Part shown: one piece after another, positions 1-64,000 of the stretch | Numbering within the stretch: position 1 is the first letter of the stretch | How the letters are laid out: each line of letters begins with the position of its first letter | Assembly (NCBI RefSeq): GCF_016804325.1 | Contig: NZ_CP043627.1 | Coordinates: forward strand, 6,541,001 to 6,605,000 | Source: Methylobacterium aquaticum | Lineage (GTDB): Bacteria; Pseudomonadota; Alphaproteobacteria; Rhizobiales; Beijerinckiaceae | Direction: 5' to 3' | DNA length: 64,000 nucleotides | Notes under the pieces: generated by a model | The model's database searches: none | The model's input: only the letters and a program-made list of their open reading frames with translations | What the model was told of the DNA's origin: nothing | Made by a program: the position numbers and the translations under genes

Positions 1-487
1 GGAGGTCGAAACGCGGGTGACGGTTATCGGCCGCTCCTTCGACGGGGGCCAGCAGGGCTGCGTCGATATCGCCGGCGATAAGCCTCTCCTCGACGAGGTC
101 CGCCGGACCGATCTCGACCTGAACGGCCAGTTCGCCGATCTCCGCCGAGATGCGGGCGAGAAGCGGAACTCCGGTCTCCGCCGCGATGGACGAGCAGGCT
201 CCGACGGTGAGCTGTCCCGTCTCGCGCTTGCGGAAGCTCTGCGCCTGGCGCTTGGCGGCCTCGGCTGCCCCTAGGGTCATCTGCAGATGCGGCCGCATGA
301 GGCGCCCGAGCTCGGTCAGATGCGTGTTGGCGCGCTCGCGGCGAAAGAGCGGACCGCCGAGCTCGTCCTCAAGCTTTTGGATCGCGCGGGTCAGCGACGG
401 CTGCGCCACGTGCAGCCGCTCGGCCGCGCGGGTGAAGTTCAGGTGCTCGGCCACCGCGAGGAAGTAGCGGACCTGATGCATCTCCAT
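1..487 (-). CDS. LysR-family transcriptional regulator, 3' end outside window
   Basis: About 162 N-terminal residues are visible, starting MEMHQVRYFLAVAEHLNFTR. Residues 1-60 form the LysR winged helix-turn-helix (FTRAAERLHVAQPSLTRAI, then a QKLEDELGG wing), followed by the linker helix and the start of the effector-binding domain. The start at 487 is the first ATG; a second ATG lies two codons later. The gene runs off the left edge, so its effector domain is incomplete and its neighbour on that side is unknown. LysR proteins usually bind DNA as tetramers and control a nearby, often divergent, gene. The rightward neighbour is 400 bp away, so no target is evident. The family call is secure; the role is unknown. 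Confidence 0.9.
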   Translation of the reverse strand, partial: MEMHQVRYFLAVAEHLNFTRAAERLHVAQPSLTRAIQKLEDELGGPLFRRERANTHLTELGRLMRPHLQMTLGAAEAAKRQAQSFRKRETGQLTVGACSSIAAETGVPLLARISAEIGELAVQVEIGPADLVEERLIAGDIDAALLAPVEGAADNRHPRFDL

Positions 488-889
488 GGATTCATCCAAC
501 CCCTTTACAGGCTCGATCCACGCCAATCACGGCCGGGCTTCATCAACACGGAGACTGGAAGGGGGCTGCACTCTCCCGCTTGTCACAGGCCGCTGACTGC
601 CCGCCGAAAACGTCACCGCGTGCCACACGGCGAACCTATCCAAGGACTGAGCGGATCGGACCGGCTGAGGGAATGTCGGCGCTGCCGCCCTCTCCGAACC
701 GGCGCCAGCTGGGAGCCGACCGATAGGCTGAACCGGTTCCTCTAGGAGAGGGTGGATCCCGCCGTGATGGCGCTCGCCATCGGCCGCGACGCGGCATGCA
801 TTGAAACCATAACCATTCGCGAATTCCCGTGGAGCGCCCTCGGTGCTCTCATGAGAACGTCGCCGGGTGGCGGCACACCGGAGATCGCC
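488..889. other. Intergenic region, no gene seen
   Basis: About 400 bp between the divergent LysR gene and the small secreted-protein gene. Long open frames cross it on both strands, but they read as arginine/proline-rich shadow peptides with no recognisable domain. I see no clear terminator or RNA gene. Confidence 0.5.
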
Positions 890-1195
890 ATGAACCGCCT
901 CTTCGTCGCCGGGCTCGCGCTCTGCCTCGCGGGCCCCGCGTCTGCCCAGAACAGCGGCAGCGGACAGCAGTCGGGCGGGCCTGGCCGGGACCGACTCAGC
1001 ACGACCGGAGGCACGCCGAAACCCGTGATCCCGCCCGACCCGAAGCGGCTCGGCTCCGGAAGCCATGCTGGCGGAACGCTCAACAACCGCCTCTCCTCGA
1101 CGGGACCCGGCGGTGCGGCCCCGATCGCGAAGCGGGATCCGGCCCTGCGCCGCTACGGTTCCGGGTCGCGCGCGGGTGGCACGCTGAACCGCTGA
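890..1195 (+). CDS. Small secreted protein with a repeated GSGS-AGGTLN motif
   Basis: 101 residues. The N-terminus (MNRLFVAGLALCLAGPASAQ) is a textbook Sec signal peptide with an AxA cleavage site. The mature part is small, basic and glycine/serine-rich, and carries an internal duplication: LGSGSHAGGTLNNRLSSTG and YGSGSRAGGTLNR. No catalytic domain is visible, and I do not recognise the family. The ATG at 890 was preferred to upstream starts because it begins the signal peptide. The gene ends 21 bp before the patatin-like phospholipase gene on the same strand, so the two are probably co-transcribed. A periplasmic or surface role is inferred only from the signal peptide. Confidence 0.7.
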   Translation: MNRLFVAGLALCLAGPASAQNSGSGQQSGGPGRDRLSTTGGTPKPVIPPDPKRLGSGSHAGGTLNNRLSSTGPGGAAPIAKRDPALRRYGSGSRAGGTLNR

Positions 1196-1216
1196 ACCGC
1201 CGGGCCGAGGGAGAGC

Positions 1217-2379
1217 ATGATGGACACGACGAACCCGAGGGTCGCACCGCTCGGCGAGCGACCGAACCTCCGGGCGTTCGGTCAGGTGGTCCTCGTGCTC
1301 CAGGGCGGCGGCGCCCTCGGCGCCTACCAGGTCGGCGTCTACCGCGCCCTGCACGAGGCCGGGATCGAACCCGACTGGGTGATCGGGACTTCGATCGGGG
1401 CGATCAACGGCAGCCTGATCGCCGGCAACCCACCCGAGCGCCGCCTGGAGCGCCTGTCCGCCTTCTGGCAGCGGATCGCGCATGTCGGAATGCGCGGCCG
1501 GCTCTCCGGCTGGCCCGGCCTCGGGGCGATCTCCGCCCATTGGACGACGCTGATGCAGGGCGTGCCGGGCTTCTTCGCTCCCAATCCCTTCGCGCTCGTG
1601 AATCCTCATTGGCCGCTCGGTCCGGAAGCGGTCGGCTACTACTCGACGGCGCCCTTGCGCGAGACCTTGCGAGACCTGGTTGACCTCACGGTGCTGCAAG
1701 GCGGCACCTGCCGTCTGACCGTGGGCGCGGCCAACGTACGCACGGGCCGGATGCGCTACTTCGACAGCCGCGACGAAGTTCTCGACCTGCGCCACGTCAT
1801 GGCGTCCGGGGCGCTGCCCCGGCTTTCCCGCCGGTGCGCATCGGGGATGATCTCTACTGGGACGGCGGCATCCTGTCGAACACGCCCGTCGAGGCGGTGT
1901 TCGACGACAACCCGCGCCGCGACGGTATCGTGTTCGCGGTCCATATGTGGAACCCGTCCGGTGCCGAGCCACAGACGCTCTGGGAGGTCATCAACCGCCA
2001 GAAGGATCTGCAATACGCCAGCCGCGCCCACAGCCAGATCACGCGGCAGAAGCAGATGCACCGGCTGCGCCACGTGATCGCCGAACTTGCCGGGCGCCTG
2101 CCGGACGACATCGCGGCCGATCCGGAGATCAAGGCGCTCGCTGCCTATGGCTGCGTGACCCGGATGCACGTGGTGCGCCTCCTTGCACCCCGCCTCGAGG
2201 CGGAGGATCACCTGCGCGACATCGATTTCAGCCCGGCTGGGATCCGCGCGCGCGAGGAGGCGGGCTACCGGCACGCGCGAGGCGTCCTCACCCAGGCGCC
2301 TTGGACCCGTGCCGTCGACGACCTGGAAGGTTTCGTGCTGCACGAGGCCGATGCGGGCCACGCCGCGGTGACGTGGTGA
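1217..2379 (+). pseudogene. Patatin-like phospholipase, one-base frameshift
   Basis: Patatin-family acyl hydrolase. The oxyanion-hole glycine run GGGALGAYQVG (about residue 33) and nucleophile elbow GTSIG are in the first frame. The catalytic DGG of the Ser-Asp dyad (DGGILSNTP) is in a second frame that starts near 1820. Restoring one C in the CCCC run at about 1816-1819 joins the frames into a protein of about 387 residues with the usual order of motifs and a typical C-terminal region (WNPSGAEPQTLWEVINRQKD). The start is ATG 1217 or the next codon, preceded by a purine-rich GGGAGAG. These enzymes hydrolyse phospholipids or other acyl esters in the cytoplasm or at membranes. The break may be a sequencing error rather than true decay, because similar single-base losses occur in several neighbouring core genes. 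Confidence 0.85.
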
Positions 2380-2585
2380 AACGCGAGCGACGCGCGGTTC
2401 ACCACGTCCGTGCCACCAACGACCAGGGCTGTCCGTTCCCCCTCCAGCCACATGGACTCGCGTAGCGGCATCGCTGAGCCGATCGGAGGCGTCCACCCAG
2501 TTGCAGGCGGTTCCGACTAACGAGCCGGAGCGTGCCGAGGATGCGAATGCCGCGGGAAGCATGCCGTTTCCATGAGCAGTCGCGC

Positions 2586-3167
2586 TCAGCTCTTCGGTGA
2601 GGCTGCTTGATGCGAAGCGGCGGGATCCCACACGAGGCGGATATCGACCTCCCGCTCCACGTAGCCCCATTCCGGCGTCGCCCTCAGGGCGGCGACCAAT
2701 GCATCGAAAGCGGCGGCATGCTCCGGGGCGAACTCGAACCACGTGAGGAAATCGAATGGCTCCCCGAGATCGCGGCAATGGTAAAGGCGGCGCGCCACGG
2801 CAGGGAGATAGGCCGTTCCGATTGCGGTGTGATGCGAGGTTTCCTCGAAGATGACCCTGCGTTCGTCCTGCGCGAGGTTCCACCAGGCCTGCGACTTGCG
2901 GATCGGGATCAGGGCCGCGCAGGTTGCTTCGCGGCGACCAAGTGACGCCTGCGTCGCACCGAGCATATCGAGCTCCCGTCGCGTCGCGTAGCGGGCGTGG
3001 CCGGCAACCCCCTTCAGTGTCCAACATGGCGCCTCGGCAGGTTGTGCCGCTTCTGCTGCGATATCGAGGCGCTCGGCGCGAGGGAGCGCCTCGCCTCGAA
3101 ATCCATCAATGCTTACGATCCGCCAAGGCCCGCTGGGGCCGCTGCGGAAATAGTCAAGACTTGTCAT
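2586..3167 (-). CDS. Chlorite dismutase-family heme protein (short form)
   Basis: 193 residues, the length of short (clade 2-like) members of the Cld/HemQ superfamily. Diagnostic stretches are WTLKGVAGHARYATRRELD, IPIRKSQAWWNLAQDERR, SHHTAIGTAYLP and RRLYHCRDLGEPFDFLTWFE, a typical ferredoxin-like fold core with a candidate proximal heme histidine in LYHCRD. The distal arginine expected about 13 residues after that histidine in true chlorite dismutases is not obvious, so I would not assign chlorite dismutase activity. The gene lies just downstream of a molybdopterin oxidoreductase and a b-type cytochrome on the same strand, so a role in detoxifying reactive chlorine or oxygen species together with them is plausible but inferred. 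No signal peptide; probably cytoplasmic. Confidence 0.75.
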   Translation of the reverse strand: MTSLDYFRSGPSGPWRIVSIDGFRGEALPRAERLDIAAEAAQPAEAPCWTLKGVAGHARYATRRELDMLGATQASLGRREATCAALIPIRKSQAWWNLAQDERRVIFEETSHHTAIGTAYLPAVARRLYHCRDLGEPFDFLTWFEFAPEHAAAFDALVAALRATPEWGYVEREVDIRLVWDPAASHQAASPKS

Positions 3168-3230
3168 CGCGGGTCCCTCAATTTTGCCGCGCTGTCTAAA
3201 TAAGCAAAAATCGTACCAGAAAACCGCAAT

Positions 3231-4004
3231 TTAGAGCCCGCTAAACCAGTTGAAACCTTTATCCTCCCAGTACCCGCCCGGGTAAGTATTTGTCACCTCG
3301 ATGGCGGTGATCCATTTCGGGTTCTTGAACCCGAGCTTCGTCGACATGCGCAGCCGCAGCGGATAGCCGAACGGGTCGGGCAGCGTCTCGCCCGCGTAAG
3401 TGGTGGCGAGCAGCGTCTGGGGATGCAGCGCCGTCGCCATGTCGATGCTGCTCGGGTAGTCGTCGGCCGTCTTGAAGGCGACGTACTTCGCCCGCAGATC
3501 CGCACCGACCCGCTCCAGGAAGGTCCGGAGCGGCACGCCGGACCACTGCCCGATATAGTCCCAGCCCTCGACGCAGATGTGCCGGATGATCGTCTCGCGC
3601 TGCGGCAGGGCCGCGATCATCTCCCGCGTCCACGGCCTTCGGTCCTGGATGAGGCCCGCGAGTTCGAGCCTCCAGGTAGCCCCGTCCACCGGCTTCACCT
3701 CCTCGACCGGGTAGTAGGCGTTGAAGCGCGGCGGCTTCAGGACCGCCGACGGCGGGTATTCGGGCGCGAGCTTGTTCGGGTCGAACAAGGCCGCCTGGAC
3801 GCCATCGTTGAAGGCCGAGATCGCGCGCAGCGCGTGTCCGACCGAGGTCGAATCGCCGACGTCGCAGCCGGTGAGCATCGTCAGCGCGCCGAGCGACAGG
3901 CCGCCGCGCAGGAATCCTCGCCTTTCCAGCGATCGGATCAGCGGACGGTGATCGTCGAGGATTCCCGGGTTGGGCAGCACGGAGGGACGAAAGAGGGACC
4001 GCAT
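3231..4004 (-). CDS. Molybdopterin-dependent oxidoreductase (sulfite oxidase/MsrP type) with Tat signal
   Basis: 257 residues. Residues 28-47 (ERRGFLRGGLSLGALTMLTG plus C47) resemble a twin-arginine signal ending in a lipobox-like TGC, so export to the periplasm is likely. The core matches the sulfite-oxidase fold: molybdenum-ligating C144 in RHICVEGWDYIGQWSGVPL, then FGYPLRLRMSTKLGFKNPKW. It lacks the C-terminal dimerisation domain of SoxC/SorA and is closer in size to MsrP/YedY, which reduces methionine sulfoxide. The ATG at 4004 is four bases from the stop of the upstream b-type cytochrome gene, implying translational coupling and an oxidoreductase/membrane-electron-donor pair like MsrPQ, although the cytochrome is b561-like rather than MsrQ-like. 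The substrate is not determinable from sequence. Confidence 0.85.
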   Translation of the reverse strand: MRSLFRPSVLPNPGILDDHRPLIRSLERRGFLRGGLSLGALTMLTGCDVGDSTSVGHALRAISAFNDGVQAALFDPNKLAPEYPPSAVLKPPRFNAYYPVEEVKPVDGATWRLELAGLIQDRRPWTREMIAALPQRETIIRHICVEGWDYIGQWSGVPLRTFLERVGADLRAKYVAFKTADDYPSSIDMATALHPQTLLATTYAGETLPDPFGYPLRLRMSTKLGFKNPKWITAIEVTNTYPGGYWEDKGFNWFSGL

Positions 4005-4007
4005 CGC

Positions 4008-4655
4008 CTAGGGCTCCTTGCGCCGCGCGGGGAGTTCGGGGCCGCCGGTCAGCATCGCCCACAGCGTGCGCGGCACCAGCAGCGAGAGGGCGACGTGGAC
4101 GACGAGGAAGCCGACGATCACCGCCATGCCGAGGAAGTGGATCAGGCGGGCCGACTGAAAGCCTCCGAGGAGCGCAACGAGCCCTGAGAACTGCACGGGC
4201 TTCCAGATCGCCAGGCCGGACACAACCTGCGCGATGCCAGCGAGGATCACCACGATGTAGAGGATCTTCTGCACCGCGTTGTACATAGTCAGGTCTTCGT
4301 GGGCGAGATTGAACCTAAGCGTCTCGCGTACCGTCTCGACGACCTCTCCGAGGCGGATCGGCAGCAGGCGCTCGCGCAGGCGCCCGGTCGCGACGCCGTA
4401 GATGAGGTAGGCGGTGCCGTTGAGGGCCAGCACCCACATCGCCGCGAAGTGCCAGAGCAGGCTCTCGGCCGCCCAGGAACCAATCTTTACCGGAAAGTGG
4501 AGCCCGTGGAAGATCACGGAATCGTTGTAGATCCCCCAGCCCGATCCGATCAGCACGATCATCGCAGCCGCGTTGGTCCAGTGCATGACCCGGATGGCGA
4601 GCGGATGCAGGCGCCGCATTTGTGAGGTAGTAGAATTTATAGCGATAATATCCAT
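4008..4655 (-). CDS. Membrane b-type cytochrome (cytochrome b561/hydrogenase-b family)
   Basis: 215 residues with four hydrophobic helices. Conserved heme-type histidines are seen in LAIRVMHWTNA (helix 1), ESLLWHFAAMW, SARLIHFLGM and VVHVALSLL, the pattern of the cytochrome b561 / Ni-Fe-hydrogenase cytochrome b family. It should carry electrons between the quinone pool and the adjacent periplasmic molybdenum enzyme. The start could be the annotated ATG (MDIIAINSTTS) or an internal ATG at MRRLHPLAIRVM, which leaves the domain intact. An AT-rich gap with promoter-like sequence separates it from the divergent gene at 4741. It probably heads a three-gene transcript with the molybdopterin enzyme and the Cld-like protein. 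Confidence 0.85.
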   Translation of the reverse strand: MDIIAINSTTSQMRRLHPLAIRVMHWTNAAAMIVLIGSGWGIYNDSVIFHGLHFPVKIGSWAAESLLWHFAAMWVLALNGTAYLIYGVATGRLRERLLPIRLGEVVETVRETLRFNLAHEDLTMYNAVQKILYIVVILAGIAQVVSGLAIWKPVQFSGLVALLGGFQSARLIHFLGMAVIVGFLVVHVALSLLVPRTLWAMLTGGPELPARRKEP

Positions 4656-4740
4656 GGCTGACCTTCTATTAGCAAGATAATCTTGTTTACTGACCTCATA
4701 TTTTGATATATATGACTGGCTTCGTGCGAAGGAGGACTGG
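4656..4740. promoter_or_regulatory. AT-rich divergent promoter region
   Basis: An 85-bp gap, much richer in A/T than its surroundings, lies between the divergent cytochrome b gene and the exported-protein gene. It holds TTGTTT near 4683 and TATATA near 4709, plausible -35/-10 elements for the rightward gene, and AT-rich TATAGCGATAATAT near 4636-4650 on the other side. No operator is recognised. Confidence 0.35.
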
Positions 4741-5160
4741 ATGCGACCCTACCCCTTGATGATTCTGCTCGCTCTCGCAGTGCCGGCCGCGGCGGTCGCG
4801 CTCCCTGTCGACCTGCCGGCTCTCGCCGCGAAGGCGGCACGCCGTTTCCCGCAACCGATACGGGCCGGAGATCTGGTCGGCCGGCGCTTGCTCGAGCCGG
4901 AGGAGCGGCAGGCCGTGCTCGGACGCGTGCGCGGTGCGGTGCGCCGGGCTGATGGCGGCGTCGACCTCACCGTCGAGACCGGCTGGTTCTCCGGCCGCGC
5001 CGTGCTGGTTCCGACCGAGGCAGTGGGGCTGCTCGGCGAGCACGTGGCGCTCCTCGACTTGACGCCCGAGCAGCTGCAAACCCTGCCGGAGGCCGGCCCC
5101 GCCGCGGCGATTCCGCCGGACGAGACGATCCGGGTCGGACTGGTGAAGCCGTTTCATTGA
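4741..5160 (+). CDS. Small exported protein, possible PRC-barrel-like fold
   Basis: 139 residues. The N-terminus (MRPYPLMILLALAVPAAAVA) is a signal peptide. The mature part has the pattern GDLVGRRLLEPEE ... VLGRVRGAVRR ... GWFSGRAVLVPTEAVGLLG, which resembles PRC-barrel sheets (a boundary line, 'V(G/V)RV..VV', then a 'lgig.r.v.Vp' strand). The resemblance is weak, and I cannot name the family. A strong ribosome site (AAGGAGG) lies 7 bases before the ATG at 4741. The gene is divergent from the cytochrome b operon and shares an AT-rich intergenic region (about 4656-4735) with it, so co-regulation with that redox cluster is possible. Confidence 0.7.
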   Translation: MRPYPLMILLALAVPAAAVALPVDLPALAAKAARRFPQPIRAGDLVGRRLLEPEERQAVLGRVRGAVRRADGGVDLTVETGWFSGRAVLVPTEAVGLLGEHVALLDLTPEQLQTLPEAGPAAAIPPDETIRVGLVKPFH

Positions 5161-5167
5161 GGCCTCC

Positions 5168-6307
5168 TCATGCCGCCGGCGCCGCGGCGCGGCGCGACAG
5201 GTGGGCGGCGAGCGCGCCAAGCGCGCCCTCGCTCGTGCGCCGGCCGAGCCCAATCCGCAGGCCGTCTTCCGCCACCGGCGCCAGCGGCGAGCGCCAGAGC
5301 GAGCCGGGCAGCACGAGGATGCCGGCCTTCCCCGCCAACTCGCGGGCGAAGGCCTCGCTCGAGTTCGCGCCGCGGTATCGCACGAAGGCGAAGGCGAGGT
5401 TCTGGGCCGGGCCCATCTCCAGGAGGCCTGGGCAGCAGGCGGCGATCTGCTGCAGCCGCGAGGCATTTTGCGTGCCGATGGCGCGGTTGCGGCCGCGGAT
5501 CGTCGCCTCGGATTTCAGCGCGACATGGGCGAGCACCTCGCTCGTTGCGGAGAGGCAGCTCGACGAGCGGCTCTTGGCGACGACGATCCGGGCCAGCAGG
5601 TCGCGGTCCCGGCTCGCGGCCCAGCCGACCCGCAGGCCCGGTAGGCCGAAGCCCTTGGATAGGCCGTTGACGCTGACACCTCGTTCGTAGAGGTCCGCCA
5701 CCACCGGCGGGGCGCCCGCCGTGGCGGTCAGGCCGTAGACCTCGTCGTTGACGAGCCAGATCCCGCGCGCACGGCAGAGGCGCACCAGGGCCTCGAGCCC
5801 ATCAGAGTCGAGCTGCGCCCCGGTGGGCGAGTTCGGCAGGTTCATCAGCACCAGGCGCGTCTCGGGCCTGAGAGCGGCGGCGATCCGGTCCGCGTCGAGG
5901 TGCCAAGCTCCGGCCTCCTCCCGAAGCGGCACGCCGGTCGTCGCGCAGAGCGAGGTCACGGCCTGCTCGGCGGGCTGGTAGATCGGCAGGACGACGACCG
6001 CGTGGTCGCCCGGCTGCACGAGCGACGCCACCGTGCAGGACAAGGCCTCCTGCGCGCCGCTGCAGCACACGAGGTCGTCCCCCGACAGGGTCGCGTGGCG
6101 CGCCGCCAAAGCCGCCCGCAGCCAGGGCGCCCCCCACGGGTCCGGGTAGCCAAGGTCCAGGCGCTCCCAGCGCGCTCGGTCCTCGTGGTCGGCGCGGGCG
6201 AGCAGGTCGGCGAGGGCGAGGGGCTCGCACTCGCTCGCCGCGAGGTCGTGGCGGATACCCGGCGCCCAGCGGGCCAGGAACGCGGCGAGGGCGAAGGTCG
6301 CGGTCAC
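5168..6307 (-). CDS. PLP-dependent class I/II aminotransferase
   Basis: 379 residues of fold-type I aminotransferase. Recognisable elements are the cofactor-phosphate loop SGAQEALSCT, LMNLPNSPTGAQLD (substrate/PLP Asn), LVNDEVYGL (Asp-x-x-Tyr contacting the pyridine nitrogen), the Schiff-base lysine in NGLSKGFGLPGLRVGWA, and a C-terminal arginine in LRIGLGRR for the substrate carboxylate. The enzyme should transfer an amino group between an amino acid and a 2-oxo acid; the substrate is not predictable. Its start is 18 bp from the stop of the radical SAM gene, and both are on the minus strand behind the TIGR04282-type glycosyltransferase, so they form one probable operon of unknown product. 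Confidence 0.9.
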   Translation of the reverse strand: MTATFALAAFLARWAPGIRHDLAASECEPLALADLLARADHEDRARWERLDLGYPDPWGAPWLRAALAARHATLSGDDLVCCSGAQEALSCTVASLVQPGDHAVVVLPIYQPAEQAVTSLCATTGVPLREEAGAWHLDADRIAAALRPETRLVLMNLPNSPTGAQLDSDGLEALVRLCRARGIWLVNDEVYGLTATAGAPPVVADLYERGVSVNGLSKGFGLPGLRVGWAASRDRDLLARIVVAKSRSSSCLSATSEVLAHVALKSEATIRGRNRAIGTQNASRLQQIAACCPGLLEMGPAQNLAFAFVRYRGANSSEAFARELAGKAGILVLPGSLWRSPLAPVAEDGLRIGLGRRTSEGALGALAAHLSRRAAAPAA

Positions 6308-6325
6308 GGCGCCCCTCCGGCCACG

Positions 6326-7390
6326 TCAGAGGCTCCAGCGCAGGCCGCAGCCGGCGCAGGCGCGGGGCGGTTCGTCGGAGAGCAGCGCCGCCCGGAAGTC
6401 CCGGTAGGCCGGCCCGTTCCAGATTGCCCGCAGCTCGTCGCGGGTCGCGTCGCCGAGCGTGTAGTTCTCGTAGCCGCGCTGCGAGAAGGGCGCGATGCAG
6501 CAGGGCAGGGCCCGGCCGTTGGCGGTGACGTACATCACCGTCCAGGGCCGGCGGCAGAGCGACCAGGACGCCTTGTCCTCCGTCCGCCGGACGCTCAGAC
6601 CCGGCTCGGAGGCGGCGCCGGAGGCCGAGAAGATGAGCCCGAGCGAGGCGGCGAGCGCCGCGGCCTCCTCTAGCATCGCCGCGTCCTCCCGCGTCATGCG
6701 CTCGTAGAGCGCCTGGTCGGGCCGGGCGAGGCCCGTCGCCGCGTCCTCGAAGAAGACGAGGCGCTGGAGATGGACCTCTCCGACGCCGATCTCCGCCGCG
6801 ACCCGCACGAAGGCGGGCAGCTCGTGGATCGTCTCCTTGAGCCCCGTCAGCCAGGCCGAGACGCGCGGGCGCTCCCGCCCCTCGCGCACCTGCAGCTCGC
6901 GGAAGGCGCGGACGTTGCGCAGGATGCGGCCGAAATAGTCCTTGCCCCGGATCGCCCGGTAGGAGGCTGCGCTGGCGGCGTCGAGGGAGACCCGCAGCTC
7001 GTCGAGGCCCGCCTCCATCACGGCCCGGCCCCTCTTCTCGGTGAGCACCGTGCCGTTGGTGTTGAACAGGACGTAGGCGCCCCGCTCCTTGAGGTGGCGG
7101 ACCATGCGCGGCAGGTCCTTGACCAGCATCGGCTCGCCGACCCCGTGCAGGACCGCGCGCTGCACGCCCGGCACCTGATCGACGATGCGCGTGAACAGCT
7201 CCCAGCTCATGTCGGCCGGCGGCTCGAGCTCCTCGTAGGTGCGCGGGCAGGTGGTGCAGAGCAGGTTGCAGCGGTTCGTCACCTCCAGGTAGAGGCAGAC
7301 CGGCGGGGCCTCGGCGCGAGATCCGACCCGGGCCGGAGCGGCGTCGTGGTAGCGGCGCGGGTCGGTCGCGAGGGCGACGGCATGCGTCAT
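6326..7390 (-). CDS. Radical SAM protein with SPASM-type C-terminus
   Basis: 354 residues. The radical SAM cluster motif is CNLLCTTC (CxxxCxxC) near residue 40, within LEVTNRCNLLCTTCPRTYE, followed by the GVGEPML SAM-binding stretch. The C-terminal domain has further cysteines (SWSLCRRPW, RALPCCIAP, CAGCGLRW) arranged as in SPASM/twitch auxiliary iron-sulfur domains. Such enzymes modify peptides, sugars or small molecules by radical chemistry. It sits between an aminotransferase and a TIGR04282-type glycosyltransferase on the same strand. Known TIGR04282 clusters make arsenosugar-like compounds, but no arsenic methyltransferase is visible here, so the product stays open. Confidence 0.9.
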   Translation of the reverse strand: MTHAVALATDPRRYHDAAPARVGSRAEAPPVCLYLEVTNRCNLLCTTCPRTYEELEPPADMSWELFTRIVDQVPGVQRAVLHGVGEPMLVKDLPRMVRHLKERGAYVLFNTNGTVLTEKRGRAVMEAGLDELRVSLDAASAASYRAIRGKDYFGRILRNVRAFRELQVREGRERPRVSAWLTGLKETIHELPAFVRVAAEIGVGEVHLQRLVFFEDAATGLARPDQALYERMTREDAAMLEEAAALAASLGLIFSASGAASEPGLSVRRTEDKASWSLCRRPWTVMYVTANGRALPCCIAPFSQRGYENYTLGDATRDELRAIWNGPAYRDFRAALLSDEPPRACAGCGLRWSL

Positions 7391-7472
7391 GGGGCTCGTC
7401 CGGAAAGGGTCGGGGGCGTATCCGCGCGCTGCGGCATGCGCGGGGCGGGCTTCCTGGGGTGGCGCTGTCGCA

Positions 7473-8248
7473 TCAGGCGACCTCCGGTTCCCGCGGCCGG
7501 GCGAGGTCCAGGCGGTCGGCGAGGTCGGTGCGGGCGAAGGTATCGCGCAGGAAGGCGGCGGTGGCCGGTGCCGGGTGTAGGGCGGGCCTCTCCGGGCCCG
7601 GACGATAGCCTTGGAGAACCTCGGCGACGAGCCGGCGGAGGCTGGCGCGGTCGTCGACGTCGTACCAGGTCGGCAGGATCTCGACCGGCAGCCCGATCTC
7701 GGCGGCGCGCGCGAGGGTCTGGGCCGCGACGCGCTCCGTCGACCAGTCGATCGCCTCGAACAGCCGGCGATGGGGCGCCTTCAGGCCAAGCACCCAGTAC
7801 CCGCCATCCTCCGCCGGACCCAGCACCGCACGGTCGCCGGGGCGCGCCAGCCGGTCCGCCAACTCCACCAGCAGGCCCGTCGGCAGGGTCGGGCTGTCGG
7901 CGTTCAGCACGCAGGCGGCCTCGTGGCCCCGCTCGAACAGCGCGGTCACGGCGTGGAACAGGCACGCGCCGAAGCCCGGCAGCCACGTCTCGATCAGCCC
8001 GATCCCCGGAGGCAGCGCATGGTGAAAGAAGCTCTCGCTGCCGGGGGGCCGTAGGCCATGTAGCTCGCCAGCGGCGCCCCCGCCGCGCGGGCGGCCGCGA
8101 GATTGGCGGCCACATCCCTCAGAAACGCCGTGTTGAGGCCGGCGGCCTCCTCGTAGGTGAGGGGCGGCACCAGACGGGTCTTGGTCCGTCCGGGAGCCGA
8201 GGCCTTCGCCATCACCGCCACGCCGCATGATGCCTGTCGTGCACCCAT
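7473..8248 (-). pseudogene. DUF2064 / TIGR04282-type glycosyltransferase, one-base frameshift
   Basis: The N-terminal frame (VAVMAKASAPGRTKTRLVPP, nucleotide-binding start of this GT-A-like family) reads from ATG 8248. The rest (ETWLPGFGACLFHAVTALFE, VLNADSPTLPTGLL with the DSP metal/nucleotide motif, LGPAEDGGYWVLGL, WSTERV) lies in another frame. Adding one C in the C run at 8043-8048 (G run on the plus strand) joins AYGPP to GSESFFHH and gives about 259 residues, normal for the family. TIGR04282 proteins are proposed to transfer sugars in arsenosugar-like pathways. The gene leads a minus-strand group with radical SAM and aminotransferase genes. The frameshift may be a sequence error. Confidence 0.8.
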
Positions 8249-8582
8249 TGATCCTGCGTCCCCGTCGCGGGCCGTGCGGCCCGCTCGTCCCCGCCCTCGT
8301 TCGTGCCGGCGCAACGGTCGCGCTCGTGCAGCTCCTGCGCCGGCCATGGCTGCTAAACTACCGGTCACGGTCGCGCTTCGCTTTCGGAATCCTGCTGCAC
8401 TTGCGAAATGCTCGCGTCCGGCACGCCCTCCGGCGGGTGGCTCTCTACTTCGTGAACCGGGGATCCGCAGTCGGGGGAGGCGCTCCTCTTGGGGAATCCG
8501 TCCTATGGACGCTTGCATGCGAACCCAGGGGAATGCTTCCTGTGCTGCGATGCACTCGCGAGGAGAGGTGAGGAGGCCGCGA

Positions 8583-9467
8583 ATGTCCCGGGTGGGCTAT
8601 GTCCCCTACCTGAACCCGGCCGTGGCGCAGAGGTGGCGTGCCTGGGATCGGTTCGCTCTCGGGCGGTCGGGCGCGACCGTCGTCGAAGCGGAGATGACGG
8701 CGTGGAGCGGGTCCGTCCCGGGCTCGCTCGAGACGGTCATCCACGTGCTCGCACCGAGCCACCCGCCGGTCGAGGCGTCGCGCGACATCGGCGACGGGCG
8801 CCGCACCACGTTGGCCCGGCCGGGCGAGGTCTGCGTCACGCCCGCGCGCAGTCCGGGTGACTGGGCCTGGGGCGACCTGATCCGCGACGTCAACCTCGTG
8901 ATCCCTCACCGGCTGCTCGCCCGCGCGGCGGACGATGCCGGCCTTCCCGACCTGCCGGACCTGATGCCGCTCGCGCGAGAGCCCCGGCACGAGCCCCTGA
9001 TCGAGGGCCTCGTGCTCCATCTCGCCGCCATCGGCCGCGGCACGGTCGCGGCTTCGGCGGCCGAAATCGACCACGCCGTCGGGCTCGTCGCGTGCTGGCT
9101 GCTGCGGCAGGCCGTGCCGCGGGAGGCGGCGCCGCGCGGCGGATTGCGGCCGGCCGCGCTCGGGCGCGTGCGCGCCCATGTCGAGGAGAATATCGACCGA
9201 GACCTGTCTGTCGGCGAACTCGCCGATCTCGTCGGCCTGTCGATCCCCTACTTCTCCCACGCCTTTCGGACCTCGACCGGGGAGGCGCCCTACCGTTACG
9301 TGCTGCGCCGCCGCTGCGCCCACGCGCAGGAGCGCCTGCTCGGCCGCGAGACCCTCACCGAGATCGCCCTCTCGCTCGGCTTCGCGAGCCAGTCGCACTT
9401 CACGACCGCGTTCCGGCAGGCGACCGGGATGACGCCCGCAGCCTGGCGCCGGGAGCGGATGGGCTGA
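8583..9467 (+). CDS. AraC-family transcriptional regulator
   Basis: 294 residues from ATG 8583, chosen because AGGAGG sits 7 bp upstream at about 8571-8576. The C-terminal 100 residues form the double helix-turn-helix of AraC/XylS proteins: LSVGELADLVGLSIPYFSHAFR, then LTEIALSLGFASQSHFTTAF with the signature continuing RQATGMTPAAWRRE. The N-terminal part has no recognised ligand domain. The gene is inserted in the opposite orientation between two glycosyltransferase groups and faces away from the TIGR04282 group, so it might control that operon through the gap at 8249-8582. That is inference. Confidence 0.9.
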   Translation: MSRVGYVPYLNPAVAQRWRAWDRFALGRSGATVVEAEMTAWSGSVPGSLETVIHVLAPSHPPVEASRDIGDGRRTTLARPGEVCVTPARSPGDWAWGDLIRDVNLVIPHRLLARAADDAGLPDLPDLMPLAREPRHEPLIEGLVLHLAAIGRGTVAASAAEIDHAVGLVACWLLRQAVPREAAPRGGLRPAALGRVRAHVEENIDRDLSVGELADLVGLSIPYFSHAFRTSTGEAPYRYVLRRRCAHAQERLLGRETLTEIALSLGFASQSHFTTAFRQATGMTPAAWRRERMG

Positions 9468-9491
9468 GCACCTGCACCCCGACAGCCTGGC

Positions 9492-10216
9492 TCACCGCCG
9501 CGGCGCCGGGCCCGTCGCCACGCGCAGGAATGTTGTCACGATTCGGCTTCCCGCCCGGAATGTGCCGCCGAGCGAGCCCGCGACCTTCGAGGTTCCGCCC
9601 GCCCGGCGCCTGTACGGTAGGGGGACTTCCGCGATGCGCAGGCGTGCGCGGGCGGCCTGCATCTGCATCTCGATGTTCCAGCCGTATGTCATCTCCCGCA
9701 ACTCCAGCCGGGCGAGCGCCGCCCGGTCGATCGCCCGGAAGGCGCACATGTCGGAATAGGACACGCCGGTGAGCGCGCCGATGCCGAGGCCCGCGAGGCG
9801 CCCGGCGAGCACCTGGTGCCAGAGCATCGACCCGGGCTCGCGCTCCCCCGCGTCCGGGAGGCGAGGACGAAATTCTTCTCGCCGGCGAGCACGGGACCGG
9901 CCACGGCCGCGATGAGGTCGGCGCGGTCGGCCCCGTCGCCGTCGAGGAAGACGACCACGCGGCATTCCGGCCGCGCCGCCGCCGCACCGGCCGCGCAGGC
10001 CCGCCCGTAGCCGCGCCCCGCCTCGATCACGCGGGCGCCCGCGGCGGCGGCGACCTCTCGGGTGTCGTCGCGGCTGCCGCCATCCGCCACGATGAGATCG
10101 CCCGCGAAGGCGCGCGGGATCTCGGCGAGGACGGTGCCGATGGTCTCGGCCTCGTTCAGGGTCGGGATGACGACGCTCACGGGCTCGAAGGCCGGGGTGG
10201 CATCGGGAGATGTCAC
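9492..10216 (-). pseudogene. Family 2 glycosyltransferase, one-base frameshift
   Basis: GT-A fold glycosyltransferase of family 2. The donor site is EPVSVVIPTLNEAETIGTVL with GDLIVADGGSRDDT, and the DxD-like motif is FLDGDGADRADL. After that the frame breaks in the G run (C run 9845-9849 on the plus strand): ASRTRG should continue EREPGSMLWHQVLAG ... GVSYSDMCAFRAIDR ... MTYGWNIEMQ. One added base restores about 242 residues, similar to polyprenol-phosphate or rhamnosyl/glucosyl transferases of this size. The likely start is GTG at 10216, whose GTGA overlaps the stop of the upstream membrane glycosyltransferase gene (10213-10215), implying translational coupling. The frameshift may be an assembly artefact. 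Confidence 0.8.
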
Positions 10217-11574
10217 AGGGCTCGTCTCCGTCGCAAGAGGGCGCGCAGCGCCAGGATCAGGGCCGGCCCGAACACGAGGCCCGGCCAGACGAAGCGCTCG
10301 TTGAACGGATCGACGTAGAACAGCACCGGGGCGGCCGACAGCCAGATCACGGCCGGGTTCGGGGCGACGCAGGCGGGCAGCGCCAGCCACGCATAGTACC
10401 ACGCATAGTGCGGGTTGGCGGCCGCCGTGGCGAGCGCCGCCAGCAGCCCCGCGTCGCGGCACAGCACGACCTCCCCTGGCTCGTCCTTCGACGCCTTCCG
10501 GGTCGCGACCCACAGGGACAGGGCCGCGAACCCTGCGGCGACGGCGAGCGCGTAGATCCGGGCCGCCGCCGCGGGAAGCGTCACGAGGTGGGAGAGGCCG
10601 GCGAGCAGCCAGAAGCCCTGGCCGGTGTCGAACCCTTCTTCCGCCCCGTAGGCCGGCAGGAAGCCGAGTACGCCCGCGCCGGCCGAGAGGTAGGGCGCGT
10701 AGAGCGCGACGATGACCGTAAGGCCCGCGAGCGCCGGGCGCCACAGCCGCCCGCCCCGTATGAAGGCCGGCGCCACCACGACCGGCAGGAACTTCACCAG
10801 CACCGCCCCGGCAAGGATCGCGCCAGCCAACCCGTCGCGGTGGCGCGCACGGGCGAGGAGGGCCAGCGCGAGCAGCCCGACCGCGAGCGCGTCGACGTGG
10901 CCGTCGAGGGCGAAGGACCACAGCACAAGAGGGTTCCAGGCGTAGATCAGGATCCGCACCCGCGGCTGCCCGGCGCGCGCAAGGAGCGCGAGCAGGCAGA
11001 GCACCGCGACGCCCTCGCACAGGAGCATCGCGGCCTTCATCCCGGTCACGCCCGCGCTTATGCGGCCGACGATCGCGAAGAAGGCCTGCGCCGCCGGCGG
11101 ATAGATCGTGCGGGCGTAGTCGGCCCGGTTGATGAGCGGAAAGACGTCCGGGTCGCGCAAGGGAGCCAGCGCCGGATCGGCCGGGACATAGAGGTAGGGG
11201 TTGATGCCCGCCGCCTGCACCTGCCCGTCCCAGACGTAGCGGTAGATGTCGCTCGACAGGAACGGCGGCTGGAGCAGGAGCGCGAGGCGCAGGAGCACCG
11301 CCAGTGCGAGGACGAGCCTTGTCGCCGAGGCAGGCAGGTCGTGCCGCAGCGCGACACGGACGGCGAGCAGGTAGACACCGACCGAGACCGCCAGCACGCC
11401 GACGAAGAGGTTGGCCCGCAGCGGCGATCCCACCGTGTCGGCGCCTGGCACGTGCAGCGTGAGGGCGCCGAGTGTCAGCGCCGTGAGGGCGGCCCCGAGG
11501 AGAGCGAGGCTGGTTCGCGGAGAGGCCAAGGAGCCGATCAAGGGAGCGGCGCCTCGGCGACAGCGCTGGTCCAT
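10213..11574 (-). CDS. Polytopic membrane glycosyltransferase (GT87/mannosyltransferase-like)
   Basis: 453 residues with roughly ten to eleven hydrophobic helices. An acidic loop after the second or third helix (FLSSDIYRYVWDGQVQAAG, followed by NPYLY) matches the GT-C superfamily, where an aspartate near the first periplasmic loop acts with a polyprenyl-phosphate sugar donor. A further loop reads LINRADYARTIYPPAAQ, typical of GT87/DUF2029 proteins. It would transfer a sugar from a lipid carrier at the periplasmic face. The coupled GT2 gene immediately downstream could make that polyprenol-phosphate sugar, a common pairing. The acceptor is unknown. Confidence 0.85.
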   Translation of the reverse strand: MDQRCRRGAAPLIGSLASPRTSLALLGAALTALTLGALTLHVPGADTVGSPLRANLFVGVLAVSVGVYLLAVRVALRHDLPASATRLVLALAVLLRLALLLQPPFLSSDIYRYVWDGQVQAAGINPYLYVPADPALAPLRDPDVFPLINRADYARTIYPPAAQAFFAIVGRISAGVTGMKAAMLLCEGVAVLCLLALLARAGQPRVRILIYAWNPLVLWSFALDGHVDALAVGLLALALLARARHRDGLAGAILAGAVLVKFLPVVVAPAFIRGGRLWRPALAGLTVIVALYAPYLSAGAGVLGFLPAYGAEEGFDTGQGFWLLAGLSHLVTLPAAAARIYALAVAAGFAALSLWVATRKASKDEPGEVVLCRDAGLLAALATAAANPHYAWYYAWLALPACVAPNPAVIWLSAAPVLFYVDPFNERFVWPGLVFGPALILALRALLRRRRAL

Positions 11575-11745
11575 TGTCCAACCATGCTCCGACCTCCGAG
11601 GCGACCCCGCCCGGGGATCTGCCTCACCCAGGGTCGCGTGTCCACAATACAGCCCGGCACGAAACGGCGCAGTCCGTCAGCATATCGTGCAGCCGGAGTC
11701 AGGTCCGAGGGGGCGGCCACGAAGTTGGTCGATCCAGGCTGCGCG

Positions 11746-11970
11746 CTATGCGTCATCGGACGGGGCCTCCTGCCCGCACGGTCCGCGCCGGGCCAAGCGC
11801 GCGTGGAAATCGGCATTGAGACGGCCCAGCGTGACGTCGCCCGGACGTGAGAGCAGCAGGGCCTCGGCCTCCCGGCAGGCGTCAGCGAGGGCGGCGTTGA
11901 CCGCCTGCTCGACGAGGCAGGTCGGCTCCTCTCTCCAGTGCCCCATCGCGAACACCTCCGGCGAGCCCAC
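11746..11970 (-). CDS. Small hypothetical protein
   Basis: 74 residues, starting MGSPEVFAMGHWREEP, with a helical acidic stretch (LVEQAVNAALADACREAEAL) and a basic C-terminus. No domain is recognised. It lies alone on the minus strand between the membrane glycosyltransferase and the crotonase. Codon use fits the neighbours, but the ORF is short enough to be chance. The internal ATG at MGHWRE is an alternative start. Confidence 0.35.
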   Translation of the reverse strand: MGSPEVFAMGHWREEPTCLVEQAVNAALADACREAEALLLSRPGDVTLGRLNADFHARLARRGPCGQEAPSDDA

Positions 11971-12002
11971 GGTGGAACTCTCCTTGGGATCGGGTGAGGC
12001 GG

Positions 12003-12772
12003 TCAGGCCTGGGCGGCTATGCTCCGGGCGACGTCGGCGGCGCTGATGCCCTCCAGGGCGAGGCCGTAGCCGGCGCCCTCCTCGACGAGCCGGCGCAGGC
12101 GCTGCGTGAGCGCTATGCGGGTGTAGCGGCCGGTGAGCGGCGGCAGGGCGGCGATGCCGTCCGCGATCTCATGCGCCCTGGCCAGCAGCCGGTCCTGCGG
12201 CACGATCTCGTTGACCACGCCCCAATCCTTGGCCGTCTGGGCATCCAGCACCTGCCGCGTCAGCAGGAAGTACCTCCCGCGGATCGAGCCGATCACCTCC
12301 GGCCACAGGATGTGCATACCGTCGCCCGGCACGATGCCGAATTCAAAGTGCGGCTTGTCCTGAAACACGGTCTCGGGCGTCGCCAGCACGACGTCGGTGA
12401 GGAGCGCGTACTCGCTGTGCAGCAGGACCGGGCCGTTCAGTGCGGTGATCATCGGCACCTCGATGTCGAGGATGTTGCCGAGCACCTTGCGGCCCTCCCG
12501 AGGATCTTGTCGTAGCCTTGGGGCGTGAAGAAATCGAAGCCCTCGGGGCTGATCGCGTCCATGAACGCGTCGCCCGCCCCGGTGAGGATCACCGCTCGGT
12601 TGTCGCGGTCCTCGCCGATGGCGTGGAACAGGTCGACGAACTGCTCGTGGGTATGACCGTTGAAGACGAGTTTGCCGCCGTCGGTGTGGAGCATGACCTC
12701 CAGCACGCCGTTCGGCTTGCGTGTCAGGCGGGCGTTGGGGAAGGCGTCGCGGTAGGTGTCGAAACGGGCCAT
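12003..12772 (-). pseudogene. Crotonase-superfamily hydrolase/hydratase (6-oxocamphor hydrolase-like), one-base frameshift
   Basis: The first frame from ATG 12772 (MARFDTYRDAFPNARLTRKP ... NRAVILTGAGDAFMDAISPE) and the second frame (NILDIEVPMITALNGPVLLH ... HFEFGIVPGDGMHILWP ... FLLTRQVLDAQTAKDWGVVN) join if one base is restored near 12497-12500, giving about 256 residues. The fold is crotonase (enoyl-CoA hydratase/isomerase). The GIVPGDGMHILWP region and GPVLLHSEY resemble, from memory, 6-oxocamphor hydrolase and relatives that cleave C-C bonds of cyclic diketones without CoA. The exact reaction cannot be assigned. The neighbours give no pathway. The frameshift is of the same one-base type as in other genes here. 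Confidence 0.75.
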
Positions 12773-12867
12773 CGGTACTGTCCTCGTGCTGGCCGACTGC
12801 GTCGTCGGGATGAGGACGAGATAGACGGCTCCGGCCGGCGACGGACGACGGTGCGCGGCGATAAGGC

Positions 12868-13773
12868 TTATGCCGCGGCGGAATGGGGTTCGCCGGCCCC
12901 GACCAGGGCGGCCTGGACGAAGCCGGCGAAGAGCCGTGCCTTGGCGCTGGCCATGCGGCCGGTGGGGAAGACCGCCCAAAGGTCGATATTGGGCAGCGCC
13001 CAGGGCTCCAGCAGCCGCTGCACCGCGCCGCTCGCCAGTTCCGGGGCGAACATCCAGTCCGACGCGATGGTAAGCCCGATGTCGGCCAGCACGGCCGCCC
13101 TTAGGCCCTCGGCCGCGCTGACCCGCACGCGGCCGTGGACCGCGACCGAGACCTCGGCGCCGTCCCGGGTGAAGGACCAGGCATCGGCCTGCCGGCTGTA
13201 GACCACCGCCTCGTGCCCGGCGAGGTCCGCGGGACTGCGCGGCTCGCCCGCGCGGGCGAGATAGCCGGGCGTGGCCAGCACCGAACGGGCCCCGGTGGCA
13301 AGCTTGCGCGCGACCGCGGCCGAGTCCGGCAAAGTCCCCATTCGCAGAGACAGGTCGATGCCCTCGCCGACGAGGTCGATCACCCGGTCGTCGAGGACGA
13401 TCTCGATGTCGAGGTCCGGGTGCTCGGCGAGGAAACGCGGCAGCAGCGGCACGACGTGCAGCCGCGCGAAGGTGGTCGCCGCCGAGACGCGCAACCGGCC
13501 TGATAGCCCTGCGCCCGCGCCGCGGGCGGCGAGTTCGGCCTCGTCGGCCTCGGCGATGGCCGCCCGCGCCCGCTCGTAGAAGCGAAGGCCCGCCTCCGTG
13601 GGACTGAGGCCGTGCGTCGAGCGGACGAGCAGGCTGACCTGCAGCCGGTTCTCCAACTGTGCGACCGTCTTGGAGACGGCGGGCTGGCCCACGTTCAGGA
13701 GCCGGGCGGCCCCCGAGAAGGAGCCCGATTCCACGACCCTCACGAAGGTCGCCATCGCCTGATACCGGTCCAC
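12868..13773 (-). CDS. LysR-family transcriptional regulator
   Basis: 301 residues, full length for the family. The N-terminal winged helix (MDRYQAMATFVRVVESGSFS, then GAARLLNVGQPAVSKTVAQLE) is followed by a LysR substrate-binding domain (LRVSAATTFARLHVVPLLP ... LDIEIVLDDRVIDLVGEGID). The gene is divergent from the GST-peroxiredoxin-SDR group across a 122-bp gap (13774-13895), the usual layout for a LysR protein controlling its neighbours. A link to oxidative or electrophile stress is inferred from those genes. Confidence 0.92.
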   Translation of the reverse strand: MDRYQAMATFVRVVESGSFSGAARLLNVGQPAVSKTVAQLENRLQVSLLVRSTHGLSPTEAGLRFYERARAAIAEADEAELAARGAGAGLSGRLRVSAATTFARLHVVPLLPRFLAEHPDLDIEIVLDDRVIDLVGEGIDLSLRMGTLPDSAAVARKLATGARSVLATPGYLARAGEPRSPADLAGHEAVVYSRQADAWSFTRDGAEVSVAVHGRVRVSAAEGLRAAVLADIGLTIASDWMFAPELASGAVQRLLEPWALPNIDLWAVFPTGRMASAKARLFAGFVQAALVGAGEPHSAAA

Positions 13774-13895
13774 GCCATTCCTCCCTGGAATGAGCGTTAT
13801 CGCCCTGGGCCGGCTGCCCTGTCCATCAGGGAGGGGGCATCAATCCGGACATCCCCACCGCGCAGTCGCGGCGGCCCATCTGGAGCAAAGCGGAC

Positions 13896-14531
13896 ATGTT
13901 CGAGGTCTATGCCTTCGCCACGCCCAACAGCGTCAAGGTTCCCATCGCCCTGGAGGAGCTCGGCCTCCCATACGTCCTGCACGGCGTGAACGTGCGTCAG
14001 GGCGAGCAGAAGGCCCCCGAGTTCGTGGCACTGAACCCCAGCGCGAAGGTCCCGGTCCTGGTCGACCCCGGTGCTGCCGGCGGCCGGCTGGTCCTGACGG
14101 AGTCGGCCGCGATCCTGGTCTACCTGGCCGAGACGAGCGGCCGGCTTCTACCGACGGACGGCGAGGGACGGGCGCGCGTGTTCGAGCAACTGTTCTTCCA
14201 CGCCTCCGGGCTCGGCCCGGCCTTCGGGCAGGCGGGCTTCTTCCAGCGCCAGGCCGCCGAGCTGCAGCCGCTGGCCGTCGCGCGCTTCTCGGCTGAGGCG
14301 AACCGGACGCTGGGCGTGCTCGACGGCGTCCTGGCCGAGCGCCCCTACGTCGCCGGCGATGCGTTCACGGTGGCCGACATCGCGCATTTCGGCTGGCTCT
14401 GGCGGCGCGAGTTCGCTGGCGTGAGTTTCGAGGCCACGCCGCACGTCGCCCGCTGGTACGAAGCGGTCGCCGCGCGCCCCGCCGTCCGGCGCGCCATCGA
14501 GCGGGTGAACGCCCTCGTACCCCAAGCCTGA
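13896..14531 (+). CDS. Glutathione S-transferase-like protein
   Basis: 211 residues with the two-domain GST layout. An N-terminal thioredoxin-like domain (MFEVYAFATPNSVKVPIALE, NPSAKVPVLVDP, LTESAAILVYLAE with the conserved cis-Pro and glutathione-contacting ES pair) is followed by an alpha-helical C-terminal domain (YVAGDAFTVADIAHFGWL). This is the arrangement of YfcG/YghU-like bacterial GSTs, which handle glutathione-disulfide or electrophile chemistry. It is the first gene of a plus-strand set with a peroxiredoxin and an SDR (gaps 81 and 55 bp), opposite a LysR regulator. Cytoplasmic. Confidence 0.9.
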   Translation: MFEVYAFATPNSVKVPIALEELGLPYVLHGVNVRQGEQKAPEFVALNPSAKVPVLVDPGAAGGRLVLTESAAILVYLAETSGRLLPTDGEGRARVFEQLFFHASGLGPAFGQAGFFQRQAAELQPLAVARFSAEANRTLGVLDGVLAERPYVAGDAFTVADIAHFGWLWRREFAGVSFEATPHVARWYEAVAARPAVRRAIERVNALVPQA

Positions 14532-14612
14532 GGAACCGGCCCGAGCCGGACGTCGAGGCGCGCCGGGCAACCGCGATGCCTTTCCGACCCCCACTCACCG
14601 AGGAGCGGACCC

Positions 14613-15286
14613 ATGACCCTGCAATCCAAGCTCGACGCGTTCAAGGCCGACTTCGAGGCCGGCAAGCCCCCTACAACGTGCCGCCCTCGGTCATCGCGAC
14701 GATGCGCCGGGCCACCGCGGAGCTGATCGCCTCCGGGGCCGCGACCCGCGCCCTGAGGGCCGGCGACCGGGCCCCGGCATTCACGCTGCGGGACCCGGAC
14801 GCCCAGCCCGTCTCGTCCGCCGACCTGCTGGCACGCGGACCGCTCGTGATCAGCTTCTACCGCGGCGTCTGGTGCCCCTACTGCAACATGGAGCTCCAGG
14901 CGCTCCAGGAGGCGCTGCCGAGCTTCGAGGGGCTCGGGGCGAGCCTCGTCGCCATCTCGCCGCAGACGGCGGCCAACAGCCGGAAGTCGGTCCGCCATAA
15001 CACCCTCGGCTTCCCGATCCTGTCGGACCCGCACAACGACGTCGCGGCCGCCTTCGGCCTGCGCTTCGCGCTGCCCGACTACCTGGTCGATCTCTACATG
15101 AGCCTGAGGAACGACCTGCCGGCGTTCAACGGCGATGCGAGTTGGACCCTGCCGATGCCCGGACGCTTCGTCGTCGGGCAGGACGGCGTGATCCTCTACG
15201 CCGAGGTGAACCCCGACTACACCCGCCGTCCCGAGCCCGAGGACATGCTGCCGGCGCTCCGCCGTGCCGCCTCCGTTCCCGCCTGA
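14613..15286 (+). pseudogene. AhpC/TSA-type peroxiredoxin, one-base frameshift near the start
   Basis: ATG 14613 (MTLQSKLDAFKADFEAGK) has a ribosome site GAGGAG about 11 bp upstream. The frame breaks in the C run at 14667-14671, and the rest (PYNVPPSVIATMRRATAELI ... APAFTLRDPDAQPVS ... ISFYRGVWCPYCNMELQAL) reads in another frame. The CPYC pair is the peroxidatic/resolving site of atypical thioredoxin-fold peroxidases. The corrected protein is about 224 residues. Such enzymes reduce hydrogen or organic peroxides using thiols, matching the adjacent GST and SDR. One missing C probably explains the break, and I expect the real gene is intact. Confidence 0.8.
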
Positions 15287-15341
15287 CCGGACACCGCGCC
15301 CTTGCCGCGTCGGCGGCCGCGAAGTCTGAAGGAGATCCAGG

Positions 15342-16058
15342 ATGTCCCGTACCTTTCTCGTGACCGGTGCCAGCAAGGGCATCGGACTGGCGCTGGCCCA
15401 CCGTCTCGCCGGCAACGGCCACCACGTCGTCGGACTCGCACGCGGCGGCCTCGACGGCTTCCCCGGCACGCTCGTGCCGGTCGACCTCGGCGACGGCGAG
15501 GCCACCGCCGCGGTCCTCGCGGACCTGACCGGGCGCTTTGCCTTCGACGGCGTGGTCAACAACGTCGGCCTGGTGCGGCCGCAGCGGCTCGGCGCGGTCG
15601 AGATCCCCGCGCTGGACGAGGTCCTGCGCGTCAACCTTCACCCGGCGGTCCAGACCGTGCAGGCCATCCTGCCGGGAATGCAACAGCGTGGTTGGGGCCG
15701 GGTCGTCAACATCGCCAGCCTGACCGTGCTCGGCAGCGTCGAGCGCACAGCCTACGCGGCGGCGAAGGCGGCACTCGTCAGCTTTACCCGCTCCTGGGCG
15801 CTCGAACTCGCCACGACCGGGATCACCGTGAACGCTGTGGCGCCAGGCCCGACCGAGACCGAGCTGTTCCGCGCCAACAACCCGCCGGGCGGCGAGGGCG
15901 AGCGGCGCTACCTCGCCGGGGTGCCGATGGGACGCTTCGGCCGGCCGGACGAGATCGCCGTGGCCATCGCGTTCCTGATGTCGGACGGGGCGGCGTTCAT
16001 GACGGGCCAGACGCTCTACGTCGACGGCGGTGCCTCCATCGGCAGGGCGGCCGTCTAG
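15342..16058 (+). CDS. SDR-family NAD(P)-dependent oxidoreductase
   Basis: 238 residues. The Rossmann motif TGASKGIG is at residues 8-15, NNVG follows in beta-4, the catalytic Ser is in NIASLTVLGS, and YAAAK is the catalytic Tyr-x-x-x-Lys. The C-terminus GAAFMTGQTLYVDGGASIG is typical of classical SDRs. It should reduce or oxidise a carbonyl/alcohol with NAD(P)H; the substrate is unknown. AAGGAG lies about 9 bp before the ATG. It is the last gene of the GST-peroxiredoxin-SDR set and converges with the LysR remnant, overlapping it by 4 bp at the stops. Confidence 0.92.
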   Translation: MSRTFLVTGASKGIGLALAHRLAGNGHHVVGLARGGLDGFPGTLVPVDLGDGEATAAVLADLTGRFAFDGVVNNVGLVRPQRLGAVEIPALDEVLRVNLHPAVQTVQAILPGMQQRGWGRVVNIASLTVLGSVERTAYAAAKAALVSFTRSWALELATTGITVNAVAPGPTETELFRANNPPGGEGERRYLAGVPMGRFGRPDEIAVAIAFLMSDGAAFMTGQTLYVDGGASIGRAAV

Positions 16059-16510
16059 CCCTGGCCCTCGTGCTCGGCGAGCAGCGCCACGCAGAAGTCG
16101 GTGAACGCCCGGACTTTCGCGGTCCTGTGCCGGCGCGTCGGGTAGATGGCGTGGAGCGGGAAGCGTTCGTCGGGCCAGTCGGGTAGGAGCACTTCGAGTT
16201 CGCCGGAGCGTCTCAGGCCCGCGCTGCCCAGGACCATCACCTGCGCAATCCCCACGCCGGCGACGCAGGCGCGGAGCATGGTTTCGACGTCGGAGACCAT
16301 GAGCCGCGACGGCATGGCGACCGGGACGACCTCTTGGCCGCGTCGGAACTCCCAAGCGAACGGCCTGCCCGTGACCGGGTCTTGGTAGTCGATGCACTCA
16401 TGGTCCCGGAGGTCCGAGGGATGCCCGGGCCGCCCGTGCTCGGCCAGGTATGCCGGGGAGGCCACCGTCAGAATGCGGGTGTCCAACAGCTTGCGGACCG
16501 TGGACCGCGA
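16055..16510 (-). pseudogene. LysR regulator remnant, effector-binding domain only
   Basis: The visible part (STVRKLLDTRILTVASPAYL ... DYQDPVTGRPFAWEF ... VAGVGIAQVMVLGSAGL ... FPLHAIYPTRRHRTAKV) is the C-terminal half of a LysR substrate-binding domain. In frame, a stop codon appears about 35 bases upstream of the homologous part, and no helix-turn-helix follows. The 5' half is therefore gone, cut near 16500. Rightwards is a 290-bp stretch without a gene and then an integrase, so this break probably marks the left edge of the mobile region. The intact gene would normally face the SDR gene. Confidence 0.75.
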
Positions 16511-16799
16511 CGGGACCGCCTTCTGGACCCGCCTGTCAGGTTAACGAACCGAGTCCATGGTGCCCGACCGCGCGACCAACCGGGGTGAACCGAAACGTCG
16601 GTCTGAACTGGTCGAGCAGATTGCCGGCAACCGTCGAGATGGCTTGGCGTCCGTGCACGACGTTGGTCGGCTCGTACGCCCTCCGGCGGGCGATGGCGGA
16701 GGACATCGAGGCCCTCCGGTCCGGTAGGGGAGGGCCCGGATTCGTGCGGGCCGAGCGCCCGTCCGACCTGGCGAGGGCGCTCGGCCGGGACCGACGGGC

Positions 16800-18410
16800 T
16801 CAGGCCCCGAGGCGCGCCTTCTCCGCCTCGTAGGCCTCCAGGACCGCCTTGATCCAGCACTCCATACCGGGTCGCTTTAGTTCGAGGCGCTGACCGTGAA
16901 GGTAGTGCTTGAGCGTCATGGCCTGGGCGAGCTCGGCCTCCTGCGAACCATCGGAGCCCCCCTTCGCCTTCCGGTGCGCGAGGATGGCGGAGCCGCTGCC
17001 GGCGAGCCGGTGCATGTCGAGATAGGTCGGCATCGACCGCCGGACGTCGTGGCGGATCCAAGGCCGGATGCCGTAGCGCTCGAACAGGTCGCCTTCGGGG
17101 CGGACGGTCAGCCCGGCCTGTTCGGTCTTCCCGCTCTTCTTGCCGGCCTTCTCCTTGCCCTGCAGACGGGCGAATAGCTGCGTCAACGCGTTCCCGACGA
17201 GCGGCTGTCCCGGCACGGTCGAGGGGAACAGGAAGGGCGATGTCGGGTCCGCGTCAAACCGGGCGATAGCGGCAAGGGCTTGCGGCGGCATCGGGATGGC
17301 ATGCGGGCGTGGCGACCCCCCGGCCTTCTTCATCTCGGCGCCAGTCCACGTCCAGATCATCCATCCCGCGGGGCCGTCCTCCCAGGGGATGACCGCGGCG
17401 CGCCGCGTGCCTGTCAGGGCGCCGACGCGTTGACCGGTCAGGACCGTCGCCCATAGAGCCCCGAGCACCGCGTCCGTCGTTTCCTTGGCGGTGCCGCCTA
17501 GCGCCCGGTACCGCTCCGCCACGATGAGCGTCCGAACCAACTCGTCGAGGCGTGGCGTGTGATCGCGCGTGTTTGGCTTGTACTTGACCTTCACCTTGAC
17601 CCGCCACCAGGGGTATTCGAGCTTCTCCAGCCCCGCCAAGTGCGCGTACTCGCCGAGGGCCCAATCGAGCGCGGCCTTCATCGCCTCGACGCTGTCGGCG
17701 GCCGCGCTGAGCGTGTGCGCCTTCCGCACGCGGTCACGGGCATGGAGCAGGTCCTTCGCCTCGATGGCGCGAACCAGCTTGCGCTTCAGCATGCCGGAAT
17801 CGACCGTCCGCCGCAGGTGCCGTTCGAACTGCGCAGCCCACTTCGGCGAGAGGGTCGGCAGCTTCTCGGCGAGGTAGAGGTCGACGAGGTCCTGGTACTC
17901 CCATGGCCCGTACTCGCGCCGGTGCTCGTCGGATGGCTCTTCCTCGGTCTCGGGGAACGCCGCGTCCCGCGCGTTGGCGAGCGTGAACCCGCGCTCGTGC
18001 GCGGCCTCCCACGTCATAAGGTTGATCTTCTGCACGCCAAGCCCCGACTTGAGGTCGGCCTTCGTACGCTCGGCGGCCTCGCGCGCGGCCTTCAGCGGCA
18101 GCGACATGTCGGCGAGGCGGACGGTCTTCGATTCCGTCTTCAGGTACCACGCGCCCCCTTGGCGCCCGACGCGCAGCACCAGGCCGGGCACCTTCGTGTC
18201 CGCCCATTCGTGGCCACGGCCCGTAAACGCTCCCCGGGCCACCATCTCGGACGCCTTGTTCAGGTGTCCCTGTTTGAGGTGGACGCGCTCTCGGGTCCAC
18301 GTGTTGGGGATGGCCAAGAGCCCCTCCTGGATGCGATACCAGGCGATACCAGCATGGCTTTCTGGACACCTTTCAAGGGTGCCCGACTGCGCAGGGCGGG
18401 AAAAGGCCAT
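16800..18410 (-). CDS. Tyrosine recombinase (tRNA-site integrase)
   Basis: Up to 536 residues, as expected for long P4/phage-like integrases; the true start may be downstream, for example near LLAIPNTWTRER. An N-terminal arm-binding/DUF4102-like part (DTKVPGLVLRVGRQGGAWYL) and core-binding part precede the catalytic domain. The catalytic residues are present: Arg in VLTGQRVGALTGTRR, HxxR in WIRHDVRRSMPTYL, and Tyr in MTLKHYLHGQR. The gene begins about 75-150 bp from a 3' tRNA-Gly fragment, the usual place for an integrase beside its attachment site. A second, broken relative lies at 26.7-28.2 kb. It probably drove integration of the surrounding element. Confidence 0.9.
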   Translation of the reverse strand: MAFSRPAQSGTLERCPESHAGIAWYRIQEGLLAIPNTWTRERVHLKQGHLNKASEMVARGAFTGRGHEWADTKVPGLVLRVGRQGGAWYLKTESKTVRLADMSLPLKAAREAAERTKADLKSGLGVQKINLMTWEAAHERGFTLANARDAAFPETEEEPSDEHRREYGPWEYQDLVDLYLAEKLPTLSPKWAAQFERHLRRTVDSGMLKRKLVRAIEAKDLLHARDRVRKAHTLSAAADSVEAMKAALDWALGEYAHLAGLEKLEYPWWRVKVKVKYKPNTRDHTPRLDELVRTLIVAERYRALGGTAKETTDAVLGALWATVLTGQRVGALTGTRRAAVIPWEDGPAGWMIWTWTGAEMKKAGGSPRPHAIPMPPQALAAIARFDADPTSPFLFPSTVPGQPLVGNALTQLFARLQGKEKAGKKSGKTEQAGLTVRPEGDLFERYGIRPWIRHDVRRSMPTYLDMHRLAGSGSAILAHRKAKGGSDGSQEAELAQAMTLKHYLHGQRLELKRPGMECWIKAVLEAYEAEKARLGA

Positions 18411-18482
18411 GCATCGCAGGGGTTTGGTAAAGGCATTCCTGCGTTCAGGAAGCGGCTGAGGCTGAGGGCGAATGCGCTCTTC

Positions 18483-18532
18483 TCAGCTTCCCAAGCTGAA
18501 TGTCGTCGGTTCGATCCCGATCGCCCGCTCCA
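18483..18532 (+). other. 3' fragment of tRNA-Gly(CCC), probable attachment site
   Basis: The 50 bases hold an anticodon arm TCAGC-TTCCCAA-GCTGA (anticodon CCC at 18490-18492), a variable loop, a T arm with GGTTCGATC, the 3' acceptor strand CGCCCGC, discriminator T and CCA. The matching 5' acceptor strand GCGGGCG and a normal D arm are absent upstream, so this is not a functional tRNA gene. Duplicated 3' tRNA ends are the standard att sites of tyrosine-recombinase elements, and the integrase gene lies next door. The orientation would place the element to the left and chromosome to the right, unless later rearrangement moved it. No second copy is in the window. Confidence 0.7.
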
Positions 18533-18798
18533 ATCCTCATAAGCACTTAGCCGGGGGCCGTGGTACGCCAGAAACCGAGCGTACCACCAGCGTACCACCA
18601 TCAGACCAGATCCACGGGCCTTGCGGCGCGCCGATTCGAGGGTGATCCTCACCTCGACAGCGGTGCAAGCCGGTGGTTACCCGAGCGGGTTCAATTCCTA
18701 ACCGTTCACCATGCTGGTGGCCGAGGTGGTCCGAAATGGTCCGGCAGGAGGCCAAAGGCGGCGGGAGGTTCGATTTCTCCGTTCCTGTGCTGTCTACG

Positions 18799-18824
18799 AA
18801 GGGCTCGGGGTAACCCGGGCCCTT
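18799..18824. terminator. Hairpin resembling a terminator
   Basis: An 11-bp stem (AAGGGCTCGGG paired with CCCGGGCCCTT, one G-T pair) encloses the loop GTAA and is followed by a short T run. It lies in the gap before the small gene at 18858. No gene upstream on the plus strand clearly needs it, so its role is uncertain. Confidence 0.4.
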
Positions 18825-18857
18825 TCGCTATAGGGAGCGAGCTGACACGGCACCGGC

Positions 18858-19094
18858 ATGAGCGAGGCGCCCCTCTACCCCTCCCACGACGGCCCCGGCG
18901 CCGGGTGCATCGTGGTGGTCACCGCTCGCGTCATGGTCGGCGCGGATCGGAGCACCGTCGTCGTCTGCCGCGGCGGCGAGCCCGCCATCCTGCACGAGGT
19001 CCGCCCGCACGGGGCGGAGGCGGACGGCATCGGCGCCGCCGTCGAGGCCGCCGTCGAGGCCGCCGTGCTAGACGGCGTTAAGCTTTCTAAGTAG
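18858..19094 (+). CDS. Small hypothetical protein of the mobile region
   Basis: 78 residues (MSEAPLYPSHDGPGAGCIVV ...). The middle (VVVTARVMVGADRSTVVVCR) looks like two beta strands, and the C-terminus carries a repeated AAVEAAVEAAV helix. No family is recognised. It follows the tRNA fragment and hairpin on the plus strand. The ORF has high GC with normal codon bias, supporting a real gene, but evidence is limited. Confidence 0.45.
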   Translation: MSEAPLYPSHDGPGAGCIVVVTARVMVGADRSTVVVCRGGEPAILHEVRPHGAEADGIGAAVEAAVEAAVLDGVKLSK

Positions 19095-19164
19095 TGAACG
19101 CGTTTTTTTAACATTGCGTCGCATTTAAGAAATTGATTCAGATAAATATGATTCGCGCCAAAGC

Positions 19165-19530
19165 ATGGTGACACCATCGAAACTCGGGGAATACATCATG
19201 CGAATTTTTAAGAAGAACGCCATCAGCGCCGACAAGCTTCGCGCTGAGCTCGAGGAGGCTCGGCGCTTCCAGGAGCAGTGCCTCGCCAGCGGCGTGAACC
19301 CCAGCACCTGGATGGAGACCGCTTTCGAGGAAGCCGACTTCGCGTTCGGCTACTGGCCGGATGACACCGGCATCGAGCGGGCCATCCTGAAAGGAGATAA
19401 TCTCCTGAAGGAAATTGTAGAAGGGAAGGAGGTCGAGCAGTTTCGCGTTCTGCGTGTTCTCTGCCGGGAGCAGGCGGAGGCGGAAGCCATGTCCCAGTTG
19501 TGGGGCGACGACCGTCCCAAGGCGGCCTAA
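19165..19530 (+). CDS. Hypothetical protein, mostly helical
   Basis: 121 residues from ATG 19165; ATG 19198 (MRIFKKNAISADKLRAELEE) is an equally good start. The sequence is helical and acidic: LRAELEEARRFQEQCLASG, WMETAFEEADFAFGYWPDD, LLKEIVEGKEVEQFRVLRVL. No known domain is visible. The upstream 80 bp is AT-rich, unlike the gene, and may hold its promoter (TTTTTTTAACATTGCG region near 19103). It is a lone plus-strand gene in the mobile region; function unknown. Confidence 0.6.
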   Translation: MVTPSKLGEYIMRIFKKNAISADKLRAELEEARRFQEQCLASGVNPSTWMETAFEEADFAFGYWPDDTGIERAILKGDNLLKEIVEGKEVEQFRVLRVLCREQAEAEAMSQLWGDDRPKAA

Positions 19531-20251
19531 GCGGCGCGGGCCTTCCCTGCCCGCCGCTCGGCATCCCTCCGGGCGTAGCGGTCGCTCACCGCAGCGGCAT
19601 CGCGGGGTAGCCTTTCCTGGCTGGGGGCGCCTGGCGCAACGCGTGGGCGAGCCGCGGGCTAAGGGGACGACCGGCCGGAGCAGCGGCCTCACAATTCCCC
19701 TCCGTCCTGCCCAGCGAACCCCCGGACATTCAGGCGGACATCGGTGATGCCAGTTTACGCCCACGCCACGTACACCCCGATCTAAGGATAGCTGCTCTCC
19801 CGAGAGGCTCTCGATCCTAACCCAGAGGGGAGCTTGCCACATCGCTCGGGAGTTTGCCGCGTGCTGTTTTGACCCGTGCTTTTGACCCAAAGTGGTTCCT
19901 CAGGAGCGATGTCAGGAATGTCCGGTCGCGAGAGCTTTCCGGACATTTGATTTCATGACACGGTTTCCTGAAATTCGCCGCATCGCCGGCTCTCGCGTCA
20001 AACGCGTCAGCGCCAGCGGTCCTTCTGGCTGTCAGGAACAGGTCGTTTTCTGGACACCCGTGCGGTTAGCATTTTCCAGGCTTAGGCCTCGCCAAACCGA
20101 AGTGCGGCTTGGAAGCCACACCAAGCCCCAAAGGGTCATGCACGACCTGTTTTTGGCCCAGAAGATTGGACCATCGTGCTTAAGCTCAGCGTTATGCTCA
20201 CAGCCACGGCTCAGACCGGCGGTGGGATCAGCCCGAACTCAGGTGGTGCCG
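19531..20251. other. Intergenic stretch, no gene seen
   Basis: About 720 bp before the porin gene. An open frame continuous with the porin runs back to 19892, but its first 120 codons look like non-coding sequence and precede a clear signal peptide. I see no RNA gene or strong terminator. Long 5' regions are common for porins, so a regulatory leader is possible. Confidence 0.4.
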
Positions 20252-21109
20252 ATGTTGAGGAAGCTTCTTCTGGCCAGTGCGACCATCGCCACCTCCGGCG
20301 CGGCATTGGCTGCTGACCTGCCCCGTCGCGCAGCACCTCCGGTGTTTACCCCGGTTGCCCCGGTATTCACCTGGACCGGCGCCTACTTCGGCATCAACGC
20401 CGGCTACGTCTTCGACAGCGACACACGCTTCGATCGCACGACCGGCGACCTCGCCAACAACAATGCCGCGCTGGCCGTTGGCCTGCGCCCAACCGCAGCT
20501 CGCGTGCGCAACGACGGGTTCACCGGCGGCGGCCAGATCGGCTACAACTACCAGTTCACGCCGGGCTCGGGCTTCGTGATCGGTATCGAGGCGGACGCCG
20601 CCTACACCGACCTCGACCGTACCCGCACGCTGAGCAACACCACGAACTTCGGCCCACTCGTCACGCCCGGCGCAGTCGCCACCACACGGGTCAACACCTA
20701 CCAAGGCGGCCTCGACTTCCTCGGCACCGTCCGTGGGCGCGTCGGCTACGCCTTTGACCCCTTCATGGTTTATGGCACGGGCGGCTTCGCCTATGGCGGC
20801 GTCAACAACCGCGTGACCTTCTTCGCTCCGAACGGCACGATCCCGTTCTTCGACGGGCGGCAGAACGACATCCAGACCGGCTACGCCTACGGCGGCGGCG
20901 TCGAGTACGCGCTGCCCACCGACTCGTTCTTCAACTTCTTCCGCTCAAGCGCGGTGACGCTGAAGGCCGAGTACCTGCACTACAACCTTGGCGGCGAGCG
21001 CTTCGCAATCCCTGGTGTCAATGGAGGGCCAGGCAATTACAGCGCTCGAGTGCGTAACGATGGCGATCTCGTGCGTGCAGGCCTGAATTACAAGTTTGGT
21101 ACGTTCTAG
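20252..21109 (+). CDS. Outer-membrane beta-barrel porin, Omp31/RopB type
   Basis: 285 residues. The start at 20252 begins a signal peptide (MLRKLLLASATIATSGAALA, cleaved before ADLPRR), the usual N-terminus of alphaproteobacterial Omp25/Omp31 proteins. The mature chain opens with FTWTGAYFGINAGYVF and alternates amphipathic strands with periplasmic turns (GQIGYNYQF, TVRGRVGYAFDPFMVYGTGG, GVEYALPTDSFFNFF), ending in the C-terminal strand VRAGLNYKFGTF with terminal phenylalanine for Bam recognition. It should form an eight-stranded barrel in the outer membrane. A hairpin at 21149-21171 follows the stop. It lies among mobile-region genes but looks like an ordinary chromosomal gene. Confidence 0.92.
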   Translation: MLRKLLLASATIATSGAALAADLPRRAAPPVFTPVAPVFTWTGAYFGINAGYVFDSDTRFDRTTGDLANNNAALAVGLRPTAARVRNDGFTGGGQIGYNYQFTPGSGFVIGIEADAAYTDLDRTRTLSNTTNFGPLVTPGAVATTRVNTYQGGLDFLGTVRGRVGYAFDPFMVYGTGGFAYGGVNNRVTFFAPNGTIPFFDGRQNDIQTGYAYGGGVEYALPTDSFFNFFRSSAVTLKAEYLHYNLGGERFAIPGVNGGPGNYSARVRNDGDLVRAGLNYKFGTF

Positions 21110-21148
21110 TCGCTCAATACCTGCTCAAGACCGGCAATGCTGAACAGA

Positions 21149-21171
21149 GGCCCAATGTTTCATTTTGGGCC
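21149..21171 (+). terminator. Hairpin after the porin gene
   Basis: GGCCCAA (21149-21155) pairs with TTGGGCC (21165-21171) around a 9-base loop, 40 bp after the porin stop. There is no long T run after it, so termination strength is uncertain. Confidence 0.45.
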
Positions 21172-21463
21172 CTAAGTTCCGCTCCGGGCTAGATTGAAGA
21201 ATCGTGGGGCCGTCTCCGGAAGGGGGCGGCCCCACGCACGTTCGGAGACCCTCCAGGGAAACCAGCCGCCCTTGCGCTGCACCAGCTTTGCCCACGGCTT
21301 GGGAGGGCGGGACGAACCACTGCATGACTGCGTGTTCCCGGACGAGGCGAACTGGAAACCATCCCGAAGGAAGGTGCCGCGGACGGCCTCCCGAGGCGGG
21401 GCGCTCGCCAACCTTCTAAATCGCGTGCGTCCAGGCTGCCGACGGTTTCGCTGGAGGTTCGCC

Positions 21464-21865
21464 ATGGATTGGAAGCGCCGGGTCGTCGAGATGGGTGTCC
21501 TTACCCGCAACGACGACGACGAGGGGAGGCAGGGGACCTTCGGAGTCTTGGAGCGGGCCGACGTCGTATGGGCAGCCTGGTCGGACGACGGGCAGACACC
21601 GGCGATACGGGTCGTTCGTGGCCGAGACCTGACCGGCCCGGCCCTCCGCCACGGCGTCCTCCTCGTCGAGAGTGAGGCGGGGGCACTAGATCCCGCCGAG
21701 ACCCACGGCGAAGTGATCGGCCTTCTCGACGACGGTAAGACGCTGGACATACCGGAGCCTGCCGTCCCGCCGCACCTGATCGACCTCGTGATGACAGACC
21801 CGGTCATGTTCCACGATGGAGCCGAGATGGATTTCGCTCCCCTTCGCGAGGCCGAGCGGGCCTGA
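21464..21865 (+). CDS. Hypothetical protein
   Basis: 133 residues from ATG 21464, preceded by CTGGAGG. The sequence is acidic and beta-rich (MGVLTRNDDDEGRQGTFGVL, VVWAAWSDDGQTPAIRVVRG, HGEVIGLLDDGKTLDIPEP). No domain is recognised. The longer upstream frame from 21194 was not used because it has no ribosome site. About 350 bp of apparently empty sequence precedes it apart from the porin hairpin, and 375 bp follow before the TIR gene. Function unknown. Confidence 0.55.
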   Translation: MDWKRRVVEMGVLTRNDDDEGRQGTFGVLERADVVWAAWSDDGQTPAIRVVRGRDLTGPALRHGVLLVESEAGALDPAETHGEVIGLLDDGKTLDIPEPAVPPHLIDLVMTDPVMFHDGAEMDFAPLREAERA

Positions 21866-22240
21866 CGTATGCAAGTTCCGCGGGACCCCCAGCGAACGTC
21901 ACGACCGTCGGACATCGGCATCGCATCGCGGCGTTTCCTCATGTCGAGTACACCAGTCCTCGCGTGCCGGCAGGCGCTGTTTTCGAGGCAGACCCCTCGG
22001 GCCGGCCACCGTTGACGAGGGACTCGCGCATCTCGTGCATTCGTCGGCCCACAAGCCTTGAGTCAACCCGGCCACGGACGCGGGTTCCCAAGCCGGCAAA
22101 CAGCGCGATCCCGCAGGCGTGGCCAGGCGCGGCCAGGCGCGTCGGCGTCGGCTATCGCGTTGAGCATCCACAACTAATCAGGGAACAAAACAGGCCCGAA
22201 AGTCCTGTCCTGGACTTGGCAGTCACGCTCCGGAGGGACC
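21866..22240. other. Intergenic stretch before the TIR gene, no gene seen
   Basis: About 375 bp with no convincing coding frame. A short tandem GGCCAGGCGC occurs twice near 22122-22140. I see no terminator or RNA gene. Confidence 0.4.
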
Positions 22241-22561
22241 ATGGCCGCACGAACCCGCACTCGAACCGCGAAGGCGCCCCCCGGCTCCGCGGCGGCGAAG
22301 TCCCGGACGCCGAATGCCCAGGCCGCGGCCAATGCCAACGCGCGCACCCCCACGGGCAAGCCGGAGGTCAGGATCTTCGTGTCCTACTCCCACGTCGACG
22401 CGGCCGCCCGGGCGAAGCTCGAAACCCATCTCGCGCCTCTCATCAGGGACGGGGTCAGCACCTGGTTCGACGGACGCATGGACCCGGGCGACGCGCTCGA
22501 CGCCGGCATCTCCAGGGCCCTGAGGCAGGCCCACATCCTCGTGGCCCTGCTCAGCCCCGAG
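22241..22561 (+). pseudogene. TIR-domain protein, cut by an insertion sequence
   Basis: The first 107 residues remain. A basic, Ala/Thr-rich linker (residues 1-40) precedes the start of a TIR domain: EVRIFVSYSHVDAAARAKLE, RDGVSTWFDGRMDPGDALD, ISRALRQAHILVALLSPE. Bacterial TIR domains often hydrolyse NAD and act in phage defence. The FVSYSH / LLSP pattern is of the TIR_2-like group. The IS3-family element begins directly after SPE and supplies the stop codon TGA. Neither the rest of the TIR domain (its catalytic Glu helix) nor any effector domain is found on the other side of the IS, so sequence was lost or moved. Not functional as it stands. Confidence 0.75.
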
Positions 22562-22600
22562 TGAACCGCTCCGGGTTTCTCGGAGGCTGTTTGTGTTGGG

Positions 22601-23568
22601 TCAGGCGGCCAAGGCTTGGTCGCTGACGTGGGTATAATAGTGCGCCTCGGCCTCGGCCTCGGCGGGAGGGATGTTGCCGATCGGCGCGAGCAGGCGGTGG
22701 TGGTTGTACCAGTCGACCCATTCCAGGGTGGCGTACTCGACCGCCTCGAAGGAGCGCCATGGGCCGCGTCGGTGGATCACCTCTGCCTTGAACAAGCCGT
22801 TGATCGTCTCCGCGAGGGCATTGTCGTATGAGTCGCCGACGCTGCCGACGGACGGCTCGATACCCGCTCCGGCCAAGCGCTCAGTGTAGCGCAAAGCCAA
22901 GTATTGCGAGCCGCGGTCCGAATGATGAACCAGGCCGCTGCCCTGGACAGGACGACGCTCGTACAGCGCCTATTCCAGAGCATCCAGAACGAAGCTCGCG
23001 TGAGCACTGCGCGAGGCTCGCCAGCCGGAGCCTGCCCTCGGGCCGGCGAAGCCGGACCCGGGGGATGCGTCGGGCGAACACATCGATGACGAAGGCCACA
23101 TAGACGAAGCCCGACCACGTCGCCACGTAGGTGAAGTCGCTGACCCACAGAGCATTCGGCCGGGGCGCCTTGAACTGACGGTTGACGCGGTCGAGGGGGC
23201 AAGCTGCGGCCGGGTCAGGGATCGTGGTGCGAACGGTTCTGCCACGCACCACCCCCGCCAAGCCCATCCTGCGCATCAGCCGCGCCACCGTGCATCGCGC
23301 GGTCACGATCCCCTCTCGGGCCAGCTGCCGCCAGATCTTACGCACGCCGTAGACACAGAAGTTCGCCTCGAACACGCGCTGGATCTCGATCATCAACGCG
23401 GCGTCGCTGCGAGTGCGAACCGGCTGCTTCTCGGGATCGGCACGCCGGGCAGCGTGCAGGTAGTAGGTCGACGGGGCGATCGGCAGCACCCTGCAGATCG
23501 GCCTCATCCTGAGGCTCTCGAAGGACGACCCCGTAGACGGCCCGATGATCGTCGATGAAGCTGATCAT
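22601..23568 (-). pseudogene. IS3-family transposase OrfB, broken into three frames (copy 1)
   Basis: Reading right to left, the frame starts [14 protein letters not shown], then shifts at a foreign insert of about 22-25 bp. It continues PICRVLPIAPSTYYLHAARR ... ALWVSDFTYVATWSGFVYVA (first catalytic Asp) ... FVIDVFARRI (second), shifts again after a 37-bp palindromic insert, and ends SVGDSYDNALAETINGLFKA (catalytic Glu in AETING) ... EWVDWYNHHRLLAPIGNIPP. All DDE motifs survive, but no single frame makes the protein. The second insert contains CCGGCTTCGCCGG, a REP-like hairpin. Both copies share both inserts, so this version spread while already defective. Confidence 0.85.
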
Positions 23569-23891
23569 GGCCGAGACCGGCGGTCGAGCTCCGCCATCGC
23601 GAAATATGCGCTCGCCTTGCGCAGGATCTCGTTGGCCTGGCGTAGCTCACGGTTCTCCCGTTCGAGCGCCTCGATCCGCTCGCGCTCGTCCGTCGTCCGG
23701 CCAGGACGCACGCCCTGGTCGCGTTCGGACTGGCGCACCCAGTTCCGCAGTGTCTCGCCCGAGCAGCCAATCTTGGCGGCGATCGACTGGATCGCCGACC
23801 ACTGCGAGCCATGCTCGCCCTCGTGCTCGCAGACCATCCGCACGGCGCGCTCACGCACCTCAGGGGAAAACGGCGTTGTTCGCTTCGTCAT
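23565..23891 (-). CDS. IS3-family OrfA (copy 1)
   Basis: 108 residues: a helix-turn-helix ([20 protein letters not shown] ... [20 protein letters not shown]) followed by a leucine-zipper-like coiled coil ([19 protein letters not shown]), the normal OrfA of the IS3 family. It binds the element ends and, by frameshifting, fuses to OrfB. Here OrfB is broken, so OrfA alone can at most act as a repressor or partner. Identical protein in copy 2. Confidence 0.9.
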
Positions 23892-23941
23892 GGCTCCATC
23901 CTCTCAGAAGTTGGAGCCTCCGGGAAACCCGGAGCGGTTCA

Positions 23942-24168
23942 TCCTCAGGTGCTCCGAATTGACCGTCGTGCGCATCGCGGCCAAGTGCGGCATCCGGATC
24001 GGGCGCTTCGACTACGCCGTCGCGGTGACGCCGGAGTTCGAGGCCGCCCTGAAGGCCTGGGCGCGGAAACCCAAGAGGAAGCCGGAGCGCATCCCCGCCC
24101 GCGACATCCAGGTCCGTGCCTTCCACCGCGAGACCGATGTGGGAGGGTTCTATGCCTACGCCCGCTGA
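23942..24168 (+). pseudogene. C-terminal fragment of an unknown protein, cut by the IS
   Basis: About 74 residues in frame from the right end of the IS: LRCSELTVVRIAAKCGIRIG, then FDYAVAVTPEFEAALKAWAR, a basic patch KPKRKPERIPARD, and HRETDVGGFYAYAR. No domain is recognised. It is not in continuity with the TIR fragment on the other side of the IS. Its stop overlaps the start of the next gene (24152), as in an operon, so it was once the first gene of the orphan group that follows. Confidence 0.5.
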
Positions 24169-24484
24169 GCCCCGCGGGATCTTTGTCGACGCTCTATGGC
24201 GCCTCGACGTTACGGAGACGAAGCGGCGCCTCGCCCTGGTGCGGGCCGCCTGCCGCGCCGCCTCCATCGAGGCCGGCGGGGACAAAGAGTTCGATGCCGC
24301 GCTCGCCCGCGTCGACGCCGACCTCCTCTACGCCGCGCAGCGCGCCGTCGAGGTCCTCGCGACGGAGCTCGCCATGCACGAGCGCGACCGCGGCCCGCCG
24401 CCGGACACCCCGGTCGCGGAAACGAGCCCGCCGCCGGTTCGCGGCGCCCGCCTTCCCCGCCTCACTCCCAGGACCTCGCCATGA
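24152..24484 (+). CDS. Hypothetical protein upstream of alpha
   Basis: 110 residues from ATG 24152 with GGGAGGG just upstream. Helical N-terminal two thirds (FVDALWRLDVTETKRRLALV, EFDAALARVDADLLYAAQRA), proline-rich tail. No family recognised. It overlaps the preceding fragment by 17 bp, and its TGA overlaps the ATG of alpha (ATGA at 24481-24484), so these genes are translationally coupled. Confidence 0.55.
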   Translation: MPTPAEPRGIFVDALWRLDVTETKRRLALVRAACRAASIEAGGDKEFDAALARVDADLLYAAQRAVEVLATELAMHERDRGPPPDTPVAETSPPPVRGARLPRLTPRTSP

Positions 24485-24766
24485 TCGACACGACAAAGGC
24501 CCTCCACGCCCTCGCCGGGGAAGTCGCTGCCTCCGGCGGCCGCCCCGCCATGCAAGTCGCCCGCTCAATGATCGCGCGTCTCGACCGCGCGGGGCCGCGA
24601 GATTGCGCCGGACGAGCACCACCTGGTCCTTCGCGAGTCCATCACCGGCCGGGTGAGGGAGAGCAGGCACAGCCTGCTGAGCGCGTACCTCCACGTCGTC
24701 TGCGGGGACGGCGGCGCGACCGAGTTCCTCGACGTCTACGACGAGCACGTCGCCCTCGCGAGTTAA
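24481..24766 (+). pseudogene. Small protein 'alpha', module A copy, one-base frameshift
   Basis: Starts MIDTTKALHALAGEVAASGG; after RLDRAG one extra base near 24594-24600 shifts the frame. Corrected, it continues REIAPDEHHLVLRESITGRV, RESRHSLLSAYLHVVCGDGG, ATEFLDVYDEHVALAS, about 94 residues. A relative with the same ending exists at 28378-28615 (RHSHLSALLMSS, GDGDANEYLAPFG). The stop TAA lies inside the shared motif GTTAACCACTTGTTAACC. I do not recognise the family. It occupies the same position relative to the motif and the hairpin array in both modules, which suggests it belongs to the module rather than the cargo. Confidence 0.55.
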
Positions 24767-24779
24767 CCACTTGTTAACC
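24762..24779 (+). promoter_or_regulatory. GTTAACC direct-repeat motif, module A
   Basis: GTTAACCACTTGTTAACC contains two TTAACC half-sites. It overlaps the alpha stop codon and lies 175 bp before the cargo gene. The same 18 bases with one change (A for G) occur at 28611-28628 in the same relative place, so the element is probably a protein-binding site or promoter. Confidence 0.5.
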
Positions 24780-24954
24780 GTGTTCAAGCACCGGGCGGTC
24801 GCCGGACCGCTCAAGACTTGCGGGCCGGCGCCTGCCGGGGTATCCATAAGGTCAGTTTCGACGGTAACCATACCTCGAACCTTGACTCGACTGCGCGGCC
24901 ATCATGGCCTTGTTTCGTGCGCATGGGGCGACCCGCCCTGCGCACGAGGAATCC

Positions 24955-25416
24955 ATGGCCGACACGAAGTCCCGCAGCCGCCTTCTGGCAGAGACCGGCC
25001 ACGCCATCCTCTCGATGGGCGTCACCAGCTCCACGGCCTACCTGGCCCTTGGCAGCGAGGCGGAGCGCGAGGCGTTCCTTCGCGCCCTGTTCGATGACAA
25101 TGACGTCGTCTACCTCGTTTTCTGGCTCAACGCTGACGAGTTCACGTTCCTTCCTGCGAAGGGGGATAGGGCGCTCGCCGCGGTGGGGCCCGCCACGAAG
25201 GCGGATGCCTTTTTCGTAGCCTCGTTTGAGGAGGCGATCATTCTCGGCATGGACCTGGGCGACGACGATGCTCGCCGGTACCTCCCGAGGCTGACGCCTT
25301 CGCACATCCCGCCCACGAGCCGGTTCCGCGCGTTCGACGAGGAGTTCCTGACGGCGGCCGAGGAGCGCCGGCGGCGCCGGGATGCCAAGCGCGCGAAGGG
25401 GGCGGCCCATGGCTAA
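24955..25416 (+). CDS. Cargo hypothetical protein 1, module A
   Basis: 153 residues from ATG 24955 (MADTKSRSRLLAETGHAILS) with GAGGA upstream; ATG 24904 is less likely. Alternating sheet/helix pattern (DNDVVYLVFWLNADEFTFLP, ADAFFVASFEEAIILGMDLG) and a strongly basic C-terminus (ERRRRRDAKRAKG). No domain recognised. It overlaps the next gene by 8 bp. It sits between the GTTAACC motif and the hairpin array, where module B carries an unrelated protein. Confidence 0.55.
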   Translation: MADTKSRSRLLAETGHAILSMGVTSSTAYLALGSEAEREAFLRALFDDNDVVYLVFWLNADEFTFLPAKGDRALAAVGPATKADAFFVASFEEAIILGMDLGDDDARRYLPRLTPSHIPPTSRFRAFDEEFLTAAEERRRRRDAKRAKGAAHG

Positions 25417-25783
25417 GCGCCCCCGCCGAAAGGCCCGCCTGGCCCCGCGGCCTGTCCCGGTGGCGACCGACGAGGCCATCGAGCGCCTGGAGCGGTACCT
25501 CTACCAGCGCTTCGGGTCGCTGCCTCGCCCGGTCACGCACGTCTCCCGGGCTAGGACGCTGGACGACGGATTCGCCGCCGACGTCCAGCTTTTCGACGGC
25601 AGCCGCTCCATCCTCATCGTGCGCCACGTGGAGGGGCGCGATCCTGAGGAGCGGTGGTGCATGCGGGGAAAGTACGAGCCGGAGGGTCCCTCCGGCTTCT
25701 ACTGGAACACCATCGCAGAGGGCTGGGTCCGCGCCACCGATGAGGAGGCTGAGGCAGCTATAGCGGCAGGGCACTGCCTGTAA
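25409..25783 (+). CDS. Cargo hypothetical protein 2, module A
   Basis: 124 residues. Basic N-terminus (MAKRPRRKARLAPRP), then ATDEAIERLERYLYQRFGSL, SILIVRHVEGRDPEERWCMR, YWNTIAEGWVRATDEEAEAA. No domain recognised. It overlaps the end of cargo protein 1 and stops 9 bp before the first hairpin of the array, so the array may lie on the same transcript. Confidence 0.55.
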   Translation: MAKRPRRKARLAPRPVPVATDEAIERLERYLYQRFGSLPRPVTHVSRARTLDDGFAADVQLFDGSRSILIVRHVEGRDPEERWCMRGKYEPEGPSGFYWNTIAEGWVRATDEEAEAAIAAGHCL

Positions 25784-25792
25784 CACCAGAGG

Positions 25793-25992
25793 CCGTGCCT
25801 AAGGGCACGGATGAACCAGCCTTCACATCCGAGGCCACCACCGTGAACCCCCGTGCCAACATGAGCACGGATTACCCATCGTGCGCGATTCCACCGGTCA
25901 GTTGTCCAACCCCGTGCCATTGCGAGCACGGATTGCCCCTCCTTCACTTGCGCGGCCACTACCGCGAACTCCCCGTGCCTCTGAGCACGGAT
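25793..25992 (+). repeat. Array of four CCGTGC...GCACGG hairpins, module A
   Basis: Units at 25793-25812, 25851-25872, 25912-25933 and 25973-25992. Each reads CCGTGCC, a 3- to 8-base loop, then GCACGGAT; the first has a 7-bp stem with loop TAAG. Start-to-start spacing is 58, 61 and 61 bp, and spacers are 38-39 bp. Spacers 1 and 3 resemble each other (CCTTCAC, GGCCAC, GAAC in register), while spacer 2 resembles the single spacer of the array at 29334-29410. A 120-bp dimer has thus been duplicated. It is not a CRISPR: the repeats are short, the spacers are related, and no cas gene is present. Confidence 0.75.
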
Positions 25993-26000
25993 AACTCAAA

Positions 26001-26098
26001 GGGCTCTGCAGGCCCACCTCCGTGGCGGCCACACACGGGTCAAAGTGGCCATGAACGCGCTGCCCGCCGGGAGGCCCTGCGGCGCGGTCGAAACCGAA
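26001..26098 (+). ncRNA. Conserved structured tail, module A (candidate RNA)
   Basis: Directly after the array come three potential stem-loops: GGGC/GCCC (26001-26015), GGCCAC/GTGGCC (26027-26050) and CGCTGC/GCGGCG enclosing GCC-GGGA-GGC (26058-26084), then GGTCGAAACCGAA. The same three stems occur in the same order at 29415-29503, although the loop of the second differs in sequence and length. The GGGA loop is a GNRA tetraloop only if the plus strand is transcribed. This suggests a structured RNA ending the cargo transcript, but expression is unproven. Confidence 0.45.
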
Positions 26099-26118
26099 CC
26101 GCATTCCGAGAGGCGGGG

Positions 26119-26679
26119 CTAGTCGTCCCCGCCTTCGGCCTCCATCGCGCGCCCGAGCCGGAGCTCCTCAGGCTCCTCGGGCGTCGCCGCCATCCTCTCG
26201 CGGATCTCCTCAAGCGAGGCCGGCCGGTAACCCCACCGGTCGACGCCGACGTCGCAGCTTCGCGCCGTGTCCGGCAGGAGCCCGTGCGTGTGCCCGAAGC
26301 AGTGGCGCGAGCCCCGGAATGCGCCGACCCAGGCGCGCATCGGGTAGTGGGAAAAGACCCACCTTTCGCCGGCAAGCTTCGGCGTCGCCAAGTCGTAGAC
26401 GGCGTGCCAGCCCAAGCCGGTCGTCTTTGTCTTGTCGTGGTTGCCCCGGCATAGAATCTTGCGGCCGCGCAGGCGCCGAAATAGCGCCGCGAGCTCTTCC
26501 GGCGTTCCCCCGAGCGCGAAGTCGCCGAGGTGCCAGACCTCGTCGCGCGGGCCGACGACCGAGTTCCAGGCTTGCACCAGGAACTCGTTGTGCTCCGCGA
26601 CGTCGGCGAACGGGCGACCGCACATGGCGAGCACGCCGACGTGGTTGAAGTGCGTATCGGCGGTTACGAAAATGGTCAT
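26119..26679 (-). CDS. Calcineurin-like metallophosphoesterase
   Basis: 186 residues from ATG 26679 (MTIFVTADTHFNHVGVLAMC). The metal-binding motifs of the family are in order: D-x-H in TADTHFNH, GDFAL (WHLGDFALGG), GNHD in ILCRGNHDKTK, H in VFSHYPM, and GHTHG. It resembles the phage/plasmid-type phosphoesterases annotated as 2',3'-cyclic phosphodiesterase-like or simply metallophosphatase; the substrate is unknown. The gene is convergent with module A: its stop lies about 20 bp from the RNA-like tail. It reads away from the broken integrase upstream (37 bp gap), so both may belong to the same element. Confidence 0.85.
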   Translation of the reverse strand: MTIFVTADTHFNHVGVLAMCGRPFADVAEHNEFLVQAWNSVVGPRDEVWHLGDFALGGTPEELAALFRRLRGRKILCRGNHDKTKTTGLGWHAVYDLATPKLAGERWVFSHYPMRAWVGAFRGSRHCFGHTHGLLPDTARSCDVGVDRWGYRPASLEEIRERMAATPEEPEELRLGRAMEAEGGDD

Positions 26680-26716
26680 GAGGGCAGCCTCCGTAGCAGG
26701 GGCTGCCGCCACGCGG

Positions 26717-28167
26717 TCACGCCCCGGATGGTCTATTGGTTGCGGTGGGGCGTATCGGGCGTTTCACGGCGTCTCTCCGTCGGCCGGCGTTTCGAGACTG
26801 TGTGGATCGCAACTCGAGATTCGGCGGGCAAGCGGGGGCGGCCGCCTCCGGCGAGTTATCCCTGGGCTCCGTCGGTTTCCGCTCCTCGGCGGGCTTGCGC
26901 TTCGTGCGGGGAGGGCGGGGAGGGGGCTCTGGCAGGGGGATGAGGGCCAGCGCGGCGCGCTCCCGCTCGTAGGCCTCCAGGACGGCGTCGACCCAGAGTG
27001 TCATGCCCTCCGCCTTCAGCGCCATGCGTTGCGAGCGGTCGTAGTGCAGCCGCGTCACGGCCTCGGTCCGCTCGCGCTCGTCCTCGTTCTTGCTGGGCTT
27101 GTGCGCAAGCATGGCGCTCGCCGCGCCGCCCAGCCTGCGGTCGCCGAGATAGGTGCCGAGGCCGCGCCGGGCGTCGTGCGGGATCCAGCGCTCGATGCCG
27201 TGCAGTGCGAAGAAGTCCTGTCGCCCAGGCTTCGGGTTCCCGTCGGCGTCGAGGCCCTGGAGCCGGCCCAGAACCTTATTGACCGTGCCCTGGTCGGCGT
27301 GGCTCTCGCTGCGGGCGGAGGGGCATGCCCAGGGCGAACGCTCGTCAAGCTCCGCCCAGATTCGCTCCAGCACCGCCAACGCGGCCGGGGGCAGCGGAAG
27401 GGCATGGGGACGGCCACCGGACCGCCCACCCTTCATTTCGACCCCGGTCCAGTTCGCGCTCAGCCAGCCCGGCATGCCGTCCAACGAGAACAGGCGGTCA
27501 CGCCGGAGAACCGACACCGGGAACGTTCGCTGGCCCGTAAGGACGACGAGCCACAGCATGGCGAGCGCCCCCGTCCCGGTTCTATGCTCCGTCTGCCCGA
27601 GCGACCTGTGCCGCTCGGCGACGGCCAGCGTCCGGGCGAGTTCGTCGACGGTCGGGACGTGGTCGCGCGTGCCGGGCTTGTACCGGATCGCCCAGCGCTT
27701 CCACCATTCATAATCGCAGGTGTCGAGGCCGCTGATGCCGGCGTTGTACTGCCAGGCCCACGACATCATTTCCTTGGCCCTGCTGGACGACCCGGCGCGC
27801 CGCAGAGACCGCGTTGCTCTTCACGACCGCGTTCCGGACGCCCTCCAGATCGGCGATGCGGACATCGGAGACGAGCCGGTCCCGGATGCGGTCGAACGCG
27901 GGGTGGCGCAGGTAAGCCTCGTACTTGCGTTCATAGCCCGGCTTGAGGTCGGGCGCCTTGGCCGCGAGGAACTCCTCCGTGAGGTCCGCGCCAGAGCCAG
28001 GGCCCGTAGGCGCGCCGGTCGGCCTCGGTCTGCCCCGGGGTGTCGTCCACCGCCGCGGCGACCTCGGCGGACGCAGCCACGTCGGCCGTCTGGCCCATCG
28101 ACGCCTCGAAGGCCGAAACCTGGCGCCGGGGGTCCCGACCGCGCTTGAGAGAGATCTTCGCGAGGGC
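26717..28167 (-). pseudogene. Second tyrosine recombinase, frameshifted and N-terminally truncated
   Basis: Three frames carry one protein: VSAFEASMGQTADVAASAEV ... RAYGPWLWR; then DLTEEFLAAKAPDLKPGYER ... RVVQQG; then EMMSWAWQYNAGISGLDTCD to the end. Extra single bases near 28005 and 27785 explain the shifts. It parallels the integrase at 16800-18410 (REYGPWEYQDLVDLYLAEKL). Catalytic residues persist: Arg in VLTGQRTFPV, HxxR in IPHDARRGLG, Tyr in VTRLHYDRSQ. The N-terminal arm-binding part is missing: a stop precedes 28167. It ends with a long basic proline-rich tail. Probably a dead integrase of a second, related element. Confidence 0.8.
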
Positions 28168-28209
28168 GGCTTAACGGAAAGCCTGGGCCGGGGGCGGCTC
28201 CGTGAAATT

Positions 28210-28235
28210 GTCATCCACCCCCGGGGGTGGATGAC
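28210..28235. repeat. Perfect 26-bp palindrome
   Basis: Two 13-base arms (GTCATCCACCCCC and its exact complement) meet without a spacer, then GTTTTTA follows on the plus side. It lies between the dead integrase and the module B alpha relic. It could be a terminator, an operator or a recombination site. Transcripts entering it from the left on the plus strand are not evident, so a terminator role is doubtful. Confidence 0.6.
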
Positions 28236-28377
28236 GTTTTTACGGGGCGGGCACGTCGCGGTCCGGAGGGCGCCGGCTCCCAAGGTCAGCGTACCGGGCC
28301 CGACACCTGGGGGACGTATTGGCTCGCCCCCGCTTGCCCCACGCCTTGGGCTACCGGCACGCCACCATCTCCTGTCC

Positions 28378-28615
28378 ATGGCGCCCTTCGACGAAGAGCG
28401 AGGCATCGTCACCACGTCGACGCCTCAGATGGACCACAGGATTTGCAAGAAGATCCCGGGGGGCAGCGGCATTTCGTCGAGCGCGAGAGCCTGCGGAGGC
28501 GTGTGACGGAGATCCGGCACAGCCACCTCTCGGCGCTTCTCATGTCGTCGCTGGCGACGGAGACGCTAACGAATATCTGGCGCCCTTTGGCGAGTCTGCC
28601 GCCTTTGCTGGTTAA
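28378..28615 (+). pseudogene. Small protein 'alpha', module B copy, two frameshifts
   Basis: Pieces in three frames line up with the module A protein: ICKKIPGG, then QRHFVERESLRRRVTEIRHS, HLSALLMSSL, then GDGDANEYLAPFGESAAFAG. The first break is in a G run near 28456-28462, and the second near 28552. The stop TAA at 28613-28615 lies inside the GTTAACC motif exactly as in module A. The start (ATG 28378) is uncertain because the N-terminal residues do not match. Either it is decaying or the sequence has indels. Confidence 0.5.
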
Positions 28616-28628
28616 CCACTTATTAACC
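28611..28628 (+). promoter_or_regulatory. GTTAACC direct-repeat motif, module B
   Basis: GTTAACCACTTATTAACC, differing by one base from the copy at 24762-24779 and again overlapping the alpha stop codon. The following 115 bp leader also shows patchy similarity to module A (TTGT...ATGGGGC...CGCCC). Likely a shared control element for the cargo gene. Confidence 0.5.
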
Positions 28629-28726
28629 ATCCCGGTGGATGTCCCGATGTTTACCATGACATGCGAAGGCATCTGGGATAGGATGGACTGACGATTACAG
28701 CCGGATTTGTCTCCTTTGTATGGGGC

Positions 28727-29323
28727 ATGTCGCCCCTGCGTGGGAGCTTTGACGTGTCGGAACATGGATTGCGCCGGGAACGGTACCCGGTCGGCGACTT
28801 CATCTGGACTAACCTGAGCGAGGCGGAGCGCGCCCATCTCCGCCGGTTCGCGCGTGACGCAGACGGGCGTGACGAGGAAGACGAGGGATATTGCACCCTG
28901 GGAAACGCGGGCCTCAGCGTGCCTGGCGAACCGGGCGAGCCTGTCGAGGATGGGGACCTGCGCCTCCTGCTGGAATACATGTCGTCTGCGCGCCTCATCG
29001 ACGTCCCGACTGACGAGGGCGAATGGTACTACATCCTCGGTCTCGCGACCCCGACTGAGGGGTCGCGAGACCGTATCGGGCGCCTGTTCGCGTTGGCCAC
29101 CGACATCGACGATGAGGAGGCCTTCGACGAGGAGGAGCGGTCGGAACGCATCGTGGAGTGGCAGCGGCAGTGTGCCCGGCTCCGGGCGCTCCGGCGGTTG
29201 GGCTATCTCGACCCGGAAGTGCCGGCGCGGCCAGCCCTTACGCGGTGGGCCGAGGAGGGCGGTCCTATTCCGGTTGTAGACAACGGGAGCGCGCAACTCG
29301 ATCTCGACATCGAGGGGGAGTAG
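28727..29323 (+). CDS. Cargo hypothetical protein, module B
   Basis: 198 residues, strongly acidic (DADGRDEEDEGYCTLGN, TDIDDEEAFDEEERSERIVE). Hydrophobic-core stretches are DLRLLLEYMSSARLIDVPT and GEWYYILGLATP. No domain recognised, and no similarity to the module A cargo proteins is visible. The start could also be GTG 28754. It lies between the GTTAACC motif and the two-unit hairpin array, which begins 10 bp after its stop. Confidence 0.6.
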   Translation: MSPLRGSFDVSEHGLRRERYPVGDFIWTNLSEAERAHLRRFARDADGRDEEDEGYCTLGNAGLSVPGEPGEPVEDGDLRLLLEYMSSARLIDVPTDEGEWYYILGLATPTEGSRDRIGRLFALATDIDDEEAFDEEERSERIVEWQRQCARLRALRRLGYLDPEVPARPALTRWAEEGGPIPVVDNGSAQLDLDIEGE

Positions 29324-29333
29324 CTTACTTACA

Positions 29334-29410
29334 CCGTGCCCTTGGCACGGATAAACCATTGTGCGCGATTCCACCGATTAGATGTCCAACCCCGTGCCAA
29401 GAGCACGGAT
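29334..29410 (+). repeat. Array of two CCGTGC...GCACGG hairpins, module B
   Basis: Units at 29334-29352 (7-bp stem, loop CTT) and 29392-29410, 58 bp apart. The 39-base spacer matches spacer 2 of module A over most of its length (GTGCGCGATTCCACCG, TGTCCAACC). The layout equals module A minus one dimer, so the two arrays share ancestry and differ in unit number. Confidence 0.75.
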
Positions 29411-29414
29411 CTCA

Positions 29415-29515
29415 GGGCTCTGCAGGGCCCACGTTCACTCCGTGGTGGCCACCCTCGGGAAACGTGGCCTGGATCGCGCTGCCCGCCGGGAGGCCCTGCG
29501 GCGCGGTCGAAAAAC
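29415..29515 (+). ncRNA. Conserved structured tail, module B (candidate RNA)
   Basis: Stem-loops GGGC/GCCC (29415-29430), GGCCAC/GTGGCC (29447-29469, loop of 11 bases versus 12 in module A) and CGCTGC/GCGGCG with inner GCC-GGGA-GGC (29477-29503) match the module A tail, as does the trailing GCGCGGTCGAAAA. Preservation of the stems while the loops drift favours a folded RNA, though two copies are too few to prove covariation. Confidence 0.45.
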
Positions 29516-29548
29516 GAACAACCTACAAGTTGGACTGACATGAACTCC

Positions 29549-30334
29549 TCAGGCGGTTCCGAGAAGGTCCAGGATCGCGCGCCGGTCGGCCACCACGCCC
29601 GGGTCCTCGCGGTGGCGCGGATAGGATCGATTGCAAGGTATGTCGGCCCTGATGCGGGCCGGCCGCTCCGAGAAGACCAGGATGCGCTGGGCCAGCATCA
29701 GGGCTTCCTCCACGTCGTGGGTCACCAGAAGCGCGGTGAAGCCCTTGTCCTGCCACAGCCGCACCAGCTCGGCCTGCATCGTCAGCCGGGTCAGTGAATC
29801 GAGCTTGCCCAGCGGCTCGTCGAGCAGCAGCAGCGGCGGCGCGTTGACGAGAGCGCGGGCTAGTGCCACCCGCTGCGCCATGCCGCCCGAGAGCTGGTGC
29901 GGGAAGGCGTCGGCGAAGCCCGACAGGCCGACCAGGGCCAAGGTCTCTTCGATCCGGCCGCGTTCCGCCCGGCCGCGCCCGCGGGCCTCCGGGCCGATCG
30001 CGACGTTGCCGAGGACGCTGCGCCAGGGATAGAGCGTCGGGTCCTGGAACACGAGGCCACGGGACGGGTGCGGGCCGCGCAAGGGAGCGCTATCGACGTC
30101 GATTCGGCCCTCGTTCGGCGGCTCGAGCCCGGCAACGAGGCGCAGGAGGGTCGACTTCCCGCATCCCGACGGCCCGAGCAGGGCTACGAACTCGCCCGGC
30201 GCGACGTCGAACGACACGCCGTCGAGCACCGGGAGCGGCGCCTTCTTCAGCGCGAAGGCGTGGTGCACGTCGCGAAGCGAGACGGCGGCGCCGCGGGCGG
30301 GCGCCTCGAATCGTGCGATCAGGCCAGCTACCAT
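29549..30334 (-). CDS. ABC transporter ATP-binding protein (SsuB/TauB type)
   Basis: 261 residues from ATG 30334. Walker A GPSGCGKST, Q-loop LVFQDPTLYPW, signature LSGGMAQRVALARAL, Walker B LLLLDEPLGKLD and switch histidine LLVTHDVEEAL are all intact. This is the nitrate/sulfonate/taurine-type family, working as a cytoplasmic dimer on two permease copies. It overlaps the permease stop by 7 bp, so the two are coupled. Together with the binding protein at 31334 it forms an SsuABC-like importer; a sulfonate or related organosulfur substrate is inferred from the neighbouring SoxC, OsmC and LLM genes. Confidence 0.93.
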   Translation of the reverse strand: MVAGLIARFEAPARGAAVSLRDVHHAFALKKAPLPVLDGVSFDVAPGEFVALLGPSGCGKSTLLRLVAGLEPPNEGRIDVDSAPLRGPHPSRGLVFQDPTLYPWRSVLGNVAIGPEARGRGRAERGRIEETLALVGLSGFADAFPHQLSGGMAQRVALARALVNAPPLLLLDEPLGKLDSLTRLTMQAELVRLWQDKGFTALLVTHDVEEALMLAQRILVFSERPARIRADIPCNRSYPRHREDPGVVADRRAILDLLGTA

Positions 30335-31323
30335 TGGACGAGGCCCTTCTGCCAGGAGAGGAGACGGTCGCGCAGCCGGAACAGCAGGGTGATCAGGCCC
30401 GAGCAGGCGAGCGCCATCACGGCGAGCGCCGCGTACATGTTGGCATAGGCTGCCCAACCCTGGGCCCATTGAAGGTACCAACCGAGGCCGGCCTTCACGC
30501 CCAGCATCTCGGCCACCACCAGCACCGCGAAGGAGCTGCCGAGCCCCATGAACAGCCCGACGAAGACGTGCGGCAGGGCCGCCGGGATCGCGACGCGGAG
30601 GATCAGGAAGCCCTCGCGGGCGCCGAGCGTTCGGGCGACGTCGTAATAGGCCTTGTTGACCCCGGCGATGCCCGACCAGGTCAGCACCGTGACGGGAAAG
30701 CCGGTGGCGAGCGCGACAAGGAAGGTCGAGGCCGAGCCGCTCGACGGGAAGACGAAGAAGGCGAGCGGTAGCCAGGCGGTGGCTGGCAGCGGGCCGACGA
30801 AGCGCAGCACCGGATGCACCCAGTAGCCGACGCTCTGCGACCAGCCGACCGCGACCCCGAGGGTGAAGCCGGCGAGCGCGCCGAGGGCGTAGCCGCCGGC
30901 CAGCAGCCGCAGGGAATGCCAGACGCTGTCGGCGAGCCGCGCGTAATCCTCGACGAAGACCTCCAGGATCGCCTGGGGCGGCGGGAAGAACGGCATCGGC
31001 AGCCAGGCACGCTTGGCGGTCGCGACCTCCCATAGACCCAGCAGGGCGGCGAGCACGATCAGCCAGGGCGACCAGCCCTGGACCCGCCGGACGAGGCCGG
31101 TCTCGCCCGGGGTAAGGAAGCCCGCCGCCAGGATCACCGCCCCGACCCCGGCAAGCCCGATGGCGAGTTCGCGGGTGAGACCGAAATCCCCAAGGTCGAG
31201 CGGCAGCGCGACGAGGGCGGAGAGCCCGATCCAGGCGGTGGCCGCAGCGACCGAAGCAGGGGCGGGCAGGAAGGCGGGGCGCCGGACGGTGCCCGCCGCC
31301 TGGGGAAGCGCGATGTCGCTCAC
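30328..31323 (-). CDS. ABC transporter permease (SsuC/TauC type)
   Basis: 331 residues with about six or more membrane helices in the C-terminal 250 residues and an extra N-terminal hydrophobic region. The EAA loop that docks the ATPase is present (ARTLGAREGFLILRVAIPAA, then LPHVFVGL). It starts 10 bp after the binding-protein stop and overlaps the ATPase gene. It is the inner-membrane channel of an organosulfur-type importer. Confidence 0.92.
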   Translation of the reverse strand: MSDIALPQAAGTVRRPAFLPAPASVAAATAWIGLSALVALPLDLGDFGLTRELAIGLAGVGAVILAAGFLTPGETGLVRRVQGWSPWLIVLAALLGLWEVATAKRAWLPMPFFPPPQAILEVFVEDYARLADSVWHSLRLLAGGYALGALAGFTLGVAVGWSQSVGYWVHPVLRFVGPLPATAWLPLAFFVFPSSGSASTFLVALATGFPVTVLTWSGIAGVNKAYYDVARTLGAREGFLILRVAIPAALPHVFVGLFMGLGSSFAVLVVAEMLGVKAGLGWYLQWAQGWAAYANMYAALAVMALACSGLITLLFRLRDRLLSWQKGLVQW

Positions 31324-31333
31324 GGGCGCCGCC

Positions 31334-32410
31334 TCAGCTCAGGACGTCGGCATAGACGCGCTCGGCGAATCGCTTCGCGTCGGTGCGGGCGCGGATCACC
31401 TTCACGGTCTTCAACTCGTCGACGTAAGCCGCGATCTGCTGCTTGAGCTCGGCCCCGAGGGGGTGGTGATGGTGGGTGTGGCTGCGCAGCATCGCGGCGA
31501 GTTCGTCCACCGAGCCCTTGCCGCCGTAGCCGGCATAGACCTTGGCGGCGTAGTCGGGATCGTGTGCCACCCGGGTACCGGCCTCGAGCAGCGCCCGGGT
31601 GAGGGACGCCGCCACCGGGCGCTCGTCGCGCACCAGCGAGCCGCGCAGCGCCAGGATGCAGCAGGTGCGGTCGTGGTACTCGGCCGAGAGATTGTTGGCG
31701 ACCTCGGTCAGGCGGGTGTCCTTGGCCCACAGGAAGGTGCGCGGATCGCCGTCAGCGAGCGCCTGGGCCTCGCCCTTCTCGACCGCGAGGTTGAGGAGAT
31801 CGAGGGGATAGACCCGCCACTCGACCTCGCGTTCGGGATCGATCCCGCGCTTGGCGAGCAGCAGGCTGAAGAAGTTCTTGGCCGGCGAGGCCTGGTCGCT
31901 CACCGCGATCACCTTGCCCTTCAGCGACTCCAGGCTGGTCGCCCCGGCCGACTTGGCGCCAAGCAGCCGCATGCAGCCGCCGTGGATGCCCGCCGTGACC
32001 TTGACGTCGAAGCCCTGCTCCAGGGGTTTGAGCCAGCGCAGGGCCATGCCGATGCCGGCATCCGCCTTGCCGGTGGCGATCGCCTCCAGCAGCTGCTCGG
32101 TCGAGCCGCCGAAATTGACGAACTCGACGTCGAGCCCGTGCCGGGCGAACACCCCGCTCTCCTTGGCGACGGGCGCCGCGGCGGTGCAGATCGCCGAGGC
32201 GTTCCAGGCGAGCTTGATCGGGCGCAGGGCGCCTGCAGGCGACGGCCCCTCGGCCGCCACCCGGCATATCGGCGCGCCGGCAAGGTCCGGCACCGGCAGG
32301 AGCCCGGCCGAGGAGGGCGAGCCGATGAGGCCGAGCGGTGCCGCGAGGCCGAGCGTGCCGGCGCGGGCGAGGAAGCGGCGGCGGGTGTGGGGAAGGGGAG
32401 GGAGCGTCAT
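31334..32410 (-). CDS. ABC transporter substrate-binding protein (SsuA/NMT1-like), Tat-exported
   Basis: 358 residues. The N-terminus has a twin-arginine signal (HTRRRFLARAGTLGLAAPLG). The mature part matches the NMT1/SsuA periplasmic-binding fold: LAWNASAICTAAAPVAKESG, FARHGLDVEFVNFGGSTEQL, ALATGKADAGIGMAL-type lobe motifs, and LKGKVIAVSDQASPAKNFFS. It captures the substrate in the periplasm for the adjacent permease. It is the first gene of the transporter operon; the OsmC gene lies 42 bp upstream on the same strand and may be co-transcribed. Ligand unknown, most likely a sulfonate, sulfate ester or similar. Confidence 0.9.
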   Translation of the reverse strand: MTLPPLPHTRRRFLARAGTLGLAAPLGLIGSPSSAGLLPVPDLAGAPICRVAAEGPSPAGALRPIKLAWNASAICTAAAPVAKESGVFARHGLDVEFVNFGGSTEQLLEAIATGKADAGIGMALRWLKPLEQGFDVKVTAGIHGGCMRLLGAKSAGATSLESLKGKVIAVSDQASPAKNFFSLLLAKRGIDPEREVEWRVYPLDLLNLAVEKGEAQALADGDPRTFLWAKDTRLTEVANNLSAEYHDRTCCILALRGSLVRDERPVAASLTRALLEAGTRVAHDPDYAAKVYAGYGGKGSVDELAAMLRSHTHHHHPLGAELKQQIAAYVDELKTVKVIRARTDAKRFAERVYADVLS

Positions 32411-32452
32411 CGTCCGGGGGCTGTCGGGAAGGCTTCGGCGGGGGTGAGGGCG

Positions 32453-33001
32453 TCAGGCGGCTTGCGCAGGCGCGTCGGGCGCGCGGTGGTCGAGGGTGCC
32501 GCGCACGGTCTGCGGCGAGCGCAGGAGGTTGAGGATCGGGCAGGCGCGATCGACCTCGGCCTCAAGGCGGGCCACCGCCTCGCGGGAGGCCGGCGAGACG
32601 ATCCGTACGGTGTAGGCCAGGTCATACGGGTGCACCGGCACCGCCTCGAAGCCGGGCCGGCCGGCCCGGGCATCGAGCTGCCCGCTCACCGTGACGTCGA
32701 CGGCATCGAGGGGCACGCCGAGACGCGCGGCCTGGATCAGGTAGGAATGGGCGAGGCAGCTGCCGAGGATGCCGAGCTGCAGCTCCGGCGAGCCGGGGCC
32801 GAGGTTGTAACCGGCGAAGTCCGGCGGGGAATCGGTGACGACCTGATGGTCGCGGATCCGGATCCGGCGCACGCCGCTGCGGCCCTCAACGCTGACCTCT
32901 GCGGAGAGCGGCACCGTCCCCAGGCTCCCGGCCTCGATTCGCGTCTCCCGGGCCGCCACGGCCGCGCGCTTCTCCGCCAAGTATTCGTTGAGCGACGTCA
33001 T
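32453..33001 (-). CDS. OsmC-family protein
   Basis: 182 residues. The OsmC/Ohr fold is indicated by YNLGPGSPELQLGILGSCLA with the first redox cysteine, and CPILNLLRSPQTVRG with the second. These proteins reduce organic hydroperoxides through the Cys pair. In this family variant the first Cys lies in GSCLAHSYLIQA, typical of OsmC-like proteins encoded beside sulfonate transporters. It heads the plausible OsmC-binding protein-permease-ATPase operon. Cytoplasmic. Confidence 0.88.
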   Translation of the reverse strand: MTSLNEYLAEKRAAVAARETRIEAGSLGTVPLSAEVSVEGRSGVRRIRIRDHQVVTDSPPDFAGYNLGPGSPELQLGILGSCLAHSYLIQAARLGVPLDAVDVTVSGQLDARAGRPGFEAVPVHPYDLAYTVRIVSPASREAVARLEAEVDRACPILNLLRSPQTVRGTLDHRAPDAPAQAA

Positions 33002-33311
33002 GCCGACCTCGTGCGTTCAGCGCGCGTTTTCCGTTCGCGCTTGAGCTGTCGTGAGGCGGTAATTGTGTCGTTGCCGATGCGGGCCGTCAACGAAACGGGA
33101 TTACTTTATATTTCGATTTCTAGGAACAAGCCTTCGAGATACGGCAGGCGGGTAGGCAATTTCTTCTCGCGGGGCCGCCTGTGCCATCCACGTGGGCAGG
33201 TTCGTGCTCCATGGCCTTCGCTGAATCGAGGCCGTGCCGCGACCGCCTGCGGCCAATCCGAGATGGGCCATCCTGCTGGAGGACGCACCGCTTCCCCGCT
33301 GCGCATCGCCC
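33002..33311. other. Intergenic region, no gene seen
   Basis: About 310 bp between the OsmC and TetR genes, both on the minus strand. An AT-richer patch at 33098-33130 (TTACTTTATATTTCG) could hold the promoter of the OsmC-transporter operon. No terminator or RNA gene is evident. Confidence 0.4.
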
Positions 33312-33917
33312 TCAATCCTCGGAGAAGCGTGCCGCAATGCCGGCAACGACCTCCTCGACGATGTCGGAGAGTTCCAACGGTGCCACGCCGTCGCGCGCCT
33401 GGATCGAGATGCCTTGCATCACGGCGGCCAAGTGCCGGGCCAGCTTCTCCAGTCGGTCGCCCTGCGCGAAGGGAGACAGAACCTGCACGATCCTCCCGCG
33501 CAGGGCCTCCCGCCGCGCCGCCGCGTCGCGGGCCAGGTCGGCGTGATCGGGATGACAGGCAACGAGGCCGCTCGAGATCATGCAGCCTCTCTCGTGCTGG
33601 CGCTGCGTCACGGCGGTCACGGCACCGGTGAGGAGCGCGCGCACCGCATCCGGCAACGACGATGCCGAGCGGATCGCCGCCACGTCGAGGACGCCTCGGG
33701 TCTCCTCGTAGCGCTCCATTGCCCGCCGATAGAGGCCCGCCTTGCTGCCGAAGGCGGCGTACAGGCTCGGAGGGGCGATCCCGATCGCCTTCGTCAGATC
33801 CCCGATCGACACGCCCTCGTAGCCATGACGCCAGAACAGCAGCATGGCGGTGTCGATCGCGGCGTCCCGATCGAAGCTCCACGGCCGGCCGCCGCGCCCT
33901 GTCGCATCCTGTTTCAT
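33312..33917 (-). CDS. TetR-family transcriptional repressor
   Basis: 201 residues from ATG 33917, chosen over upstream starts because they lie inside the operator region. The helix-turn-helix is FWRHGYEGVSIGDLTKAIGI, then APPSLYAAFGSKAGLYRRAM. The C-terminal ligand domain (GCMISSGLVACHPDHADLAR) matches the TetR_C_33-like group that often senses electrophiles or xenobiotics. It is divergent from the alpha/beta hydrolase gene, and a 17-bp direct repeat in the shared promoter is its probable operator, allowing autoregulation and repression of the hydrolase. Confidence 0.93.
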   Translation of the reverse strand: MKQDATGRGGRPWSFDRDAAIDTAMLLFWRHGYEGVSIGDLTKAIGIAPPSLYAAFGSKAGLYRRAMERYEETRGVLDVAAIRSASSLPDAVRALLTGAVTAVTQRQHERGCMISSGLVACHPDHADLARDAAARREALRGRIVQVLSPFAQGDRLEKLARHLAAVMQGISIQARDGVAPLELSDIVEEVVAGIAARFSED

Positions 33918-33978
33918 AGCGATCACTAAACGGCGCTTGACTAGGTTGGTCAAGTCGATAGCATAGCGATCACTAAAC
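33915..33978. promoter_or_regulatory. Divergent promoter with TetR operator repeats
   Basis: CATAGCGATCACTAAAC occurs at 33915-33931 and again at 33962-33978. Between them CTTGAC/GTCAAG (33936-33941 and 33949-33954) forms an inverted repeat that supplies a TTGACT -35 for the hydrolase and a TTGACC -35 for tetR. The predicted -10 positions, 17 bp away on each side, fall at or in the two repeats, so a bound repressor would block both promoters. The -10 hexamers are poor matches. Confidence 0.6.
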
Positions 33979-33993
33979 AAACGGATATGCGCC

Positions 33994-34768
33994 ATGGACC
34001 ATACCCGCCGCGGCCTCGTGGCCACCCTTGCCGCCCTCGGCGCTGCGGCCCTGCCGCTTCAGACAGCATGGCCCGGCGCACCCGCGCGGGCCGACACCGG
34101 CGATGGGCCCCGGACGAATGGCCGCGCGGCGTTCACCGCTCGATCGGCCGACGGAACGGCACTGGCGGGCGAGGCCGCGGGCGATCCGGACGCGCCCGAG
34201 ATCCTCTTCATCCACGGCCTGCGACAGAGCCGGCTGAGCTGGGACAGGCAGTTCGCCGATCCGGCGTTGGCAGCCTTCCGACTCGTGCGCTTCGACCTGC
34301 GCGGGCACGGCGATTCCGACAAGCCGGACGCGCTCGCCGCCTATGCCGATCCCGACCGGTGGGCCGACGACGTCGCGGCCGTGATCGCCGCGGCCAGGCT
34401 GCGCCGTCCCGTGGTCGTCGGCTGGTCGCTCGGCGGCTACGTCGCAGGCGCGTATCTCCGCAAGCACGGTCCTGCGGGTGTCGCCGGCATCAACCTCGTC
34501 GACGCCGTGACCAGGCTGTCGCCGGACCTGCTCACGCCGCTCGCCGGCGACTTCAGCGGGACTGCGACCTCGCACGACCTGGCGACGCGCGCCGCCGCTA
34601 CAGCCGACTTCCTCGCCGCCTGCTTCCACCGCCTGCCGTCCGACCGTGAGTTTCAGCAGATGCTCGTCGTCAATGGCATGACGGCGCGTGCGGCGAACGA
34701 GGGCTTCGTGAAGACCTCGGTTCCCGATCTCGAGCCCGTCTTCGCGGCCTATGACGGCCCCGTCCGAC
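33994..34768 (+). pseudogene. Alpha/beta hydrolase, C-terminus lost at a deletion junction
   Basis: About 258 native residues. A Tat-like or Sec-like leader (MDHTRRGLVATLAALGAAAL) is followed by the hydrolase core: ILFIHGLRQSRLSWDRQF (oxyanion HG), LVRFDLRGHGDSDKP, and the nucleophile elbow VVGWSLGGYVAGAY (G-W-S-L-G). The chain reaches LEPVFAAYDGPV and then joins foreign sequence; the usual acidic residue and final catalytic His region (..G..D..vp....H..) is missing. The downstream 470 bp encode an ABC permease end in another frame. So a deletion fused two genes and the hydrolase is probably inactive. It is divergent from its putative repressor TetR. Confidence 0.8.
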
Positions 34769-35240
34769 GTTCCATGCCGTGAAGCAGATCGCGGTCCTGG
34801 CCTGGATCCCGATCATCTCGATCTGGTTCGGCTTCGCCGAGAGTGCCAAGGTGGTGTTCATCGCGCTCGCCGCCTTCGTGCCGGTGGTGGTGAACACGAA
34901 AGAAGGCGTCGCCAGTGCCTCGCCACAGCTCGTCGAGGTCGGCCGGGCGCTCCGCTTCTCACACCGGCAGATGCTGCTGCGGGTGTTCCTGCCCTCCGCA
35001 CTGCCCTCGATCGCCACCGGCCTCCAGCTGGCGCTGATCTATTCCTGGCTCGCCACCGTCGGGGCCGAATACTTCATGGCGGTCGGCCCCGGTATCGGCG
35101 GCCTGATCATCGCCGGGCGCGAGCGCTTCCAGATGGATCTGGTGATGCTCGGCGTCGTGATCCTCGGCCTCGTCGGCTTCCTGCTCAATGCCACCGCCGC
35201 CTCGCTCGCCGCCCGCGCGCTGCGCTGGCGCACCGCCTGA
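34769..35240 (+). pseudogene. ABC transporter permease fragment (SsuC/TauC type)
   Basis: About 157 C-terminal residues: RPTFHAVKQIAVLAWIPIIS, IWFGFAESAKVVFIALAAFV, the EAA loop GRALRFSHRQMLLRVFLPSA, GAEYFMAVGPGIGGLIIAGR and a last helix. The N-terminal helices are missing, replaced by the hydrolase gene. It stops 13 bp before soxC, so an organosulfur transporter operon once preceded soxC. The complete transporter at 29.5-32.4 kb is a different copy. Confidence 0.85.
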
Positions 35241-35253
35241 AGGATCGTTTCCC

Positions 35254-36477
35254 ATGCCACCATCCTCCGTCCCGCTCTTCGGGCGCCGGAGCTTCCTCGC
35301 AGGCGCCCTCGGCGTCAGTGGCGGCGCGCTCGCCGCCGAGGGGCCGTTGCAGGTGCCAGCCTGGACCCGCGAGCCGGGCAGGGGCGTCGCGAGCCCCGGC
35401 TACGGCGTGCCCTCGTCCTTCGAGCGCCTCGCCCGCAAGCCCCGCACGACCCCGGCCTTCCCGGGCGCCGCCTCGACCGGCACGCCACTCCAGCACCTCC
35501 ACGGCACGATCACCCCGAACGGGCTGCATTTCGAGCGCCACCACGGCGGGGTCCCGGCGATCGATCCCGAGCAGCACCGCCTGGTGGTGCACGGCCTCGT
35601 CGCGCGGCCCCTGATCCTCACCATGGACGACCTCGCCCGCTTCCCCAGCGTGTCGCGGCTGCACTTTCTCGAATGCTCGGGCAACACGCCGGCCTGGCAG
35701 AAAACCAACCCGGCCTGGACGGTGCAGGACACCCATGGGCTCCTCAGCTGCGCCGAGTGGACCGGCGTCGAACTGGCGACGCTCCTCGACGAGGTCGGCG
35801 TCAGGCCGGAAGCCGCCTGGCTGCTGGCGGAAGGAGCGGATGCCGCCGCGATGACACGCAGCCTGCCGCTCTCGGCCCTCGACGGCGCGATCCTGGCCTA
35901 CGCCCAGAATGGCGAGGCCTTGCGGCCGGAGCAGGGCTATCCCTTGCGGCTGTTCCTCCCCGGCCTCGAGGGCAACCTCAGCATCAAGTGGCTGCGCCGG
36001 ATGAAGTTAGGCGACCGGCCGTTCCAGACCCGGGAGGAGACCTCGAAATACACCGACCTGATGCCCGACGGCACGGCGCGCCAGTTCACCTTCACCATGG
36101 AGGCGAAGTCCGTCGTCACCACGCCGTCCGGCGGGCATCAGCTCAATGAGCCGGGCGCCTACGAGATCTCCGGTCTCGCCTGGTCGGGCCGCGGGCGCAT
36201 CACCGGTGTCGAGGTCTCGGTCGATGGCGGCGCCTCCTGGCGCCCGGCCACTTTGCAGGAGCCGGTGCTGTCGCGCTGCCTCACCCGCTTCCGCCTGCCC
36301 TGGTCCTGGGACGGCGGTCCGGCCCTGATCCAGAGCCGCGCCACCGACGAGACCGGCTACCGCCAGCCGACCCGCGAGGCGCTGGTGGCGGCCCGCGGCA
36401 CGAACTCGATCTACCACTTCAACGGCATCTACGGCTGGCAGGTCGCGGCCGGCGGGAGCGTGCGGCATGTGGCGTGA
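35254..36477 (+). CDS. soxC: SoxC-type sulfite/sulfane dehydrogenase, molybdenum subunit
   Basis: 407 residues. A twin-arginine signal (FGRRSFLAGALGVSGGALAA) sends it to the periplasm. The sulfite-oxidase fold is complete: substrate-side segment HHGGVPAIDPEQHRLVVHG, the Mo-ligating Cys at about 141 in LHFLECSGNTPAW, the LRLFLPGLEGNLSIKWLRR segment, and the C-terminal dimerisation domain (GLAWSGRGRITGVEVSVDGG). Length and motifs fit SoxC, which with a c-type cytochrome oxidises sulfane sulfur or sulfite. The next gene, a c-type cytochrome, overlaps by 11 bp. Other sox genes are absent, so it may act as a stand-alone sulfite dehydrogenase linked to organosulfur use. Confidence 0.88.
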   Translation: MPPSSVPLFGRRSFLAGALGVSGGALAAEGPLQVPAWTREPGRGVASPGYGVPSSFERLARKPRTTPAFPGAASTGTPLQHLHGTITPNGLHFERHHGGVPAIDPEQHRLVVHGLVARPLILTMDDLARFPSVSRLHFLECSGNTPAWQKTNPAWTVQDTHGLLSCAEWTGVELATLLDEVGVRPEAAWLLAEGADAAAMTRSLPLSALDGAILAYAQNGEALRPEQGYPLRLFLPGLEGNLSIKWLRRMKLGDRPFQTREETSKYTDLMPDGTARQFTFTMEAKSVVTTPSGGHQLNEPGAYEISGLAWSGRGRITGVEVSVDGGASWRPATLQEPVLSRCLTRFRLPWSWDGGPALIQSRATDETGYRQPTREALVAARGTNSIYHFNGIYGWQVAAGGSVRHVA

Positions 36478-37018
36478 GATTGTTTCGGGAGCCGCCGTCG
36501 GCGCGGCTTGCTTGATCCTCGCAGGACCGGCCGCGGCCGATTCCCTCGGCCCTCACCGCCTTGGCCGGCCCGCGACGCCGGACGCCATTGCCGCCTGGAA
36601 CATCGACGTGCGCCCCGACGGCGCCGGGCTGCCGCCCGGCCACGGCAGCGTCGCGGAGGGCCGCGCGGTCTTCGCCGCCCGGTGCGCCTCCTGCCACGGC
36701 GAGACCGGCCAGGGCGGAGCGGCCGACCGGTTGGTCGGCGGGCAGGGCACGCTTGCGACAGCCAAGCCCGTGCGCACGGTGGGCAGCTTCTGGCCCTACG
36801 CCACGACATTGTTCGACTACGTCCGGCGGGCGATGCCGTTCGACGCGCCGCAATCCCTGACCGATGACGAGGTCTACGCGGTCTCGGCCTACCTGCTGCA
36901 CCTCAACGGGATCGTGCCGGCGGATGCCGTCCTCGACGCGAGGAGCCTGCCCGCCGTGGCGATGCCGAACCGGGCCGGCTTCGTGCCGGATGCCCGGCCG
37001 GACGTGAAGGGACCGTGA
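36467..37018 (+). CDS. Monoheme c-type cytochrome, partner of SoxC
   Basis: 183 residues. Signal peptide MWREIVSGAAVGAACLILAG ending PAAADS. Heme motif CASCH at residues 73-77, then a typical cytochrome c fold (YVRRAMPFDAPQSLTDDEVY, AVSAYLLHLNGIVP) with a methionine in RRAMPFD as the likely sixth ligand. It is shorter than diheme SoxD and closer to SorB-like electron acceptors. The 11-bp overlap with soxC argues for a stable periplasmic pair passing electrons from the Mo site to the respiratory chain. Confidence 0.88.
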   Translation: MWREIVSGAAVGAACLILAGPAAADSLGPHRLGRPATPDAIAAWNIDVRPDGAGLPPGHGSVAEGRAVFAARCASCHGETGQGGAADRLVGGQGTLATAKPVRTVGSFWPYATTLFDYVRRAMPFDAPQSLTDDEVYAVSAYLLHLNGIVPADAVLDARSLPAVAMPNRAGFVPDARPDVKGP

Positions 37019-37100
37019 GTCCTGCCCGGCCTATCCCCACGGCACCTGTCATCCTCCGCGTCATCAGCTCAGAGCTTGCTTGGTTCCGTCCCACGGAATT

Positions 37101-37260
37101 GACACTCTGCTGGTCATTCCGGGGCCGCGCAGCGGAGCCCGGAATCCAGACGCGCTAACGGTACAGGATCAAGCGGAGTACTCCCCGCCCCGTTCTGGAA
37201 GACCTGTGTTTCTGGATTCCGGGCTCCGCTGCGCGGCCCCGGAATGACAAGCAGGATGTC
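37101..37260. repeat. Long inverted repeat after the soxC operon
   Basis: A perfect 38-bp inverted repeat (arms 37113-37150 and 37211-37248) extends imperfectly to about 50 bp per arm, with a 60-bp centre. The arm core GTCATTCCGGGGCCGCGCAG is of a kind I associate with dispersed intergenic palindromes of Hyphomicrobiales. It lies between the convergent cytochrome and LLM genes and may end both transcripts. Confidence 0.75.
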
Positions 37261-37355
37261 AACTCTGTAGGCTGCAAACAAACGGTCTCGCAGTCAATGC
37301 GAACTCGTGTTGATGAAGAGCGAGGCGTGTTACGCGCAGGCGTTCGGCGGGTTCG

Positions 37356-38453
37356 TCATTGCTTCCCCCGCCGGAACCGTGCCGCCGGATGGCTCGCCGG
37401 CAGCAGCCTCTGGCCCGGCCCGACAACCTTCTCCCGCAAGGGGCCCGGCGCGTAGGCGGTCTTGTAGCGGCCGCGGCTTTGCAGTTCCGGCACGACGAGC
37501 TCGATGAAGTCGCCGTAGCCCTCGGGCGTCACCGCGTAGCTCAGGTTGAAGCCGTCGATATCGGTCTCGTCCATCCAGGCTTCGAGCGCGTCGGCGACCT
37601 GCGCGGCCGAGCCGACCAGCACGGGCCCACGCCCGCCGATGGCGTTGTGGGTGACGATCTCGCGGATCGTCCAGGCCTTTTCCGGCCGGGCGAAGGACTC
37701 GACCAGCGACGCGATCGCGTTCTCCTTGCGGATCACCGGGAACGGATCGTCGAGGTCGTAGGGCGCGAGGTCGATGCCGGTCCAGCCCGAGAACAGGGCG
37801 AGCGCGCCTTCCGGATCGACGTGGGCGAGGTAGTCGCGGTGCTTGTCGTGCGCCTCCGCCTCGGTGCGCCCGACGATCACCGTCATCAGGGCGAAGAACA
37901 GGATCCCGGCGGGATCGCGCCCGCGGGCTGCGGCGCGGCGGCGGGTATCGGCCACGGTCGCCTTGATGGCGGCCTTCGATGGGTCGCTCAGGAACACCGC
38001 CTCGGCATGGGCAGCGGCGAAGTCGCGGCCGCGGTTCGACGCGCCGGCCTGGAACAGGAACGGCGTGCGCTGCGGCGAGGGATCGACGAGGTGGATGCCC
38101 TCCATCCGGAAATGCTCGCCCGTGTGCTCGATGCGGTGGATCTTTGAGGGATCGGCGAACAGGCCGCGCTCCCGGTCGCGCAACACCGCGCCGTCCTCCC
38201 AGCTCTCCTCCCAAAGGCGGTAGACCACGTCGAGGAACTCGTCGGCGATGTCGTAGCGGGTATCGTGCGCGGTGATCCCGGGGCGGCCCACCGCCCGCGA
38301 GGCCGCCGCCGAGTAGCCGGTGACGATGTTCCAGGCGATGCGCCCGTCCGTCAGATGGTCGAGGGTCGAGAAGCGCCGCGCCAGGGTGAAGGGCGGCTCG
38401 TAGGACACCGAGGCGGTGACGCCGAAGCCGAGATGCTCCGTCACCGACGCCAT
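37356..38453 (-). pseudogene. LLM-class flavin monooxygenase (NtaA/SsuD-like), N-terminus lost
   Basis: 365 residues remain of about 450. Recognisable parts are LGFGVTASVSYEPPFTLARR, FSTLDHLTDGRIAWNIVTGY, the flavin-side DEFLDVVYRLWEESWEDGAV, PFLFQAGASNRGRDFAAAHA, and TDIDGFNLSYAVTPEGYGDF, as in FMNH2-dependent NtaA/SnaA/DszA monooxygenases acting on EDTA-like, thiophene or sulfone substrates. The first 90 or so residues of the TIM barrel are missing: the sequence upstream of about 38460 belongs to a different gene. ATG 38453 could still initiate, but the enzyme should be inactive. It fits the sulfur theme of the region. Confidence 0.8.
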
Positions 38454-38464
38454 GGCGGATCCAT

Positions 38465-38775
38465 CCGCCGTCGGGGGCAGTCAGTCCGGGTGCGCCGACG
38501 GCCGTCGCGTCGTTCGAGGTGACCCATAGAGTGCCCAGGTGCTCGTCATCTAGGAGGCCGAAGGTCGAGCGCGTCCCACGTTCGCGGGGTTTCAAGAAGG
38601 GCATCATGACTGCACCTTCGCCCTCGATCCCAAGGAGGTCTCTATCGGCGATGCTGCTAACGACGAGCGTGCCGTCTGCGAGCGACGTCATGCTCTCCGG
38701 GAAGCGACCGGTATTCGGCAGCCTTACTGCCGTTGGGCTGTCAACGGCGGGCACGGGCAAGGCCGCCCCGGACAT
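38465..38775 (-). pseudogene. N-terminal fragment of an SMP-30-like beta-propeller protein
   Basis: About 103 residues: MSGAALPVPAVDSPTAVRLP, NTGRFPESMTSLADGTLVVS, SIADRDLLGIEGEGAVMMPF, STFGLLDDEHLGTLWVTSND. The FPESM, DGTL and TLWV-SND pattern is that of SMP-30/gluconolactonase-type six-bladed propellers, of which only the first blades remain. It is joined out of frame to the LLM gene near 38460. The start is uncertain, with a possible leader further right. Not functional. Confidence 0.55.
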
Positions 38776-38914
38776 CGTCAGCGATCGCGCCGAAGGCCTG
38801 AGCGCAGTCCGGACCGTCTCGATGCCTCTCGTGACGTGACCTCTTCGTTCACGGAATGCCCGGTTGGTTTGCGTCCGTTGGGAACGGCCAGGGGCAGCCC
38901 GGGGCAGGCTCCCG

Positions 38915-39192
38915 TCACGTCGCCTCGACAGCCAGCGCGATGCCCTGTCCCCCGCCGATGCAGAGGGTAACCAGACCGCGCCGGATGCCGTCGCGACGCA
39001 TCGAATGGAGCAGGCGGGTGGTCAGCACCGCGCCGGTCGCGCCGATGGAGTGGCCGTGAGCGATGGCGCCGCCCTCGACGTTGACGATGTCCTCGGGCAG
39101 GCCGATCTCCTTGGCCACAGCGAGCGGGACGACCGCGAGGGCCTCGTTGATCTCGACCCGCTCAAGGTCGCCGAGCGACCATCCGGCGCGCT
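38915..39192 (-). pseudogene. Acetyl-CoA acetyltransferase (thiolase), C-terminal fragment
   Basis: About 92 residues: AGWSLGDLERVEINEALAVV, VEGGAIAHGHSIGATGAVLT (catalytic His), and VTLCIGGGQGIALAVEAT (second catalytic Cys). These are the C-terminal domain motifs of thiolase II, which condenses or cleaves acetoacetyl-CoA. The N-terminal three quarters, including the acylated Cys, are missing. The IS3-family element copy 2 begins exactly at the break. Confidence 0.88.
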
Positions 39193-39242
39193 TGAACCGC
39201 TCCGGGTTTCCCGGAGGCTCCAACTTCTGAGAGGATGGAGCC

Positions 39243-39569
39243 ATGACGAAGCGAACAACGCCGTTTTCCCCTGAGGTGCGTGAGCGCGCCGTGCGGATGG
39301 TCTGCGAGCACGAGGGCGAGCATGGCTCGCAGTGGTCGGCGATCCAGTCGATCGCCGCCAAGATTGGCTGCTCGGGCGAGACACTGCGGAACTGGGTGCG
39401 CCAGTCCGAACGCGACCAGGGCGTGCGTCCTGGCCGGACGACGGACGAGCGCGAGCGGATCGAGGCGCTCGAACGGGAGAACCGTGAGCTACGCCAGGCC
39501 AACGAGATCCTGCGCAAGGCGAGCGCATATTTCGCGATGGCGGAGCTCGACCGCCGGTCTCGGCCATGA
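39243..39569 (+). CDS. IS3-family OrfA (copy 2)
   Basis: 108 residues, identical to the copy 1 protein: helix-turn-helix then a coiled coil ([19 protein letters not shown]). It would bind the IS ends, but no intact OrfB partner is encoded here. Confidence 0.9.
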
Positions 39570-40533
39570 TCAGCTTCATCGACGATCATCGGGCCGTCTA
39601 CGGGGTCGTCCTTCGAGAGCCTCAGGATGAGGCCGATCTGCAGGGTGCTGCCGATCGCCCCGTCGACCTACTACCTGCACGCTGCCCGGCGTGCCGATCC
39701 CGAGAAGCAGCCGGTTCGCACTCGCAGCGACGCCGCGTTGATGATCGAGATCCAGCGCGTGTTCGAGGCGAACTTCTGTGTCTACGGCGTGCGTAAGATC
39801 TGGCGGCAGCTGGCCCGAGAGGGGATCGTGACCGCGCGATGCACGGTGGCGCGGCTGATGCGCAGGATGGGCTTGGCGGGGGTGGTGCGTGGCAGAACCG
39901 TTCGCACCACGATCCCTGACCCGGCCGCAGCTTGCCCCCTCGACCGCGTCAACCGTCAGTTCAAGGCGCCCCGGCCGAATGCTCTGTGGGTCAGCGACTT
40001 CACCTACGTGGCGACGTGGTCGGGCTTCGTCTATGTGGCCTTCGTCATCGATGTGTTCGCCCGACGCATCCCCCGGGTCCGGCTTCGCCGGCCCGAGGGC
40101 AGGCTCCGGCTGGCGAGCCTCGCGCAGTGCTCACGCGAGCTTCGTTCTGGATGCTCTGGAACAGGCGCTGTACGAGCGTCGTCCTGTCCAGGGCAGCGGC
40201 CTGGTTCATCATTCGGACCGCGGCTCGCAATACTTGGCTTTGCGCTACACTGAGCGCTTGGCCGGAGCGGGTATCGAGCCGTCCGTCGGCAGCGTCGGCG
40301 ACTCATACGACAATGCCCTCGCGGAGACGATCAACGGCTTGTTCAAGGCAGAGGTGATCCACCGACGCGGCCCATGGCGCTCCTTCGAGGCGGTCGAGTA
40401 CGCCACCCTGGAATGGGTCGACTGGTACAACCACCACCGCCTGCTCGCGCCGATCGGCAACATCCCTCCCGCCGAGGCCGAGGCCGAGGCGCACTATTAT
40501 ACCCACGTCAGCGACCAAGCCTTGGCCGCCTGA
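39566..40533 (+). pseudogene. IS3-family transposase OrfB, broken into three frames (copy 2)
   Basis: The start ([14 protein letters not shown]) is separated from PICRVLPIAPSTYY by a short insert at about 39608-39632 (GTCCTTCGAG...CTCAGGATGA, like a common alphaproteobacterial REP core). The middle with both aspartates ends FVIDVFARRI. A 37-bp insert at about 40070-40106 containing CCGGCTTCGCCGG separates it from GWRASRSAHASFVLDALEQA ... YDNALAETINGLFKA. No single frame covers the protein. The identical damage in both copies shows it predates their duplication. Confidence 0.85.
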
Positions 40534-40572
40534 CCCAACACAAACAGCCTCCGAGAAACCCGGAGCGGTTCA

Positions 40573-40849
40573 CATCGAGCAGATGGCGAACGCCGTGACC
40601 GAGTACGCCAACAACGCCGTTCCGGGCTCGGTGACGGAGGGCAGGCTGTCGATCAACGTTGGCTCGCAGGTCATCGCCAAGGCGGTGCAGCGGGCGGTTG
40701 ACGCGGCGCCGGCTAAGGCGATCGAAGCGGCCGGTGGGCAGGCCGGTCTCACCGAGATCGTATTCCGCAAGCTCAATCTCGATCATGACGCCAACGAGCA
40801 CAACACCCTGGCGCCGGTCATCGCCTCCCTACCGGCGACGGCGCGGTAG
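40573..40849 (+). pseudogene. Hypothetical protein, 5' end probably lost to the IS
   Basis: About 90 residues in frame from the IS end: IEQMANAVTEYANNAVPGSV, then TEGRLSINVGSQVIAKAVQR, AVDAAPAKAIEAAGGQAGLT, EIVFRKLNLDHDANEHNTLA. It could start at ATG 40583, but the in-frame residues before it suggest a longer original. No family recognised. It ends 7 bp before the phage-like membrane protein gene, so it likely belonged to that set. Confidence 0.5.
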
Positions 40850-40855
40850 GGTGCC

Positions 40856-41362
40856 ATGCTGTTCCCCGCCGGCCCGAGCGCACCCGCCCACCCGGCGGGC
40901 GCCTACAGCTTCAACCGCCTATTCGAATGGGCCATGGCGGTCATGATGCTGCTGATCGCCGTGACGCTCGCGATGCCGGGCGACACGATGGAGCAGGCCG
41001 CGCTGAAGCCGATTGCGGAGGTTGGCTTCAACGACGGCAACATGGCCTTCTTCTTCGGGGCGGTGGGCGTGCTGCGGGTCACCGCTCTCTGGCTCAATGG
41101 CCACATCAACAACAGCATTACAAAGCCGAACGGTGCCAACGTCCGGGCCGTGTGCTCGGCGCTCGGCGCCCTGGTGATGGGGCAGCTGACCCTCGCCCTG
41201 GTGGTCGACGCCTTCACCGCCGAGGCACCGTCCTTCGTCATCCCGGTCTTCGGGACCCTGACCGTGTTCGAGGCCATCTCGTGCTACGTGGCACGCCTCG
41301 ATGCGGTCGATCGCCGAACCCGGCTGGGCCAGGCCCTCGCGGTGCTGGAGCGGATGAAATAA
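40856..41362 (+). CDS. Membrane protein, possibly phage-derived
   Basis: 168 residues with four hydrophobic helices: FEWAMAVMMLLIAVTLAMPG, MAFFFGAVGVLRVTALWLNG, SALGALVMGQLTLALVVDAF and VIPVFGTLTVFEAISCYVAR. The short length, helix count and the following small gene with a membrane anchor plus coiled coil resemble late-region phage membrane proteins (holin-like), but no signature confirms it. It stops 1 bp before the next gene, with a strong terminator after that. Confidence 0.6.
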   Translation: MLFPAGPSAPAHPAGAYSFNRLFEWAMAVMMLLIAVTLAMPGDTMEQAALKPIAEVGFNDGNMAFFFGAVGVLRVTALWLNGHINNSITKPNGANVRAVCSALGALVMGQLTLALVVDAFTAEAPSFVIPVFGTLTVFEAISCYVARLDAVDRRTRLGQALAVLERMK

Positions 41363-41363
41363 C

Positions 41364-41717
41364 ATGGAGCACCTGATCGCACTGCTCCCCCTGCTGTCGT
41401 CGATGCCGGCGCTCCAGGTCTTCGTCGGTGGCGCCGTTGCCATGATGTGCGTCGCCATGGTGCTGCGGGCGAACAAGGACAAGCACGAGGTGCCGCCCCC
41501 GGCGCCCGGCACGGTGGGGGACGCTATGGTCCACCTGCAAGGGCTGGCCGAGTACCTGAACATCCTGCGCGACCTGCGGGAGATCGGCCGTCAGCAGGTC
41601 GAGCACCTGGCCCGGATAGCTGAATGCCAGCGAGCCGCGCGAGAGCAGCTGACGGCGCAGACAGACCTGCTCCGCAGCATCGACCGGGAGCAGGTTCGCC
41701 AACACGGCCACGACTGA
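41364..41717 (+). CDS. Small membrane-anchored coiled-coil protein, phage-like
   Basis: 117 residues. One N-terminal membrane helix (MPALQVFVGGAVAMMCVAMV) is followed by a proline-rich hinge (KHEVPPPAPGT) and a long amphipathic coiled coil (LNILRDLREIGRQQVEHLAR, AREQLTAQTDLLRSIDREQV). The layout recalls inner-membrane spanin-type or tail-accessory phage proteins, though no lysis enzyme is present. It starts 1 bp after the previous gene and is followed by a strong terminator, so the pair forms the 3' end of a transcription unit. Confidence 0.6.
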   Translation: MEHLIALLPLLSSMPALQVFVGGAVAMMCVAMVLRANKDKHEVPPPAPGTVGDAMVHLQGLAEYLNILRDLREIGRQQVEHLARIAECQRAAREQLTAQTDLLRSIDREQVRQHGHD

Positions 41718-41776
41718 CCTCGGAACCCGTCCCGCCGCCTACCCGTTGGCCCGGCGGATCTTCAGTGGACCCGAGA

Positions 41777-41819
41777 CCCCGCTTTCAGCCCCGCGGCAGC
41801 CGCCGAGCGGGGATTTTTT
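41777..41819 (+). terminator. Rho-independent terminator
   Basis: CCCCGCT (41777-41783) pairs with AGCGGGG (41806-41812), with an internal GC-rich helix in the loop, followed directly by ATTTTTT. It lies 60 bp after the phage-like pair and marks a sharp change to AT-rich sequence. Confidence 0.85.
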
Positions 41820-41978
41820 CGTATCCCATTCGTTAAAATTCAAAGATACTCTGTTTAACTGAGTTCTTATGCCCCCTACATCAGGAAAATGTGCAAGGAC
41901 CGCAAATGTGTTCACTGTAATTTTCCTCAGGGCCGGCTTTGGATCATGTAAGTTTATTTATGTTTATTTCAGAAATAT

Positions 41979-42383
41979 TTACGCTTTAAAGAGCGAAAAA
42001 TTCTTTGACGGCAATCGCCCTTCGTATGCTCCAGCCGAATAAAAATGCTCAGCGGCGCTATTAATGCTTCCTGATTTGATAGCAGATTTTACATCAGGAT
42101 TTTCACGTAGGTAATATTGCTCGTCAACTGGTATTTTATATGGTAATTTTCCTTCAAAATAGCCGTATTTTACGAAATGTTCTTTTGCGCTTGCAATCGA
42201 TCCAGCCTCAATGGAAAGTTTGACGTCTTGATGCCGCTCCAAATACCAGTCCTCATCAACTTCTATGCTGGCGAGCGCGCCTCTCAATATATCATGGAGC
42301 ATATCCTTGCTTAATGTCAATTCTAGGCTTCCGTTTGTTGGTCTATGATACTTAATACGCTTCTGAATGTAAGATAGTAACAT
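41979..42383 (-). CDS. Low-GC protein with two D-x-x-YL-x(3)-PDV-type repeats
   Basis: 134 residues in an AT-rich islet. Two repeats of about 40 residues: DEDWYLERHQDVKLSIEAGS ... HFVKYGYFEGKLPY and DEQYYLRENPDVKSAIKSGS ... HFYSAGAYEGRLPS. This unit is often found at the ends of bacterial glycosyltransferases and surface-polysaccharide proteins, so this may be a fragment or small partner of one. Codon use differs strongly from the neighbours, a sign of transfer. It is alone on the minus strand, converging on the terminator side. Confidence 0.65.
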   Translation of the reverse strand: MLLSYIQKRIKYHRPTNGSLELTLSKDMLHDILRGALASIEVDEDWYLERHQDVKLSIEAGSIASAKEHFVKYGYFEGKLPYKIPVDEQYYLRENPDVKSAIKSGSINSAAEHFYSAGAYEGRLPSKNFSLFKA

Positions 42384-42794
42384 TGTCTAATCCTTGATGT
42401 TTTCTGCTTTGGCCTCGCGGCGTCATGCCGGACTAAAACCGCAGCGATTATCGCGCCTTACGTATATAAAGGCCCTCTAGTAACGGAATGTACGTGCTGA
42501 TAGGCTGAATGTTCTCGGGCATGCCAAGGGTCATTTCTGGAGAAAGAAGCCCCAATCGCTTGAGGTGCTTACTCCGATAGGAAGCGCAGCGCTGTGGCAT
42601 CTTGTCGTGCGGACTGACAAGCCGTCAGCTTCAGCCTGACGCACCAGCTCTGTCAAAACGAGTTCAAGCAAAGCGACAATAGCAAGATCTGATAGTTTTC
42701 TGCGAAACTTGGCGACATGACCAAGCATATTCCACATAATTAGTTATATAATGAACATCGTTCCACCTCGTGATTTTATGCATATTATCCTCCC
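42384..42794. other. AT-rich intergenic islet, no secure gene
   Basis: About 410 bp of mixed composition. A 68-codon frame on the minus strand (42531-42737, MWNMLGHVAKFRRKLSD ...) is possible but has no recognised domain and no clear ribosome site. Confidence 0.35.
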
Positions 42795-43124
42795 CTACGA
42801 CATGTACCCAATGCCCAGGCGTCCTAATTTCTGGTCTCCTCGTCCCACTGTGTAGGCGCTAAAGAGTTTCGCCAGCTGCCCCACTATCTCGGCGAAGTCC
42901 TCCGGCACCTCGCCGAACTGACCGAGGATCGTCGCGCTCTCGAGTTCGCCCGTTTCGTCGTCCGCCACGATGCGCAGCGCCGCCGTGCCCGGCATCCGCT
43001 TGACGATCACCTCCGCCCGCTTGAGCGCCCCATTCTCGGTCGGCGCAACATCCCGCGCGCCCGGCCGCAGCCGCTTCCGGTGGATCCCGAACGTCTGCAC
43101 CATGAACGTCGTCCGCATCCCCAC
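42795..43124 (-). CDS. Small hypothetical protein
   Basis: 109 residues; the start is GTG 43124, with AGGAG a few bases upstream, or ATG 43118. Sequence MRTTFMVQTFGIHRKRLRPG ... LRIVADDETGELESATILGQ ... DFAEIVGQLAKLFSAYTVGR. It has a beta-rich middle and helical end; no family recognised. It sits head-to-head with the umuD/umuC relics. Confidence 0.5.
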   Translation of the reverse strand: MGMRTTFMVQTFGIHRKRLRPGARDVAPTENGALKRAEVIVKRMPGTAALRIVADDETGELESATILGQFGEVPEDFAEIVGQLAKLFSAYTVGRGDQKLGRLGIGYMS

Positions 43125-43171
43125 GACGATCTCCTGATCCTGTCATCCCTGCTCCACACAGGCTCGAAGCG

Positions 43172-43329
43172 TGGCCTTGATCGGGAGCCGGCTGTCCCTC
43201 ACGTTCTATAACCAAGAGACGGACCAGGAATTCGCTCTGGAGGACCTAGAGGAAGGCCTAATCTGGGGCGTGCTGTTGTTCTCGGTGCGCTGGCACGACG
43301 TAAAGGCCCGGGCGAGTCTCGTGCGATGA
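43172..43329 (+). pseudogene. Possible umuD C-terminal relic
   Basis: About 52 codons open from GTG 43172: [40 protein letters not shown]. The 'LIWGVxxxSVR' ending resembles the last strand of UmuD/LexA-type peptidases. Its stop overlaps the ATG of the umuC relic (ATGA at 43326-43329), the normal umuDC arrangement. The catalytic Ser/Lys region is absent. The evidence is short and tentative. Confidence 0.4.
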
Positions 43330-43640
43330 GCCACGCCATCGCGCTTATCGACGGCAACAGCTTCTATTGTTCCTGCGAGCGCGTGTTCAACCCGAAGCTC
43401 GCCGGTGTTCCAGTGATCGTGCTCTCGAACAACGACGGCTGCGCCATCGCCCGCAACGCCGAGGCCAAGGCGCTCGGGATCAAGATGGGCGAGCCCTTCT
43501 TCAAAATCCGCAACCTGTGCCGCCAGAAGAACGTGCGGGTTTTCTCCTCGAACTATGCCCTCTACGGCGACATTTCGGCCCGGGCGAACACGATCCACCG
43601 GCAGTTCGCGCCGGAGGTGGAGATCTGCTCTGGAGACGAG
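43326..43640 (+). pseudogene. umuC: umuC (Y-family DNA polymerase), N-terminal part
   Basis: [20 protein letters not shown] (metal-binding Asp and steric Tyr), [75 protein letters not shown]. These are palm and fingers motifs of UmuC. After EICSGDE, where UmuC has the catalytic SIDE motif, sequence becomes unrelated, so the active site is destroyed. The matching C-terminal part appears at 44779. An AT-rich insertion with an FkbM methyltransferase lies between. UmuC normally performs SOS error-prone lesion bypass. Confidence 0.85.
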
Positions 43641-43991
43641 GACCTGCGCAACGAGGCCGCCGGTGGACAGTCCGTCCTCGATCAGCAGGCGGGCGCGGAG
43701 GTCTGTACGACCACGTTCTCGCAGGCGCGACAGGCATAGCGCGGGCGTCTGATCACGATAACCCACACCTGCACAGATTAACGCTGTCGGCTTCGATCAA
43801 GAACGTCTTCAAGGTTCATGGTCGGGGTCTGCACAGCAAGTTTCTCGTAATAATTGTAAAAGATATCTTTTTAGATCGATTGAGTCTCCAAATATTCCAA
43901 TAAATTACTGTAATGGAAAGTATTACACGAAATACCTGGTATTTTTTTCATAAATTCATCTTGACTTATATCAAATTTGTGATATTTTCGA
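43641..43991. other. Junk and AT-rich lead-in inside the umuC gap
   Basis: The first 100 bp after the umuC break are high-GC with no clear coding. From about 43840 the sequence becomes strongly AT-rich and probably contains the promoter of the FkbM gene. Confidence 0.4.
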
Positions 43992-44750
43992 GTGTCTCAT
44001 GATAATAATCAGAGCAGAAAAATGTCGGTGCATGAAATTCTTAAAGTCTGCCATTCGTTACGCAGCAATTTTAGTACATCGTCTTTATATAATTCGAGAG
44101 AGCGTGAATTTGTAGCGTATGTCGTTCAAAATGCTCATTTGTCAAGCAGTCAATTGTTCCAGGATCTTTGGGTTTTGTTCAATACGCGAGAAAAAAAAGA
44201 TGGATATTTTGTAGAATTTGGTGCTTGCGATGGCGAAAAACTCAGCAATACTATCTTACTTGAAAAAATTTTTGGATGGGATGGCGCAGTGGCAGAGCCT
44301 TGTAAGGAGTGGCATGATAAGCTTTATAACTCCCGTTCATGCTATATAAGCAGCAAATGCATATTTTCTCAAACGGGACACATATTAGAATTCAATCAGA
44401 CATCTGATCCTGCGCTGTCGACTCTTGAAACTTTTACGTCTTGCGATCATCATGCAACTTTGCGCGAAAGCGGCTTGCGCTATCCAGTAGAAACAATTAC
44501 TCTTGAGGATTTTCTAATTGAGGCAAAATCTCCAAAAATTATTGATTACATGAGTATAGATACGGAGGGCAGTGAGATAGATATCCTGCTATCTTTTGAT
44601 TTCAGTAAATACGATATAGGTCTGATTTCTATCGAGCATAACTATACAAAACAAAGACGCGAGATATTTGATTTGCTATCAAAAAACGGCTATAGGCGTG
44701 TTTTCGCGAACTTTTCTGATTTTGATGATTGGTATATAAAAACAAAATAA
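43992..44750 (+). CDS. FkbM-family methyltransferase, low GC
   Basis: 252 residues (ATG 43992, or ATG 44022 at MSVHEILKVCHS). The SAM-dependent FkbM pattern is clear: QDLWVLFNTREKKDGYFVEF, FGACDGEKLSNTILLEKIFG (motif I), WDGAVAEPCKEWHDKL, VETITLEDFLIE, IIDYMSIDTEGSEIDILLSF (motif with DTEG) and ISIEHNYTKQ. Such enzymes O-methylate sugars or other small groups and often sit in surface-polysaccharide clusters. GC content and codon use are far below the flanks, so it was acquired from another source. It interrupts umuC. No partner glycosyltransferase is near. Confidence 0.88.
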   Translation: MSHDNNQSRKMSVHEILKVCHSLRSNFSTSSLYNSREREFVAYVVQNAHLSSSQLFQDLWVLFNTREKKDGYFVEFGACDGEKLSNTILLEKIFGWDGAVAEPCKEWHDKLYNSRSCYISSKCIFSQTGHILEFNQTSDPALSTLETFTSCDHHATLRESGLRYPVETITLEDFLIEAKSPKIIDYMSIDTEGSEIDILLSFDFSKYDIGLISIEHNYTKQRREIFDLLSKNGYRRVFANFSDFDDWYIKTK

Positions 44751-44778
44751 ATGCATAATCCATACGCTGTGCGGCCAC

Positions 44779-45375
44779 GCCTGCCTGCCGCTTGAGATCG
44801 TGCCGGCGCGCCGGAAGGGTGCGCCGTCGCCCGTGGCTTCTCCAGCCGGATCACCGAGAGGACGATGCTGGAGCAGGCGGCGGCGCACGCCATACGGCTC
44901 GGCGAGAAGCTGCGGTGGGGCGGACTCGCAGTCTCGGCCGTGACGATCTTCTGCCACACCAGCGCGCACGACCGCGGCGACCCGATGCGCGCGGTCTCGA
45001 CGGTGGTGCATCTCCCCGAGGCGACGAACGACAGCTGCCACCTGATCCAGGCTGCCCTCCATGGCGTGGCGAAGACCTGGAAGGAGCAGGGGCTGACGCC
45101 CTGGCGCTACGGCAAGGCGGGCTCGTCACGAAGGATCTGGTACCGCTCGACGGGGCCCCCCGCCCACTATTCGGACCCTCGAGCGGGAAAAGTCCGGTGC
45201 GCTGACGGCGGCCATGGACGCCTGCAACAGCCGGTTCGGATGTGGCACCGTCGTGCCGGCGAGGGCGGGGCTGGTCGAGAAGCGCACTTGGTCGACGAAG
45301 TTCGAGATGCGCTCGCCGCGGTTCACGACGCGGTTGAGCGAGGTGTCGAGCGTGTCGGCATATCCCGTAGGCGCC
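44779..45375 (+). pseudogene. umuC: umuC (Y-family DNA polymerase), C-terminal part with frameshift
   Basis: ACLPLEIVPARRKGCAVARG, FSSRITERTMLEQAAAHAIR, LGEKLRWGGLAVSAVTIFCH, VVHLPEATNDSCHLIQAALH and WKEQGLTPWRYGKAG match the little-finger domain of UmuC. A one-base loss near 45120 moves the frame to LVTKDLVPLDGAPRPLFGPS, and another shift leads to MDACNSRFGCGTVVPARAGL ... FEMRSPRFTTRLSEV, the normal C-terminal end. Together with 43326-43640 it accounts for the two ends of the gene; the middle (about residues 105-250) is missing. Confidence 0.8.
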
Positions 45376-45880
45376 CGCCGTCTCCCCTCCCATCCAGCCG
45401 CTGCGCCGCCCGCCTCAGGCCTCCCACCGCGACCCAGGCGCAGGCCAGCACCAGGACGGAGGTGAGGGCGAGGTAGGTGCCGGAGGTCATCTCCGCCGTC
45501 GTCGTTTGGGCTGCGGGCTAACTGGCGCAACAAATCGTATTGGGCCGCGGTCATCTTCGAGAAAAAATATTGTGAGCTGACCGAGAAAGCCAAACAAAAT
45601 GAGAATAATGCCGGCCAAAAAAGATAATGATATTATAAATTTACTAATGCGATAGGTTTACTATTTTCTCATTGGGTACTACTTCATGCCCATGCCAACA
45701 AACGCGCTTGTAACTATTACCAAAATCGCGTTCTGATTTACGCAAATAGCATATGATATCTTTAAGGGGGGCTGAATTGCCTTTGATATCAAAATTCTTT
45801 ATCGTGATGAGACAGAAATCAGAAGATGTGGTCGAGAATGAGAAAGTTAGAAGCAGGGCTCCAAGGAGGTTGGCGCAGCA
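45376..45880. other. Mixed region, no secure gene
   Basis: About 500 bp, GC-rich to 45530 then AT-rich. Short frames exist on both strands (for example 45644-45898 minus), without ribosome sites or domains. Confidence 0.35.
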
Positions 45881-46012
45881 ATGCGCAGATCGTGGCAATT
45901 TTCCGTTTTGTCATATCGCCAACTCCAATGGGTGGTTATTTCCATCGGAATTTTAATTTTTGCCATTGGCGTTTATCTTGGGATTATGAATTTTATGGCG
46001 CGTCACCCCTGA
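45881..46012 (+). CDS. 43-residue single-pass membrane protein
   Basis: Sequence MRRSWQFSVLSYRQLQWVVI followed by SIGILIFAIGVYLGIMNFMA and RHP. A positively charged N-terminus and one strong hydrophobic helix predict N-in membrane insertion. AAGGAGG lies about 11 bp before the ATG, one of the best ribosome sites in this stretch. AT-rich codon use matches the surrounding islet. Such small proteins can be subunits of respiratory or transport complexes, or type I toxins, but nothing here decides which. It is too short to exclude chance. Confidence 0.5.
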   Translation: MRRSWQFSVLSYRQLQWVVISIGILIFAIGVYLGIMNFMARHP

Positions 46013-46252
46013 TAGCCCAATATCGGGAGGTGTAAGTATGCCATTTCATGTAACAATCGGTCGTGTGTGGGCCATTCTCGGCTAATCCATGGTCGTGTCC
46101 CTTGGAGTGGTGTAGCTGGACGAGAGCGGGAGAGCCCGCCTGCGCGCCCTCACAGCGCTGTAGCAGGCGGGATCTCACGCGGCGGTGGCCATCGGCGGTG
46201 ACGGGTTAGGATCGGGTTGTGAGCCACCAACCCCGAACCCGGGAGACCTCCG

Positions 46253-46822
46253 ATGACCGATGCCGTTATGAGCCTACGGGCGCTGGCTGAGAAGAGCGCC
46301 GACGCGGACGTGCTGCGCGAGATGATCGGCTTTGCCGCGCAACGTCTGATGGAACTGGAGGTGGGCGGCCTGACCGGCGCGGCCCATGGCGAGAAGGCCC
46401 CGGAGCGGCTGGCCCAGCGCAACGGGTACCGTGACCGGGACTGGCAGACGCGGGCCGGCACCGTCGAGCTGCGCATCCCGAAGCTGCGGACGGGGAGCGA
46501 CTTCCCAAGCTTCCTGGAACCACGTCGGATGACCGAGAAGGCGCTGACCGCGGTGATCCAGGAGGCCTACGTCCAGGGCATCTCAACCCGCGCGGTCGAC
46601 GATCTGGTCCAGGCGCTGGGCGGGACGGGCATCTCCAAGAGCCAGGTCAGCCGGCTGTGCCAGGAGATCGACGAGCGGGTGAACGCCTTCCTCGACCGGC
46701 CGATCGAGGGCGAGTGGCCCTATCTCTGGATCGACGCCACCTACGTGAAGGTGCGCCAGAACCACCGCATCGCCCCGATCGACGATGATCCCCTCGTCAG
46801 CCTGCCAAACCTCGCAGTCTGA
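46253..46822 (+). pseudogene. IS256-family transposase, C-terminally truncated
   Basis: About 176 native residues: EKSADADVLREMIGFAAQRL, MELEVGGLTGAAHGEKAPER, AQRNGYRDRDWQTRAGTVEL, PKLRTGSDFPSFLEPRRMTE, RAVDDLVQALGGTGISKSQV, WPYLWIDATYVKVRQ (first catalytic Asp). After VRQNHRIA the sequence leaves the family and ends at 46822. The second Asp and Glu of the DDE triad are missing, so it is dead. Confidence 0.88.
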
Positions 46823-47048
46823 TCAGTCCGGCCCTGCCGGTCATCGTGGTGGACCACAAGCAGCTACACCACGCTACTCACCGGAAGCCCATCAGGCGTT
46901 GATGGACGATGACCTGACCAGCGCTTCACCTCGTCTTCGCTCGCTCGTAGTCAAGATACGCAGTATTCGCGTGTCGAAGAAGAATCTCGGTACGGCGCCA
47001 GTCTAGAGCAGATGCAACGCTCGCGAGCTCGACCTGACCAGCGGACTT

Positions 47049-47949
47049 GAGAGTCCGTTAGGAAAGAGTTAACCCATAGTAATTGACGCGAGCAATCGGC
47101 CGATTGATGCGAACAGCATCGCACCTGCCGAGACATGGAGGAGCGTTTCGTTGTCGGTCTTGAGGTGCCGCGAGCCCGTGAGAGCGGCTATGCTCTGCTC
47201 GACCTTCCACCGCTTTGGCAGAAGAACAAAGCCCTTCGCCCCCTCCGGTCGAAGGACGACCTCGACCGCCCGCTTCAACCCAGACTGAACGGCATCGACG
47301 ACAATGGTCTCCACCCAAGGATAGAGGCGCACCAGGCGCTTGACCAAGGCGAGGCCTCCATCCTGATCCTGGACGTTGGCCGGTGTCACGCTGACGGCCA
47401 ACAGACGCCCGCCGCTGTCCACCACCAGGTGTCGCTTGCGGCCGAGCACTTTCTTGCCCGCGTCATAGCCGCGCTCGCCTTGCGGGGCATCGCACTTGAC
47501 CGACTGAGCATCGATGATCGCGAGGGTCGGACTGGCCTCGCGCCTGTCTTGCTCACGGTCACGCATCACGAGATGATGGTTGATGCGATCCAAGTGACCG
47601 CCATCGACCAGAGCTCGCCAGTAGTCGTAACAGGTGCTGGACGGCGGGAGATCTTTGGGCATGGCATCCCACGGGATGCCGTACCGCTGCACGTAGCGGA
47701 TGCCATTGATGATCTCCTGAAGGCTGTAGGTCCGTGGCCTGCCGATCCCTTGAGCGATGGACAGGAATGGCTCCAATTCGCGCCATTCGTCCGGCGTCAG
47801 ATCGCTCGGATATCTCTGGTTGCGGCGGTCATACCGCGCCCTATTCTCTTTGGTCCAAACCACGGCCGAGCCATCAAGCCATTCACGACGTGCTGCCATT
47901 CCGCATAACCTTTAAATATACTGATGTCAGACTTTCCAAACGGACTCTC
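47049..47949 (-). mobile_element. IS5-family insertion sequence
   Basis: Inverted ends GAGAGTCCGTTAGGAAAG (left) and the complement of GAGAGTCCGTTTGGAAAG (right) bound one transposase gene, about 0.9 kb in all. The right end abuts a 40-bp remnant of the IS3-family element end (AGTTGGAGCCTCCGGGAAAT). Apparently complete. Confidence 0.8.
47069..47899 (-). CDS. IS5-family transposase
   Basis: 276 residues. An N-terminal DUF4096-type domain (YPSDLTPDEWRELEPFLSIA, RPRTYSLQEIINGIRYVQRY, GIPWDAMPKDLPPSSTCYDY) is followed by the DDE domain: Asp in LAIIDAQSVKCDAPQGERGY, Asp in VETIVVDAVQSGLKRAV, Glu in LLPKRWKVEQSIAALTGSRH. Full length and uninterrupted, so potentially active. Confidence 0.92.
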   Translation of the reverse strand: MAARREWLDGSAVVWTKENRARYDRRNQRYPSDLTPDEWRELEPFLSIAQGIGRPRTYSLQEIINGIRYVQRYGIPWDAMPKDLPPSSTCYDYWRALVDGGHLDRINHHLVMRDREQDRREASPTLAIIDAQSVKCDAPQGERGYDAGKKVLGRKRHLVVDSGGRLLAVSVTPANVQDQDGGLALVKRLVRLYPWVETIVVDAVQSGLKRAVEVVLRPEGAKGFVLLPKRWKVEQSIAALTGSRHLKTDNETLLHVSAGAMLFASIGRLLASITMG

Positions 47950-47985
47950 AGAAGTTGGAGCCTCCGGGAAATCCGGGGCGGTTCA
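47944..47985 (-). repeat. Orphan end of the IS3-family element
   Basis: CTCTCAGAAGTTGGAGCCTC through GGGGCGGTTCAT matches the orfA-side terminus of the IS at 22562-23941 and 39193-40572 with a few changes. Only the last 40 or so bases remain, next to the IS5 element, which shows a third, now deleted, insertion. Confidence 0.7.
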
Positions 47986-48416
47986 TCGAGGACAGGAAGG
48001 CGAGGGCTTGGCGGCGGTCCGGCATGACAAGCCTCGAACTTGAGGAGAGCGGGAGGCCGTGCGCTCGGCCGGAGTCGCCCGGCCGTGGCGGCACCCGCGC
48101 ATCGGGTTCGGGCGCGGCGCGGGATCGGCATGCTCCACTCCATCGCAGCCTCAAGTCAATGAAAATATTCTTTTTGAAGAACGATTTAGTTGGAGGCGGA
48201 CTCTCTCCTGATAATTGATTTAGTGCGTTTATTTCAAATTTCACTTGTTGATACTCTTATATCTGCGGGGCCTTGTCCCGTGAGCCGGTTTCCGCGACAA
48301 GCTCTGCTCCTTCGTCCGTTGCCAAGCGTTCTTTGTGAGGAACGATCCTGCATTCGTCGGCATAGGTCCGGATGCGGGACGCGGCGCTTTTCGGACCTCT
48401 TCCACGGGACGGAACC
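47986..48416. other. Intergenic stretch, no gene seen
   Basis: About 430 bp before the metQ relic, with an AT-rich patch at 48165-48260 that may hold its old promoter. Short frames on both strands have no recognisable domain. Confidence 0.4.
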
Positions 48417-49215
48417 ATGCTTGCCTTTGACAGACGCACCCTGCTCGCTGCCGCGGCTCTCTCGCTCCTCTCTGGCGCCGCTCTCGCCGCACCGTTGCGG
48501 ATCGCCGCCTCCTCGGTGCCGCATGCCGAGATCCTGCGCTTCGTGAAGGAGAAGCTCGCCCCCGGTCTCGACATCAAGATCATCGAGATCTCCGGCGACA
48601 TCCGGCCGAACTCCCTGATCCTCAACGGCGACGCCGACGCGAACTTCTTCCAGTATGCGCCCTACCTGCACACCGAGGGGGCCAGATCGGCACCACCTTC
48701 GCGGTGATCGCCGCCACCCATATCGAGCCGCTCGGGATCTACTCGCGCAAGGTGAAGAGCCTCGCCGACGTGCCGGCCGGCGCCACCGTAGCCCTGCCCA
48801 ACAACGCGACGAATCTCAGCCGCGCCTTGAACCTGTTGCAGGCAGACGGCCTAATCAGCCTAAGAGCCGGCCTCTAGGACGGCCAGCTCGCAACGCCGTC
48901 GGATATCGCCGACAACCCGAAGCGGATCGCCCTCGTGCAGGTCGCCCCGCCCAATTGCCGCGTTCCATCGACGACGTGACGCTCGCGGTCATCAACGGCA
49001 ACTACGCGCTCGAGGCAGGCCTAACCCCGGCGAAGGACGCGCTGGCGCTCGAGAAGGCCGAGAACAACCCTTACGCCAACATCTTCGTCACCACGCAGGT
49101 CCCGGAGAAGGACCCGTGGGTGCAGCACCTCTCGGCGCTCCTCGCCTCGCCCGAGGTCGCGACCTTCATCTGCGAGAAGTACCGTGGCTCCGTCGTACCG
49201 GTTCACGGCGGCTGA
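48417..49215 (+). pseudogene. metQ: metQ-type lipoprotein (NlpA family), frameshifts and stop
   Basis: MLAFDRRTLLAAAALSLLSG is a leader; the mature part reads LRIAASSVPHAEILRFVKEK, IKIIEISGDIRPNSLILNGD, ADANFFQYAPYLHTEG, then in a new frame GTTFAVIAATHIEPLGIYSR, VPAGATVALPNNATNLSRAL. A TAG stops it at about 48876; then DIADNPKRIALVQVAPP, another shift, IDDVTLAVINGNYALEAGLT and FICEKYRGSVVPVHGG. Order and motifs match D-methionine-binding MetQ. Two frameshifts and a stop mark real decay. No MetN or MetI genes follow. Confidence 0.88.
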
Positions 49216-49905
49216 ACGGCGGCGATCGCCAACATCGTCTGGTCCGGCTTCGGCAAGCCGGCGATCAGCCAGGTCGCCTCGACGCTCGCCGCCTTCCACG
49301 ACGATAGCGTGCCGCAATATCCGTTCGACGTGAGGCGCGCCGAGGCGCTGCTCGACGAGGCCGGGTTCAAGTGCGGGCCGGACGGCATCCGCTTCTCGCT
49401 TACCCACGACTTCCTCCCTTACGGCGGCGACGTAAGCGGACCGGGGAGTACCTGAAGCAGGGGTTGAAGCGCGTCGGCATCGACGTGACCATCCGCAGCC
49501 AGGACACCGCGGCCTTCACCCGGCGCGTCTACGGCGACCGCGACTTCGACATCTCGAGCACGTGGTTCGCCGCTTTCTCCGATCCGCAGGTCGGGGTGAC
49601 GCGGGCCTATCGGTTGGGCTGGATCGGCAAGAACACGCCCTGGACCAACGGTTCGGGCTACCGCAACCCGGAGATCGACGGGCTGATCGCCAAGGTCCAG
49701 GCCCAGGCCGAGCCGGACCCGGCCGCCCGGGTCGCGATCTCAAGCAGTTCCAGCAGATCGTGCAGCGCGACCTACCATCGATTTCGCTGATCGAGCTGCG
49801 CTTCTTCTCGCTCCACGCGGCCAACCTGAAGGACGTGGTCACCCGCGGCGACCGGATCTACGGCTCGCTGAAGCACGCCTGGTTCGACACGGGGACAAGC
49901 GCCCG
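49216..49905 (+). pseudogene. Dipeptide/oligopeptide-binding protein (SBP family 5), C-terminal fragment
   Basis: Directly joined to the metQ relic: AIANIVWSGFGKPAISQVAS, FDVRRAEALLDEAGFKCGPD, then frame change GEYLKQGLKRVGIDVTIRSQ, DFDISSTWFAAFSDPQVGVT, NPEIDGLIAKVQAQAEPDPA, another change FQQIVQRDLPSISLIELRFF and GDRIYGSLKHAWFDTG. This is the C-terminal half of an OppA/DppA-type periplasmic binding protein. A short tandem repeat (AGCGCCCGCGGCACCGACAC twice near 49908-49952) follows. Not functional. Confidence 0.85.
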
Positions 49906-49958
49906 CGGCACCGACACAAGCAGCGCCCGCGGCACCGACACGAAGAGCAACCAAGCCG

Positions 49959-50113
49959 GTGACGCGCGCGACGACGGGACGGCGTTTCTGGGCGCGGCGG
50001 CTCCCCCAGATGGCGGTAGTGATGCTCGGGATTGGGACCGTGAACTTCTTCATCCTTCACCTCGCGCCGGGCGATGCGGCGCAGGTGCTCGCGGGCGAAT
50101 CCGGCTTGGCGAC
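49959..50113 (+). pseudogene. Dipeptide ABC permease (DppB type), N-terminal fragment
   Basis: About 50 residues: RRFWARRLPQMAVVMLGIGT, VNFFILHLAPGDAAQVLAGE, the first helix and signature LAPGD of DppB/OppB permeases. It breaks off after SGLAT. It follows the binding-protein relic as in an intact dpp operon. Confidence 0.75.
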
Positions 50114-50235
50114 GCGTTCGCGCCGACCCTTGGGGTTGATGTGGTCGCGGCTGGCGATGTCCTTGATGATGCGGGCCCGTTCCATCGAGCGCTTGGGCGC
50201 AGTAGGGGCAGGTCGGATCAGTGCATGGCGCTACT
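50105..50235 (-). pseudogene. HNH endonuclease-like remnant
   Basis: On the minus strand CTDPTCPYCAQALDGT is followed, after a one-base shift, by ARIIKDIASRDHINPKGRRE. The CPYC zinc pair and SRDHINPKGR resemble HNH nucleases of phage or mobile elements. It is only about 40 residues and is fused to the dppB relic. Confidence 0.35.
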
Positions 50236-50530
50236 GGCACTCGGTCGATGTAGCATCATCGCGCTTCAAGGGGGCTTCGACGGGGCCGTGAAGCTCCGTC
50301 AAGCGGGCTTGAATTTCATGCGGAAGGCTGTCGAAGCGAACTTCGCAGATCTGACCAGAGCGGCCACCTTGACCATGCGCCGTCCGAATTTCGGGAACGA
50401 CACCCCGCCAGGGCGTGGTCCGTCCTGTGTGAAATCGTCGGCAGACCTTATGGAATGCTTGCCGGGTGATCCCTGCAGCCTGCGCGATTCCAGCGGCGCC
50501 GTAGAATTTTTCACGGTTGCCCCTCTTCAA
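50231..50530 (-). pseudogene. Mu-like transposase N-terminal DNA-binding domain relic
   Basis: 99 residues: KFYGAAGIAQAAGITRQAFH, KVCRRFHTGRTTPWRGVVPE, VRFDSLPHEIQARLTELHG. The winged-helix followed by 'xFDSLPxEIQxxL' recalls the N-terminal domain of phage Mu transposase A. Nothing of the catalytic part follows. It overlaps the upstream small gene by 20 bp, as in Mu-like early operons. Confidence 0.5.
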
Positions 50531-50780
50531 CGTCCAGGGCTGCGGCCATCAATTCGTTGATGATTGCTTGGCTGCGTTTGCTACGACGTTCCCCTTTGGG
50601 GGCTTTATCGACAGTTTGTCTGTTGACGCCTTTAGCGACCCGCTCCTTATCGAGAGTGGTGCCTTGGGCCACGAGCCCAGCCCTCACGGCCCTGTAAAGG
50701 TCCGGCGAGCCGATGATAGCCACAGGGAGAGCGCGCTTGATCCGGCGCATGTTGCACGGGAAAACGCGTGCTCGCAGCAT
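50511..50780 (-). CDS. Small HTH protein of a Mu-like prophage relic
   Basis: About 89 residues from ATG 50780, or 79 from ATG 50750 (MRRIKRALPVAIIGSPDLYR); the longer open frame to 50924 looks non-coding. RAVRAGLVAQGTTLDKERVA, KGVNRQTVDKAPKGERRSKR resembles helix-turn-helix proteins encoded next to Mu-type transposases (Ner- or repressor-like). It is adjacent to the MuA-like relic on the same strand. The role is inferred from context only. Confidence 0.5.
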   Translation of the reverse strand: MLRARVFPCNMRRIKRALPVAIIGSPDLYRAVRAGLVAQGTTLDKERVAKGVNRQTVDKAPKGERRSKRSQAIINELMAAALDVEEGQP

Positions 50781-50955
50781 GTTACAGATATCTGGCGGCG
50801 GAGTGCCCTGCGACCTCGCCTTACCAATCGGCATCGGAATAAGTTGTTGATATAGTGAGAGTTTTCCGAAGCTGTCGCCAAACATCTCCGATCGCCCGCC
50901 GCCAAAAAGCTTCGACGCGCCCACCCTTCGCGCCGCCTTTTCGAACCCGCTTGCG

Positions 50956-50994
50956 GAACACTTGCGGAACGCTTACCATGTTCGCGATTTGTTT
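50956..50994. promoter_or_regulatory. SOS boxes before lexA
   Basis: GAAC-ACTTGCG-GAAC at 50956-50970 is the exact complement of the alphaproteobacterial SOS box GTTC-N7-GTTC. A weaker GTTC-GCGATTT-GTTT follows at 50980-50994. Their place 35-73 bp before the lexA start predicts LexA autorepression. Confidence 0.75.
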
Positions 50995-51028
50995 CCGGAG
51001 CGCGGCAGCGCGGGGATGAGAGTGTCAC

Positions 51029-51772
51029 ATGCTCACGCGTAAGCAGTTGGACCTGCTCCGCTTCATTCAGCAGAGGATGCGGGAGACGGGCGTTCCCCCG
51101 TCCTTCGACGAGATGAAGGACGCCCTCGACCTCAAGTCGAAATCGGGCATCCATCGCCTGATCACCGCCCTGGAGGAGCGCGGCTTCCTGCGCCGCCTGC
51201 CGAACCGGGCCCGGGCGATCGAGGTGATCCGCCTGCCCGACACGGTGACGGGGCCGGCGCAGGCCGCGCCCGCCCCCGGGGCCGAGGTGGTGCGGTTCAA
51301 CCCCAGCGTGGTCGAGGGTGGGCGTGCCCACGAGCCGAAGCGGCAAGCCGGCATCCCCGCCATGGCGACCGCCTCGGACGAGAACGGTCACTCGGTCAGC
51401 GTGCCGGTGATGGGCCGGATCGCCGCCGGTACGCCGATCTCGGCGATCCAGAGCCAGAGCCGTACGGTGGCGATGTCGCCGGACTTCCTGGCCAGCGGCG
51501 AGCATTACGCCCTGGAGGTGCGCGGCGATTCGATGATCGAGGCCGGCATCCTCGACGGCGACCTCGTGGTCATCCGCCGCCAGGAGACCGCCAATACCGG
51601 CGACATCATCGTGGCCCTGATCGACGACGAGGAGGCGACCCTGAAGCGCCTGCGCCGCCGCGGCTCGTCGATTGCGCTGGAAGCCGCCAACCCGGCCTAC
51701 GAGACCCGCGTGCTCGGGCCGGACCGGGTGCGGATCCAGGGAAGGCTGGTGAGCCTAGTGCGGAAGTACTGA
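51029..51772 (+). CDS. lexA: LexA repressor
   Basis: 247 residues. The N-terminal winged helix starts [40 protein letters not shown], as in alphaproteobacterial LexA. The hinge is long. The C-terminal S24 peptidase has the Ala-Gly self-cleavage bond in [12 protein letters not shown], the nucleophile Ser in [15 protein letters not shown] and the general-base Lys in [10 protein letters not shown]. RecA-stimulated self-cleavage lifts repression of DNA-damage genes. Exact SOS boxes lie upstream. The umuC relics at 43-45 kb show that one error-prone polymerase of the regulon has been lost here. Confidence 0.95.
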
Positions 51773-51800
51773 ATCGATTCGGGGATTGGCGCATCGCTCA

Positions 51801-51975
51801 ACCCTCCCCCCTCTGCGGGGGAGGGTAGTCCCTGCGTCAGCAGGGGCCGGGAGAGGGGCAGCGCGACGCTGTTCCAGGTGGCGCCCGTCACCATGGTCGC
51901 TCCCTTTCCGGAAGCGTGGTTCCCCTCTCCCGCCCCGCATCCGCGGGGCACCCTCCCCCGCAGAGGGGGGAGGGT
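51801..51975. repeat. Inverted repeat between lexA and the purine permease
   Basis: A perfect 26-bp arm (51801-51826, ACCCTCCCCCCTCTGCGGGG and six more bases) is repeated inverted at 51950-51975. A second, imperfect pair (GGGAGAGGGG / CCCCTCTCCC) lies inside. Each arm can also fold alone. It sits between two converging genes and may end both transcripts; similar GC-rich palindromes are common in this group. Confidence 0.75.
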
Positions 51976-51993
51976 ACAGATGCGTCGCGCCCG

Positions 51994-53334
51994 TCAGTGC
52001 GCGCTCCCCGTTGCGACGAACTTGAACAGGAACACCCCGGCGATCACCCACACCACCGGCTTCACCTCCCGGAACCGCCCGGTGAGCAGCTTGATCACCG
52101 CGTAGGTGATGAAGCCGAAGGCGACGCCGTTGGCGATCGAGTAGGTGAAGGGCATCAGCAGCGCCGTCACGCAGGCCGGCAGCACCTCGGTCAGGTCGTC
52201 CCAGTCGAGATCGACCAGTTCGTGCAGCATCAGGCAGGCGACGTAGAACAGGGCCGGCGCCGTGGCGTAGGCCGGAACCGAGCCGGCGAGCGGCGCGAAG
52301 AACAGGCAGGCGAGGAACAGGACCGCCACCGTGGCGGCGGTGAGGCCGGTGCGGCCGCCCTCCTCGACGCCGGACGCGCTCTCGAGGTAGGCGGTGGTGC
52401 TCGACGTGCCCAGCAGCGAGCCGACGAAGATCGAGGACGAATCCGCCATCAGCGCCTTGTCGAGGCGCTCCATCTTGCCCTCGGTCAGCAGCCCCGCCCG
52501 GTTGGCGACACCCATCAGCGTGCCGGTGGCATCGAACAATTCGACGAGGAAGAACACCAGGATCACGTTGAGGAGACCGCCCGACAGGGCGCCCTTGATG
52601 TCGAGGGCAAACAGGGTCGGGGCGATCGAGGGCGGCAGCGAGGCGACGCCCTGGAAGGTGTTGTCGGCGACGATGAAGCTCAACGCCGTGACGGTGAGGA
52701 TGCCGGCGAGCAGCGCGCCGCGGACCTTGCGCACCGAGAGCACCGCGACGATCAGGAAGCCCAGCACCGCCAGCACCGTGCTCGGCTTGTGCAGGTCGCC
52801 CAGCGTCACGAAGGTCGCCGGGCTCGCCGTCACCACCCCGGCACTTTTGAGTGCGATGATCGCCAGGAAAAGCCCGATGCCGACCGTGATGGCGATGCGC
52901 ATCGAGCGGGGGATGCCCTCGACGATGATCCGTCGCAACCCCGTCAGCGTGACGACCATGAAGCACAGGCCGGAGATGAACACCGCGCCCAAAGCCGCCT
53001 GCCAGGTGTAGCCCATCTGGAGCACCACCACGTAGGCGAAGTAGGCGTTGAGCCCCATGCCCGGCGCCAGCGCGATCGGGTAGTTGGCGTAGAAAGCCAT
53101 CACCAGCGAGCCGATCGCCGCGACGAGGCAGGTGGCGACGAACACCGCCCCCTTGGGCATCCCGGCATCGCCCAGGATGTTGGGATTGACGAAGACGATG
53201 TAGGCCATCGTCAGGAAGGTGGTCAGCCCGGCCAGCATCTCGGTGCGCACGGTCGTGCCGTGGGCCGAGAGCGCGAAGGTGCGCTCCAGAAATCCGTTGG
53301 GCCGGGTCAGGCCGTCGTCGCGCTTCAGGTCCAT
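51994..53334 (-). CDS. NCS2-family purine permease (AzgA/GhxP-like)
   Basis: 446 residues with about 12-14 membrane segments. Family hallmarks: TEMLAGLTTFLTMAYIVFVN, LAPGMGLNAYFAYVVV (the transport-site NxYF loop), SSSIFVGSLLGTSSTTAYLE (second binding-site motif) and ESASGVEEGGRTGLTA. This is the AzgA-like branch that imports guanine, hypoxanthine or adenine with protons. Its start overlaps the stop of the xanthine-dehydrogenase-type gene by 10 bp, coupling purine uptake with hydroxylation. Confidence 0.93.
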   Translation of the reverse strand: MDLKRDDGLTRPNGFLERTFALSAHGTTVRTEMLAGLTTFLTMAYIVFVNPNILGDAGMPKGAVFVATCLVAAIGSLVMAFYANYPIALAPGMGLNAYFAYVVVLQMGYTWQAALGAVFISGLCFMVVTLTGLRRIIVEGIPRSMRIAITVGIGLFLAIIALKSAGVVTASPATFVTLGDLHKPSTVLAVLGFLIVAVLSVRKVRGALLAGILTVTALSFIVADNTFQGVASLPPSIAPTLFALDIKGALSGGLLNVILVFFLVELFDATGTLMGVANRAGLLTEGKMERLDKALMADSSSIFVGSLLGTSSTTAYLESASGVEEGGRTGLTAATVAVLFLACLFFAPLAGSVPAYATAPALFYVACLMLHELVDLDWDDLTEVLPACVTALLMPFTYSIANGVAFGFITYAVIKLLTGRFREVKPVVWVIAGVFLFKFVATGSAH

Positions 53335-56113
53335 CGCTCCTCCTCAGCGCTCTGGCTGATCTGTCGGTAGATCCGGTCGGGCGCGAAGGGCGTCGCGGTC
53401 AGCCGCGCGCCGGTCGCGTCCCGGATGGCGTTCCCCAAGGCCGCCGCGACGGGGTTGAACGGGCTCTCGCTCATCGACTTGGCGCCGAGCGGCCCGACCG
53501 CGTCGTGGGTGGCGGCAAAGATCACCTCGGTGCGGGGCACGTCGGCGATGGCCGGGATGTGGTAGGTGCGGAAGGACGGGGTCGCGACCCGGCCATCGCC
53601 GTCGATCCGGAGATCCTCGTAGAGCGCGGCGCCGAGCGCCTGGGCGACGCCGCCCTCGATCTGGCCGCGGCACTGAACCGGGTTCATCACCCGGCCCGCA
53701 TCGGCGGCGTGGACGCTCCGCAGGATGCGCAGCTCACCCGTCCCCGGATGCACCGCGACCTGGAAGCCCTGGACGTTGAACGCCACCGAGCGCGGGCTGC
53801 CGTCGGCCTGCCCCACGGCCTCGGCGGGGCCGAGCTCCGCGAGCGCCACCCGGGCGTCGGCGGCCGTGACCGCGTCGCCGTCGAGGCGGCAGGCGGCGGG
53901 ATCGAGCCCGAGCCGGGCAGCCGCGCGGTCGCGCAGGATCGCGGCCAGGCTCTCCGCGGCCCGTAACGTGGCCTGGCCCGCCACCACGATGCCGGTGCTG
54001 CCATAGGCGCCGGTATCGTGCCCGACCGCGTCGGTGTCGCCCTGGCGGAGGGCGATGCGGTCCGGGGTGGTTTCTAAGACTTCCGCGGCGATCTGGCCGT
54101 GCACCGTCGAGGTGCCGTTGCCGAACTCCACCGTGCCGACGCGCAGGGCGTAGAGCCCGTCTTCCCCGAGCGCGATCCGGGCCTCGGCGAAGTGGCCCCG
54201 CGGCGGGATGGTGTCGATCATCGAGAGCGCCATGCCCGAGCCCGTGCGCCAGCCCGGCGGGGCGGGGGGAGGGGCTCGGCCAGGGCGACGGCCACCGCGT
54301 CGAGGCACTGGTCGAGGCCGTAGCTGCCGTACCGGACGTCGTGCGGCTCCAGGCTCGTCGAGACCATCGGGTCGCCGGGGCGGACCACGTTGCGCCGCCG
54401 CAACTCGAACGGGTCGAGGTCGAGCGCCCGGGCGAGCTCGTCCATGGCGGATTCGACCGCGAAGATGGTCTGGCTCAGGCCGTAGCCGCGAAACGCGCCG
54501 GCTGGCAGGGTGTGGGTGTGGACGGCGTAGCCGTCGATCCGCTTGTTGGCGCAGCGATAGACCGCGATCACCTCGTTGCAGCCGTGATGCAGCACGCCGC
54601 CGGCATGGTTGCCGTAGGCGCCGGTATTTGACAGGACCTGAAGGTCGATCGCCGTCAGGGTGCCATCGCGGCGGGCGCCGAGGCGCACCCGCACCCGCAT
54701 CGGGTGGCGGGTGGTGGTGGCGGTGAACTGCTCGGTGCGGGTCAGTTCCCAGCGCACCGGCCGGCCGGTGGCGAGCACGGCGAGCGCCACCAGGTCCTCG
54801 GTCAGCATCTCCTGCTTGCCTCCGAAGCCGCCGCCGACCCGGCCGCACTCGACCCGAACCCCATCGCGCGGGAGATCGAACAGGGCGCAGAGGGCGTCGC
54901 GGGTGAGGAACGGCACCTGGGTGCTGGAGCGGATGACGAGGCGCCCGTCGGGATCGCGCCAGCCGATCGCCGCATGGGTCTCGAGATGGGCGTGCTGGAT
55001 CCGCTGCGAGCGGTAGGTGCCCTCGTGCACCACGTCCGCCGCGGCGAGGCCGGCCGTGACATCGCCGATCTCGCCATGCGCCTCGGCGGCGAGGTTGGGA
55101 TGGGGATGGAGCGGCGGCGCGTCCTCGCCCGTCGGCCGCACGCCGTGGACGAGCGGCGCGTCGGGAGCGAGCGCCCGCTCGGGATCGAGGCAGGCCGGCA
55201 GCACCTCGTACTCGACGATCAGGGCGCGGCAGCCGGCCTCCGCCGCCGCCTCGCTCTCGGCGACCACCGCCGCGACGCGCTGGCCGACGAAGCGCATCAC
55301 CGAATCGAGCACCCGCGTGTCGCTGGCATCGTCGGCGGGGTTCTGGTGCCGGGCGGTGGAGAACAGCCGGTCCGGCGCATCCGCATGGGTCAGCACCCGC
55401 ACCACCCCGGGCAGGGCGAGCGCGGCCGTCGCGTCGATGCGCAGCACGCGCGCATGGGCGTGGGGCGAGCGCAGAACCTTGAGGTGCAGGCTGCCGGCAA
55501 CGGTGAGGTCGAGGGTGTAGCGCGCCCGGCCGCTGACGATGGCGGCGCTGGCGGGGGCCGGCGGGCTGTGCTCGCAGGGCGCCGGGCGGAACGCTGGAAC
55601 CTGGCCGTCGATGCCCGCGATCGCGTCGGCGATGTTGTCGGTGGCGTCGGCGATGTTGTCGATCGCGTCAGCGATCGACCGGTAGCCGGTGCAACGGCAG
55701 AGATTGCCCTTCAGCGCCGCCGGCAGGTCGCGCCGCTGGCCCTGGTCGAGGGCGGCCGCCGTCATCACCATCCCGGAGGTGCAGAAGCCGCACTGGAAGC
55801 CTTGCGCGGCGACGAAGGCTGCCTGGACCGGGTGGAGGCTGTCGGGCACGCCGTCCCCCGGCGCGCAGGGGCCGGCCAGCCCCTCGATCGTGGTGATGCT
55901 GCGGTTCGCCGCCCGGAAGGCCGGTACCAGGCAGGCATGTAGCGGCTCGCCGTCGACATGCACCGTGCAGGCGCCGCAATCACCCGTATCGCAGCCCTTC
56001 TTGACCCCGAACCAGCCGAGTTCGCGCAGGAAGGTGCGCAGGCACTGCCCGGCCCGGGGTGCGGCCTCCTGGACCGTTCCGTTGACCGTCAGCCTCATGC
56101 TCGCCGGTTTCAT
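53325..56113 (-). pseudogene. Xanthine dehydrogenase-type enzyme, 2Fe-2S and Mo domains fused, one-base frameshift
   Basis: From ATG 56113 the first 160 residues hold both 2Fe-2S clusters: [20 protein letters not shown], then CGFCTSGM and [10 protein letters not shown] linker with a repeat ([20 protein letters not shown]) leads to the molybdopterin domain: [60 protein letters not shown]. The frame breaks in the C run (G run at 54264-54269); the rest ([40 protein letters not shown] with the catalytic Glu region) is in another frame. One added base gives about 930 residues. The ATGA overlap with the FAD subunit gene and the adjacent permease suggest purine oxidation. The frameshift may be an artefact. 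Confidence 0.85.
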
Positions 56114-56934
56114 GCGCCGCCTCCCGCGAGTTCGGCCCGGGCCTCCTCGGCCAGGAGCCCGGTGACGTGGCGGCGCCAGTCCGGCGCCCCGTGGACGTCG
56201 TCGTACCAGAGATCGTCGGGGATCGCGGCGGCGAGCGCCGCCGCCAGCTCCCCGGCCTCCGGCAGGTGGGCGACGTCGATCCGCACCGGGCGCCGGGTCG
56301 CGGCCGTCACCGTGAGGGCGAAGGCGCCCGAGGCGTCCAGGGTGGCGATGGTCAGTGCGCCGGAGCGGCCGTTGGGGCTGAGAGACAGGCGCCGGAAGGC
56401 GGCGCGTCGCTTGAGCGCCGCCGCCGGCAGGGCGATCTCCCGCAGGATCTCGCCGGGCGCGAGCGCCGTCGCCTGCGGCCCCGTCACGAGGTCGCGGACG
56501 CTCAAGGTCCTCTCGCCGCCCTCCGGCGTCCAGATCAGGGCGGTGCCGTCGAGGGCGACCGCCAGCGCGATCATCGGTCCGGCGGGGAGCGCCAGGCAGA
56601 CGTTGCCGCCGACGGTCGCGGCGTTCCAGATCTTGAACGAGCCGAGGAGCGCCCGGCAGCACCGCCCGATCAGGGGTGCTGCGGCGTAAGCGGCCGGCAG
56701 CTCGATCCGGTCGAGGGCCGCGATGGTGCAGGTCGCGGCGATCGCGAGGCCCCGCTCCGTCAGGGCGTAGGCCTCCCAGCCGAGGGAGGGCAGGTCGACC
56801 AGCCGGCTCACCCCCTCCTGCGGCTCCGAGAACAGCCAGGTCCCGCCGGCGAGCCAGGCATCGCCCGGGCGCCAGGCCGGCAGGGCGGCGCGGCTGCGGG
56901 GCGCCACCACCTCCGTGATGCTGTCGAGATCCAT
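56110..56934 (-). CDS. FAD-binding subunit of the xanthine dehydrogenase-type enzyme
   Basis: 274 residues of the CoxM/XdhB type: [20 protein letters not shown] (pyrophosphate-binding loop, here GGTWLF), [20 protein letters not shown] (second FAD loop) and a C-terminal CO-dehydrogenase flavoprotein domain ([20 protein letters not shown]). It passes electrons from the 2Fe-2S clusters to NAD or another acceptor. It is the first gene of the FAD / fused 2Fe-2S-Mo / NCS2 permease operon, coupled to the next gene by ATGA at 56110-56113. Confidence 0.9.
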
Positions 56935-57200
56935 GAGCGTTCTCGCGCGCCTCCCGCCTGCGCCCCCCGGACGGGGCCGCCGCTATCGTAAGGCAAGATC
57001 GCGTCCAATGCGGCAGGGCTCGTGCGGGCCGGGCGGCCTACGCCGTGCCGCCGAGCGGAGCGTCCAGCCCCGGCCCGCCGCCCCCGTGAATTCATAACAA
57101 TTGCTGTGAGCGTATTAACCTTCTGTTAGATTCTCGATTGACTTTAGTAAGTCGTTAACGCCCTTATCGCGCATCGCGGGACGATGAGCAGGCCGCCATC

Positions 57201-58082
57201 ATGCCGAAGCTAGAAAAGTTTATTTCCGGCTTTACGTTGGGACGCGAGACAGGGGTGAAGGACATGCAATCGGCCTATCCCAGCGACGCCGGCATCATCG
57301 AAGCCGCGCCGCTGCCGTTCGACATGGCATCGACACGAAAGAAAGTTCGGAACGGCGCGACGTCAACCAGGTCGCTCAATCCCGAGTTGATCATCAAGTC
57401 GTTCAATACCTGGGCATTCAAGCGCGAACAGCCCGGCAATCCCGAGCGGCTGGTGCCTGCGGTCGAGGCGGCGATGCGGGCCGGGCGGCCGCTCGAATTC
57501 GTGCTGTACTGGGGCAAGGGCCCGCGGGCCGAAATCGCCGCGCCGGATCTCGCCTGCCTCGATTATCTCGGCCAGCTCGCCGAGCGGGTGCGCCAGGCCT
57601 ATGCGCCGGGGGCGGTCTTCCGGCTGATCTTCACCGACACCCATGCGGCGCTGAACGGACACCCGGCCGCGGCGGCGGATGCCTATTTCGGCGCCATCGA
57701 TGCCGCGGCGCAAGCCCGCGGCTTCGCCAGCACCCGGCTCAGCGACGTCGTCGCCTTCGCCCGCGAGATCGGGGCGGACACCCCCGAGGAGGAGCCCTCC
57801 GGCGCGATCCTGGCGAGCCTGATCGCCTGCGCGGCCAAGTGGTATCGCGGCGAGGGCTCCACCGAGCAGGGCGCCCTCGACTACCACCGCATGAACATGG
57901 TCGAGAAGCGCGCCGTGGCGGCGGCCTTCCCCGAGGCGGTGTTCGTCACCTTCAACGGCAGCGAGTTCCGCGACCTGTTCCCGGCGACCATGCCGATCTT
58001 CTACATGTACTCCCTGCGCCGCGGCGTCGGGGTGAAGCCCTGGTTCATCGTCCCCGAGCCGGATTCCGGGCCGGCCGCCTGA
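57201..58082 (+). CDS. Unknown enzyme-like protein before an EamA exporter
   Basis: 293 residues; ATG 57264 (MQSAYPSDAG) is an alternative start. After about 65 variable residues: SFNTWAFKREQPGNPERLVP, AGRPLEFVLYWGKGPRAEIA, LDYLGQLAERVRQAYAPGAV, FRLIFTDTHAALNGHPAAAA, YHRMNMVEKRAVAAAFPEAV, FVTFNGSEFRDLFPATMPIF. The 'YxPGAxFxLIxTD' pattern vaguely recalls PvcA/DIT1 isonitrile synthases, but I am not confident. The region upstream is AT-rich with TTGACT near 57136. A drug/metabolite exporter gene follows 23 bp later, so the product may be a small molecule that is exported. Confidence 0.65.
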   Translation: MPKLEKFISGFTLGRETGVKDMQSAYPSDAGIIEAAPLPFDMASTRKKVRNGATSTRSLNPELIIKSFNTWAFKREQPGNPERLVPAVEAAMRAGRPLEFVLYWGKGPRAEIAAPDLACLDYLGQLAERVRQAYAPGAVFRLIFTDTHAALNGHPAAAADAYFGAIDAAAQARGFASTRLSDVVAFAREIGADTPEEEPSGAILASLIACAAKWYRGEGSTEQGALDYHRMNMVEKRAVAAAFPEAVFVTFNGSEFRDLFPATMPIFYMYSLRRGVGVKPWFIVPEPDSGPAA

Positions 58083-58105
58083 TCCGCCTGCCCCGGAGAC
58101 ACGCC

Positions 58106-59161
58106 ATGCAGAGCGCCACGCGCGCGTCGGCCGTGGATGCGCGGCCGGCCGAGGCCGCCCGCCCGGCCGACAACGTCCCCCGCGGCATCGCGCTGATGAT
58201 CGGCGCGACCGTGCTGCTGACCCTGTCGAACGCCTTCTCGAAGCACCTCGTCGCCCATTACCCGGTCGGCGAGGTGATGTTCCTGCGCTCCTCGATCGCC
58301 TTCGGCCTGGTCTGCGCGTTCCTGCTGCCGGCGACGGGGCTCGGGGTGTTCCGCACCAAGCGGCCCGGGGCCCATCTCGGCCGCGGGCTGTCGCAGGCGA
58401 TCTCCCAGACGCTGACGGTGCTGGCGCTCGGCCTGATGCCGCTCGCCGGCGTCACGGCGATCGGCTTCTCGGCGCCGCTCTTTGCCGCCGTGGTGGCGAT
58501 CCTCTGGCACAAGGAGGCGTCGGACCCGGTGCGCTGGGGCGTGCTGCTGGTGGGCTTCCTCGGCGTGCTGGTGGTGACCAATCCGGGCGCCGATTCACTC
58601 CAGGTCGGGGCGTTGTTCGCGCTCGGCAACGCCGTGATGTACGGCACCGTCACGGTGGCGGTGCGCGGCATGGCCAAGACCGAGAAGGCCTCGACCCTGC
58701 TGATCTGGCAGATGGCCGTGATGGCGGCGGCGCATTCGCTGCTGCTGGTCTTCGGCTTCCGCTGGCCCACCGGGGCGGATGCCGTCCTGTTCGGGTTGCT
58801 CGGCGCCTCGAATGTCGGGGCGCAGTATCTCTGGACCCGGGCACTCGCCTCGGCGCCGGCCACCGCGGTGTCGCCGTTCTACTACCTGATGCTGGTCTGG
58901 GGCATGGGCTTGGGCTACCTCGCCTTCGGCGAGGTCCCGAATGCGCACCTCGTCGTCGGCGGCGTGATCGTGGTGGCGGCCGGCGCCCTGCTCCTGTGGC
59001 ACGAGACCGTGATGCGGCGGGGGCACGCGGCGCGGATGCCGGCCTGGGTCGAGGCCTGGATGCGCGGGCGCGAGAGCGGGCCGGTGCGGCTGTCCCGCCC
59101 CGAGGTCCATCGGCTGCACAGGCCGGTGGCGCTCGGGCTGTCGCGGGATTTCGCGGGGTGA
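58106..59161 (+). CDS. EamA-family drug/metabolite transporter
   Basis: 351 residues from ATG 58106. Ten membrane helices in two EamA repeats (ALMIGATVLLTLSNAFSKHL ... RWGVLLVGFLGVLVVTNPG; QVGALFALGNAVMYGTVTVA ... LVVGGVIVVAAGALLLWHE). A positively charged C-terminal tail of about 45 residues is unusual in length. Proteins of this family export amino acids, nucleosides or other metabolites. The gene follows the unknown protein by 23 bp with GGAG before its start, so the two form an operon. Confidence 0.92.
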   Translation: MQSATRASAVDARPAEAARPADNVPRGIALMIGATVLLTLSNAFSKHLVAHYPVGEVMFLRSSIAFGLVCAFLLPATGLGVFRTKRPGAHLGRGLSQAISQTLTVLALGLMPLAGVTAIGFSAPLFAAVVAILWHKEASDPVRWGVLLVGFLGVLVVTNPGADSLQVGALFALGNAVMYGTVTVAVRGMAKTEKASTLLIWQMAVMAAAHSLLLVFGFRWPTGADAVLFGLLGASNVGAQYLWTRALASAPATAVSPFYYLMLVWGMGLGYLAFGEVPNAHLVVGGVIVVAAGALLLWHETVMRRGHAARMPAWVEAWMRGRESGPVRLSRPEVHRLHRPVALGLSRDFAG

Positions 59162-59263
59162 GGAAGGGGTCCGCCCCCGGGGCGGAACCCCACGGTTTGG
59201 CCGTGCGAAGGGCCGTCGAGGCTGGAAAGGAGCCTTTCGCGCGGTGAGGCTGATTGGGTTTTC

Positions 59264-60643
59264 TCACGCCGCCCGAGCGAGATCGCCTTCGATCGCGGCC
59301 AGCACCCGCTCCAGCGCGGCGAAACAGGTCGGGTCGAATGCGGTGCCGAGATCCGCGCGCATGAGACCCAGCGCCTTCTCCAGCGGCATGGCCGCCCGGT
59401 AGGGCCGGTCGGCAGTCAGGGCGTCGAAGACGTCGGCGACCGAGACGATGCGGGTCTCGGGGGCGATCTCGTCGCCCGTCAGCCCGCGCGGATAGCCCTT
59501 GCCGTCCAGCCGCTCGTGATGTCCGCCGCCGATAGAGGCCATCTCGTGGAACACCGGGACCCGGGCCAGAATGGTCTCGGACAGAGCCGCGTGGTTGCGC
59601 ATGTCCTGCCACTCCGCCTCGTCCAGCTTGCCGTTCTTGTCGAGGATGGCGTTCGAGACCCCGAGCTTGCCGACGTCGTGCAGGAGGGCGGCCCGCTTCA
59701 ACCAGCGGCGACGCTCCGGCGTGTAGCCGAGTTCGGCCGCGATCATGTCGGAATAGACCGCGACACGCTCGGAATGGCCGGAGGTGAAGGGGCTCTTGGC
59801 ATCGATGATCTGTGCGAAGGCGCGGGCGATGTCATCGAGATAGTCCTCGTCGACGACGATCGGGCTGACCGGCGCCAACGCGAGCACCGCCGCCTCGACC
59901 TCCTCCGAGGCCAGCGTCTCCCAGAAGCCCGGTTCGGTGGCGACCCTCTCGAAGCAGGCGACGACCTCGGGATCGAACCACGTGCCCGAGCGACCGCGCA
60001 TCTCGGCCATTGCCGCGGCGGGGCCGGCTGCGGTGTGGAACACGTCGACCACTTGGGCGAGGAGGGCGATGCGGGCGTAGAGCGGGATGGCCGGTCCCGC
60101 GAGACGGTCCGGCCGGCCGGCACCGTTCCAGTGCTCGTCCAGGGCGTGAATGGCCTCGCAGACGCTGGCCGGAAAACGGAGCTGGCGGGCGATCTGCGCC
60201 CCGCGCTGGCAACGGGTCTGGATGAGGTCGTCGACGATCGCCCCACCGTTCTGCAGGATGTTGAGCACGGCTCGGAACCGTTCGGCCAAGCCCGCCTTCA
60301 ACCCGGTATGGGAGAAGACGAAGCCGAGCACCTTGGGCAGGCTGTCGCTGACCGTCTTGAAGTCGCGCTTGAAGCTGAGATCGTCGGACAGATACAGTTC
60401 GCAGATGCGCGCGGCGTTGCTGGAGCAGCCCAGATCCTTCAGCATGACCGTGTGGTAGAGTTCCCACAGCTGCAGGTCCGGCAGGCCCATCTTCCGGCCG
60501 ATATGGAAGCCGATCCAGGTCGCGCGGACGCAATGACCGACCGGCTGACCTTCCGTCAGGTCGAGCGCATGGCTGAGCGCCCCGAGAACGTCGGCGAGCT
60601 GAACGGTCCTCGCCCGCTCGTCATCACCTGAGACAACCCGCAT
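59264..60643 (-). CDS. HD-GYP-domain phosphodiesterase
   Basis: 459 residues if ATG 60643 (MRVVSGDDERARTVQLADVL) is used; ATG 60664 is possible, and the longer frame to 60901 is arginine-rich and unlikely. An N-terminal HD-like half (LTEGQPVGHCVRATWIGFHI ... MLKDLGCSSNAARICELY) precedes the catalytic HD-GYP: SGHSERVAVYSDMIAAELGY, LLHDVGKLGVSNAILDKNGK, HHERLDGKGYPRGLTGDEI, VSVADVFDALTADRPYR. These enzymes hydrolyse cyclic di-GMP or related signals. The double-HD arrangement is of the known HD-GYP/HD_5 tandem type. It stands alone; a GGDEF-EAL gene is 2 kb away. Confidence 0.88.
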   Translation of the reverse strand: MRVVSGDDERARTVQLADVLGALSHALDLTEGQPVGHCVRATWIGFHIGRKMGLPDLQLWELYHTVMLKDLGCSSNAARICELYLSDDLSFKRDFKTVSDSLPKVLGFVFSHTGLKAGLAERFRAVLNILQNGGAIVDDLIQTRCQRGAQIARQLRFPASVCEAIHALDEHWNGAGRPDRLAGPAIPLYARIALLAQVVDVFHTAAGPAAAMAEMRGRSGTWFDPEVVACFERVATEPGFWETLASEEVEAAVLALAPVSPIVVDEDYLDDIARAFAQIIDAKSPFTSGHSERVAVYSDMIAAELGYTPERRRWLKRAALLHDVGKLGVSNAILDKNGKLDEAEWQDMRNHAALSETILARVPVFHEMASIGGGHHERLDGKGYPRGLTGDEIAPETRIVSVADVFDALTADRPYRAAMPLEKALGLMRADLGTAFDPTCFAALERVLAAIEGDLARAA

Positions 60644-60897
60644 CACCGCCGTCCAGCCTCCCATCGCAGCGGGGAGAAACTGCCTGCGGAACCTGAGCAA
60701 AGTGTTGTGTGCCGTTGCGGCCGAATGCAGCATGGCGGTCGCGTTCGAGCATGGCGCCGGTGCCGAGGGCCTGAATCCGGCGAGCTCCCGCGACGCCGTC
60801 GAACGCGGTGGCGATGGTCGCCGCGGCCGTTCAGGGTCGGCCCCCGTCACGAGGGGTTCCATCCGCCGCCGACGGTCGCGCGCAGCCCTTCGCAGGG

Positions 60898-61737
60898 TCA
60901 AGTCGATCGGGTCTCGACCCGACTATCGACCGGCTGCGTGCGCAAGCCTTCGCCGCACGACCGCGGCAACAGCACGACGAGCTTATGATCCGGCCGGCTC
61001 GCCGGAACGAAGGTGACCTGTTCGTAGCGCGAGGTTCCATCCTGCGGGTGATCGAACGTCCGCAGACCCCCTTCCCGCGCCAGAACCGCATGATCGTTCC
61101 AGAACGTCGCGAACTCGGCGCTGCGCCCGCGCAGATCGCGGACGAGGTCGTCCATCGCGGGATCGTCCGGGTTGTGGCCGGTATCGGCCCGGAACTCGGC
61201 GAGGAGGCGGCGGGCGCGGTCCTCCCAATCGTGGATGAAGCGGCGCGCCGCCGCGTGCAGGAACACGAAGCGCAAAAGGCAGGGCTCGCCGCTGTCGAGC
61301 CAGGGGGCGAACAGGCGCCCGGCGGCCGCGTTCCAGCCGCGGGCCTGCCACAGCCGGTCGAGGAGGTAGACCGGCGCCGACAGGGCGTGAAGCGTGTCGA
61401 GCAGCTCGGGCGGCGCGGCATCCGGCACCCGCGTCGCGGGCGCGGCGGGGTCGCGCCGCCGCGTCAGCTCGAACAGGTAGGCGCGCTCCGCCGGGCTGAG
61501 GCGCAACGCCTCCGCCAGCCGGGCGAGGGCGGGTGCCGACAGGGCGATGTCCCGTCCCTGCTCGACCCAGCTGTACCAGGTCGTGCTGAGCCCGCTGAGC
61601 TGCGCCACCTCCTCGCGCCGCAGGCCGGGCGTGCGCCGGCGGCCGGTCGGCAGCCCGATCGCCGCAGGGGCCAGCGCCTCGCGGCGGGCGCGCAGGAAGG
61701 CGCCGAGGCGACGGCGCTGGTCGACGGGCAGGGTCAT
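60898..61737 (-). CDS. XRE-family regulator with MmyB-like ligand domain
   Basis: 279 residues from ATG 61737. The helix-turn-helix is GLRREEVAQLSGLSTTWYSW, followed by VEQGRDIALSAPALARLAEA, and the C-terminal domain ALSAPVYLLDRLWQARGWNA ... FADTGHNPDD-type region matches MmyB-like (PAS-related) ligand domains, which bind acyl or fatty-acid-like ligands in characterised relatives. It is divergent from a methyltransferase gene across 88 bp that contains an inverted repeat, its probable operator. Confidence 0.9.
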   Translation of the reverse strand: MTLPVDQRRRLGAFLRARREALAPAAIGLPTGRRRTPGLRREEVAQLSGLSTTWYSWVEQGRDIALSAPALARLAEALRLSPAERAYLFELTRRRDPAAPATRVPDAAPPELLDTLHALSAPVYLLDRLWQARGWNAAAGRLFAPWLDSGEPCLLRFVFLHAAARRFIHDWEDRARRLLAEFRADTGHNPDDPAMDDLVRDLRGRSAEFATFWNDHAVLAREGGLRTFDHPQDGTSRYEQVTFVPASRPDHKLVVLLPRSCGEGLRTQPVDSRVETRST

Positions 61738-61746
61738 GCGGGTGGC

Positions 61747-61764
61747 GGATATACCAGGATATCC
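61747..61764. promoter_or_regulatory. Inverted-repeat operator between XRE regulator and methyltransferase
   Basis: GGATAT-ACCAGG-ATATCC lies 10 bp upstream of the regulator start, in the only AT-richer part of the gap. Its position suits autorepression and control of the divergent methyltransferase. Confidence 0.5.
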
Positions 61765-61825
61765 GGCCAACTTGTACCAGCATGACGACGGGATCAGGGT
61801 GATGGCGCCACAGCGGAGCACCCCC

Positions 61826-62587
61826 ATGACAACGCAGCACGCCTTCGTCGCCCAGGAATATGGCGTTCGGGCCTCGGACTACGTCACCAGCGCGGTCCAC
61901 AGTGCCGGGGCCGACCTCGATCAGGTCGAGGAGATCGTCCGCGGCGCGCGCACCGCCCGGGTGCTCGACCTGGGCTGCGGCGGCGGCCATGTCGGCTACC
62001 GGGTGGCGCCCCACGTCGCCGAGGTGGTCGCCTGCGACATCACCCAGGCCATGCTCGACGCCGTCGCCGCCACGGCGGCGGAGCGCGGCCTGGCCAACCT
62101 CACCGTCCGGCAGGCGGCGGCGGAGGCGCTGCCGTTCGCGGCCGCGTCGTTCGACCTCGTCCTGTGCCGCTTCAGCGCCCATCACTGGCAGGATCTGGAG
62201 GCCGGCTTGCGGGAGGCGCGCCGCGTCCTCAAGCCCGGCGGCCGGGCCGTCCTCATCGATACGGTCGCGCCGGCCGACCGCGTCCTCGACAGCCACCTGC
62301 AGGCGATCGAGCTCCTGCGCGACGCCTCGCATGTCCGCAACGCCACCACGGCCGAGCTGGTCTCGGCCCTGGCGCGCGCGGGCCTGGCGGTCGAGGGCGT
62401 CACGATGCGGCGGCTGCGGATGGAGTTTCCGGCCTGGACGGCCCGGACCCGGACACCCGCACTCCACGCCGAGGCGATCCGTTCGCTCCAGGAGCGGGCG
62501 CCCGACATCGTCAGGGCGCATTTCGCGATCGGCCCGGACGGGAGCTTCGACCTCGACGCGGCGACCCTGGTGACGGTCGCCGCGTGA
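61826..62587 (+). CDS. Class I SAM-dependent methyltransferase (UbiE/Methyltransf_11 type)
   Basis: 253 residues from ATG 61826. Motif I is VLDLGCGGGHVGYRVAP, motif II VACDITQAMLDAVAATAAER, then AAEALPFAAASFDLVLCRFS (motif with F/D) and RRVLKPGGRAVLIDTVAP (post-motif). Small-molecule methyltransferases of this type often modify quinones or secondary metabolites. It is divergent from the XRE/MmyB regulator, a frequent pairing with an enzyme under its control. Substrate unknown. Confidence 0.9.
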   Translation: MTTQHAFVAQEYGVRASDYVTSAVHSAGADLDQVEEIVRGARTARVLDLGCGGGHVGYRVAPHVAEVVACDITQAMLDAVAATAAERGLANLTVRQAAAEALPFAAASFDLVLCRFSAHHWQDLEAGLREARRVLKPGGRAVLIDTVAPADRVLDSHLQAIELLRDASHVRNATTAELVSALARAGLAVEGVTMRRLRMEFPAWTARTRTPALHAEAIRSLQERAPDIVRAHFAIGPDGSFDLDAATLVTVAA

Positions 62588-62602
62588 GCCGATCGCGCCG
62601 CA

Positions 62603-62644
62603 AGGGTCGTCACGCCAGGGTCGTCACGCCAGGGTCGTCACGCC
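62603..62644. repeat. Three tandem copies of a 14-bp unit
   Basis: AGGGTCGTCACGCC occurs three times without gaps (62603, 62617, 62631). The last copy contains the stop codon of the GGDEF-EAL gene. Probably slippage-derived; no function evident. Confidence 0.8.
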
Positions 62645-64000
62645 GCCAGCGTCTTGGCCTTCTGGTTCTCGGGGCACCAGCGGCCGATCAGCGTGCGCAC
62701 CTCCGCGGCGGGCACCGGGCGGCTGAACAGGTAGCCCTGGACCTCGTCGCAGCCGAGCAGCGCCAGGACCCGCTGCTGGTCGGCGGTCTCGATGCCCTCG
62801 GCGGTGGTGCGCATGCCGAGCACCCGGGCGATGTCGATGACGGCGCGGACGATCGCGGCGTTCTGCGCACCGGTGCCGAGCCCGGTGACGAAGCTGCGGT
62901 CGATCTTGATGCGGTCGAAGGGGAAGCTCCTCAGGTAGTTGAGCGAGGAGTAGCCGGTGCCGAAATCGTCCATCGCCACGTGCAGGCCCAGCGCCTTCAG
63001 GTCGCGCAGGATGGCGAGCGTCGCCTCGCCGCTGTCGAGCAGCATCTGCTCGGTGATCTCGAGCTCGAGGCGGTGGGCCGGCAGGCCGGTCCGCCCCAGC
63101 ACCCCGCGCACCATCCCGACGAGGTCCGGCCCCGAGAACTGCACCGGCGACAGGTTGACGGCGATTTTCAGCCGCTCGGGCCAGGTCCCGGCCTGCCGGC
63201 AGGCCTCCTCGAGGGCCCACTCGCCCAGCGCGTGGATCAGGCCGCATTCCTCGGCGATCGCGATGAACAGCGAGGGCGGCACGTTGCCCCGCTCCGGGTG
63301 TCGCCAGCGCGCCAGCGCCTCGAACCCGGCGATCTCGCCGGTCCTGAGGATGACGGAGGGCTGGTAGTGCAGCTCCAGCTCGCCCCGCTCGATCGCCCGG
63401 CGCAGGTCGGCCTCGATCTGGCGCCGCTCCTCCAGCCCCTCGCTCATCTGCCGGTCGTAGAACCGGAAGGTGCCGCGCTTGCCTCCCTTCACGGCGTAGA
63501 GCGCGAGGTCGGCGGCGATCAGGAGGTCGTCGGCGGAGGTGCCGTCCGCGGGCCCGACCGCGATGCCGATGCTGACGCTGGAGCGGATCTGGTGGCTGCC
63601 GATCTCGAAGGGCGGCAGCACCGCCTCGGCGATGCGCCGGGCCAGGGCCTCGATCGCGTCCCGGTCGCCAGCGGCGGGCACCAGCAGGGCGAATTCGTCG
63701 CCGCCGAGGCGGGCCAGGAGCTGGCCGGGCACCAGCACCGCCGAGAGCCGCTCGCCCACCGCCTGGAGCAGGTGATCGCCGACCTTGTGGCCGAGGGTGT
63801 CGTTGACGATCTTGAAGCGGTCGAGGTCGAGGAACAGAACCGCATAGGTCGCCTCCGGCGTCGCCCGCGCCGCCTCCGCCATCGCCTCGAGGGAGGCGCG
63901 GAACACCCGGCGGTTCGGCAGGTCGGTCAGGGGATCGAGGGAGGCCAGCCGCACCACCCGGGCCTCGGCCTCGGAGCGCTTGGCCTCGATGCGCAGCAGC
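62638..64000 (-). CDS. GGDEF-EAL bifunctional c-di-GMP protein, 5' end outside window
   Basis: About 450 residues are visible and the frame continues off the right edge (LLRIEAKRSEAEARVVRLAS). The GGDEF domain is intact: DPLTDLPNRRVFRASLEAM, FLDLDRFKIVNDTLGHKVGD, LLARLGGDEFALLVP; no RxxD inhibitory site precedes it. The EAL domain follows: GFEALARWRHPERGNVPPSL, IAVNLSPVQFSGPDLVGMVR, LELEITEQMLLDS, MDDFGTGYSSLNYLRSFPFD, KIDRSFVTGLG, and AEGIETADQQRVLALLGCDE. All main catalytic residues appear present, so it could both make and degrade c-di-GMP. Sensor domains would lie upstream. Confidence 0.93.
   Translation of the reverse strand, partial: LLRIEAKRSEAEARVVRLASLDPLTDLPNRRVFRASLEAMAEAARATPEATYAVLFLDLDRFKIVNDTLGHKVGDHLLQAVGERLSAVLVPGQLLARLGGDEFALLVPAAGDRDAIEALARRIAEAVLPPFEIGSHQIRSSVSIGIAVGPADGTSADDLLIAADLALYAVKGGKRGTFRFYDRQMSEGLEERRQIEADLRRAIERGELELHYQPSVILRTGEIAGFEALARWRHPERGNVPPSLFIAIAEECGLIHALGEWALEEACRQAGTWPERLKIAVNLSPVQFSGPDLVGMVRGVLGRTGLPAHRLELEITEQMLLDSGEATLAILRDLKALGLHVAMDDFGTGYSSLNYLRSFPFDRIKIDRSFVTGLGTGAQNAAIVRAVIDIARVLGMRTTAEGIETADQQRVLALLGCDEVQGYLFSRPVPAAEVRTLIGRWCPENQKAKTLAA

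Follow-up and report, generated by a model that had tools for sequence, protein, structure and literature searches.

How does a regular array of hairpins, closed by a folded tail, come to lie directly behind small orphan genes in Methylobacterium aquaticum, and what might it do there? The question is raised by a window of 64,000 nucleotides, the whole stretch of DNA that was analysed (G000:C1:6541001-6605000, G000 being the organism's own genome), in which the initial annotation had noted four CCGTGC(C) hairpins recurring every 58-61 bp. Their starts and spacing are verified: in array A the hairpin CCGTGCC-loop-GCACGGAT starts at 25793, 25851, 25912 and 25973 (spacing 58, 61 and 61), and the second locus pointed out at 29334-29515, array B, carries the same hairpin at 29334 and 29392 (spacing 58). 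The tails of A and B, about 105 bp each, both contain the three stems GGGC/GCCC, GGCCAC/GTGGCC and CGCTGC/GCGGCG, and the hairpin array with its folded tail is confirmed as genuine. The two copies in the window are built as follows:

25793..25812, plus strand, array A hairpin 1 (CCGTGCC/GGGCACGG)
25851..25872, plus strand, array A hairpin 2
25912..25933, plus strand, array A hairpin 3
25973..25992, plus strand, array A hairpin 4, adjacent to the tail
25993..26098, plus strand, conserved folded tail of copy A
29334..29352, plus strand, array B hairpin 1
29392..29410, plus strand, array B hairpin 2, adjacent to the tail
29411..29515, plus strand, conserved folded tail of copy B

Three further copies were found, namely C in the same genome, 27 kb upstream of the window, J on a contig of Methylobacterium ajmalii IF7SW-B2 (G001) and K in G063, J and K belonging to two other Methylobacterium species; these five arrays in all are the basis of every comparison between copies. 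The hairpin spacing is regular in the further copies too (59, 61 and 58 in C, 58 and 58 in J, and 115 in total for the two periods of K), and across the five arrays the sequence RAACC directly follows 9 of the 12 inner hairpins as against 0/5 of the tail-adjacent ones. A covariance-model search across genus and family, as the initial annotation had proposed, was carried out with the last hairpin plus tail and recovers exactly these five copies in 3/111 genus genomes and only the own genome among 149 genomes drawn from the family, both runs having used strict filters under which weak matches can be lost. A pattern of one hairpin and its 3' flank has matches in 4/111 genus genomes, the fourth being G107, where a single match occurs; the 400 bases viewed there contain no further hairpin, and the covariance model has no tail match in this genome. 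Three loci in the own genome are not the many copies of dispersed REP-like or IS-derived repeats. No Rfam family reaches its gathering threshold at the arrays or tails of the window, in agreement with the earlier impression that no known RNA family is recognisable, and at E-values up to 10 only two weak microRNA matches appear, at 27220 and 28128, away from arrays and tails. Spread by phages or plasmids was considered and gains no support: copy A has no match among plasmid and phage records at E 0.01, a search in which short, imperfect matches would go unseen, viral contigs contain neither of two exact tail pieces, and the three pattern matches in viral contigs are each a single hairpin. A tRNA or tmRNA remnant was rejected, as the window contains neither, and a literature search found no published description of such an element.

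The element is tied to a particular genomic setting. Every copy lies immediately behind the stop codon of a small orphan gene, which is orf133 for A and C and orf198 for B, J and K; the initial annotation had already placed the copies of the window downstream of such genes. The features surrounding arrays A and B are:

24761..24779, plus strand, palindrome AGTTAACCACTTGTTAACC upstream of orf170
24904..25416, plus strand, orf170, orphan gene upstream of orf133
25382..25783, plus strand, orf133, orphan gene immediately preceding array A
26119..26712, minus strand, calcineurin-like phosphoesterase, running towards the tail of copy A
26717..28415, minus strand, phage-type integrase in two frames (26717-27769 and 27708-28415)
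28610..28628, plus strand, palindrome GGTTAACCACTTATTAACC upstream of orf198
28727..29323, plus strand, orf198, orphan gene immediately preceding array B

The products of orf133, orf170 and orf198 have no Pfam match above the cut-off and belong to no PHROG or PADLOC family. Relatives of orf133 comprise 13 proteins, two of which carry a source name, both as 'hypothetical protein' and one of them from Methylobacterium; one relative occupies the same place at copy C and another occurs in G044, there without an array. Of nine relatives of orf198, three have a source name (all Methylobacterium). Relatives lie upstream of J and K, that of K broken over several frames; none was found in viral contigs, and the predicted structure of one relative (mean pLDDT 54.6) is too poor for a fold search. 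The operons' common upstream region carries a GTTAAC...TTAAC palindrome, weaker in K, which is also present at L005 7757, at L035 9092 and 10989, at L040 2146 and at L041 2218, and is accompanied upstream of the orphan genes by a leader hairpin, GGGGCG-ACC-CGCCCC, seen by eye; both features recur in G044 and G002, two genomes that have no array at this locus. Palindrome and leader hairpin look like a common operator of these operons.

On the far side, the phosphoesterase and the integrase are convergent beyond the tails of both A and J, the C-terminal 79 residues of the phosphoesterase lie beyond C, and B and K adjoin a chromosomal ABC-transporter gene instead. Most copies of the element are neighbours of an integrase module. 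The copy A integrase is homologous to a 607-codon integrase frame in G001 and, going by family names, would be of the tyrosine class. In G044, G002 and G010 an orf198-like gene is followed directly by the convergent phosphoesterase, and array and tail are absent; G044 also keeps orf133 (70%), and G002 and G010 are identical at this locus. As the same genes occur there without the element, it has either been inserted in the carriers or lost in these genomes. A Pfam scan of nearby ORFs finds an insertion-sequence transposase and integrases and no Cas or Tn7 domain, and a simple scan of both arrays finds no promoter- or terminator-like site and no T-run terminator at either tail of the window. 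Between 25300 and 29700 the sole terminator-like site is a 12-pair hairpin with a T-run at 28209-28236, near the integrase, and the sole sigma-70-like site lies at 28656-28684, upstream of orf198. Elsewhere in the window are two inverted copies of an insertion sequence that are 99.9% identical (22561-23941 and 39193-40573), each with an Rfam ALIL pseudoknot, a short TIR-domain gene (22241-22564, ThsB-like in PADLOC) that ends at the insertion sequence and is probably a truncated defence gene, and an imperfect inverted self-match of 184 columns and 75% identity at 37090-37271.

The proposal of a plus-strand RNA is borne out in part by the fold. Helix 4 of the tail is paired in 100% of its cells in the 5 sequences and contains one GC-to-AU change and three G-U wobbles, all kept paired, which fits an RNA of the plus strand. 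Folding energies, which cover A, B and J, give z-scores against shuffles of -1.4, -2.9 and -3.8 respectively for the plus strand and of +0.1 for the minus strand of A. The covarying base pairs that had been called for were looked for in tail and hairpins, and neither exceeds its shuffled controls: in the tail, where two pairs are changed on both sides, 72/500 shuffles reach the observed value on four measures, this one included, and 315/500 on a fifth, and in the array hairpins the corresponding counts range from 88/500 to 500/500. The single compensated hairpin pair (J2) is reached by 266/500 shuffles, and three single-sided, uncompensated changes leave C-A cells on the plus strand; this count excludes J's first repeat, which is degenerate, and the seventh pair on the loop side, which forms in 6/16. 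The label of an undescribed structured RNA is upheld in part, the window's copies having no Rfam match and copy A no plasmid or phage match; the compensatory changes are not decisive. Judged from these sequence features, the element is likely to be transcribed as a plus-strand RNA. In local folding about half of the insert bases would be unpaired (0.44-0.64).

The surprise of the element is not its hairpins, it is the inserts between them, whose antisense motifs the initial annotation had missed. The five arrays hold 12 inserts of 30-38 nt, namely s1, s2 and s3 in A, s2 in B, s1, s2 and Z in C, X, Y and Z in J, and s2 and s3 in K. Those of the window read on the minus strand as follows, with the best E-value outside the arrays in a search of 111 genus genomes given for array A:

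25818..25852, plus strand, insert s1 of array A; minus strand ARGFTVVASDVKA, like the signalling tip of chemoreceptors (MCPs); best E 9.3e-7
25876..25910, plus strand, insert s2 of array A; minus strand VGQLTGGIAHD, a histidine-kinase H-box; best E 7.1e-5
25937..25971, plus strand, insert s3 of array A; minus strand EFAVVAAQVKE, a variant of the MCP tip; best E 2.9e-4
29358..29392, plus strand, insert s2 of array B; minus strand VGHLIGGIAHN

All s2 inserts read as H-boxes on the minus strand (VGQLAGGIAHD in C and VGHPTGGIAHD in K, besides those listed), and the s1/s3 inserts read as the MCP signalling tip (GFTVVASDVKA and EFAVVAAQVKE in A, GFTVVNSDVKA in C, GFAVVAAEVKE in K), close to two natural variants of the tip and to the motif GFAVVA[SA]EVK[AE]. 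Because these motifs are read on the minus strand, the plus strand is antisense to MCP and histidine-kinase mRNAs, and 8/12 inserts, from two lineages, are thus antisense to codons of conserved signalling motifs. By eye, Z might contain a diguanylate-cyclase motif and Y might read like an MCP, but neither is claimed here.

The inserts do not evolve as the initial annotation had supposed. The tails of A and J are identical at 97/100 positions, their inserts are unrelated (17/37, 16/38 and 13/38), and C and J have insert Z in common (32/38); inserts are therefore exchanged as blocks and the hairpins and tail stay in place, so that the spacers are replaced rather than merely drifting. The difference in copy number, four against two, cannot be put down simply to duplication of a 120-bp dimer either, since in copy A s1 and s3 are relatives and s2 is single, and the arrays carry different sets. 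Between A and C the identity is 34/39 for s1, 33/38 for s2 and 81% for orf133, and between B and K it is 34/38 for s2, 92% for part of orf198 and 80% for the upstream region.

The antisense-motif nature of the two insert lineages is, from the sequence comparisons, nearly certain. The E-values appear to be calibrated, as the best match of array J in the same 111 genomes has E 0.0095, or about one in 111; the best non-array value for the tail is 9.6e-4, and X, Y and Z (4/12 inserts) have no match beyond chance in these genomes. Some six or seven candidates were scored per genome, so that genome counts are lower bounds. Of 27 loci fetched from this search (L008-L034), 24 contain the MCP motif and one the H-box according to a regular expression, which matches neither L018 nor L034. 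In the own genome, 19/24 non-array matches were fetched, the five weakest being left out, and comprise 7 MCP genes, 6 histidine-kinase genes and 6 others; all 13 of the MCP and kinase matches are antisense. Complementarity to several mRNAs of one family, as in multi-target antisense RNAs, is thereby found (13/19), with imperfect pairing (best E 0.001). G001, which has none of s1, s2 and s3, contains a better MCP match (E 1.2e-5) than the own genome, so the best pairing lies outside the carriers of these inserts. Duplex energies, calculated for sites that had been selected for their similarity, serve only to illustrate the pairing. Among 80 loci selected without regard to MCP content, the array loci being among them, the strict MCP motif has four matches, two in genuine MCP genes and two in inserts of the arrays. 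It is not found in 20 Mb of random DNA; nor is the kinase pattern, which was written from the array copies.

Differences between inserts and genes fall largely on third codon positions. The tip insert of K differs from each of two real MCP genes by 5/33 bases, all at third positions, s1 and s3 of A differ from the same genes by 7-9 bases, 4-6 of them at third positions, and s2 of A compared with four own kinase sites shows 21 third-position and 3 first-position differences. Such a bias is what would be expected of coding fragments or of guides held to invariant codon positions. When array copies of s2 are compared in pairs, only 1-3 of the 3-5 differences fall on third positions, so that these copies do not look like coding sequence in use. 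Opposite third codon positions, the guide bases are poorly matched to the GC-rich codons of the host and suit a less GC-rich usage. At the protein level the nine minus-strand peptides have no Pfam match, in NCBIfam s2 of A and C hit histidine-kinase families only, weakly (E 0.04-0.16), and the other seven nothing, and PDB sequence searches returned nothing relevant.

The leading explanation is that the element forms the 3' part of small orphan-gene operons that lie, in a few Methylobacterium, within a mobile region with an integrase. Its plus strand would be transcribed as a chain of near-constant hairpins that space 30-38-nt inserts and is closed by the conserved three-stem tail, and the inserts would serve as exchangeable antisense segments. 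Two insert lineages are complementary to the most conserved motif codons of histidine kinases (the H-box) and of chemoreceptors (the signalling tip), so that one RNA could pair in the cell with many paralogous mRNAs, and host sensing or motility may be lowered in favour of the element. As a whole, this account, with family-wide silencing of host signalling as its function, is put forward tentatively, at somewhat less than an even chance of being right. Several results weigh against it: neither array has a promoter- or terminator-like site in the simple scan, X, Y and Z lack a match above chance level, pairing in the own genome is imperfect and is bettered by the MCP match in G001, the bases opposite third codon positions do not follow host codon usage, array copies of s2 vary outside third positions too, only about half of the insert bases are free in local folding, Pfam does not recognise the minus-strand peptides, and the arrays found number only five.

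A more conservative explanation, rather unlikely in itself, is that the element is a structured 3' end between convergent genes, such as a terminator, stabiliser or processing array, in which hairpins and tail do the work and the inserts are passive pieces of host genes, acquired along with new units and retained only for being harmless. It is favoured by the position directly after stop codons, by the convergence of A and J with the phosphoesterase, by the conserved and paired tail and by X, Y and Z, which have no identifiable target; neither tail in the window has the T-run of a terminator, however, and if capture were passive, the single most conserved motif of each of two families should seldom turn up, both times antisense. 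The inserts are, moreover, about as conserved as the adjoining coding sequence in the A-C and B-K pairs. The integrase invites yet another explanation, in which the repeats are arm-type sites and the tail holds the crossover point of a DNA recombination or attachment site. The integrase of G001 does have an arm-binding domain and a homologue beside copy A, and copies B and K immediately border the chromosomal ABC-transporter gene, but G044, G002 and G010 keep the orf198-like gene and the phosphoesterase without the element, the tail changes preserve G-U pairs, which matter to RNA and not to DNA, and the antisense motifs are left unexplained, all of which makes an attachment site improbable.

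Little more can be said for a guide-RNA array serving a nuclease or transposition machine, whether as crRNA mimic, RNA anti-CRISPR or homing guides to conserved motifs, which is also considered improbable. The period of about 60, the RAACC after inner hairpins, the GGGGATGAACCG end of a type I-E repeat in the genus genome G031, and the block exchange of inserts that match conserved genes all speak for it. The similarity to six Methylobacterium CRISPR repeats is nevertheless not clearly above that of random GC-rich hairpins, of which 4-10% equal the best units and 19-85% the remaining ones, or of shuffles (283/500 for array A, 60/500 for tail A and 159/500 for tail B). Type I-E Cas7 is absent from all three carriers (G000, G001 and G063), Cas1 occurs at a distant locus in G000, as fragments in G001 and not in G063, and the nearby ORFs scanned with Pfam lack Cas and Tn7 domains. 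CRISPR mimicry, prompted by GGATRAACC after hairpins and the 60-bp period, is thus not supported by comparison with the I-E and I-C-like repeats of the genus. The own-genome Cas1 locus has a CRISPR array with a different 31-bp repeat, presumably I-C-like (own-genome CRISPR array/Cas1 and fragmentary G001 Cas1: G000:C1:1411905-1412585, L097 17209-18163). Finally, the minus strand might encode short peptide mimics of the H-box and of the MCP tip, in keeping with differences to real genes that lie mostly at third codon positions, with the single 85-codon open frame that holds both motifs of copy C and with the in-frame ATG of the s1 frame in A. The three motifs of A nevertheless fall into three separate open frames and those of K into two, the peptides lack Pfam matches, and neither hairpin spacing, 58 or 61, is divisible by three, so that this explanation is very improbable. 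Long frames lie opposite J (L035 7922-8338, plus strand, 139 codons) and C (L005 8654-8908, minus strand, 85 codons); the parts scanned have no Pfam match, and the frames are not kept in A or K.

Several known systems resemble the element in part. Multi-target antisense small RNAs of bacteria are complementary to a motif common to many paralogous mRNAs, and plant miR482/2118 pairs with the codons of the NB-LRR P-loop; in the same way one RNA would here be directed against a motif of many paralogous mRNAs, but from a mobile element's array, in which hairpins keep exchangeable inserts apart, and with pairing deep in the coding sequence. Type III toxin-antitoxin RNAs (ToxIN) likewise consist of tandem structured repeats linked to a small gene; here, in contrast, the array follows the gene rather than preceding it, the inserts vary, and Pfam and PADLOC find no toxin family for the orphan genes. 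With a CRISPR array the element shares regular palindromic repeats, a period of about 60 bp, exchangeable inserts of 30-38 nt and a last repeat whose 3' side is different, whereas no cas genes are seen nearby, the repeats diverge from each other, 8/12 inserts resemble signalling genes and a constant folded tail is present. RNA anti-CRISPRs (Racr), too, are repeat-like hairpin RNAs of mobile elements beside small genes, and their published finder, which uses a set of 17,823 repeats, retains solitary matches only, with an identity of 90% or more to one of the known CRISPR repeats (PMC10651486). The present element is an array rather than solitary and stays below 90% identity to the six Methylobacterium repeats with which it was compared, and an assignment to Racr as described there was rejected (PMC10651486).

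In its boldest form, the antisense reading would make the element a mobile, programmable antisense array. Its near-constant hairpins and conserved tail would present exchangeable inserts derived from signature-motif codons, and a single RNA would silence the histidine-kinase and chemoreceptor families at once, CRISPR-like in layout and acting through mRNA pairing without Cas proteins; this reading as a whole is considered rather unlikely. Even if the RNA were inactive, the capture and exchange of antisense copies of two signature motifs would need explaining. If the reading is true, mobile elements can hit whole signalling families through their most conserved codons, by means of a layout that is convergent with CRISPR and does without Cas.
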